From an uncultured beta proteobacterium (lineage in GTDB: Bacteria > Pseudomonadota > Gammaproteobacteria > Burkholderiales > SG8-41), in the NCBI GenBank assembly GCA_903913965.1, contig CAIWNB010000055.1, forward strand, positions 1-33,065: a DNA stretch of 33,065 nucleotides, read 5' to 3'. The stretch's first letter is position 1; each line of letters begins with the position of its first letter. Shown here one piece after another: positions 1 through 33,065 of this stretch. Below the pieces are notes generated by a model, which was not told the DNA's origin, did no database searches, and worked only from the letters and a program-made list of their open reading frames with translations. The translations under genes were made by a program, and so were the position numbers.

Positions 1-10
1 CCCGGCGTGA

Positions 11-1429
11 TCAGCAAACGCGGACATTCTTGAACTGCCACGGATCGCTCGCGTCGACCTCCTCGGGGAATAACTGGCCGCGGTCTTCGAGCGGCGTCCA
101 ATCCGTATAAGTACCGCCGACACTGCCAAGATAAGGATTGGCGATTTCGAGCACGCGCTGAAAATCCAGGTCATCCGGGTCACACACCCCGCGATTGGGG
201 TTTTCAATCGCCCAGACAACCCCGGCCATTACGCCGGCGGCCACCTGCAGGCTGGTCGCATTATTGAACGGTGCCAGCTTGCGCGCCTCGTGTATCGACA
301 GCCGCGAGCCGTACCAGTAAGCCCCGCGATCATGGCCCATTAACAACGCCCCCAACTCGTCGGCGCCGTCATAAATTTCGTCCATCAGAATGCGTTTGTT
401 TTCCGGCAACGCCCAATTTTTACCGGCATATTCATGCAACGACAGTATCGTGTTATCGCAGGGATGGTAGGCGTAATGACAGGTCGGACGGTAGAGCACT
501 TTCTTGTTGCTGCGCACGGTCAGGTAATCGGAAATGGAGATCGCCTCGCCATGCGTAATCAGGAAGCCGTGAAAACAGCCCTCCAGCGGCGTCCATGAGC
601 GCACGCGCACCGAGGCGCCCGGTCGCGTCAAATAGATCGCCGATTTGCAACCGAACTGATGCTGCTTGCCGTCGCGCGGAAAATGTTTCTCATGCGAACC
701 CCAACCGAGTTCACAGGGCTGCGAACCCTCGCCGACAAAACCGTCCACCGACCAGGTGTTCACGAACTCCAGCCGGCGTTTGCCCGGATTGGCCACCTGT
801 GTATCCCGCTCCGAGCAATGGATGGTTTTCACACCGAGTTGCATCGCCAGGCGCGCCCAGTCTTCGCGTGTCTCCGGCTTGGCGGCGCGTTTGCGGATGT
901 CGCGCGACAAATTGATCAGACCTTGTTTAACCCAGTGCGAAATCAGCCCCGGGTTGGCGCCATGGGTCGGGATCACCGTCGGTGCGCCGTTCGAATATTT
1001 TCCGCGCAAGCGCAAAACATCCTCGCGCAAACCGTAGTTCGAGCGGTGGGATGCCGAAATGCTGGTATCGAAATACCCGCCCAGCCAAGGCTCGATGCAG
1101 GTGTCTAGATACATCACGCCGCGTTTGCAGCAATATTCAATGAGGTCGACGCTCGACACCTCGACCGACAGGTTGAGCAGAAAGTCGCCACGTGCGAGCA
1201 GCGGGTCGAGCACCGACTTATAGTTCTCGCGCGTCAGCGGCTTGACGTTGAACTGGATGCCGAAATGTTTGGCCTCTTCGATGCCGCGGGTGTCTCCGGT
1301 AAGGATGGAGAGACGCTCCAGGGGCATGTCGATATGCCGCAGCAACAATGGCAATGTGCCCTGGCCGACCGATCCAAAACCGACGACCACCATCCGTCCG
1401 TTGAACTTGACGTGCTTTTTACCGTTCAT
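11..1429 (-). CDS. hss: Homospermidine synthase
   Basis: Predicted NAD-dependent homospermidine synthase of 472 residues, a cytoplasmic enzyme that joins two putrescine-derived aminobutyl units into the polyamine homospermidine. The N-terminus carries a Rossmann nucleotide-binding loop (VVVGFGSVGQG, about residues 14-24). It continues into the saccharopine-dehydrogenase-like fold typical of the family, with characteristic stretches such as LDTCIEPWLGGY (about 108-119) and PTHGANPGLISHWV (about 153-166). Length matches bacterial Hss (about 470-480). The ATG is followed by a lysine-rich start and preceded by only a weak GGGAT ribosome site. It lies 161 bp downstream of hemN on the same strand with a weak hairpin between them, so it may have its own promoter. 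No FNR-type box was seen directly in front. Assignment comes from recognised family sequence and is quite secure. Confidence 0.92.
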   Translation of the reverse strand: MNGKKHVKFNGRMVVVGFGSVGQGTLPLLLRHIDMPLERLSILTGDTRGIEEAKHFGIQFNVKPLTRENYKSVLDPLLARGDFLLNLSVEVSSVDLIEYCCKRGVMYLDTCIEPWLGGYFDTSISASHRSNYGLREDVLRLRGKYSNGAPTVIPTHGANPGLISHWVKQGLINLSRDIRKRAAKPETREDWARLAMQLGVKTIHCSERDTQVANPGKRRLEFVNTWSVDGFVGEGSQPCELGWGSHEKHFPRDGKQHQFGCKSAIYLTRPGASVRVRSWTPLEGCFHGFLITHGEAISISDYLTVRSNKKVLYRPTCHYAYHPCDNTILSLHEYAGKNWALPENKRILMDEIYDGADELGALLMGHDRGAYWYGSRLSIHEARKLAPFNNATSLQVAAGVMAGVVWAIENPNRGVCDPDDLDFQRVLEIANPYLGSVGGTYTDWTPLEDRGQLFPEEVDASDPWQFKNVRVC

Positions 1430-1571
1430 CTTAGATCCCGCAGAGTGGCTTTTTGGAGGCTGCGGAGTGTAGCATTTTCGATGTCGGCACGGTCAGCGCA
1501 AAGCAGGCTGCAGCGGGCGTTACAACCCCGTGACAAAACGACCGCAAGGCGTTCGGCAGAACAGCGCCACT

Positions 1572-1589
1572 AAAAGCGGCAAAATGCCG
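1572..1589 (-). terminator. Weak terminator-like hairpin after hemN
   Basis: Directly after the hemN stop codon the minus strand has a 5-bp stem (CGGCA / TGCCG) with a 3-nt loop, followed by C and four T residues. The stem is short, so it would be a leaky terminator at best and read-through into hss remains possible. Confidence 0.3.
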
Positions 1590-1590
1590 G

Positions 1591-2994
1591 CTAAATCACC
1601 CGCGAGTAACGGCGGCGCTCCTGATCCTGGCGCAAATAACGGTCAAAAACCATGCAGACATTGCGCACGAGCAGGCGCCCTTTGGCGGTGACGCGTATCT
1701 CCTGCGTGTTCATTTCGAGCATGCCGAGCGCTTCCATTTCGCGCAGCTCCTCCAACTCGGGCGCAAAGTATTGGTCGAAATCGATCAGATAGGCAATCGA
1801 CAGCGATCCCTTGTCGAGCGCGAAGTGGCACATCAGCGCACCAATGACCGCGCGCCGCAGCAAGTCGTCCGCAGACAGCTCAAGTCCCCGCATCACCGGT
1901 AGTTCACCGCGATCGAGAGTGTGATAGTAGTCCTCCAACCCGCGATGATTCTGACTGTAGGTCGGACCGATATTGCCGATCGCCGATACGCCGAGTGCCA
2001 GCAAATCACAGTCGGCATGCGTCGAATACCCCTGGAAATTACGGTGCAATAGTCCCTTGCGCTGCGCCACCGCAAGACCGTCTTCGCTCTTCGCAAAGTG
2101 ATCCATGCCGATGTACTGGTAACCAGCGCCGGTCAGACGCTGGATCGCCAGCATCAACAATTTCAGGCGCGTATCGGGCGACGGCAGATCAGCCTCGTTG
2201 ATACGCTGCTGCGGCTTGAAGAGCGACGGAATGTGCGCATAGTTATAAACCGCAATACGATCCGGCGCGGCGCTGATCACGCGTTCGATCGTGCGCTCGA
2301 AACTGACCAGCGTCTGCTTGGGCAGGCCGTAGATCAAGTCAACGTTGATGCCGGTAAAGCCATGTTCGCGTGCCGCCTGCATGACTTCGAGGGTTTCTTC
2401 CTCGCTCTGTATACGATGCACGGCGCGCTGTACATCCGGATCAAAATCCTGCACACCGATGCTCATGCGGTTAAAACCGAGCTTGCCCAGTCCGGCAACA
2501 TACTCGGCATCGGCGGAACGCGGATCGATCTCAATGGAATATTCACCCGACGGGTCAAACTCCACATGATCGCGCAGGCTCGCCATCAGATCGTTGACCT
2601 CGTCGATCAAAAAGAAATTCGGCGTGCCACCACCCCAGTGCATTTGCCGCACCTTGGTGTCGCCACCCAGTAGCGGCGTCTGCAGGGCGATTTCTTCCTT
2701 CAGGTAATTTAGATACACCGTACCCTTGCTACGATCGCGCGTCACGATCTTGTTGCAGCCGCAATAAAAACACAGCGTGCTGCAAAACGGTAAATGCAGG
2801 TAGAGAGCCAGTGGGCGGACGATGCCACCGACATTTCGACGCGCCATCCATGACTGATAGGCTTCGGCGTTATAAGACTCGACGAAACGGTCTGCCGTCG
2901 GGTAGGAGGTGTAGCGCGGCCCGCGGCCGTCAAACCGGCGGATTAGGTCAAGATCGACTTCAAGGGTCGGAATCACAGTGTTTGGCGTAGTCAC
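1591..2994 (-). CDS. hemN: Oxygen-independent coproporphyrinogen III dehydrogenase
   Basis: Radical SAM enzyme that converts coproporphyrinogen III to protoporphyrinogen IX without oxygen in haem synthesis; cytoplasmic. From the chosen GTG start the protein is 467 residues, close to E. coli HemN (457). Visible marks are RGPRYTSYPTADRF (about 24-37), the cluster motif C71-x3-C75-x2-C78-x-C80 and the GGGTPNF SAM-binding segment. The frame stays open upstream to a GTG at 3087. That start is disfavoured because the extension lacks family similarity and would place the 3056-3069 FNR box inside the coding region. A -10-like CATACT (minus strand, 3029-3034) sits 31 bp from the centre of that box, giving a predicted transcript start near 3021 and a leader of about 27 nt to the GTG. 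No strong ribosome site is visible, so the exact start is the least certain part. Confidence 0.93.
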   Translation of the reverse strand: MTTPNTVIPTLEVDLDLIRRFDGRGPRYTSYPTADRFVESYNAEAYQSWMARRNVGGIVRPLALYLHLPFCSTLCFYCGCNKIVTRDRSKGTVYLNYLKEEIALQTPLLGGDTKVRQMHWGGGTPNFFLIDEVNDLMASLRDHVEFDPSGEYSIEIDPRSADAEYVAGLGKLGFNRMSIGVQDFDPDVQRAVHRIQSEEETLEVMQAAREHGFTGINVDLIYGLPKQTLVSFERTIERVISAAPDRIAVYNYAHIPSLFKPQQRINEADLPSPDTRLKLLMLAIQRLTGAGYQYIGMDHFAKSEDGLAVAQRKGLLHRNFQGYSTHADCDLLALGVSAIGNIGPTYSQNHRGLEDYYHTLDRGELPVMRGLELSADDLLRRAVIGALMCHFALDKGSLSIAYLIDFDQYFAPELEELREMEALGMLEMNTQEIRVTAKGRLLVRNVCMVFDRYLRQDQERRRYSRVI

Positions 2995-3000
2995 GATATC

Positions 3001-3014
3001 TTGATTGTTATTAA
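3001..3014. promoter_or_regulatory. Second FNR-like box, hemN leader
   Basis: TTGAT-TGTT-ATTAA matches the FNR consensus TTGAT-N4-ATCAA at 9 of 10 fixed positions. It lies just upstream of the hemN GTG and downstream of the predicted hemN transcript start. If bound, it would fit a repressing or modulating role rather than activation. Its centre is 55 bp from the centre of the neighbouring box. Confidence 0.45.
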
Positions 3015-3055
3015 ATTCTTGAGGAGTTAGTATGGCTCGCTTGGAAATGGCGGTT

Positions 3056-3069
3056 TTGACATAGATCAA
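3056..3069. promoter_or_regulatory. FNR box between hemN and fnr
   Basis: TTGAC-ATAG-ATCAA matches the FNR consensus at 9 of 10 positions. For hemN (leftward) a -10-like CATACT at 3029-3034 is centred 31 bp away, as in a class II FNR-activated promoter (site near -41.5). For fnr (rightward) a better -10-like TATCAT at 3110-3115 is centred 50 bp away, as in a class I arrangement (site near -61.5). Both could be served by one box, including FNR autoregulation. Spacings were counted by eye. Confidence 0.7.
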
Positions 3070-3150
3070 CCATTGCCCGAATTGCACAGCAGACTACCCC
3101 GGCTCGACTTATCATTACGCCACTGCGTAGAAACTGGAAAAATTCAAAAA

Positions 3151-3906
3151 ATGAGCACTGTCATTCCAATCAGTTCGCATCACTTACGCGCCGCCTGTTC
3201 AGACTGCAGCCTTCAGGAGCTTTGCCTCCCCGCGGGTCTGGCGCCGGATGAAATGCATCGGCTCGACGAAATCGTCAACCGCAAACGCCCCCTCAAACGC
3301 GGCGACTACCTGTATCGCGCAGGGGGCGCCCTGCAATCGCTCTACGCTGTGCGCACCGGCTTCTTCAAGAGTTGCGTGATGCACGACGACGGCCGTGAGC
3401 AGGTCGCAGGCTTCCATATGGCCGGTGAAATGCTCGGCATGGACGGCATCGGCAGCGGCAAACACATGTGCGACGCGGTATCGCTGGAAGACAGCGAAGT
3501 CTGCGAAATCCCCTTCAACGATCTTGAGACCTTGAGCCGCCACATCCCCACACTGCAGCAGCACTTTCACCGCATTATGAGTCGCGAGATCGCGCGGGAT
3601 TACGGGGTCATGCTGTTGCTTGGCAGCATGCGTGCTGAAGAACGCCTGGCGGCGTTCCTGCTCAATCTGTCGCAGCGCTTTGCTGCCCGCGGTTACTCGT
3701 CGAAGAGTTTTTTGCTGCGCATGACGCGCAATGAAATCGGCAGCTACCTCGGTCTCAAGCTCGAAACCATCAGCCGCGCCCTCTCACACTTTCAGACCGA
3801 GGGCATCATTGCCGTGCAAAACAAAAGCGTCGAAATCCTCGACGCCGGACGACTGCGCGCGATGGTAAGCCAATGCTCGGTGGCCACCGCCCCCATGGCA
3901 CGCTGA
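3151..3906 (+). CDS. fnr: FNR-type oxygen-sensing transcription regulator
   Basis: Crp/Fnr-family activator of 251 residues that senses oxygen through a [4Fe-4S] cluster. The N-terminal cysteines C16-x2-C19-x5-C25 and C118, in the motif VCEIPF, match the four cluster ligands of E. coli FNR. A cyclic-nucleotide-binding-type beta-barrel follows, then a dimer helix and a helix-turn-helix with NEIGSYLGLKLETISRAL near residues 192-209. Its E-x2-S-R pattern is the one that reads TTGAT half sites. The ATG at 3151 is preferred over an upstream start at 3073 because it aligns with the family N-terminus. The gene is divergent from hemN across FNR boxes and only 51 bp upstream of the acetyltransferase gene, which may be co-transcribed. 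It is the obvious candidate for binding the FNR boxes in this window. Confidence 0.93.
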   Translation: MSTVIPISSHHLRAACSDCSLQELCLPAGLAPDEMHRLDEIVNRKRPLKRGDYLYRAGGALQSLYAVRTGFFKSCVMHDDGREQVAGFHMAGEMLGMDGIGSGKHMCDAVSLEDSEVCEIPFNDLETLSRHIPTLQQHFHRIMSREIARDYGVMLLLGSMRAEERLAAFLLNLSQRFAARGYSSKSFLLRMTRNEIGSYLGLKLETISRALSHFQTEGIIAVQNKSVEILDAGRLRAMVSQCSVATAPMAR

Positions 3907-3957
3907 GCACGGCGCCGGCCGACCTTAAGACCAGTCGGCGCGCGTCCGGTTCCTCGC

Positions 3958-6678
3958 ATGGACACCACCGCTACCCGCCATTACCTGGCACCGCTGTTCG
4001 AACCGGCGTCGGTGGTCATTATCGGCGCCAGCGAACGGGCTGACAGCATCGGCGCAGTGCTGATGCGCAATATGCTGGATACCAAGTTTTGCGGCGAGCT
4101 CTATGCCGTCAATCCACAGCATCGGTTTGTCCAGGGTGTGCGCTGCCATGCCACCATTGGTGATCTGCCCGCGGGCATCGATCTCGCCATCATTGCGACG
4201 AATGCCGCGTCCACGCCCGATCTCGTTGCGCAATGCGGCCTTGCCAATATCAAAGCGGCGGTCGTCATCAGCGCGGGATTCGGTGAAACTGGCGCGACCG
4301 GCGCAGCACTCGAAAAAGCCATGCTCGAGAATGCGCGCCGTTACAAGGTACGCCTGCTCGGCCCGAACTGCCTCGGCATCATGCGACCCTCGAGCGGCCT
4401 CAATGCAACCTTCGCACGCGGCAGCGCACGCGCCGGCTCGCTTGGCCTGATCTCCCAATCAGGCGCGGTCTGCACGGCACTGCTTGACTGGGCCATCCCC
4501 AATGACGTCGGCTTTTCCAGCATCGTTTCGCTCGGCGCTTCGGCCGACGTTGATTTTGGCGAGCTCATCGACTACCTCGTCAACGATCCGGCCACCGCGC
4601 ACATCCTGCTCTATATTGAAGGCGTGCGTGACGCGCGACGCTTTGTCAGCGCGCTGCGGGCTGCAGCACGCATCAAGCCGGTGATCCTGATGAAAGTCGG
4701 CCGTTATCCGGCCGGCTCGCGCGCCATCCAGTCGCACACGGGGGCCATGGTCGGCGGCGATGACGTGTTTGAAGCGGTAGTGCGCCGGACCGGCGTGGTC
4801 CGCGTCAAAACCGTCGGTCAACTGGTGGCGGCGGCGCAAGCCTTGTCGTCGCGCATCCGTCCGCAGGGTAATCGCCTGGCGATCATTACCAACGGCGGCG
4901 GCCCCGGTGTGATGGCCGCCGACCGTGCCACCGAATTGGGGCTGCCGCTGGCGAGCCTGGCATCCTCGACCATCGATGCGTTGCAGGATGCGTTGCCACC
5001 TACCTGGTCACACGGCAATCCGCTCGATTTGATTGGTGACGCCGACGCTAAACGCTACGGTGCCGCCGTGCAGGCTTGTGTGGCCGACCCCGCCGTCGAC
5101 GGCACACTGGTGATCTTGACGCCACAGGCAATGACCGATGCGATCGCCACCGCGCACGCCGTGGTCAAGGCCGCACAGGATTCGCGCAAACCGCTGATCG
5201 CCTGCTGGATGGGCGAACAATCGGTGGCGGCGGCACGCAGTGTATTCGCCGCGGCGCATATACCGGTGCTGCGCACGCCCGAACCGGCGGTGGATATGTT
5301 TGCCCACGTCTCATCGTTTTACATGAACCAGCAGACCCTGCTGCATACCCCTGCGCCGCGTGAACAGCAAACCGCGCCGGATATCGATACGGCAAAAGCC
5401 ATCATCGCCGCGGCCCTGGCTGCCGGCCGCGGCACGCTGACGCAAACCGAATCCAAGGCCGTGTTGAGCGCGTTCCGCATTCCGGTCGGACGCGCGTTGC
5501 CAGCGTCGGATCGCGGGCAAGCCGTACTGCGCGCCACCGAACTCGGTTATCCGGTGGCTGTAAAAATTGATTCGCCCGATATCAGCCACAAAAGTGATAT
5601 CGACGGCATACGCCTCAACCTGGCCGATGCTGCAGCCGTCAGCAAGGCGTTTGATGAGGTCACTGACAACGCGCGACGCCTGCGCCCCGCTGCACGCCTC
5701 TCCGGCGTGGTCGTCGAAAAAATGTTGTCTTCCAGCCAGTCACGCGAACTGATGCTGGGCATCGTACGCGACCCGGTGTTCGGGCCGACCATCGTCTTCG
5801 CCGCCGGCGGCACTGCAGCAGAAGTATTGCGCGACCGGGCACTCGACCTGCCCCCCCTCAACCAGCCGCTGGCCGCCGCCATGATCGCGCGCACCCGTGT
5901 TTCGCGCATGCTGGGCCCTTTCCGCAACCTGCGGGCCATCAACATGGCTGCCCTTGAGTCGACCCTATTGCGTATCTCGGAAATGGCCTGCGAACTGCCC
6001 TGGATCGATGAACTTGATGTCAACCCGCTAATAGTCGATGAGAGTGGCGTGATCGCGGTCGATGCACGTATCGTGATTTCAGCGCGCAACCCGCGGCTGC
6101 CTCACTATGCGCATCTGGCGATCCATCCCTACCCGTCGGAACTCGCCGGCGACTGCACGCTGCGCGGCGGCGAATGCCTGACCGTCAGACCCATCCGCCC
6201 GGAAGATGCCGACATGGAACAGGCGTTCGTACGCCGTCTATCGCCAGAGAGCCGCTATTTTCGTTTTATGGGCGCGGTGCGCGAACTGACACCCTCCATG
6301 CTGGTGCGCTTTACGCAAATCGATTATGACCGCGAGATGGCGTTTGTTGCCGTGCGTCGCGAAGAAAACGGTGCCGAAACAGAAGTTGGAGTCGCCCGTT
6401 ACATCACCAACCCGGACGGCCGCAGTTGTGAATTTGCCATCGTTGTCGAGGACACCTGGCAACGCCGCGGCCTGGGGCGACTGTTAATGCGGCGCCTGAT
6501 CGAGGTCGCGCAGGCGCGGGGCCTCAGCACAATGATCGGCTACGTCATCGCCAACAACGCCGGCATGCAAAAGCTGTGTAGCGGCCTCGGCTTTGTGCCG
6601 GCGCATATCGCCGGCGACGACGTGCGCTGCGTCACGCTGGCCATCGCCGACCCCGAGGCCTCCGTGCCGGCTACTTGA
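3958..6678 (+). CDS. patZ: PatZ-type protein lysine acetyltransferase with ADP-forming acyl-CoA synthetase domain
   Basis: A 906-residue protein with the layout of Pat/PatZ (YfiQ) enzymes, which acetylate lysines on targets such as acetyl-CoA synthetase. In order it has a CoA-binding domain (about 10-140, with VVIIGAS), a succinyl-CoA-ligase-like domain (about 155-460), an ATP-grasp domain (about 475-705) and a C-terminal GNAT domain (about 725-885). The GNAT acetyl-CoA loop is QRRGLGRLLM. The SHTGAMVGG motif at H260 corresponds to the phospho-histidine of ADP-forming acyl-CoA synthetases. That residue looks intact, so residual synthetase chemistry cannot be ruled out. The gene follows fnr by 51 bp on the same strand with no visible terminator, which links it to low-oxygen control. 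Its last 8 bp overlap the end of the convergent usp gene. No good ribosome site is visible before the ATG. Confidence 0.85.
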   Translation: MDTTATRHYLAPLFEPASVVIIGASERADSIGAVLMRNMLDTKFCGELYAVNPQHRFVQGVRCHATIGDLPAGIDLAIIATNAASTPDLVAQCGLANIKAAVVISAGFGETGATGAALEKAMLENARRYKVRLLGPNCLGIMRPSSGLNATFARGSARAGSLGLISQSGAVCTALLDWAIPNDVGFSSIVSLGASADVDFGELIDYLVNDPATAHILLYIEGVRDARRFVSALRAAARIKPVILMKVGRYPAGSRAIQSHTGAMVGGDDVFEAVVRRTGVVRVKTVGQLVAAAQALSSRIRPQGNRLAIITNGGGPGVMAADRATELGLPLASLASSTIDALQDALPPTWSHGNPLDLIGDADAKRYGAAVQACVADPAVDGTLVILTPQAMTDAIATAHAVVKAAQDSRKPLIACWMGEQSVAAARSVFAAAHIPVLRTPEPAVDMFAHVSSFYMNQQTLLHTPAPREQQTAPDIDTAKAIIAAALAAGRGTLTQTESKAVLSAFRIPVGRALPASDRGQAVLRATELGYPVAVKIDSPDISHKSDIDGIRLNLADAAAVSKAFDEVTDNARRLRPAARLSGVVVEKMLSSSQSRELMLGIVRDPVFGPTIVFAAGGTAAEVLRDRALDLPPLNQPLAAAMIARTRVSRMLGPFRNLRAINMAALESTLLRISEMACELPWIDELDVNPLIVDESGVIAVDARIVISARNPRLPHYAHLAIHPYPSELAGDCTLRGGECLTVRPIRPEDADMEQAFVRRLSPESRYFRFMGAVRELTPSMLVRFTQIDYDREMAFVAVRREENGAETEVGVARYITNPDGRSCEFAIVVEDTWQRRGLGRLLMRRLIEVAQARGLSTMIGYVIANNAGMQKLCSGLGFVPAHIAGDDVRCVTLAIADPEASVPAT

Positions 6679-7099
6679 CCACCATCACCGGCACCGCGGA
6701 CAGTTGCAACACCCGTGTTGCAACGGAACCCAGCAACATGTTTGCCGTCGCCCCCATGCCGCGTGTTGCCAGCACGATCAGGTCGCAGCGCGCAGCGTTG
6801 GCGTGCTGAACCAGCGTCTCGGCGACAGGCCCGACCAGCACGTGTTCGCTATAAGGGATGCCTGCGGCATCGAGCAAACCCTTGGCACCGCCAAGAGCCT
6901 GCTTGCCTTCCTCATCGTAATAACGCTGGATCTGTTCATTGCTGACCACCAGCCCCATGCGTGGCAAATGCGGCAGCGGCGCGTGAACAAACACCAGTTC
7001 GCATGCAGGCTTTTCACGGTAAAGACCGGCATGTTCGATCATATAGCGCGCAGTATTCAGGGAGTGCGCAGAACCATCCACTGCAAGCAAAATTTTCAT
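6671..7099 (-). CDS. Universal stress protein, UspA family
   Basis: A 142-residue single-domain universal stress protein. It begins MKILLAVDGSAHS, the usual beta-strand plus Asp nucleotide site. Near the C-terminus it has the glycine-rich ATP-binding loop TRGMGATANMLLGSV, followed by a final strand VPVMVV. Such proteins support survival in starvation or anoxia; the exact biochemical role is not readable here. It lies 69 bp downstream of a second usp gene on the same strand, so the two probably share the FNR-type promoter near 7710-7750. An AAGGG ribosome site precedes the ATG. Its 3' end overlaps the convergent patZ-like gene by 8 bp. Family assignment is secure, paralogue identity is not. 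Confidence 0.88.
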   Translation of the reverse strand: MKILLAVDGSAHSLNTARYMIEHAGLYREKPACELVFVHAPLPHLPRMGLVVSNEQIQRYYDEEGKQALGGAKGLLDAAGIPYSEHVLVGPVAETLVQHANAARCDLIVLATRGMGATANMLLGSVATRVLQLSAVPVMVVK

Positions 7100-7136
7100 G
7101 ACGACCCTTTCTTGTGTTTGTTATGAGGCGGACTCA

Positions 7137-7166
7137 CAGGCCGCCCGTTACCGAAACGACGGCCTG
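7137..7166 (-). other. Inverted repeat between the two usp genes
   Basis: CAGGCCG (7137-7143) and CGGCCTG (7160-7166) form a perfect 7-bp stem with a 16-nt loop directly after the stop of the upstream usp gene. There is no T run after it on the minus strand, so a processing or attenuation hairpin is more likely than a full terminator. It could also be chance. Confidence 0.3.
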
Positions 7167-7168
7167 CA

Positions 7169-7612
7169 TCAGCGATACACCAGCACCGGAATTTTGGAGT
7201 GCGAGAGCACTTTATTGGTCACGCTGCCCAACACCAGGCTGGCAATACCGCGCCTGCCGTGCGAGGACATGAAGATCACATCGCATTTGCATTTCTTCGC
7301 GGCGGCGATGATGCCGTCGTAGGGCGTTGCCGGTTTGTTCATCAAGGTCTTGAACGGCACACCGGCGGCCTTTGCCTGTTGCGCGATCTTCTCCAAAACA
7401 GCCTCGCCTGCGGCACGCGCACTGCGCTCGATATCGGCAATCGCGCGGGCGTCGACCGTATAACCGTCGCCGTAATACGGCGCGGGCATCGGATCAAGCC
7501 CATAGTAAGCCGTGACCGCGGCATTGATCTCCTTGGCCAACTCAAGCCCGGCCTTCACGGCTTTGGCGGCGACCGGGGAACCGTCGGTGGGAATCAAAAC
7601 ATGTTTGAACAT
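7169..7612 (-). CDS. Universal stress protein, UspA family
   Basis: A 147-residue universal stress protein starting MFKHVLIPTDGSPVAAKA and ending with the loop SSHGRRGIASLVLGSV and the strand IPVLVYR, the standard UspA nucleotide-binding fold. AAGGAG sits 8 nt before the ATG, a good ribosome site. The promoter region carries a perfect FNR box (7737-7750). A minus-strand TAAGAT at 7710-7715 is centred 31 bp from it, so oxygen-limited expression is predicted. In Pseudomonas aeruginosa several usp genes are under Anr control for anaerobic survival, which gives a precedent. The second usp follows 69 bp downstream and the two proteins are clearly different paralogues. Confidence 0.9.
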   Translation of the reverse strand: MFKHVLIPTDGSPVAAKAVKAGLELAKEINAAVTAYYGLDPMPAPYYGDGYTVDARAIADIERSARAAGEAVLEKIAQQAKAAGVPFKTLMNKPATPYDGIIAAAKKCKCDVIFMSSHGRRGIASLVLGSVTNKVLSHSKIPVLVYR

Positions 7613-7736
7613 AATCGTTACTCCTTGTGTGAATAGAGCCTGACAACACCACTCATTTCATGCTTTTCCCGCTGCCGGAGCGGCAGCCTGAACACAAACG
7701 CTTGATTCAATCTTATGCCTCTGCTGTGGAGTCGAT

Positions 7737-7750
7737 TTGATGCAGATCAA
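7737..7750. promoter_or_regulatory. Perfect FNR box driving the usp pair
   Basis: TTGAT-GCAG-ATCAA matches the FNR/Anr consensus at all fixed positions. On the minus strand a -10-like TAAGAT (7710-7715) is centred 31 bp downstream, matching a class II site at about -41.5 for the usp pair. Confidence 0.75.
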
Positions 7751-7805
7751 GTTTTCCATTCTTACCAACAGGGGCACACCAGGACTCCTGCGGCAACCGC
7801 ATAGG

Positions 7806-7819
7806 TTGATCCATATCAA
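7806..7819. promoter_or_regulatory. Perfect FNR box driving the radical SAM gene
   Basis: TTGAT-CCAT-ATCAA matches the FNR/Anr/Dnr consensus exactly. A -10-like CATAAC at 7840-7845 is centred 30 bp to the right, giving a predicted start near 7853 and a leader of about 30 nt before the ATG at 7886. The same 14 bases recur in front of the second Crp/Fnr gene at 10174-10187. Confidence 0.75.
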
Positions 7820-7885
7820 CAATTCACCCGCGTCTTCAACATAACCTAGGGCCGTTTTAGCCATCCACCAAAGAAACCCAAAACC

Positions 7886-8842
7886 ATGCTCAAGATCACC
7901 GACCGCATCGATAACGTGACGCAGATTCCGGCGCAATACCAGCATGCCGCGTTGCCCGCTCCCAAGAGCGTGAAGATCGAAATATCTCCGCGCTGCAATT
8001 ACCGCTGCGGTTTTTGCGCGCTGCGCACGCGCGAGGTACAACCGAAATGGGATATGGATTTCGGCCTCTTCAAGCGCGTCACGCGTGAGATGCGCGAGGC
8101 CGGTGTCGAGGAAATCGGAGTTTTCTATCTGGGCGAATCCTTTATGAATCCGCGCCTCCTGGTCGACTGTATCCGCTATCTGAAAAGCGAACTGGAAATG
8201 CCCTATGTCTTTCTCACCTCCAACGCTTCAATGGCGTTTCCGGAGGCGCTCGACGAATGCATGGCCGCCGGACTGGATTCGCTGAAGTGGTCGGTCAATG
8301 CGGCCGACGAAGAGCAGTTTGAAAAAATCATGGGCGTCGCGGGACGCCTGTTCCGCCATGCCCTCACCAACATCCGCACCGCATGGGAACTGCGTCGCGA
8401 AAAAAATTACAAAACCGGCCTCTACGCCTCTTCCATTCGCTACGACGGTGAGCAACAGTCCAAGATGGAAGCATTGCTGCAGGACAAAGTGCTGCCCTAT
8501 GTCGACCAGCACTATTGGCTGCCGCTGTATTCCATGGGCGCGTTTGCCACGCAGCGTGAGAGCGAACTCGGCTACCGGCCTACCGCCGGCAATCAGGGCC
8601 GCATCGGCGCCTTGCGCGAACCGCTGCCGTGCTGGTCGGCCTTCACCGAAGGCCATGTCACCGCCGAAGGCAAACTCTCCGCCTGCTGTTTCGATGCCAC
8701 CGCAAACTGGACCATGGGCGACTTGAACAAGCTCTCGTTCATGGAGGCATGGAACTCCACGGACTTCGTCAGCCTGCGCGCCGCCCATCTGCGCAAGGAC
8801 GTGCGCGGCACCGTGTGCGAAAACTGCATCGCCTACGGCTGA
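7886..8842 (+). CDS. Radical SAM / SPASM-domain protein of unknown substrate
   Basis: A 318-residue cytoplasmic radical SAM protein. The SAM-cluster motif C37-x3-C41-x2-C44 lies in ISPRCNYRCGFCALR. A partial TIM barrel follows, with a FYLGESFMNP segment in place of the usual GGEP-type strand end. The C-terminal third has a SPASM-like cysteine set (PCWSAF, LSACCFD and VCENC) able to hold auxiliary iron-sulfur clusters. SPASM enzymes usually modify peptides or proteins, but some act on small molecules. No precursor peptide gene was recognised in the 273 bp upstream or the 85 bp downstream. Expression is predicted to be anaerobic from the perfect FNR box in front. The next gene, 85 bp downstream, encodes a flavoprotein with its own FNR-like box, suggesting a shared pathway. 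Family is secure, function unknown. Confidence 0.85.
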   Translation: MLKITDRIDNVTQIPAQYQHAALPAPKSVKIEISPRCNYRCGFCALRTREVQPKWDMDFGLFKRVTREMREAGVEEIGVFYLGESFMNPRLLVDCIRYLKSELEMPYVFLTSNASMAFPEALDECMAAGLDSLKWSVNAADEEQFEKIMGVAGRLFRHALTNIRTAWELRREKNYKTGLYASSIRYDGEQQSKMEALLQDKVLPYVDQHYWLPLYSMGAFATQRESELGYRPTAGNQGRIGALREPLPCWSAFTEGHVTAEGKLSACCFDATANWTMGDLNKLSFMEAWNSTDFVSLRAAHLRKDVRGTVCENCIAYG

Positions 8843-8870
8843 GACTCTCATCGGGCTATTCCGGCGCAAT

Positions 8871-8884
8871 TTGACCGGCATCAA
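8871..8884. promoter_or_regulatory. FNR-like box before the flavoprotein gene
   Basis: TTGAC-CGGC-ATCAA matches the FNR consensus at 9 of 10 positions, the same half-site variant as the hemN/fnr box. A -10-like GACAAT at 8907-8912 is centred 32 bp downstream, placing a transcript start close to 8919 and very near the ATG at 8928. The TTG at 8871 that could be read as a start codon is part of this box. Confidence 0.5.
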
Positions 8885-8927
8885 GGTCGGGCACGACGCA
8901 CGCACCGACAATGAGGTCGCTCAAACC

Positions 8928-10130
8928 ATGCCAACCGCCAACCTCACCCATAGCCCTGACACCGCCGCGCGACGCTGGACGCTGCGCGGTACCGCGTTGT
9001 TGCCGGTAGTACAGGGCGGCATGGGGATCGGCATTTCTGCCCACCGCCTTGCCGGCAACGTCGCCGCGCTGGGTGCGCTCGGTACGATTTCCAGCGTCGA
9101 TCTGCGCCACCATCACCCAGACCTGCTCGAGCGCACCGCCGGCTCAACCGACCGCGACGCCCTCAACGCGGTCAACCTGATCGCACTCGACCGCGAAATT
9201 CAGGCCGCCAAAAAGCTCGCCGGCGGCCACGGTGCAATCGCCGTCAACGTGATGAAAGCGGTCGCCGCACACGCCGATTACGTGCGCCAGTGCTGTGAGA
9301 GCGGCGCCGACGCCATTGTCATGGGCGCCGGCCTGCCGCTCGACCTGCCCGATATGACACGTGATTTCCCCTCCGTCGCGTTGATCCCGATATTGTCGGA
9401 TGTCCGCGGCACCGCGATCGTCATCAAAAAATGGCTGCGCAAAAACCGCCTGCCGGACGCCATCGTCATCGAACACCCGCGTTATGCCGGCGGCCATCTC
9501 GGCGCCACCCGTCCAGACGAAATCAACGACCCACGCTACGACTTCGAACCGGTGCTGAGCGGCATTTTTGACCTCATGCGCGAACTCGGACTCGAGCGTG
9601 AACGCATTCCATTGATCGCCGCGGGCGGCGTCAACACGCATGCTGCGCTCGACACACTGCTCGCCCTCGGGGCGGCCGCCGTGCAAATCGGCACGCCATT
9701 TGCCGTCACCGAGGAAGGCGATGCGCACCTCAATTTCAAAAAGGTATTGGCCAGCGCACAACGCGAAGACATCGTTGAATTCATGAGCGTGGCAGGGTTA
9801 CCTGCACGCGCCGTGCTCACACCCTGGCTGAAAAACTATCTGCGTCGCGAAAAAGCCCTGCAATCACATGCACGGGCCGACCAGCGGCGCTGCGTGCCGG
9901 GCCTGAACTGCCTGACCATTTGCGGGCTGCGCGATGGCCATGCCACATCGGGTCAGTTTTGTATTGATACGCGGTTAACTTATGCACTCAAGGGCGATGT
10001 CGGCAAGGGTCTGTTTTTTCGCGGCAGCGAAGGGCTGCCGTTTGGCAGCGCGATCCGTCCGGTCGCCGAGCTAATGGATTACCTGCTCACCGGACGCATC
10101 CCGGGGCTGGTCGCCGGTGGCGCCGCATGA
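8928..10130 (+). CDS. Nitronate monooxygenase-like FMN protein with C-terminal cysteine cluster
   Basis: A 400-residue flavoprotein of the nitronate monooxygenase / 2-nitropropane dioxygenase family. This TIM-barrel family also includes FabK-like NAD(P)H:flavin oxidoreductases. Seen are VVQGGMGIGIS (about 27-37), the catalytic-type AGGHLGATRP with H190, and the FMN phosphate region IAAGGVNTHAA plus AVQIGTPF (230-258). Beyond the usual core is a cysteine set C322-x5-C328-x3-C332-x12-C345 that could hold an iron-sulfur cluster; this part is inference. Family members oxidise nitronates or reduce flavin and quinone substrates, and the substrate here is unknown. The ATG at 8928 is chosen over a TTG at 8871 because the upstream stretch has no family similarity and overlaps an FNR-like box. 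It follows the radical SAM gene by 85 bp. Confidence 0.82.
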   Translation: MPTANLTHSPDTAARRWTLRGTALLPVVQGGMGIGISAHRLAGNVAALGALGTISSVDLRHHHPDLLERTAGSTDRDALNAVNLIALDREIQAAKKLAGGHGAIAVNVMKAVAAHADYVRQCCESGADAIVMGAGLPLDLPDMTRDFPSVALIPILSDVRGTAIVIKKWLRKNRLPDAIVIEHPRYAGGHLGATRPDEINDPRYDFEPVLSGIFDLMRELGLERERIPLIAAGGVNTHAALDTLLALGAAAVQIGTPFAVTEEGDAHLNFKKVLASAQREDIVEFMSVAGLPARAVLTPWLKNYLRREKALQSHARADQRRCVPGLNCLTICGLRDGHATSGQFCIDTRLTYALKGDVGKGLFFRGSEGLPFGSAIRPVAELMDYLLTGRIPGLVAGGAA

Positions 10131-10140
10131 AGCGCGGGTT

Positions 10141-10154
10141 CTGACCTGCATCAA
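10141..10154. promoter_or_regulatory. Degenerate FNR-like box
   Basis: CTGAC-CTGC-ATCAA matches the FNR consensus at 8 of 10 positions. Its centre is 33 bp upstream of the centre of the perfect box at 10174-10187. It may be an auxiliary upstream site or chance. Confidence 0.25.
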
Positions 10155-10173
10155 CAGGCAACCACCGAACACT

Positions 10174-10187
10174 TTGATCCATATCAA
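10174..10187. promoter_or_regulatory. Perfect FNR box before the second Crp/Fnr gene
   Basis: TTGAT-CCAT-ATCAA is identical to the box at 7806-7819. A -10-like TCTACT at 10210-10215 is centred 32 bp downstream, giving a predicted class II promoter with a leader of about 24 nt to the ATG at 10246. Confidence 0.75.
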
Positions 10188-10245
10188 CGGCCGCAGCAGC
10201 AAATAACGGTCTACTAGCCACCAACATAAAATCCGGACAAACGCC

Positions 10246-11004
10246 ATGAATATGCGCGACGACCGGCTGGCCATACGCGAGTCCAGCCCGGCAATGAGTG
10301 TCCGGCCAAAAATGGCCGTTCACGATCTTGAGATAGTCTCCGCATTGCGCGGCGTGCCAGCGTTGCAGGCATTGCCTCAGGCCGTGATGACGCGCCTCGC
10401 AACAGGGGCAATCCGCCTTGATCTGATACGGGGTGAAAGCCTGTTCGGCGCAGAGGCGCATTGCGCCGGGCTGTATGTGGTGGCCTCCGGTCGCATCATG
10501 TTGAGCGTCGGCAGCGCAGAAGCCGGCCACAAGGTTATTCGCCTCGCCGAAGCGGGCGATATCCTCGGCCTGTCCGCCACGCTGCTCGGCCTCGACACGT
10601 TCGCCAGCGCTGAAGCCTTGGTCGACAGCACCGTCGTACTGCTGACGCGCGAAACACTGCTCGACCGCGCCGCACGCGACGTTTCGCTGGCCCTCGCTCT
10701 CGCCAATATCGGTGCACGTCAGTCGCGCAATCTTGCCATCGATCTCGAATCAGTGTCATTACAATCGGGCCGCGAACGCATCGTGAATTATCTGCTGGCG
10801 AATGCCGCCACGGGTCCGGCCGGACCACTCACTGTCTTGCTATCGGCGAAAAAGAGCATCATTGCGTCACGCCTTTCGGTCACCCCGGAATATTTTTCAC
10901 GCACCCTGCACGAACTGATCAGCGCTGGCGCCATCGCTGTTAACGGACGGCAGATCGTCATCCTCGACGCGGTGCGCCTGCGTCACAGCGATCACCCCGC
11001 CTAG
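10246..11004 (+). CDS. Crp/Fnr-family regulator, DNR-like, without Fe-S ligands
   Basis: A 252-residue Crp/Fnr-family transcription factor. It has an N-terminal effector barrel (about 30-145, with SLFGAEAHCAGLYVVASGR), a dimer helix and a C-terminal winged helix containing KKSIIASRLSVTPEYFSRTL. The E-x2-S-R recognition pattern predicts binding to TTGAT-type half sites like FNR. The N-terminal cysteine ligands of FNR are absent, and the DNA-binding part resembles DNR/NNR regulators that sense nitric oxide through haem. NO sensing here is an inference. A perfect FNR box lies in its promoter, so it is probably controlled by the upstream FNR or by itself. The aat gene follows 57 bp downstream. 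The start is ambiguous among ATG codons at 10246 and 10252, with no clear ribosome site. Confidence 0.82.
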   Translation: MNMRDDRLAIRESSPAMSVRPKMAVHDLEIVSALRGVPALQALPQAVMTRLATGAIRLDLIRGESLFGAEAHCAGLYVVASGRIMLSVGSAEAGHKVIRLAEAGDILGLSATLLGLDTFASAEALVDSTVVLLTRETLLDRAARDVSLALALANIGARQSRNLAIDLESVSLQSGRERIVNYLLANAATGPAGPLTVLLSAKKSIIASRLSVTPEYFSRTLHELISAGAIAVNGRQIVILDAVRLRHSDHPA

Positions 11005-11061
11005 TGCAGCCACCGTAACCGCGCGCCACCTGCGGTCATAACGACCGTACAATGGCGCACC

Positions 11062-11757
11062 ATGATCCACTGGTTACGTCCCGCCGAACCTTTTCCGCCT
11101 GTCGAGACGGCGCTTGCCGAACCCAACGGCCTGCTTGCCGCGGGTGATGAATTAAGCGCCGAGCGCCTGCTCGAAGCCTACCAGCAGGGCATCTTCCCCT
11201 GGTTTAATGCAGACCAGCCGGTGCTGTGGTGGAGCCCCGATCCGCGCATGGTGCTGCTACCGGCCGAACTGCGCGTCGCACGTTCGCTGGCGAAGGTTTT
11301 GCGCAACCGTGTCTACGAAGTGCGTGCCGACAGCGCCTTTCGCACGGTGATGCAAGCCTGCGCCGAACCGCGCAACCATCAAAACGGCACCTGGATCAGC
11401 CCGCCCATGATTGAGGCCTATCACGCGCTGCACCAGCGCGGCATTGCGCACTCCATCGAAACCTGGATCGACGGCGAACTGGCCGGCGGACTCTACGGTG
11501 TGGCGATCGGCCGGATGTTTTACGGCGAATCGATGTTTACACGCGTCACCGACGCCTCAAAGATTGCCTTGGTGCATCTGGTGCGCCAGCTCGAACGCTG
11601 GGGCTTCGGCATGATCGACTGCCAGATGCACACCGCACATCTGGGACGCATGGGCGGGCGCGAAATTCCGCGTGCGGCCTTTATGCGAAAACTCGGCGAA
11701 TTGGTAAACTATCCTCCAATTTCAGGTACCTGGGCGCTCGACCATGACCTCGCTTAA
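11062..11757 (+). CDS. aat: Leucyl/phenylalanyl-tRNA--protein transferase
   Basis: A 231-residue L/F-transferase that adds Leu or Phe from aminoacyl-tRNA to proteins with N-terminal Arg or Lys, making them ClpS/ClpAP substrates. Family hallmarks include [11 protein letters not shown] near the N-terminus, [20 protein letters not shown] (about 36-55), [18 protein letters not shown] in the middle and [20 protein letters not shown] near the end. Length is typical (about 230-240). The stop overlaps the start of bpt by 14 bp, indicating translational coupling with the second N-degron transferase. No FNR box was seen in the 57-bp gap to the regulator upstream. Confidence 0.96.
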
Positions 11758-12472
11758 CGACAAATTCATGTCGGTGCTGCAGTTTTACGCGACGGCACCG
11801 TATCCGTGCAGCTATCTACCCGAGCGCATGGCGCGTTCGCAGGTTGCAACCCCCAGCCACCTGATCGACAACCCGGTTTACAGCGAGCTCGTGCAAGCCG
11901 GCTTCCGCCGCAGCGGCGCCTTTACCTACCGTCCGTATTGCGATCACTGCCACGCCTGCGTGCCGGTGCGCATTGTGACCGCAGAATTTGCCGCCAGCCG
12001 CACCCAGCAGCGGATGCAGAAAAAACATGCGGCTTTGACTGCCGAAATCTTCGACCTCCAATACAGCGTCGAACATTACGAGCTGTATCTGCGTTATCAG
12101 GCGGCGCGCCACGCCGGCGGCGGCATGGATCAGGACAGTCGCGAGCAGTACCGGCATTTCCTGTTGCAAAGCAACGTCCATTCTCGCCTCGTCGAGTTTC
12201 GCGAAGCAGGCGAACTGCGCATGATCAGCATCATTGACGAGCTGCAGGACGGCCTGTCGTCGGTCTATACCTTCTTCGATCCGGATATCCCCGGCGCCAG
12301 TTACGGCACCTACAACGTCCTCTGGCAAATCGAACGCTGCCGGGTTCTGGGCTTGCCCTATCTGTATCTCGGTTACTGGATAAAACAAAGCCGCAAAATG
12401 GCCTACAAGACGAACTTCCAGCCCATCGAAGGGCTGCTCAACAACCGCTGGCAGCGCCTGCCCGGGCGCTGA
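11744..12472 (+). CDS. bpt: Aspartate/glutamate leucyltransferase
   Basis: A 242-residue member of the Bpt (bacterial ATE1-related) family that transfers Leu to N-terminal Asp or Glu, feeding acidic substrates into the ClpS N-degron route. N-terminal features include [20 protein letters not shown] and the cysteine-rich [15 protein letters not shown]. The C-terminal part holds [20 protein letters not shown] and [17 protein letters not shown]. The reading frame overlaps aat by 14 bp, the common arrangement in proteobacteria. It ends 22 bp before the stop of the convergent transporter gene. Identification is secure. Confidence 0.95.
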
Positions 12473-12494
12473 ACCTCTACTGCCGCGCCGAAGT

Positions 12495-13544
12495 CTAGGC
12501 GTTGGCCACGACGCGCTGCTTGAGCCACTGCTGCAGCAAGGACAAACCAACCGCCAACAGTGTCGGCCCGAGGAAAATGCCCACGAAGCCGAACGCGTAA
12601 ACGCCGCCCATCACACCCAGAAAGACCAGCACGAACGGCAGACTGCTACCGCGACTGATCAACAGGGGCTTGATCACGTTATCGATACCGCTAATGACAA
12701 CAAAACCGTAGATCGCCATGAAAATGGCCCAGCCGGTCTGATCCTGTGCGAATAGCCAGGCGGCAGCCCCGCCCCAGATCAACGGCGGCCCGATCGGCAC
12801 CATCGACAGCATGAAAGTCAGGAAGCCGAGCAGCAACGCACCGGGTACTCCGGCGATGGCAAAACCAATGAGTGAAACAATACCCTGCGCAATGGCGGTA
12901 CCCACCAAGCCATAGACCACCCCCTGCACGGTGCCGCCCACCGTCTCCAGCAAGCCGGGCGCCAGTTTGCCGGCCAACCTTTGCATCGCTTCACGCGTAG
13001 CGGCGACCAATGCCTCGCCGTCGCGATAAAGAAAAAATCCGATGAATACTGCGAAGCTCAATTGGATGACGCCCTCTCCGAGCAACAAACCGGCTTTGAA
13101 CAAACCCTGTTGTGCCGGCCCTGCGATGCGTTTCATCGCTTCGGCAAATTTCGTACGATTTGCAGCCAATTCGCGCCACGCGCCATCGAGATATTCGCCG
13201 ACAAACGGCAGGTCCTTGATGCCGTCCGGCGGCGGCGGCAAACCACGTGCAAAGGTGTCCCGCATCCATTCCACCGCGGGGGTTGCAGTATCGGCCAGCG
13301 TGAGCGCCAGAAATGCCACCGGCAATACAAACACCAACAAAAGCAGCAGTGTCATGACGAGCGCCGCGAGTGAAGGACGCCCACCGACGCGCAACAACAG
13401 CCACTCGTAAATCGGCCAGGTCGAAAAACAAACAATCGCTGCACACAACAATGCGGTGACAAATGGCTGGAGCACCAGCAGACAACCCAGTACCAACAGG
13501 ATCACCGCAGCAACGCGCGTTAACGGTTCGAGCCGGACATCCAT
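12495..13544 (-). CDS. AI-2E family transporter / PerM-like permease
   Basis: A 349-residue integral inner-membrane protein of the AI-2E exporter/PerM family. Two N-terminal hydrophobic helices (about 10-30 and 30-50) are followed by a third near 60-85. A soluble stretch with [20 protein letters not shown] and a C-terminal bundle of about five helices follow, including the conserved-type [15 protein letters not shown]. The family has about eight helices and varied roles, including Na+/H+ exchange and possible autoinducer-2 export, so the substrate is not assigned. The ATG at 13544 has GGAGG 7 nt upstream and is preferred to a GTG at 13559. It is convergent with bpt and divergent from rnfB. 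Confidence 0.85.
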
Positions 13545-13596
13545 CACCAACCTCCACACCCACGACAGGAAGCGGGGTTTCTATCACGCGCACCCG

Positions 13597-13613
13597 CGCC
13601 GGTCAAACCGGCG
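13597..13613. other. Short perfect hairpin in the perM-rnfB divergent gap
   Basis: CGCCGGT (13597-13603), a 3-nt loop, then ACCGGCG (13607-13613) lie in the 120-bp gap between two divergent genes. It could be an operator or a leader hairpin for rnfB. In GC-rich DNA a chance origin is also possible. Confidence 0.25.
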
Positions 13614-13664
13614 TGCCGCCGCACCGCACTGCTAAACTTCGAACTTCTCGCCACCACCTTGCAC

Positions 13665-14279
13665 ATGCCAGCCCCCGATCTCATCCAACAACTCGACGCA
13701 CTGCTGCCGCAAACGCAATGCCGGAAGTGCGGCTTTGCCGCCTGTCTGCCGTATGCAGAAGCAATGGCGGACGGCACGGCAGGCGCCAACCAGTGCCCGC
13801 CCGGTGGTCAGGACGGCGCACGCGCACTGGCCGCGCTGCTCGGTGTGCCGTATGCGCCAGTCGATCCGCGCTTCGGCCCACTCAAACCACCGGCGGTCGC
13901 TCTCATCGATGAGAGTCGCTGCATCGGCTGCGCACTATGCATCAAAGCCTGTCCGGTGGATGCCATCGTCGGCGCGCCGAAACTTATGCACACGGTGATT
14001 GCCACCGACTGCACCGGTTGCGAACTATGCGTGCCGCCCTGCCCGGTCGATTGCATTGTGATGACACCGGCCACACCCTCAGACGAAGACGCGCGACGCA
14101 GCGCCGCACAGGCGGCAAAAAAACATTTTGAAGCGCGCGCCGCACGCCTCGCGCAGCAGCGGGCGATTGCTGAAGCCAGCGCCGCACAGAAAGCCGCCGC
14201 CGCACGCAAACAAGCCGCCGTCCAACGTGCCATCGAGCGGGCGCGCAGTCGCATTGCGCAGAAGCAAAACGCCGATTAA
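13665..14279 (+). CDS. rnfB: Soluble RnfB-like ferredoxin with three cysteine clusters
   Basis: A 204-residue iron-sulfur protein related to RnfB/RsxB. The N-terminal cluster domain has C19-x2-C22-x4-C27-x16-C44. Two ferredoxin-type [4Fe-4S] motifs follow: C86-x2-C89-x2-C92-x3-C96 and C116-x2-C119-x2-C122-x3-C126. Canonical RnfB begins with a membrane helix, which is absent here, and no other Rnf subunit is in the window. The last 65 or so residues are Ala/Arg/Lys-rich and predicted helical. The ATG at 13665 is chosen over a TTG six bases earlier. It lies 23 bp upstream of nth, echoing the rsx-nth operon of enterobacteria. A role in electron delivery is likely, but partner and membrane attachment are unknown. 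Confidence 0.85.
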
Positions 14280-14302
14280 GCGGCCAGAGGAGGAAAGCAA
14301 AC

Positions 14303-14944
14303 ATGAATCCGGCCAAACGCAGGGAAATTTTCCAACGCTTCAGCACGGCGAACCCACAGCCCAAGGGCGAGCTTGAATATCGCTCGTCTTTCGAACTGCT
14401 GATCGCCGTCATCCTGTCGGCGCAGGCGACCGACAAAAGTGTCAATCTGGCAACACGCGAACTCTATCGCGACGCCTGCACGCCGCAATCGATACACGCG
14501 CTCGGCGTAGCCGGCCTCGAACACTACATCAAACGCATCGGGCTCTACCGCACCAAAGCCAAAAACATTATTGCGACTTGCAAAATGCTGATGGATTTGC
14601 ACGCCGGCGAAGTGCCGCAAACCGCTGAGGCTCTCGAAGCCCTGCCAGGCGTCGGCCGCAAAACCGCCAACGTCGTATTGAATATTGCTTTTGGCCATCC
14701 GACGATTGCCGTTGACACCCATATTTTCCGCATCTCAAACCGCACCGGCATCGCCCCCGGCAAGGATGTCGTCGCGGTCGAGGAAAAACTCATCAAAGTG
14801 GTCGCCGATGACTTCAAGCTGCACGCCCATCATTGGCTGATCCTGCATGGACGTTACGTCTGCAAGGCGAGGAAGCCCGAATGTCCATCCTGCCTGATTA
14901 ATGATCTCTGCGAGTTTCGCGGCAAAACCAAAGCGCCGGCGTAA
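14303..14944 (+). CDS. nth: Endonuclease III
   Basis: A 213-residue DNA glycosylase/AP lyase that removes oxidised pyrimidines in base-excision repair. It contains the helix-hairpin-helix LPGVGRKTANVVL with the catalytic Lys, the catalytic Asp in AVDTHIFR, and the C-terminal [4Fe-4S] motif C-x6-C-x2-C-x5-C (CKARKPECPSCLINDLC). Size matches E. coli Nth (211). A strong GAGGAGG ribosome site precedes the ATG. It is the second gene of the rnfB-nth unit and is followed at once by a strong intrinsic terminator. Confidence 0.97.
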   Translation: MNPAKRREIFQRFSTANPQPKGELEYRSSFELLIAVILSAQATDKSVNLATRELYRDACTPQSIHALGVAGLEHYIKRIGLYRTKAKNIIATCKMLMDLHAGEVPQTAEALEALPGVGRKTANVVLNIAFGHPTIAVDTHIFRISNRTGIAPGKDVVAVEEKLIKVVADDFKLHAHHWLILHGRYVCKARKPECPSCLINDLCEFRGKTKAPA

Positions 14945-14951
14945 GCAATAA

Positions 14952-14978
14952 AAAAGCCGGACGCATCGTCCGGCTTTT
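14952..14978. terminator. Strong bidirectional intrinsic terminator
   Basis: A perfect 12-bp stem (AAAAGCCGGACG / CGTCCGGCTTTT) with a 3-nt loop sits between the convergent nth and cytochrome c genes. A runs on the left and T runs on the right allow termination in both directions. Confidence 0.92.
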
Positions 14979-15004
14979 GGGGTCTGCCAAAGGCAGCGCG
15001 TGGC

Positions 15005-15328
15005 TTACTTCTTGACCGCCAACGCCTGCTGGCTGGAGAACCAGGCCGCCAGATCCGCGATATCCGCCGGCTTGAGGTTTTTGGCCTGGTCGGCCATCAC
15101 CGCATTTTTACGGGCACCCTGCTGGTAATCCTTCAGCGCACGCATGATGTAATCAGCATTCTGACCGGCAAGCTTGGGGAAATCCTGCATTGCACTGATA
15201 CCGACACCGCCCTCACCGTGACAGGCGGCACAGACCTTGGCTTTTTCCTTGCCCGCGGCTGCATCGCCCGCAATTGCCACCGCGCTGAACGCAAACGCCA
15301 CCACAAACAATATCGTCTTGATCATCAT
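15005..15328 (-). CDS. Periplasmic monohaem cytochrome c, c553-like
   Basis: A 107-residue class I cytochrome c. A Sec signal peptide (MMIKTILFVVAFAFSAVAIAG) is followed by mature protein starting near DAAAGK. The haem site is C33-A-A-C36-H37, and a methionine in NAVMADQAKNL is the likely axial ligand. It shuttles electrons in the periplasm; its partner is unknown. Several ATGs are clustered; the one at 15328 has AGGA 5 nt upstream (MIKTIL at 15325 is equally possible). It begins 7 bp after the stop of a related cytochrome gene, so the two form an operon that ends at the terminator shared with nth. Confidence 0.9.
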   Translation of the reverse strand: MMIKTILFVVAFAFSAVAIAGDAAAGKEKAKVCAACHGEGGVGISAMQDFPKLAGQNADYIMRALKDYQQGARKNAVMADQAKNLKPADIADLAAWFSSQQALAVKK

Positions 15329-15335
15329 CGTCATC

Positions 15336-15674
15336 CTATTTGGCTGCGGTCTTGGCGGTATCGGCCGAATAATACGCGGCGAGGTCAGCCATATCCTGAT
15401 CACTCAGACCAGCGGCAATCGCGCGCATCGTCGGATGGCTGCGCTCGCCCGACTTGTAACCCTGCAGCGCTTTGACGATATAGCCTGCATGCTGGCCGCC
15501 GATTTTGGGCACACTGTAGACCGATGGGAAGGCAGTACGGTAGCCAGCAATGCCGTGACAGCCTTCGCACATGACCGTTTTTTGTTTGCCGGCGGCGGCA
15601 TCACCTGCGGCATATGCCGAAGCGCCCATCGCCAACGCTGCCGCAGTCACCACTGCGTTCACCAGGATTCGCAT
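15336..15674 (-). CDS. Periplasmic monohaem cytochrome c, c553-like
   Basis: A 112-residue class I cytochrome c with a Sec signal (about residues 1-23), haem motif C36-E-G-C39-H40 and a probable Met ligand in the stretch SHPTMRAIAAGLSD. It resembles the neighbouring cytochrome in length and layout (GDAAAGK start, GG/AGQ-x2-YI segment, DLAAYYS end), pointing to an old tandem duplication. Together the two resemble separate halves of a dihaem cytochrome c4. The ATG at 15674 has AAGGA 7 nt upstream; an ATG at 15680 is too close to that site. The upstream partner gene sulP is divergent. Confidence 0.88.
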   Translation of the reverse strand: MRILVNAVVTAAALAMGASAYAAGDAAAGKQKTVMCEGCHGIAGYRTAFPSVYSVPKIGGQHAGYIVKALQGYKSGERSHPTMRAIAAGLSDQDMADLAAYYSADTAKTAAK

Positions 15675-15905
15675 GTTCATTTCCTTGTCTTTCCGCTGGA
15701 AATTCATAAAGGTGCCAAAAAAACTCGCGAGATTATACCGGAAATTTTCCGGGCTGCCGGAGCGTGATTGCGCCGCGCCTGCGCTTACCAGATAATCAGC
15801 GCTCCACCCGCCACTTTAGACTTGGCACTTTAGCCAGTCTCATTGCGGATTTTGCAAGACCCCGAGTGCCGGCAGTAATTCCGGGCAAAGCCTTTCGATT
15901 CTCCT

Positions 15906-17606
15906 ATGACTGCATTGCGCCGCCTGCTGCCCTTTCTCAACTGGTTCCCGCTGCAACCCGGGGCCATGAAAGCCGACCTCATCGCCGGTCTGACGGTGTC
16001 GCTGCTGGTGATTCCGCAGGCGCTGGCCTACGCCCAACTCGCCGGCGTGCCCGCTTATTACGGACTGTATGCGGCCTTGCTGCCGACCATTATCGGCAGC
16101 TTGTTCGGCTCATCCGCCCTCCTATCAACCGGGCCGGTGGCCCTCACCGCGCTGCTGACGGCGGCCAGCATTGCCCAACTCGGCACTCAGGGCGGTGAGC
16201 AGTACATCAGCTACGCCATCCTGCTCGCCCTGATCGCCGGTGTGTTCCAGCTCACCTTCGGTCTGTTACGCATGGGCGCCATCCTCAACTTCCTCTCGTA
16301 TCCGGTGTTAATGGGTTTTATCAACGCAGCCGCCATCATCATCGGCCTCTCACAGCTGCCCGCCCTGCTCGGCCTGCCACTCACGCAAACCTCGCATTTC
16401 ATGCTCGATATCTGGCAGGTGATGCTGCGCCTCGACACCCTGCACCCCGCATCACTACTGTTCGGCGCGGCGGCCCTCACCCTGTTGTTCACTTTCAAGA
16501 AGCAGGCCCCGCGTCTGCCCGGCGTATTAATCACGGTGGTTCTGCTGACCGTGACCAGCGAGCTGGCAGGCTTTGAACAAATGGGGGGAGTCGTGGTCGG
16601 CGATATTCCGCAGGGGCTGCCGGCCTTTGCGGTGCCGCACATCGACTGGGACACCGCCATCAAACTTTTGCCGGCCGGCTTCATCATTGCGCTGATCAGT
16701 TTCATGGAAGCCATGTCGAGCTGCAAAATCATCGCCATCAAAACGCGCAAGCCGTGGGATGAAAATCAGGAACTGATTGGCCAAGGGCTGGCCAAAATTG
16801 CCGGCGCGTTCAGCCAGACCATCCCGGTCAGCGGTTCGTTTTCACGCTCCGCACTCAATCTGTCGGTGCAGGCCCAAACCGGCCTGTCCTCGATATTCTC
16901 GGCGCTCTTCGTGCTGCTCGCGCTGCTGTTCTTCACGCCCTTGCTGCACCATCTACCCAAACCAGTGCTGGCGGCGATCATCATCACGGCGCTGGCCAAT
17001 CTGATTGATTTCGGCAGCATCGTCAAAGCCTGGCGTGCGCGCCGTGATGATGGTGTCGCCGCGGTAGTCACTTTTGTCGCCACAATCGCCTTTGCGCCGG
17101 GCATCCAAACCGGCATCCTGTGCGGCATCGCATTGTCGGTGGCGCTCCTGCTCTATCGCATGATGCGGCCACGTGCGGTGGTGGTGGGCATGCATGCCGA
17201 CGGCACCTTGCGTGACGCCGCTTATTTCCAACTCGACGCCCCCCACCCCAAGATGCGTGTGCTGCGTTTTGACCGTTCGCTGTTTTTTGTCAATGCCTCC
17301 TACTTTGAAGATGCCGTTATCACACTGGCGCGCGACCATCCGGAACTGCGCTATATCCTGGTGGCGGGCGGCGGCATCAATGAGATTGACGCCTCGGGTA
17401 TCGAGGTGCTGGGTAACCTGAGCACGCGCCTCAAGGCAGGCGGCATCACCCTCGGCTTGAGCGGCATCAAGCGCCAGGTCATGTCAGTCATGACGCAGAC
17501 AGGGCTCACCGGACACATCGGCGCGGAGAATATTTTTGCCACCGATCGTCTGGCTCTCGATACCCTGTGCACGAGACTCAACACTGAATCAACCACCGAC
17601 CGCTGA
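15906..17606 (+). CDS. SulP-family anion transporter with STAS domain
   Basis: A 566-residue inner-membrane transporter of the SulP (SLC26) family. The N-terminal signature is FPLQPGAMKADLIAGLTVSL and VIPQALAYAQLAGVPAYYGL (about 15-60). It is followed by about 10-12 hydrophobic segments with PVSGSFSRSALN near residue 310. The C-terminal STAS domain covers about 430-555, with VAGGGINEIDASGIEVL. Members carry sulfate, bicarbonate or dicarboxylates, and the substrate here cannot be told. No carbonic anhydrase or sulfur-assimilation gene adjoins. It is divergent from the cytochrome pair and 66 bp upstream of the cobalamin adenosyltransferase gene. Confidence 0.9.
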   Translation: MTALRRLLPFLNWFPLQPGAMKADLIAGLTVSLLVIPQALAYAQLAGVPAYYGLYAALLPTIIGSLFGSSALLSTGPVALTALLTAASIAQLGTQGGEQYISYAILLALIAGVFQLTFGLLRMGAILNFLSYPVLMGFINAAAIIIGLSQLPALLGLPLTQTSHFMLDIWQVMLRLDTLHPASLLFGAAALTLLFTFKKQAPRLPGVLITVVLLTVTSELAGFEQMGGVVVGDIPQGLPAFAVPHIDWDTAIKLLPAGFIIALISFMEAMSSCKIIAIKTRKPWDENQELIGQGLAKIAGAFSQTIPVSGSFSRSALNLSVQAQTGLSSIFSALFVLLALLFFTPLLHHLPKPVLAAIIITALANLIDFGSIVKAWRARRDDGVAAVVTFVATIAFAPGIQTGILCGIALSVALLLYRMMRPRAVVVGMHADGTLRDAAYFQLDAPHPKMRVLRFDRSLFFVNASYFEDAVITLARDHPELRYILVAGGGINEIDASGIEVLGNLSTRLKAGGITLGLSGIKRQVMSVMTQTGLTGHIGAENIFATDRLALDTLCTRLNTESTTDR

Positions 17607-17672
17607 CGCTCGCCGTCGCGGTCATCGATAGACCTTGGCTAAACCCTAACCAAACCTCAACCTCTGGAAATC

Positions 17673-18230
17673 ATGGCAAATCGTCTTACCAAAATAGTCA
17701 CCCGCACTGGCGATGACGGCACCACCGGGCTCGCCGACGGCAGCCGTCTGCCGAAGTCGGCCCCCTGTATCGAGACGCTCGGTGAGGTCGATGAGTTAAA
17801 CAGCGTGATCGGCCTGCTGCTGACCGAGTCCCTGCCCGCCCCGTTGCGCGCATGCCTCGAAGGCGTGCAGCATGACCTGTTCGATCTCGGTGGAGAACTC
17901 AGCGTGCCCGGCCACACCATCATGCGTGAAGCCCATTGCGCACGCCTTGATCAGGCGATTGATGCGTTTAACGCCAGCCTGCCACCACTCAAGGATTTCA
18001 TCCTGCCCGGCGGCGGACGCCCGGCCGCTGTTGCGCATGTCGCACGCACGGTCTGCCGGCGCGCCGAGCGCGCCCTGGTCGCATTGCACAACACCACACC
18101 GCAACCGTCGATCATGATTCAATATCTAAATCGCCTGTCTGACCTGCTGTTCGTGGTGGCACGCGTGCTCAATGCCGAATCAGGCGGCGGCGACGTGCTA
18201 TGGCAACAGGGAAAAAACCGCCTGCCTTGA
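17673..18230 (+). CDS. Cobalamin adenosyltransferase, PduO type
   Basis: A 185-residue ATP:cob(I)alamin adenosyltransferase that makes adenosylcobalamin. It has the ATP-binding start TRTGDDGTTGL, the middle GEVDELNSVIGL, then FILPGGGRPAA, VCRRAERAL and the YLNRLSDLLFVVAR signature near the C-terminus; all are standard for the PduO/MMAB class. Length matches single-domain family members. It precedes a Bug receptor gene by 56 bp on the same strand, which may be read through. AdoCbl-dependent enzymes themselves are not in this window. Confidence 0.95.
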   Translation: MANRLTKIVTRTGDDGTTGLADGSRLPKSAPCIETLGEVDELNSVIGLLLTESLPAPLRACLEGVQHDLFDLGGELSVPGHTIMREAHCARLDQAIDAFNASLPPLKDFILPGGGRPAAVAHVARTVCRRAERALVALHNTTPQPSIMIQYLNRLSDLLFVVARVLNAESGGGDVLWQQGKNRLP

Positions 18231-18286
18231 CCCCGGCAAGGCAAAGCTCATCGTAGAAACCGAAGACCGAACCAGGAGAATCGCTG

Positions 18287-19273
18287 ATGAATCACCCGAC
18301 ATCACGTTACTTTGCCGCGGCTCTGCTCTGCGTCGCCGCCATCAATGGCCCTCAGGCCGAAGCCGCCGGACCAGCCTATCCGGCGCGGCCGATCCGCATG
18401 GTGGTACCTTTCCCGCCGGGCGGTGCCACCGATCTGCTGGCGCGCGTGCTCGCGCAAAGGCTGGGTGAAAGCCTCGGCCAGCAGGTGGTGGTCGATAACA
18501 GGCCGGGCGCCGGCGGCACTCTGGGCTCGCGCCTGATGCTGGACGCACAACCCGATGGCTACACGATCCTGATGGGTACCACCAGCACACATGCCATCGG
18601 CCCGCACCTGTATGCGAAACCGCCCTATGATCCGGCGCGTGATTTCGCCGCAATTACGCTGGTGTCATCAACACCGACCGTGCTACTGATCGGCGCCGCG
18701 CTCCCGCCGACCAGCGTCAAAGAGCTGATCGCCTATGCAAAATCCAAACCTGGCGTGCTCAACTACGGGTCATCAGGCATCGGCACACAGTTTCATCTAT
18801 CCGGCGAATTGCTCAAACTGCTCACCGGTATCAACATCGTGCATATCCCCTACAAGGGAACGGCGCTGGTCTACCCCGACATGTTCTCCGGCCAGATTGC
18901 ACTGTTGTTTGACACGCCCTCGGTCGCCCTGCCCTTCATCAAAGCCGGGCGCGTACGGGCCCTCGGCGTGACCAGCGCGCAGCGCGCAGCCGTACTGCCC
19001 GAAGTGCCGACCATCGTCGAAGCGGGTGTGCCCGGCTATAACGCGGAGCTATGGTTCTGTCTCGTCGGTCCGGCCAAGTTACCGGCGGAGATCGCCGCAC
19101 GTATCGCCGCAGACACCGCAAAAATCGTCAAACTGCCGGACGTCAAAGAACGGCTCGATCAACAGGGCATGGAAGCGGTCGCCAACAGCCCCGCACAATT
19201 GCAAAAATTCATCGCTGCGCAAAATGAACAATGGTCGAAAGTGGTACGCAATGCGGGGGTGAAGGCGGAGTAA
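18287..19273 (+). CDS. Bug-family periplasmic solute receptor (TctC-like)
   Basis: A 328-residue extracytoplasmic substrate-binding protein of the Bug/TctC family, which binds carboxylates and similar anions. The signal peptide covers about residues 1-25 (ending near QAEAAG). Then come the family opening YPARPIRMVVPFPPGGATD, the VDNRPGAGGT loop, a VHIPYKGTAL segment and a C-terminal LPEVPTIVEAG. An AGGAG ribosome site lies 7 nt before the ATG. No TctA/TctB permease genes are nearby, as is usual for orphan Bug proteins of betaproteobacteria. It follows the cobalamin adenosyltransferase gene and precedes a decayed CoA-transferase fragment. Ligand unknown. Confidence 0.92.
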   Translation: MNHPTSRYFAAALLCVAAINGPQAEAAGPAYPARPIRMVVPFPPGGATDLLARVLAQRLGESLGQQVVVDNRPGAGGTLGSRLMLDAQPDGYTILMGTTSTHAIGPHLYAKPPYDPARDFAAITLVSSTPTVLLIGAALPPTSVKELIAYAKSKPGVLNYGSSGIGTQFHLSGELLKLLTGINIVHIPYKGTALVYPDMFSGQIALLFDTPSVALPFIKAGRVRALGVTSAQRAAVLPEVPTIVEAGVPGYNAELWFCLVGPAKLPAEIAARIAADTAKIVKLPDVKERLDQQGMEAVANSPAQLQKFIAAQNEQWSKVVRNAGVKAE

Positions 19274-19283
19274 GCGGTTGGCG

Positions 19284-19317
19284 GCGGGACGCGGCCTTCC
19301 CTCAAGGTTAGTCCCGC
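19284..19317 (+). other. Inverted repeat after the Bug gene
   Basis: GCGGGAC (19284-19290) and GTCCCGC (19311-19317) form a 7-bp stem with a 20-nt loop soon after the Bug stop codon. No T run follows, so termination would need Rho or processing. Confidence 0.25.
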
Positions 19318-19342
19318 GTCTTCAGGAAAGTAGTGTCGATAA

Positions 19343-19550
19343 AATTCGGCGATCGAGGTGGATCTAAGCGGCCGAATCAATACCAAAACGGCGGGGAAGG
19401 TTTACTTCGGTGGCGTCGGCGGGGCGATGGCCTTGCTAAGCGACGCGCCCGTTGCAGAAACGTCTACGCGAGATACTCGCCATTACCCGTCCGGATGACC
19501 GCGAACAACTGGAGCGCGATACAGCGCAGGTTACTGCACTGCCACACTAA
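19343..19550 (+). pseudogene. Decayed C-terminal fragment of an acetyl-CoA hydrolase/transferase-like gene
   Basis: Two frames carry recognisable pieces of one protein. From 19343 the translation reads NSAIEVDLSGRINTK and then GKVYFGGVGGAM. This resembles the NSALEVDL-x-G-Q-V-N/SGVGG region of acetyl-CoA hydrolase and 4-hydroxybutyrate CoA-transferase proteins. After about 19440 another frame gives LQKRLREILAITRPDDREQLE, ending at the TAA at 19548-19550. This resembles the family C-terminus (LRERA-x3-I-x-IAHPDFR-x2-L). In intact relatives some 70 residues separate the two blocks, so both a frameshift and a deletion are implied, and no start is present. The similarity is recalled from family patterns, not computed. 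The rest of the 510-bp gap (19274-19783) shows nothing else convincing. Confidence 0.5.
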
Positions 19551-19783
19551 GCGCGCTTACACAGCGCACTGCAGTTCCATTAAAAAAACACAGGCCATGA
19601 TTTAGAATTACACCTTCGCCGAAGCCTGCCATGATTTCGCGACGGCTATGTGCCATCTATGGTTTTTCGTTGCGGACTTAGCAGCTGTCAGAGAGGATTA
19701 TGTGGGCAATACCAAAAACAACCGATCTGACCCAAACAGCCAAAAACCAACAATCATCTTTCCTTAACCGTGGAACCTGTTCA

Positions 19784-20746
19784 ATGAAACGTCCCGTCAC
19801 AGTACTCAGTGGTTTTCTTGGCAGCGGTAAAACGACACTCCTTAATCACTTGCTCAACGCCGATCACGGTCTGCGCATCGCGGTGATGATCAACGACTTC
19901 GGTGACGTCAATATCGACAAGGATCTGGTGATCGGCCAGACCGGTGACGTGGTCGAGCTCTCGGGCGGATGCCTCTGCTGCACAATACGTGGCGACCTCT
20001 TGAATGCGGCGCGCGAATTGCTCACTAGCGGGCGTGAATTCGACTATGTGGTGGTCGAGACATCAGGACTCGCTGAACCACTGGCAGTCGCGCAAACCGT
20101 CCTCGTGCCGGAGCTCGAAGCCAGCTACCGGCTCGACGCGGTGATTACCGTGGTCGACAGCTCAAACATCGAAACCTGGCTGGCCTCCAACGAAACTGCC
20201 GCAGAACAGATTCGTTGTGCCAATCTGCTGATTGCCAACAAACTTGATCTGATCGCACCGGAAGACGTCGACGGCCTTAAAGCGCGTCTCGCCAGCATCA
20301 ATGCAAACGCACGTGTCATCCCATCCATCAACTGCGACCTGCCGGTAGAAGTATTGCTCGACATCGCGGCGTATGAACCGCCCACTGAAAGGCAATACAA
20401 GGTACTGCGCGAACATGTCAGTCACCGTAGCATCGTCTCCGCTTCTTTTAACGAGGATGTTGAACTCGATCATGATTTGTTCGACCGCTTCCTGCGCAAC
20501 CTGCCCGACAGCGTGTTTCGTGCCAAAGGCACGGTTGCAGTGCATGGATTAAGCCGGCGCGTGGTTTTCCATCGTGTCGGCAGCCGCAACATACTGGATC
20601 AAGCCGCGCCATGGCTGGATCAGCCGAGAACCTGCCGGGCCCTTTTTCTGGGTGACGGTTTTGACCGCGACAAGCTGCTTAGCGAACTGCACAGCTGTGC
20701 AGCCACGCCAATGGCCAGGCCGGAAGACCAAACACCCCGAACTTAA
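19784..20746 (+). CDS. CobW/COG0523-family GTPase (metal chaperone type)
   Basis: A 320-residue G3E-family P-loop GTPase. It has Walker A GFLGSGKTTLLN (10-21), the metal-binding GGC63-L-C65-C66 motif, VVVETSGLAEPL and the guanine-specificity NKLD. A CobW C-terminal domain follows from about residue 210. Members insert or deliver metals (Zn, Co, or Fe for nitrile hydratase); the COG0523 group is functionally mixed and the metal here is unknown. The ATG at 19784 is chosen because it begins directly with the family N-terminus. An in-frame ATG at 19700 has an AGAGGA ribosome site and would add 28 residues without family similarity, so it cannot be excluded. The gene is convergent with the next Bug gene. 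No Zur-type site was recognised. Confidence 0.85.
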   Translation: MKRPVTVLSGFLGSGKTTLLNHLLNADHGLRIAVMINDFGDVNIDKDLVIGQTGDVVELSGGCLCCTIRGDLLNAARELLTSGREFDYVVVETSGLAEPLAVAQTVLVPELEASYRLDAVITVVDSSNIETWLASNETAAEQIRCANLLIANKLDLIAPEDVDGLKARLASINANARVIPSINCDLPVEVLLDIAAYEPPTERQYKVLREHVSHRSIVSASFNEDVELDHDLFDRFLRNLPDSVFRAKGTVAVHGLSRRVVFHRVGSRNILDQAAPWLDQPRTCRALFLGDGFDRDKLLSELHSCAATPMARPEDQTPRT

Positions 20747-20814
20747 AGGCGCGACTCCCGCAGGCAAAGACAAAACCTCGCGCCGCACCTTGTAGAGAGT
20801 GACATGCAGTCACA

Positions 20815-20863
20815 GTCAACGCCGCTACGGCATTCGAGAAAGGCCTGGGAATAGCGGCGTGAC
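20815..20863. terminator. Hairpin between convergent CobW-like and Bug genes
   Basis: CGCCGCTA (20820-20827) pairs perfectly with TAGCGGCG (20852-20859). GTCA/TGAC extends the stem after a small bulge, with a 24-nt inner loop. It sits between convergent genes, so a termination role is plausible, but T runs are weak, especially on the minus strand. Confidence 0.4.
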
Positions 20864-20867
20864 GGGA

Positions 20868-21842
20868 TTATTTCTTTTCTTCGACACGTCCGATTACCTT
20901 GATCACATCGGCCAGGCGTTTTGCATCACGATCCCAGAATTTCTGAAACTCCGGCGCGTCAAGGTAATATATCGGCGTATTGAGCTTCCCCATCGCTGAT
21001 TTGAAATCAGCGTCTTCGACCGCCTTGCGCGTAGATTCGCGCAACACTTTCATCGCTGATTCTGGTGTGCCGGCAGGCGCAAACAAACCGACCCAAACGT
21101 AATACTCAATGTTGTAACCGAGCTCCATCAAGGTTGGCACATCGGGCAGCACTTCACTGCGTTTACCACCCCACCCGGCAAGGCTGCGCAACTTACCTGA
21201 CCGGATGTGCATGCTCAATGAAGCCGGACCGCCCGCGGTCATGTCGACGTGGCCACCGAGCAGAGCAGTGATCGCAGGACCGCCACCATTGGTTGGCAAG
21301 TGCCGCATTTTAATGTCAGTCGCATGCAGCAGCATTTCGATCGGGAGATGAATCGTACCGTAAATACCCGATGTCGAGTACGTCATTTGCCCCTGGCGTT
21401 GCTTCGCAATCGTTAGAAATTCCTTGACCGACTTTATCGGGCTCTCAGACTGCACCACCATGTAGGTGGGATCCGTCCAGATCAGGGCGATCGGCGCCAG
21501 TTGATCCATCGCATAGGCTGGTTTGCGATCGAACAGCTTGTCGGCCTCTGGAATCGACGAAATGCTCGAAGCTGTCATCATGATGGTATAGCCATCGGGC
21601 TTCGCGTTTGCCGTTGCAGCAATGCCGATGGCTCCCGCCGCGCCGCCGCGGTTGCTGACGGTCACGGTCTGCTTCAATGCTTTTTCCAGCGCCGGGGTAA
21701 AGGGACGCGCAGAGAGATCGACAAATCCCCCTGGAGGATACGGCACGATCATCGTTACAGGACGACTCGGATATTGTTCTTGTGCTGCGACCATTGCCGC
21801 AGTAAGCAGCAATACAGTGGCGACCATCGATTTCATTATCAT
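20868..21842 (-). CDS. Bug-family periplasmic solute receptor (TctC-like)
   Basis: A 324-residue Bug receptor with a signal peptide (MIMKSMVATVLLLTAAMVAA) and the opening YPSRPVTMIVPYPPGGFVDL. The usual DNRPGA loop is altered to SNRGGAAG, and a variant MRHLPTNGG replaces the common HVPYKG segment. This suggests a divergent ligand pocket. The ATG at 21842 has GGAGG 6 nt upstream and gives a clean signal sequence; the frame is open further upstream into the preceding gene but without support. It is the last gene of the leftward amidohydrolase/CoA-transferase operon, 40 bp after the CaiB-type gene. Binding of the substrate or a relative of that pathway is a reasonable inference. Confidence 0.9.
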   Translation of the reverse strand: MIMKSMVATVLLLTAAMVAAQEQYPSRPVTMIVPYPPGGFVDLSARPFTPALEKALKQTVTVSNRGGAAGAIGIAATANAKPDGYTIMMTASSISSIPEADKLFDRKPAYAMDQLAPIALIWTDPTYMVVQSESPIKSVKEFLTIAKQRQGQMTYSTSGIYGTIHLPIEMLLHATDIKMRHLPTNGGGPAITALLGGHVDMTAGGPASLSMHIRSGKLRSLAGWGGKRSEVLPDVPTLMELGYNIEYYVWVGLFAPAGTPESAMKVLRESTRKAVEDADFKSAMGKLNTPIYYLDAPEFQKFWDRDAKRLADVIKVIGRVEEKK

Positions 21843-21882
21843 TATTTTCCTCCGCAGTAACGCGTGAATAACAAGCGCGGCT

Positions 21883-23112
21883 TCAAGCGCCGCTGGCGCC
21901 CTCGCCTCCATGACTCTTGCCGAACGCGCCCGCCTGCTGCAACGCGACGAACTCTTCATCCCCGATCGCAAGAAACTCCTTGAGTATGGCGGCTGTGTGC
22001 TCGCCCAACAATGGCGGTGGCCGGTAGGGCTCGGTACTATCAGTTGAGAGGTGAAACGGCGCACCGACCATCTGCAGAAGGCCGCTGGTCGGGTGGGTCA
22101 GTGTCTTGAGTATGCCCAGCGCAGCCACCTGGGGATCAGCGAGAATACGATCGACCGTATTGATGGGCCCACACGGCACCTCAACGTCGGACAGAATTTT
22201 CATCCATTCATCAGTAGACTTTTGCCTAAACCAATCACTCACCATGGCTTCGACCTCGGCACGCCGGGCGATACGCGCATGATTCGCTGAATAACGTGAA
22301 TCTGCAGCAAATTCCGGATGCCCGACGGCCTTGCACAATCGCTGCCATTGCCCGTCGTTTCCCACTGCCAGCGTTACGTTGCCATCGTTGGTCGCAAAAA
22401 CTTTATACGGCACGGCATTCGGATGGCCGTTGCCAAGACGATCCGCTTTTACCCCTGACATCAGAAAACCCGCCGTCAGATTAGGCATGATGGAAAGCGA
22501 ACTCTCCAGCAACGACAGGTCAACCCGCTGCCCTGCACCAGAACGAGTGCGTGACTGTAGCGCCCCGAGTATCGCGATCGCCGAATACAGTCCTGTCACC
22601 AGGTCGATAATGGCCACACCAACCCGCATCGGCGTACCATCCGGTTCGCCGGTAATGCTCATCATGCCGCCCATGCCCTGGGTGATGACATCGTAGCCTG
22701 GACGGTCGGCCAGCGGGCCGGTAGCACCATAACCGGTGATCGAAGCGTAAACCAGCCGCGGGTTAATGGCCTTGAGCTGCTCGTAGCCCAACCCGAGTGA
22801 CTCCATCACGCCCGGTCGAAAGTTCTCAATCACCACATCGCTTTTGCGCACCAGACTCAGCGCGAGATCGCGGCCGCTCGACGTCTTCAGATCAAGCGCA
22901 ATACTACGTTTATTACGGTTGACGGAAAGGAAGTAGGTGCTTTCGCCATCCGGCATGAAAGGCGGCCCCCATTGACGCAGGTCGTCTCCGGCACCGGCGC
23001 GCTCCAACTTGATGACGTCGGCCCCGAGATCCGCCAGTACCATCGTGCAATATGGACCGGCGAGGACGCGCGAAAAATCCAGCACCACCACCCCATCAAG
23101 GGCTTTGGTCAC
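21883..23112 (-). CDS. CaiB/BaiF family III CoA-transferase
   Basis: A 409-residue family III CoA-transferase that moves CoA between carboxylic acids through an aspartyl-CoA anhydride. It shows LDFSRVLAGPYCTMVLADLGAD at the N-terminus (about 11-32), RNKRSIALDLK, VIENFRPGVMESLGLGY (94-110) and the catalytic Asp D141 in RPGYDVITQGMGG. Length is typical (about 400). The start is GTG at 23112, 3 nt after the stop of the upstream CoA-transferase B gene, so it is translationally linked. With a second CoA-transferase (A plus B subunits) in the same operon, the pathway seems to activate two different acids or to recycle CoA. Substrate unknown. Confidence 0.93.
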   Translation of the reverse strand: MTKALDGVVVLDFSRVLAGPYCTMVLADLGADVIKLERAGAGDDLRQWGPPFMPDGESTYFLSVNRNKRSIALDLKTSSGRDLALSLVRKSDVVIENFRPGVMESLGLGYEQLKAINPRLVYASITGYGATGPLADRPGYDVITQGMGGMMSITGEPDGTPMRVGVAIIDLVTGLYSAIAILGALQSRTRSGAGQRVDLSLLESSLSIMPNLTAGFLMSGVKADRLGNGHPNAVPYKVFATNDGNVTLAVGNDGQWQRLCKAVGHPEFAADSRYSANHARIARRAEVEAMVSDWFRQKSTDEWMKILSDVEVPCGPINTVDRILADPQVAALGILKTLTHPTSGLLQMVGAPFHLSTDSTEPYRPPPLLGEHTAAILKEFLAIGDEEFVALQQAGAFGKSHGGEGASGA

Positions 23113-23115
23113 CGC

Positions 23116-23904
23116 CTAGCCCTCCGGCATCAGGTAATAGCGCTGTTTAGCGTGTTCGAGTTCTTCGCGTATCACTGTAAGTTCAACAGGCGTGGGCGCA
23201 GGTAGCACAGAGAAATCAGACCGCACTTTGATCGGCCAGCTAAAACTGGCCTGAACTTCCTCGGCACTGACACCGGCATGCAACTCGGCGGCATACATCT
23301 CGCCGATTTCGTCAAACTTAAAAATGCCCAAGGGATTAACCAGGACCTTGGGACCGGTATCTTTTTTATACCCCAGACGCTCGCGCTCACCGGAGCCGCC
23401 AAGATAACCGGGGCTGGTAATGTAATCGACGCGATCCGGATAACTGCGTTTATTAGTGCTCGCACTGACCAGCAGCAAATCACGACCGAGGCTGGAGAGT
23501 TCGGTGCCACCGCCCGAGCCTGGTAGACGAACTTTAGGCTTCAGGTATGGACCCACCGCGGTGGTATTGACGTTGCCGAATCGATCAACAATCGCCGCCT
23601 CCACCATGGTCATCTCTACCCGACCGGCGCCCAACCACATATAGAGCGCTTCAAGGCTGCCGGCACAGGTTGTCGCCTGCTCAGCCGCCGTCAAATCACA
23701 CGGCGAGGTCGGCAACACCGGTGTCAGGCGGTCTTCAACAATGCCGTTCTCATAAACGATCACAACATTGGGAGCGTGCAGGCGGCGCGCAATGCGCGCC
23801 ATCAGCATCGGCCAGTGAAAACCGACAAAAAGAACAGCACCATCGTTAATGCGATGGGCGCCGGTAAGAAACATCTGCTCGAAACGAGTCGCGCCCTCCA
23901 TCAC
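23116..23904 (-). CDS. CoA-transferase subunit B (family I, glutaconate-type)
   Basis: About 262 residues with the family I CoA-transferase beta-subunit layout. The segment VVIVYENGIVEDRL contains a glutamate (E52) at the place of the catalytic Glu of glutaconate CoA-transferase B. LPGSGGGTELSSLGRDLLLV follows later in the chain. This Glu argues for true transferase activity rather than the hydrolase-like IpdB branch. The A gene ends TGA at 23901-23903, while B may start at GTG 23904 or at ATG 23901, so start and stop overlap by 1-4 bases. Coupled translation fits an A-B heteromer. The acyl donor and acceptor are not predictable. Confidence 0.88.
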   Translation of the reverse strand: MMEGATRFEQMFLTGAHRINDGAVLFVGFHWPMLMARIARRLHAPNVVIVYENGIVEDRLTPVLPTSPCDLTAAEQATTCAGSLEALYMWLGAGRVEMTMVEAAIVDRFGNVNTTAVGPYLKPKVRLPGSGGGTELSSLGRDLLLVSASTNKRSYPDRVDYITSPGYLGGSGERERLGYKKDTGPKVLVNPLGIFKFDEIGEMYAAELHAGVSAEEVQASFSWPIKVRSDFSVLPAPTPVELTVIREELEHAKQRYYLMPEG

Positions 23905-24815
23905 CAGCTATCCTTTCTGATTTGCAATGCCGATTTCTGTGCATCGCCGAGCTTGGCGACAAAACCAGCGTGATTGCCAGTGGCAAACACCCATTCATCG
24001 AGATAGCGACGGAACCCTTCCTCGGTGCGGGACATTTCGCCGTAGAGCGCGTTATGCGCAAGGTCGCGATAATAGTAACCGTACGAATCAGTCGGATGCG
24101 CCGCCCACGGCTCGATCACCACGGCATCCACCATGAATCCGGGGGCGATGGTGGCTTCCGGGCGCTCGCGTATCAGCGCGGTATCGACCATCTCCTCGGC
24201 GATCACTACAAGCTTTTTACAGGCGGCCATGGCATAACGCATCTCACCGGTCGGACCAAACATCTGTGCATTGCCGAATTTGTCCACACGCTGCACGTGA
24301 AAAATACCCAGCGCTGGCTTGAGCGGTGGCACCACACAAACCTCACCGCCGCCAAATGGATCCTTAACCACGCCGAATTTTTCCGGCATAAAGGTTCGTT
24401 GCGTAAAGTGCCCCGCCCCCTGCACCGGTGTCGTCGGCATAAACGGCAGATCACACGCCCCGGCAAGCAAAGACATGGTGAATGCGCCGTAGCTGAGTTC
24501 CTCAATCTGCAACGGATGTGGCTTGCCCTGCTCGAGCGCCCGCCGGAAGCAATGCGCCGGCACTGGCCCCACCGAATTCCAGACATGGCAGGACAGAACA
24601 CGCTCGACGCACCCGGCCCCGATCAACTGATCAACGAGCACCCCTCCGGAGGTCTTCATAATGAAGAGGTTCTTGCGCTGCTGGCGGATCAACTCATGCG
24701 CCAGCGCAGTGGGATCGCTAAACGCAAACCCACCGATCAACAACTCCTGCCCATCAGGCACATAACGCAGGACGGCTTCCCGCATCGAAATCACTGGCTT
24801 CTCGGCGGTACTCAC
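23901..24815 (-). CDS. CoA-transferase subunit A (family I)
   Basis: A 304-residue alpha subunit of a family I CoA-transferase. It has DGQELLIGGFAFSDPTALAHEL near the N-terminus (about 21-42), FMPTTPVQGAGHF in the middle and LKPALGIFHVQRVDKFGNAQ, typical of the glutaconate CoA-transferase A / IpdA group. The start is GTG, overlapping the amidohydrolase TGA by 4 bp (GTGA), and the end overlaps subunit B. The tight packing shows one operon. Function should be as the partner of subunit B in moving CoA to a product of the amidohydrolase step or to the pathway substrate; this order is inferred. Confidence 0.88.
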   Translation of the reverse strand: MSTAEKPVISMREAVLRYVPDGQELLIGGFAFSDPTALAHELIRQQRKNLFIMKTSGGVLVDQLIGAGCVERVLSCHVWNSVGPVPAHCFRRALEQGKPHPLQIEELSYGAFTMSLLAGACDLPFMPTTPVQGAGHFTQRTFMPEKFGVVKDPFGGGEVCVVPPLKPALGIFHVQRVDKFGNAQMFGPTGEMRYAMAACKKLVVIAEEMVDTALIRERPEATIAPGFMVDAVVIEPWAAHPTDSYGYYYRDLAHNALYGEMSRTEEGFRRYLDEWVFATGNHAGFVAKLGDAQKSALQIRKDSW

Positions 24816-25786
24816 ACGTGGGTTACCTTGAATGGGGTACGGTTAACCAGCTCGGGACGGAAATGCTCCAGATTCATCGCCTTGATGGCATTCAGACGGA
24901 AAAACTTCGCCAGATTCTCTTCACGGAACATGCGTTTTTTGCCGCCCCACTCAACACCACTGTCGAAAAACTGGGAAAAATCAGCAATCCAGTCCTTGGG
25001 CGTCAGCGCCGGATAATCGGAGCCATATACAAACTTTTCCGGCACCACCGAATTCATGTAGTGAAAAACGCTGGGCTGGTGGGCGAAGATATACGTCGGC
25101 ATCCAACCCGAGAGGTCAAGGTAGACATTCTCGTGGCGCGTGATGACCGCCAGCGCCTCATCCGTCCAGGGCCAGCCATAGTGACTCATGATGATGCGCA
25201 GATCGGGGAAATCGGTCGCCACTTCGTCCAGAAATTCCGGACGGCAGGTGCGGATGGTGCAACGAGTCATGCGCGTGGTGCCGGTGTGAAACAATACCGG
25301 CAGACCGTACTCAACGCATCGCTCGTAGAGCGGATAGGCGCGCTCGTGATCGTTCGGAAAAAAGCTCTGATAAGCGGGATGAAACTTCAGACCAATGATG
25401 CCGTAATCTTTGACGCAACGATCGAGCTCGCGCAACGCCCCTTTTTTATCCATCCCCGGATCAATACCGCCATAGCCGAGATAAAAACCATCGTGCTTCT
25501 TTGCATATTGGCCGATATATTCATTCGGCAAGCAGGACGCAAAGGTGGTGCACGCATTCATATTGACGATGACCGCCAGATCGACAATTCCCTCTTCCTT
25601 GAGTTCATGCGCAGTCTGATCAATTGGCTTGGTCTGCCGCTGCACATACCAGGACTCATGATGGGGCGACTTGGGGCTTTTCGCGAAATAATCATGCGCC
25701 TCGGTGTACGAAAGGCCCTGCCCTTTGATGGTCTCCTCGGTAAAAGGGTGCGTATGAATATCAATGACCCCTTGTAACTTCAGCAT
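24812..25786 (-). CDS. Amidohydrolase-family (ACMSD-like) metal-dependent hydrolase or decarboxylase
   Basis: A 324-residue TIM-barrel protein of the amidohydrolase-2 family, which includes ACMSD and resorcylate decarboxylases as well as hydrolases. Metal-site motifs are visible: DIHTHP near residue 9, GLKFHPAYQSFF in the middle, VLFHTGTT, SHYGWPWTDEAL and the final Asp in YGSDYP. The ATG at 25786 has GGAGG 8 nt upstream. It is the first gene of the operon amidohydrolase, CoA-transferase A, B, CaiB-type and Bug, and overlaps the next gene by 4 bp. Whether it decarboxylates or hydrolyses cannot be decided from sequence. The 347-bp gap upstream (25787-26133) holds an inverted repeat but no further gene. 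Confidence 0.85.
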   Translation of the reverse strand: MLKLQGVIDIHTHPFTEETIKGQGLSYTEAHDYFAKSPKSPHHESWYVQRQTKPIDQTAHELKEEGIVDLAVIVNMNACTTFASCLPNEYIGQYAKKHDGFYLGYGGIDPGMDKKGALRELDRCVKDYGIIGLKFHPAYQSFFPNDHERAYPLYERCVEYGLPVLFHTGTTRMTRCTIRTCRPEFLDEVATDFPDLRIIMSHYGWPWTDEALAVITRHENVYLDLSGWMPTYIFAHQPSVFHYMNSVVPEKFVYGSDYPALTPKDWIADFSQFFDSGVEWGGKKRMFREENLAKFFRLNAIKAMNLEHFRPELVNRTPFKVTHV

Positions 25787-25856
25787 ATCGAAAGCCTCCG
25801 ATCTATGAACTAAAAAAAACGACTGGATGTGATCAATCGTCTGATGAAATTAAAGC

Positions 25857-25883
25857 CGCCACAAAACGCAACATTTTGTGGCG
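25857..25883. promoter_or_regulatory. Perfect 10-bp inverted repeat upstream of the amidohydrolase operon
   Basis: CGCCACAAAA and TTTTGTGGCG flank a 7-nt spacer, 70 bp upstream of the operon's first ATG. It could be an operator for an unseen regulator. It could also be a terminator for the SDR transcript coming from the right, since GCTTTAATTT follows on the minus strand. Confidence 0.45.
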
Positions 25884-26133
25884 TCAGGATAAGTATTTCG
25901 TATTTCGGAATATCCGGGAGAACGACGCAACGATTGTTGTTTTAATCGCGCCCGCCATCCTCGCGCCGGGACGTTTCAAAAAACACGCGCGAATGCTGCA
26001 CGCCTTCGGAAAGAATTTAGCATTTTGGACACTCGTGTCAAGCGCCCGAACATAGCACAACAAACGCTGCGGCAGAAAATACTCTGCAATATGCTGACTC
26101 TGCCTGATCCGTATTCGCCATGATTGACCTGCA

Positions 26134-26907
26134 TCAACCGCGTGACGATGCGCCGCCGTCTATTGTCACCACAGTGCCGCTCGTATACGAGGACAGGTCG
26201 GAACAAAGAAAGGTCACCATGTTCGCCACTTCCGCAATACTCGCAAGACGACCGCCGGGCAGGCGCGCCGTCAACTCACGCCAGCGTTCCGCATCCCCCA
26301 GCTCGGTACTGGCACGCCCTTTCAGAAAACCATAAACACGATCTGTTTCAGTCGGGCCGGGGTTCACCGCAAGCACACGCACACCATGATCAAGACTCTC
26401 CCCGCCAAGGGCGCGTGACAGCGCAATGATCGCCGCGTTACCCATGCTGCCGGCCACATAACCGGCCAGCGGTCGTTCGCCGGCGGTGCCGGCGATATTG
26501 ACGATGACGCCGCGACGACGGCTGCACATACGCGGGTAAATCATGCGCATCAGATGGATATAACCAAACACCTTCAGATCCCAGGCCTGCCGCCAGGTCA
26601 ATTCATCCACCGACGCCAGCGTACCGGCGGGTATGGCTCCGGCGTTATTGATCAGAATATCGATGTCACCGCAGGTCTCGGCCAGCCCATTCAAGCTATC
26701 AAAGCGTGACAAATCCAAGGCATGGGGCGTCACTTCGACTTGATATTCGTCCTTGATCTGCGTCACTGCCCGCTGCAGATCCTCTGCGCTGCGCGACGCC
26801 AGATGCAAATGACAGCCCGCCGCTGCCAGCCCCTTGGCGATGCCAAAACCAATGCCACGCGAGCCGCCGGTGATTAATGCAATACGACCTTTTAGATTCA
26901 ACTCCAT
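26134..26907 (-). CDS. SDR-family protein with degenerate catalytic site
   Basis: A 257-residue classical-length short-chain dehydrogenase/reductase. The cofactor loop TGGSRGIGFGIA (13-24), NNAG (87-90) and the C-terminal YTSGTVVTIDGG are intact. The active-site block is not: the expected Y-x3-K is Y150-V-A-G-S154, and the catalytic Ser region reads VNIAGTAG. It may bind NAD(P) but use different chemistry or act on an unusual substrate. The ATG at 26907 has AGGA 7 nt upstream and aligns with the family start, so an upstream in-frame start at 26982 is rejected. It is downstream of a Bug gene on the same strand (81 bp gap) and may share its transcript. Confidence 0.85.
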   Translation of the reverse strand: MELNLKGRIALITGGSRGIGFGIAKGLAAAGCHLHLASRSAEDLQRAVTQIKDEYQVEVTPHALDLSRFDSLNGLAETCGDIDILINNAGAIPAGTLASVDELTWRQAWDLKVFGYIHLMRMIYPRMCSRRRGVIVNIAGTAGERPLAGYVAGSMGNAAIIALSRALGGESLDHGVRVLAVNPGPTETDRVYGFLKGRASTELGDAERWRELTARLPGGRLASIAEVANMVTFLCSDLSSYTSGTVVTIDGGASSRG

Positions 26908-26988
26908 GAATTTATCCTGACTATTAATAGGGTATGACGATACACGGCATCTTTCCGATGCAAAAATCCGGCGCCCCGGCAAAAAAAT

Positions 26989-27975
26989 CTATTCGGGCGT
27001 AATCCCCGCCTGCTTGACCACTTTGGCCCAAACTTCGCGTTCACGCAGGATCTGCGCACTGAACTCCTCGGGCGTGTTGCCGACCACATCGGCGCCGAGA
27101 TCGGTGATGCGTTGCTGCAAGTCCGGCTGCTTCAAAGCCTTGACCAGTTCGACATGGAGCCGCGTAATGATTTCACGCGGCGTTCCAGCTGGCGCCATCA
27201 GACCGTACCAGGAACCCGCCTGAAAGTCTTTCAATCCGGCCTCACTCAGCGTGGGCACATCAGGAATCTGCGGCAGTCGTCGCAGGGAAGCGACCCCCAG
27301 CGGACGAATCCGCCCGGACTTAATGTGCGGCACCGAGGCCAGTCCACCGTCGAATTTCATGGTGATATTCCCCGCTAGTAAATCCGCCATACCGGGCGCG
27401 CTGCCTTTGTAGGGAACGTGCAGCAACCTGGTACGCGTCATCACCTGAAACAATTCCCCGGCAAGATGCGAGGAACTGCCGGTACCGAACGAGGCATAGG
27501 TCAGTTCGCCAGGGCGCGCCTTTGCAAGAACGGTAAGCTCCCTCACGCTGCGTACCGGTATCGATGGATGTACTGTCAATATGAAGGGCGCATCAGCGAC
27601 AATCGCGATCGTTTCAAAGTCCCGATCTGCATAAGGCAGCTTGGCGTAAACCAGCGGATTGGTTACAAAAGTACCGGTGGCTGCCACCAGCAAGGTATAG
27701 CCGTCAGGCGGAGATTTCGCAACGATCTCGGTGGCGATAATGTTTGCGGCGCCGGGACGGTTATCAGTCATAAAATTCTGGCCGAATGTTTTGCTGAATT
27801 GCGCACCTACCAGCCGCCCGATGATATCGGCGCCGCCGCCAGGCGACGATGGATTCACCATGCGCACGGGACGCGCAGGGTAATTCTTCACCTCCGCGGT
27901 CTGCGCACCCGCGGGCAGGCAGACCATCCATGACAACAAGCACAGGACTGCTCTTATCTTGCCACTGGCAAACAT
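26989..27975 (-). CDS. Bug-family periplasmic solute receptor (TctC-like)
   Basis: A 328-residue Bug receptor with signal peptide MFASGKIRAVLCLLSWMVCLPAGA. The opening is YPARPVRMVNPSSPGGGADI, in which the common VVPxPPGG is changed to VNPSSPGG. The loop TDNRPGAANI and LHVPYKGSAPG follow, with IPDVPTLSEAG near the C-terminus. The ATG at 27975 has AAGGGA 8 nt upstream. It lies 62 bp downstream of another Bug gene and 81 bp upstream of the SDR gene on the same strand, suggesting a Bug-Bug-SDR transcript. Ligand unknown. Confidence 0.9.
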   Translation of the reverse strand: MFASGKIRAVLCLLSWMVCLPAGAQTAEVKNYPARPVRMVNPSSPGGGADIIGRLVGAQFSKTFGQNFMTDNRPGAANIIATEIVAKSPPDGYTLLVAATGTFVTNPLVYAKLPYADRDFETIAIVADAPFILTVHPSIPVRSVRELTVLAKARPGELTYASFGTGSSSHLAGELFQVMTRTRLLHVPYKGSAPGMADLLAGNITMKFDGGLASVPHIKSGRIRPLGVASLRRLPQIPDVPTLSEAGLKDFQAGSWYGLMAPAGTPREIITRLHVELVKALKQPDLQQRITDLGADVVGNTPEEFSAQILREREVWAKVVKQAGITPE

Positions 27976-28024
27976 AGCGTTATTCCCTTCGCAAATGCGG
28001 CGCTCTGGCGCCGGCCCACTTAAT

Positions 28025-28050
28025 GGTTCACTCGGGTTCACTCAGGTTCA
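28025..28050. repeat. 10-bp tandem repeat at the stop of a Bug gene
   Basis: GGTTCACTCG, GGTTCACTCA and GGTTCA lie in tandem across the 3' end of the gene ending at 28038. They supply in-frame sequence before the stop and extend just past it; this probably reflects local slippage. Confidence 0.5.
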
Positions 28051-29132
28051 ATACCGGCGGCCTTGACCTGGCGCGCCCACTTGCTGACTTCACTATCAAT
28101 GAATAACGCAAATTCATCGGGCCCAAGCAGCGCCAGATCCAAGCCCATGGCAGCAAAACGCGTTTTGACGTCGGGCTTGGCAGCCTCCCGGTGAGCAGCC
28201 TCTGCAAGTCTGCGAATATTTTCACGCGGCGTCCCTGCAGGAACGGCAAGCCCGATCCACGTTGTCACATCAAAACCAGGCATCTCCTCTGCCAGTGCCG
28301 GCAATTCAGGAGCGAGTCCACTTCGCATGGGAGAAGTCACCCCCAACCCTTTCAATTTGCCTGCCTTGACCTGCGCAAAGCCGGCGGCAAAGTCGGCAAA
28401 GGTCAGCGAAATCTGACCGGCCATCACATCCGTCATCGCGGGGGCGGCGCCCTTGTATGGCACCACCAGAAGATCAACACCACCGAGCGACTTCAGCAAA
28501 GCCGCAGAAACCTGCGATCCTGCAGACCAGTAACCGACACTCAGAGGCTCCGCCCTGGTCTTCGCATAACGAACGAATTCACGCAAGGATTGCGCGTTGA
28601 AATCGGGCTTAACCACCAGCAATAACGCCAGCATGCACAAGCGCGAGACCGCCGCGAAATCTTTTTGCGGGTCATACGGAAGTTTCTTGAACAGACTCAG
28701 ATTTGCTGCGGCGGTCGTGTTCGTGGTCACGAGCACCGTATACCCATCAGCAGCGCCCTTGGCGACCAACTCCGAACCCACAATGCCAGACGCACCGGGG
28801 CGGTTATCGATCACAAACGTCTGCCCGGTCGATTCATAGAGCCGTTGCCCCAGCAGGCGCGCCACCTGATCGGGTGCACCACCCGGCGGATAAGGCACTA
28901 CGAAACGAACCGCGCGATTCGGATAGGGTTTGGCAGAGTCAACACTCTGTCCCCGAGCTAAATCGGGTATCGCATATGACGATGCAATCAAGGCAAGCGC
29001 GAACATGGCCTGCAGCAGGGGGAAACCCGATGCACGATGGCGTGAGGGCGGTGGGCAAAACCACCGCTCATGCAAGGAATCAAAAAGTGCCTGCAACACC
29101 GATCCGGATCGAAAACGCGGAGATAGGCTCAC
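28038..29132 (-). CDS. Bug-family periplasmic solute receptor with uncertain N-terminus
   Basis: Bug receptor with YPNRAVRFVVPYPPGGAPDQ, VIDNRPGASGI, LVVPYKGAAPA and LAPELPALAEEM. The start is unclear. A GTG at 29132 has the best ribosome site (AGGAGG 4 nt upstream) and gives 364 residues, but then some 48 residues precede the hydrophobic core of the signal (LLQAMFALALIASSYAIPD). A TTG at about 29075 would give a positively charged signal n-region, and an ATG at 29006 gives 322 residues but lacks basic residues before the core. Typical Bug length is about 325. The gene is divergent from the cupin gene and 62 bp upstream of another Bug gene. Ligand unknown. Confidence 0.82.
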   Translation of the reverse strand: MSLSPRFRSGSVLQALFDSLHERWFCPPPSRHRASGFPLLQAMFALALIASSYAIPDLARGQSVDSAKPYPNRAVRFVVPYPPGGAPDQVARLLGQRLYESTGQTFVIDNRPGASGIVGSELVAKGAADGYTVLVTTNTTAAANLSLFKKLPYDPQKDFAAVSRLCMLALLLVVKPDFNAQSLREFVRYAKTRAEPLSVGYWSAGSQVSAALLKSLGGVDLLVVPYKGAAPAMTDVMAGQISLTFADFAAGFAQVKAGKLKGLGVTSPMRSGLAPELPALAEEMPGFDVTTWIGLAVPAGTPRENIRRLAEAAHREAAKPDVKTRFAAMGLDLALLGPDEFALFIDSEVSKWARQVKAAGIEPE

Positions 29133-29310
29133 TGCTCCTCCTGCAAAAACCGGTCGCCAGTAGCCGACCAATATCGGGATATCAGGCTTAATTTTTCGAA
29201 TTGTTCTTCTTAGTGTAGTATCTTTGAATAAAAAAAACATCCCCGCTTTGCAATGCTCAGCAAGCTTGCAGAACGCCCATGCACTTCAACGAAAACGCAA
29301 AGGAGAACCC

Positions 29311-29685
29311 GTGCTTTCTAACATACCCTTTCTCGCCATCAACACCGACGAGCTCGAGTGGGACGATAACGTTACCCTCTTCCAGCTACCTACCGGGGCA
29401 CACAAAATACATCCGAACCTGAAAATTAAAGTGCTAATGCGCGATGACAAACAGGGACAGGTCGCGGCACTGGTGAAGTTTCCGCCCGGTTACGTCGAGC
29501 CTATACACGAGCACGTCACCTCGCACTGCGTGGTCGTCGTTGAAGGTGAACAACACGTCGCCGGCAAGGTCCTCAAAAAAGGTGACTTCCACTATGCACC
29601 GCCGAACACCAAGCACGGCCCGTTTGAGTACCCGGTGGGCGGCATTGTATTCGCCGTATACCGTTTCCCGCCGTCAACCGATTAA
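29311..29685 (+). CDS. Small cupin-domain protein
   Basis: A 124-residue single-domain cupin, related to ChrR-type or cupin-2 proteins. The metal-binding motif region is PIHEHVTSHCVVVVEGE, followed by KKGDFHYAPPNTKHGPFEY. Histidines in both blocks could bind a metal. The GTG at 29311 has AAGGAG 5 nt upstream and is preferred to an in-frame ATG-like start much further upstream, which lacks cupin sequence. It stands alone on the plus strand between leftward Bug genes. A role as a small dioxygenase, isomerase or sensor in the local catabolic pathway is possible but not readable. Confidence 0.82.
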   Translation: MLSNIPFLAINTDELEWDDNVTLFQLPTGAHKIHPNLKIKVLMRDDKQGQVAALVKFPPGYVEPIHEHVTSHCVVVVEGEQHVAGKVLKKGDFHYAPPNTKHGPFEYPVGGIVFAVYRFPPSTD

Positions 29686-29709
29686 CAATCGTCTAAGGGG
29701 CGACCTTCA

Positions 29710-29726
29710 GGCCTAACAACTAGGCC
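29710..29726. terminator. Short hairpin after the cupin gene
   Basis: GGCCTA, a 5-nt loop and TAGGCC lie 25 bp after the cupin stop codon. Flanking GGGGC (29697-29701) and GCCCC (29724-29728) allow an alternative pairing. No T run follows, so the terminator call is weak. Confidence 0.3.
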
Positions 29727-29732
29727 CCCAAC

Positions 29733-29777
29733 ATACGGCGGAATTCGTTTTGCTGAAACTCTGCGTATCCGCCGTAT
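29733..29777. terminator. 10-bp inverted repeat between convergent cupin and Bug genes
   Basis: ATACGGCGGA (29733-29742) and TCCGCCGTAT (29768-29777) form a perfect stem around a 25-nt spacer in the 103-bp gap between convergent genes. Position favours a two-way transcription stop, though a U tract is lacking. Confidence 0.4.
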
Positions 29778-29788
29778 TACCACTCAAT

Positions 29789-30757
29789 CTACTCGACCTT
29801 GACACCTGATGCCTTGACGACCTTACCCCAGCGCTCATAGTCGGCTCGCATGAATTCGGCAAATTGCGCGCTGGTGGTCGGCGCCGGATATTGACCCAGT
29901 GACCGTATACGCGTCAGCACGTCGGGCGAATTGAGCGCTCGCACGATCGCGCCATTTAATTTCGCGACGATATCCTGCGGCGTCGCGGCGGGCACCACAA
30001 CGCCATACCATTCGGTCACATTCGCCAACGCCGGATAACCGCTCTCCAGTGCAGTTGGTACCTCTGGCATCGCTTCAATACGCTTGTCACCGAGCATGGC
30101 CAGCGCGCGCAACTTGCCCGACTTGACGTGGGGAACTGTCGGAAAGGGTACCGTAAACATGACGCTGACTTCTCCCGACAACAGGGCGATAACGGCCTGC
30201 GCACCGCCCTTGTACGGCACATGCATCATGTCTGTCGCCGTCGTTAGTTTGAATAATTCACCGGCAATCCAGGGCCCAGACGAGGAAGATGCAAAACCCA
30301 GCAAGCCGGGTTTTTGTTTCGCTAAAAGAGCGAGATCGCGGGTCGTCTTCACCGGCAGCGACGGATGAACCACCAGAATGAACGGCATCACCACACCGTT
30401 TGATACGGCAGCAAAATCTTTCAGGGTATCGAAGCCGGGCGCACTGTACAAGTGCGGATTGATGGCCAGAGACCCGGAGTGCGCAAGTGTAATCGTATAG
30501 CCGTCGGGGGCCGCCTTCGCCCCCATCGCCGTACCGATATTGCCCTGCGCTCCAACGCGATTATCGATCACCACCTGTTGCCCCCACATCTCAGTGAGTT
30601 TCCCGCCGAGGATACGCGCCAGTCCATCGGTTCCACCGCCTGCGGGAAATGGCACGAAAAAGCGTAACGGGCGGCTGGGATAATCTTCAGCAGCGCCACA
30701 TTGTGCGGGTAGCATAAAAGCGGTAAGTGCGAAAAAAATGATCAACGATCTTTGCAT
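29789..30757 (-). CDS. Bug-family periplasmic solute receptor (TctC-like)
   Basis: A 322-residue Bug receptor. Signal peptide MQRSLIIFFALTAFMLPAQ is followed by GAAEDYPSRPLRFFVPFPAGGG, the IDNRVGAQGNIG loop, MMHVPYKGGAQA and MPEVPTALESG. AGGAG lies 5-6 nt before the ATG at 30757. It is convergent with the cupin gene and divergent from the GMC oxidoreductase gene. The 245-bp divergent gap holds paired TCATGA palindromes that may be operator sites. Ligand unknown; the neighbouring alcohol and acyl-CoA oxidation genes hint at a compound that is oxidised and CoA-activated. Confidence 0.92.
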   Translation of the reverse strand: MQRSLIIFFALTAFMLPAQCGAAEDYPSRPLRFFVPFPAGGGTDGLARILGGKLTEMWGQQVVIDNRVGAQGNIGTAMGAKAAPDGYTITLAHSGSLAINPHLYSAPGFDTLKDFAAVSNGVVMPFILVVHPSLPVKTTRDLALLAKQKPGLLGFASSSSGPWIAGELFKLTTATDMMHVPYKGGAQAVIALLSGEVSVMFTVPFPTVPHVKSGKLRALAMLGDKRIEAMPEVPTALESGYPALANVTEWYGVVVPAATPQDIVAKLNGAIVRALNSPDVLTRIRSLGQYPAPTTSAQFAEFMRADYERWGKVVKASGVKVE

Positions 30758-30775
30758 AATCTCTCCTGATAAGGC

Positions 30776-30837
30776 GCGGCATAAACCCTGATGCCAGCGT
30801 AATGCCGCAATGTCATGATCTGGCTAACAGTCATGAC
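30776..30837. promoter_or_regulatory. Paired palindromes in the Bug-GMC divergent gap
   Basis: GCGGCAT/ATGCCGC (30776-30782, 30802-30808) and GTCATGA/TCATGAC (30812-30818, 30831-30837) are two 7-bp inverted repeats in tandem. The second consists of two TCATGA palindromes 18 bp apart. They lie 19-80 bp upstream of the Bug ATG and could be operator sites for an unseen regulator. Confidence 0.4.
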
Positions 30838-31002
30838 TTTATAAATAGTTACAACGAACAACCATACTCGGGCATCAGGCCTAAGGTCAAGTCGCGCATT
30901 TCACGCTGCAAGAAAACCAGACCGCCGGTAAGCCCCACGCTCGCTTGAAAAAGCGAAATGCGTTAGCCTTGCTGATCTTGAATCATTTGTGATCGACATC
31001 AA

Positions 31003-32613
31003 ATGCAGGAGACATACTCATACGACTATGTGATCGTCGGCGCCGGCAGCGCGGGCTGCGTTCTTGCCAACCGTCTGACGGCTTGCGGACGCTATCGAGT
31101 GCTTCTTCTTGAAGCGGGAGGCGAAGACCGTAACCCCTGGCTACATATCCCGCTTGGATATGGAAAAAGCTTCAGCAATCCGAACGTAAACTGGCTCTAT
31201 ACGGGCGAACCAGAAGCTGGGAGCGGCAACCGCCGTATTGCGCAACCGCGCGGCAAGGTGCTCGGTGGATCAAGCTCCATCAACGGCCTGGTTTATATCC
31301 GTGGCCAGCACGAAGACTACGATCACTGGCGCGACCTCGGTAACGCCGGCTGGGGTTTTGAAAATGTGCTGCCTTATTTTCGCCGCTCTGAGAATCAACA
31401 GCGCGGCAGCGACGCTTATCACGGCGTCGGCGGGCCACTCTGCATCAGCGATCCCTCGGAACCCCATCCGCTGTGCGAGGCGTATATCGCAGCCGCTGAA
31501 GCCTGCGGTTATCCGCGCAATCCTGATTTCAACGGCGCTCGCCAGGAGGGTTTCGGTTACGTTCAGCTGACGCTGCGCAAGGGCTTGCGCAGCAGTACTG
31601 CGACCGGGTATCTGCGTCCGGCACGACGACGGGACAACCTGAAGGTCATCACACACGCGCATGCAACACGCCTTCTATTCACCGACAAAAAAGTGACGGG
31701 GGTCGAGTATATCCGTCAAGGACGCAGACACGTCGCACACGCGGGTCGCGAAGTCATTTTATCCGCTGGCGCATTTAATTCGCCGCAACTCATGCAGCTG
31801 TCAGGACTCGGTCCCGCGTCCTTGCTGCAGCGTTTTGGCATCCCGGTGGTGGCCGATATGCCGGAGGTGGGCGCCAATCTGCAGGATCATTACAACGGGA
31901 AACTGGTCTATCAAAGCAGCGAACCGTTTACGCTCAACGATGTCGTGGGCCATTTTGGCAAGGGGGTCGCCGCCGCGCTGCGCTACCTGTTTCTGCGCAA
32001 AGGCGTGCTGATGATGGGCGCCTCCTACGCAGCGGGTTTTTTGCGTACCGACCCCACCTTGTCCCGACCGGATATCCAGGCCGGTCTGGCACTGTTCAGT
32101 GGTGACAAGGCCGGCGATAACCTGCATCCTTTTTCCGGGTTTTCACTGGTCGTTAGGCTCTTGCAGCCGGAGAGCAGGGGCAGCGTGGCGATACAAAGTG
32201 TAGATCCCCTGCAGGCGCCGGCAATCCGCCCCAATTATCTGTCTACTGCAAAGGATAGGGCGGCGCTGCTGGCGGGCGTCAAAGCGGTCCGCCGCATCAT
32301 GGATACACCTGCCATGCGCCGCTATGTGGTGCGTGAACACGAGCCCGGCACGGCCTGCGTCAGCGATGAGGATCTGCTTATGTATATACAGCGCCGCGGC
32401 GGCATCAGCTACCATCCGGTTGGAACTTGCCGGATGGGTAGCGATTCGAACGCAGTGGTTGACGACCATCTACGCGTGCGCGGCATTCCAGGTTTGCGTG
32501 TAGTCGATGCTTCCATCATGCCGACGATTGTTTCGGGCAACACCAACGCACCCACCATCATGATCGCAGAAAAAGGAGCTGACATGATCCTGGAGGATGC
32601 GGCAAAAGCTTAA
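31003..32613 (+). CDS. GMC-family FAD alcohol dehydrogenase (choline dehydrogenase-like)
   Basis: A 536-residue flavoprotein of the glucose-methanol-choline oxidoreductase family, which oxidises alcohols to aldehydes. It has the FAD-binding start [17 protein letters not shown] (residues 6-22), [18 protein letters not shown] near 85-102, [18 protein letters not shown] in the middle and the catalytic pair H471 ([11 protein letters not shown]) and N515 ([10 protein letters not shown]). Relatives include BetA and alkanol dehydrogenases such as AlkJ; the substrate here is not known. The next gene, an acyl-CoA dehydrogenase on the same strand 122 bp on, suggests continued oxidation of an acyl-CoA. 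The ATG has only a weak ribosome site, and an upstream gap contains paired palindromes. Confidence 0.92.
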
Positions 32614-32735
32614 TCACGCAAGCATCGCGCCTGCCGGGTCGGCTGCACACAACGCCGCCTCAAGCACGCAGTCATGGCGCGACAGCGATTTATCACCGAG
32701 GTTGTATCGAATAAATTTACTCATCACGAGGACGC

Positions 32736-33065
32736 ATGAACAGCAACGAGAGTCGCATGGAACTCGGCGAAGACTACGCCGACATACGTGAAAGCGTGGC
32801 AAAACTCTGCGCCGGATTTCCCGGCGAATACTGGCGCAAGCTCGAAGACGGCCGCGCCTATCCGTCGGAGTTTGTCGGCGCCCTCACGGCGAGCGGCTTT
32901 CTCGGCGCGTTGATTCCCGAGGAGTACGGCGGCGCCGGACTGCCGCTGCGCGCCGCTGCAGTGATACTCGAAACCATCCACCGCAACGGTTGCAATGCCG
33001 GGGCTTGTCACGCGCAGATGTACATCATGGGCACGCTGCTGCGCCACGGCTCGGCGGCGCAGAAA
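32736..33065 (+). CDS. Acyl-CoA dehydrogenase, N-terminal part (runs off the window)
   Basis: An open frame of 110 codons begins at ATG 32736, with AGGA just upstream, and continues past the window end with no stop. The translation shows the N-terminal helical domain of acyl-CoA dehydrogenases: YADIRESVAKLC, then SGFLGALIPEEYGGAGLPL and a following helix AAAVILETIHRNG. These enzymes oxidise acyl-CoA thioesters to enoyl-CoA with FAD and ETF. It is on the same strand as the GMC oxidoreductase, 122 bp downstream, with no terminator seen between. The catalytic base and substrate region lie outside the window, so chain length or substrate class cannot be judged. Confidence 0.85.
   Translation, partial: MNSNESRMELGEDYADIRESVAKLCAGFPGEYWRKLEDGRAYPSEFVGALTASGFLGALIPEEYGGAGLPLRAAAVILETIHRNGCNAGACHAQMYIMGTLLRHGSAAQK

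Follow-up and report, generated by a model that had tools for sequence, protein, structure and literature searches.

The question raised by this locus is whether a radical SAM gene and the flavoprotein gene that follows it head to tail constitute an undescribed two-gene system, as was proposed in a preliminary description made from the DNA sequence alone. The whole stretch of DNA analysed, referred to here as the window, is 33,065 nt in length, and its relevant features are as follows.

1591-3087, minus strand: hemN, oxygen-independent coproporphyrinogen III oxidase (TIGR00538, 589 bits, cut-off 325)
3073-3906, plus strand: FNR, oxygen-sensing regulator (NF008365, 272 bits, cut-off 228), with CxxCx5C near the N terminus; the true start is probably downstream of the listed TTG
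6671-7099, minus strand: universal stress protein (Usp; Pfam Usp, 9.7e-24)
7169-7612, minus strand: universal stress protein (Usp; Pfam Usp, 1.7e-29)
7737-7750: FNR-type box, perfect (consensus TTGATN4ATCAA), between the divergent Usp and radical SAM genes
7806-7819: FNR-type box, perfect (consensus TTGATN4ATCAA), upstream of the radical SAM gene
7886-8842, plus strand: radical SAM/twitch protein, 318 aa (Pfam Radical_SAM, 2.7e-14; SPASM, 8.7e-11)
8871-8884: FNR-type box with one mismatch, TTGACCGGCATCAA, upstream of ufaA
8928-10130, plus strand: ufaA, putative UfaA/FabX-type flavoprotein with FMN and a predicted [4Fe-4S] cluster, 400 aa from the inferred ATG (Pfam NMO, 1.5e-33)
10174-10187: FNR-type box, perfect (consensus TTGATN4ATCAA), upstream of the FtrB/DNR-like regulator
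10246-11004, plus strand: CRP/FNR-family regulator, FtrB/DNR-like (best curated model NF006901 (FtrB), 79.7 bits, below the cut-off of 211)

The ORFs and Pfam matches bear out the description of an adjacent, same-strand pair comprising a SPASM-type radical SAM protein and an NMO-like flavoprotein, here separated by an intergenic gap of 85 nt. Its placement between stress proteins and a DNR-like regulator is likewise borne out, with the Usp pair on the left and the CRP/FNR-family regulator, which by sequence has a single cysteine and lacks the FNR cluster set, on the right. The hemN gene is a neighbour within the same anaerobic island.

Each gene of the pair was also said to have its own FNR-type box, and this is the case, the box at 7806-7819 being perfect and that at 8871-8884 carrying one mismatch. 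Nine sites with at most one mismatch are present in the window against 0.66 expected, a number reached in 0 of 100 shuffles, and the 4.95-Mb genome contains 29 perfect TTGATN4ATCAA sites and none for the reversed control; an FNR-type box is also present at ubiU in this genome. Because the TTG at 8871 listed as the start of ufaA is the first triplet of its FNR-type box, we infer that the gene begins at the in-frame ATG at 8928. Of 79 loci with a relative of the radical SAM gene, two of the initial 81 having been dropped for too little upstream DNA, 42 carry an upstream box with one mismatch or none within 250 nt of the gene, against 0.23% in shuffles, and the box is found even where the gene lies among ordinary genes (L063, L070, L075, L104, L120). 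The remaining 37 loci have no box at this threshold; box-less genes that follow usp, such as those of L064 and L073, may share the usp promoter. Boxes were also found upstream of ufaA relatives, the shuffle control covering the radical SAM loci only. Membership of both genes in an FNR regulon, with a conserved TTGATN4ATCAA-type box upstream, is well supported by sequence, and such control argues for the role of both genes in anoxia that had been suggested.

The flavoprotein is, judged by its sequence and predicted structure, an enzyme of the already described UfaA/FabX type, binding FMN and a predicted [4Fe-4S] cluster. It matches over its full length an NMO-type FMN barrel with a FabX-type C-terminal domain: a profile of 17 orthologues matches Helicobacter pylori FabX with 214 bits over profile positions 8-373 of 376, FabK being the next chain with 62 bits, and the five best Foldseek matches of the flavoprotein model are all FabX entries (best E of 3.5e-26, against 5.9e-16 for FabK). 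Four C-terminal cysteines (C308, C314, C318 and C331, numbered from window position 8970) and H176, the histidine of a GGH motif, are invariant in 17 of 17 alignment rows; the cysteine loop is modelled with low confidence (pLDDT about 33). PMC8626469 gives the FabX cluster cysteines as C300, C304, C308 and C320 and the catalytic histidine as H182. The window protein thus has in common with FabX (PDB 7E1Q) the full-length profile match, the four cluster cysteines, the catalytic histidine and the best structural matches, and differs from it in sequence (about 32% identity), in cysteine spacing (Cx5Cx3Cx12C as against Cx3Cx3Cx11C) and in setting: FabX needs oxygen as its acceptor (PMC8626469), whereas the window ufaA appears in an anoxia regulon. 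This oxygen requirement leaves the anaerobic UfaA reaction, including its electron acceptor, unexplained by analogy to FabX. Assignment as a detoxifying nitronate monooxygenase was rejected, as the closest solved relatives are FabX and then FabK, with nitronate monooxygenases scoring lower.

UfaA has been published as an enzyme of anaerobic unsaturated fatty acid synthesis, described for bacteria without FabA. We take the UfaA of Neisseria gonorrhoeae (Isabella and Clark 2011) to be NGO1024. According to PMC3032703, gonococcal ufaA is induced 8-10-fold in anoxia, and its table row names MtrR. The gonococcal protein shares with the window protein the NMO family, an anaerobic setting (induction there, an FNR-type box here) and an occurrence apart from FabA (description for bacteria lacking it there, mutual exclusion here). 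The earlier statement that neither protein matches a pathway that can be named was therefore wrong for the flavoprotein, whose type is described in the literature as taking part in the formation of unsaturated fatty acids. Among 200 genomes of the order, UfaA occurs in 0 of the 12 that encode FabA (p 0.009; this and all other p-values assume independent genomes, an assumption that relatedness violates), and 117 encode neither. A second set of 51 genome handles with the radical SAM gene, chosen mostly for the absence of UfaA beside that gene and amounting to 50 genomes since G177 and the L130 genome are evidently one assembly, contains UfaA in 16, FabA in 13 and both in none. In both sets UfaA and FabA are mutually exclusive, and UfaA stands in place of FabA.

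For the radical SAM protein the same statement was right, as every curated NCBIfam model falls below its cut-off. The radical SAM CX3CX2C motif consists of C37, C41 and C44 and is accompanied by the twitch cysteines C249, C267, C311 and C314, all of which are invariant in 69 of 69 rows of alignment A4, three of these rows being diverged paralogues; L115 and L119 (stops or unknown residues), 12 rows more than 93% alike and L058 were left out. In the C-terminal part the only conserved cysteines are C249, C267, C268, C311 and C314, and the region matched by Pfam SPASM corresponds to the shorter twitch variant, in which four cysteines are conserved. The full SPASM domain is defined by a seven-cysteine motif. 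Such a domain, with two auxiliary clusters, was considered and rejected, as the chain stops four residues past the last CxxC cysteine and lacks the motif. Structure comparison placed BtrN at the top (Z 21.4, rmsd 2.9 over 233 residues); because DesII ties with it (Z 21.0) and other radical SAM folds follow at Z 18-20, the fold leaves the chemistry unfixed. BtrN (2-deoxy-scyllo-inosamine dehydrogenase, PDB 4M7T) has in common with the window protein the radical SAM core and four cysteines for one auxiliary cluster, and differs from it in sequence (15% identity) and in genomic setting, the window gene lying in a predicted FNR regulon. The protein is a member of an uncharacterised, mainly betaproteobacterial twitch-domain family, and no recognisable publication on this family or on its pairing with ufaA was found in the open-licence PMC literature.

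Within the order sample, UfaA was found in 8 of 9 genomes with a radical SAM orthologue against 63 of 191 others (p 0.0012), the nine belonging to four families only and four of them to the window's own family; the ninth, G371, has FabA. Weak matches in the order (G458, G382 and G350; E 6e-40 to 1e-18) and class (G054 and G218) samples were not counted as orthologues, and the locus set overlaps these samples, with L071, L078, L084, L090, L103, L127 and L130 on the same contigs. No radical SAM orthologue was found in 63 of the 71 UfaA genomes of the order, and whole-genome searches found UfaA absent from 35 of the 51 handles, 13 of which (12 genomes) have FabA. The adjacency for which a search had been suggested does recur: of the 53 evaluable loci, 16 have ufaA no more than 3 kb from the radical SAM gene, and the two are placed relative to each other in four different ways. 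On a radical SAM tree, in which 21 of 69 rows were unscored because their contigs were too short, this state changes at least 11 times. The two genes adjoin far more often than chance, yet are separable, and since the radical SAM gene is kept in FabA genomes without UfaA, the pair would represent two members of one anaerobic regulon. What stands of the undescribed two-gene system is the recurring adjacency; the separability of the pair and the already described nature of the flavoprotein count against it, and a two-component system falls short of demonstration, shared regulon membership being indicated instead.

The co-occurrence with denitrification genes put forward for checking did not emerge. 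NosZ, called at E up to 1e-80, was found in 28 of the 200 order genomes (in 16 with a score above the curated cut-off) and is absent from the window's own genome; it is enriched neither with the radical SAM gene (2 of 9 against 26 of 191, p 0.62) nor with UfaA (12 of 71 against 16 of 129, p 0.40). In the same sample no tie of the radical SAM gene to UbiU (4 of 9 genomes, p 0.48) or NrdD (3 of 9, p 0.71) was detected. Neighbours across the radical SAM loci include cbb3 oxidase, nitrate reductase, NnrS, Usp and hemN, and at L114 the order ubiU-ubiV-ubiT-ufaA-hemerythrin-radical SAM-hemN is found on one strand; none of the anaerobic neighbours looked for is present at 22 of the 53 evaluable loci. 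The UbiUVT, HemN and NrdDG set has in common with the radical SAM gene FNR-type boxes (for ubiU, in this genome) and, in some relatives, a shared neighbourhood, and differs in that its reactions are known and that the radical SAM gene has no genome-wide statistical tie to UbiU or NrdD. An antisense ORF cluster without Pfam match, located between the two genes in some relatives, was dismissed as the shadow of an opposite-strand FtrB/DNR-like regulator. Substrate guesses from neighbours, such as a KdsD-type gene (L101 and others) or PilB/PilC types (L112), were set aside as not widely repeated.

The reading favoured here, with a probability of roughly 0.6, is that of an FNR-regulon pair in which UfaA serves anaerobic unsaturated fatty acid synthesis and the twitch-domain radical SAM protein is an oxidation enzyme. 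As oxygen falls, the FNR regulon, including both genes, would be turned on. By analogy to FabX and published UfaA, the flavoprotein would use FMN and its [4Fe-4S] cluster to dehydrogenate and isomerise acyl-ACP, yielding unsaturated fatty acids with no need for FabA or for an oxygen-dependent desaturase. The radical SAM protein would most likely oxidise a small molecule by two electrons, independently of oxygen, working alongside UfaA, UbiUVT, HemN and NrdD, its neighbours in some relatives. Their neighbourhood would then reflect shared regulation and shared need, and not a complex or an obligate two-protein pathway. More tentatively, and as a possibility rather than an expectation, the family may be the missing oxygen-independent counterpart of an oxygen-using biosynthetic or repair oxidation, with a reaction new to any organism; it would then join UbiUVT, HemN, NrdD and UfaA in the anaerobic toolkit.

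The radical SAM enzyme might instead modify a protein, maturing either a metalloenzyme or a stress protein, for instance the Usp encoded next to it. This is unlikely, although there are weak matches to a tungsten-enzyme maturase (57.6 bits, cut-off 380) and a Geobacter metalloenzyme maturase (46.8, cut-off 400), the structure comparison also matched SuiB, SkfB, ChlB and anSME, which act on peptides or proteins (Z 19-20), and 17 of the 53 evaluable loci have a Usp gene no more than 3 kb away. The other 36 do not, and the 85-nt gap in the window is too small for a peptide gene. The conservation of four twitch cysteines without a second auxiliary set also speaks against protein modification, an argument weakened because the peptide-acting SkfB is also discussed with twitch domains.

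Plain clustering, in which anaerobic islands collect FNR-controlled genes of unrelated function and the radical SAM protein acts in, for example, signalling or defence, would fit the varied neighbours described above. It is made decidedly unlikely by the FNR boxes, which follow the radical SAM gene itself. A faint viperin similarity (PADLOC pVip, 1.5e-07), with viperins at Z 18-20 in the structure comparison, would favour defence, but the viperin models score far under their cut-offs (42.7 bits for a cut-off of 450, and 21.7 for one of 180). To our knowledge, viperins are not characterised by a conserved twitch domain with four cysteines, and its presence here speaks against that identity. A dedicated anaerobic lipid-modifying pair, in which the radical SAM enzyme acts on, matures or extends the UfaA product, would account for the co-occurrence in eight of nine genomes, albeit from four families, and for the repeated adjacency on the tree. 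It is nevertheless highly improbable given the many UfaA genomes without the radical SAM orthologue, the radical SAM genomes without UfaA (a set mostly picked so) including the 12 with FabA, G371 with its FabA, and L059, where gene order and a perfect box are kept and ufaA is absent.

The locus therefore appears half solved, the flavoprotein being assignable to a known enzyme type and the radical SAM protein to a conserved, apparently oxygen-regulated enzyme of an uncharacterised family. Database labels of "nitronate monooxygenase" conceal UfaA/FabX-type enzymes, and the four-cysteine motif together with FabA exclusion provides a simple relabelling rule that predicts in which bacteria anoxic synthesis of unsaturated fatty acids may occur; UfaA also raises the question of where electrons go when oxygen is absent. 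The radical SAM family offers a concrete, apparently FNR-controlled gene, retained in many Betaproteobacteria, whose anaerobic role is accessible to deletion. No UfaA relative was found in the viral contigs scanned, and a plasmid search with the radical SAM protein returned 19 records, all below 60% identity.

The two genes in question, encoding a radical SAM protein and a flavoprotein, lie among the following features:

1591-3087 (-), hemN
3073-3906 (+), fnr, over its curated cut-off and with a CxxCx5C motif near the N terminus
3958-6678 (+), acetate-CoA-ligase type protein fused to a GNAT acetyltransferase domain (906 aa), within the FNR/Usp island
6671-7099 (-), usp
7169-7612 (-), usp
7886-8842 (+), radical SAM gene
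8928-10130 (+), NMO-family flavoprotein gene (probable ATG start)
10246-11004 (+), FtrB/DNR-like regulator with a single cysteine
listed after the regulator, aat and an arginyltransferase gene

Sequence, key residues and distribution indicate that the flavoprotein is almost certainly of the UfaA/FabX type. A profile built from 17 orthologues matched Helicobacter pylori FabX at 214 bits (positions 8-373 of 376), the next chain being FabK at 62 bits, and the top five Foldseek matches of its model (mean pLDDT 79, only about 33 in the cysteine loop) were FabX entries. FabX has been described as an FMN enzyme whose [4Fe-4S] cluster is bound by C300, C304, C308 and C320, with His182 as catalytic residue and oxygen as acceptor (PMC8626469). 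The four equivalent cysteines and the GGH motif were invariant in all 17 aligned rows. UfaA has been described as an enzyme of anaerobic unsaturated-fatty-acid synthesis in bacteria that lack FabA. NGO1024 is presumably UfaA. In anoxia, 9.6- and 7.9-fold induction of NGO1024 has been reported (PMC3032703). The figure list of a study of the Burkholderia redox regulator RegAB includes a "putative 2-nitropropane dioxygenase" (PMC8191878), a possible orthologue.

Among 200 genomes sampled from the window's order, UfaA was found in 71, with a single match apiece (57-100% identity to the window's UfaA), and true FabA, scoring over its curated cut-off, in 12; none of the 200 had both (p 0.009), and 117 had neither by these tests. 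UbiU co-occurred with UfaA (38 of 71 UfaA genomes vs 27 of 129 others, p 4e-6), as did NrdD (36 of 71 vs 19 of 129, p 1e-7). Co-occurrence with denitrification genes, put forward as a check in the preliminary description, was not seen between UfaA and NosZ (12/71 vs 16/129, p 0.40). The window's own genome carries UfaA and UbiU, and searches of it for FabA, NosZ and NrdD found none.

Perfect FNR boxes (TTGATN4ATCAA) number 29 in this 4.95-Mb genome and zero in the reversed control, and three of them (7737, 7806 and 10174) fall inside 2.5 kb of the window. With up to one mismatch the window holds nine boxes against 0.66 expected, a count reached by none of 100 shuffles. The one-mismatch box at 8871-8884 is immediately 5' of the NMO-family gene; because the listed TTG start of that reading frame is the start of the box, ATG 8928 was taken as the start codon. 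Two further one-mismatch boxes may be due to chance: 26124-26137 shares bases with a short-chain dehydrogenase gene (26134-26982, -) at its 3' end, and 30989-31002 immediately precedes a choline-dehydrogenase-like gene (31003-32613, +). Twenty regions around other boxes of the genome were fetched, and seven of ten genes searched from these gave a family match at 1e-30. The seven include ccoN, a UbiD-like decarboxylase (below cut-off) and a DmsE-type decahaem cytochrome, which lie downstream of boxes; ubiU (C373:3096) comes after a box at C373:2905. By sequence, this set resembles an FNR regulon; FNR boxes have been reported to precede ccoN, hemN and uspA in Sphingopyxis granuli (PMC7713065).

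In the GTDB genome collection 143 relatives of the radical SAM protein were found, and the best 80 loci (L057-L136) were taken together with the window. Upstream DNA was sufficient at 79 of these 81 loci, and within 250 nt a perfect box was found at 26 and a one-mismatch box at 16, or 42/79 in total, compared with 0.23% of shuffled upstream regions. Upstream of ufaA, 22 of 41 loci carry a perfect or one-mismatch box no more than 300 nt from the aligned start, a count that excludes the window and carries no shuffle control. FNR-type boxes are thus recurrent 5' of both genes. What the preliminary description observed, an adjacent same-strand pair with a box before each gene, is confirmed, and its interpretation receives partial support. 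Boxed radical SAM genes also occur beside aspartyl-tRNA-synthetase type, NUDIX and phospholipase-D type genes (L063, L070, L120), beside EF-G (L075), and among acetyl-CoA hydrolase, methylase, PEP-CTERM and TPR protein genes (neighbours searched at L104); at boxless L064, L073, L076, L077 and L102, usp comes first and the radical SAM gene follows. The radical SAM gene appears to be an independent member of the FNR regulon, and its control by FNR is very likely.

Nine of the 200 order genomes have a strong radical SAM orthologue (E below 1e-140); the class sample (274 genomes) gave, beyond the own genome, one match at 55% identity and two weak ones at 23-28%. By record title, Betaproteobacteria account for 64 among the best 80 of 143 relatives, mostly metagenome-assembled, and some of the remainder may be misbinned. 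In 69 aligned sequences, three diverged paralogues included, the SAM-cluster cysteines 37, 41 and 44 and the twitch cysteines 249, 267, 311 and 314 were invariant, and C268 was present in 67. The model (pLDDT 88.9) matched BtrN best (Z 21.4, rmsd 2.9, 233 residues), tied with DesII (Z 21.0); viperins, SuiB, SkfB and anSME scored about 19-20. Sequence and predicted fold identify a twitch radical SAM protein. BtrN is described as a two-electron dehydrogenase with an auxiliary cluster on four cysteines (PMC9012708), and a role as small-molecule dehydrogenase is tentatively proposed for the window's protein, at slightly less than even odds. The pair had been proposed as undescribed; this fails for the flavoprotein, a known type, and stands for the radical SAM protein, which scored over the cut-off of no curated NCBIfam model. 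Tandem pairs occur at L069:6931-7869, L071:7093-7956 and L081:3-872, where a diverged second radical SAM gene (39-51% identity to the window's) lies directly upstream of the orthologue.

Among the 53 loci whose flanks reach 3 kb or more on both sides, UfaA lay within 3 kb of the radical SAM gene in 16, against roughly 0.2% by chance (7 kb in about 4 Mb), the FtrB-like regulator in 13, ccoN in 8, FNR in 6, hemN and hemerythrin in 4 each, nrdD in 3 and nnrS in 1; 31 had some member of this anaerobic set, Usp included, and 22 had none. Usp rivals UfaA as a neighbour (17/53), lying upstream in either orientation or, where downstream, on the same strand. The most telling locus, L114, carries ubiU, ubiV, ubiT, ufaA, hemerythrin, the radical SAM gene and hemN on a single strand; L111 has ubiU, ubiV, ubiT, ufaA and the radical SAM gene, and at L127 the genes just upstream, on the opposite strand, are ufaA, an nrdG-like radical SAM gene and nrdD. 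In the order, 8 of the 9 radical SAM genomes, which span four families only, have UfaA (p 0.0012), on one contig within about 3.2 kb in six and on separate contigs in two; the ninth (G371) has FabA. Adjacency is thus recurrent, but 63 of the 71 UfaA genomes lack a radical SAM orthologue. Among 48 scorable tree rows, UfaA in the fetched stretch was downstream in 10 and upstream in 4 on the same strand, downstream in 3 and upstream in 2 on the opposite strand, and absent in 29 (one a paralogue row), with at least 11 changes of state on a quickly built tree in which many forks are weak. Whole-genome searches of 51 radical SAM carriers, chosen mostly for having no UfaA beside the gene and mostly of unstated completeness, gave UfaA in 16, FabA in 13 (12 genomes, one double-counted), neither in 22 and both in none. 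L059 (1695-10607) matches the window's order of hemN, fnr, fusion gene, both usp genes, radical SAM gene (with a perfect box), regulator and aat; no ufaA separates its radical SAM gene from the regulator, and neither UfaA nor FabA was found anywhere in the available genome sequence. Because of the UfaA genomes lacking the radical SAM gene, the carriers lacking UfaA, and L059, neither enzyme is dependent on the other.

We give a probability of about 0.6 to the picture of an FNR-induced UfaA plus a radical SAM enzyme performing a two-electron oxidation. As oxygen falls, FNR would switch on both genes; UfaA would provide unsaturated acyl chains without a desaturase, while the radical SAM enzyme would cleave SAM, take a hydrogen from a small substrate and let its auxiliary cluster accept the second electron, which amounts to a two-electron oxidation without O2. 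The radical SAM gene is real and conserved, and its role is testable. At L101:8001-10643, L129, L110 and L100 it adjoins a gene for a SIS- and CBS-domain protein, probably of KdsD type, and a 226-aa gene is also present at three of these four loci.
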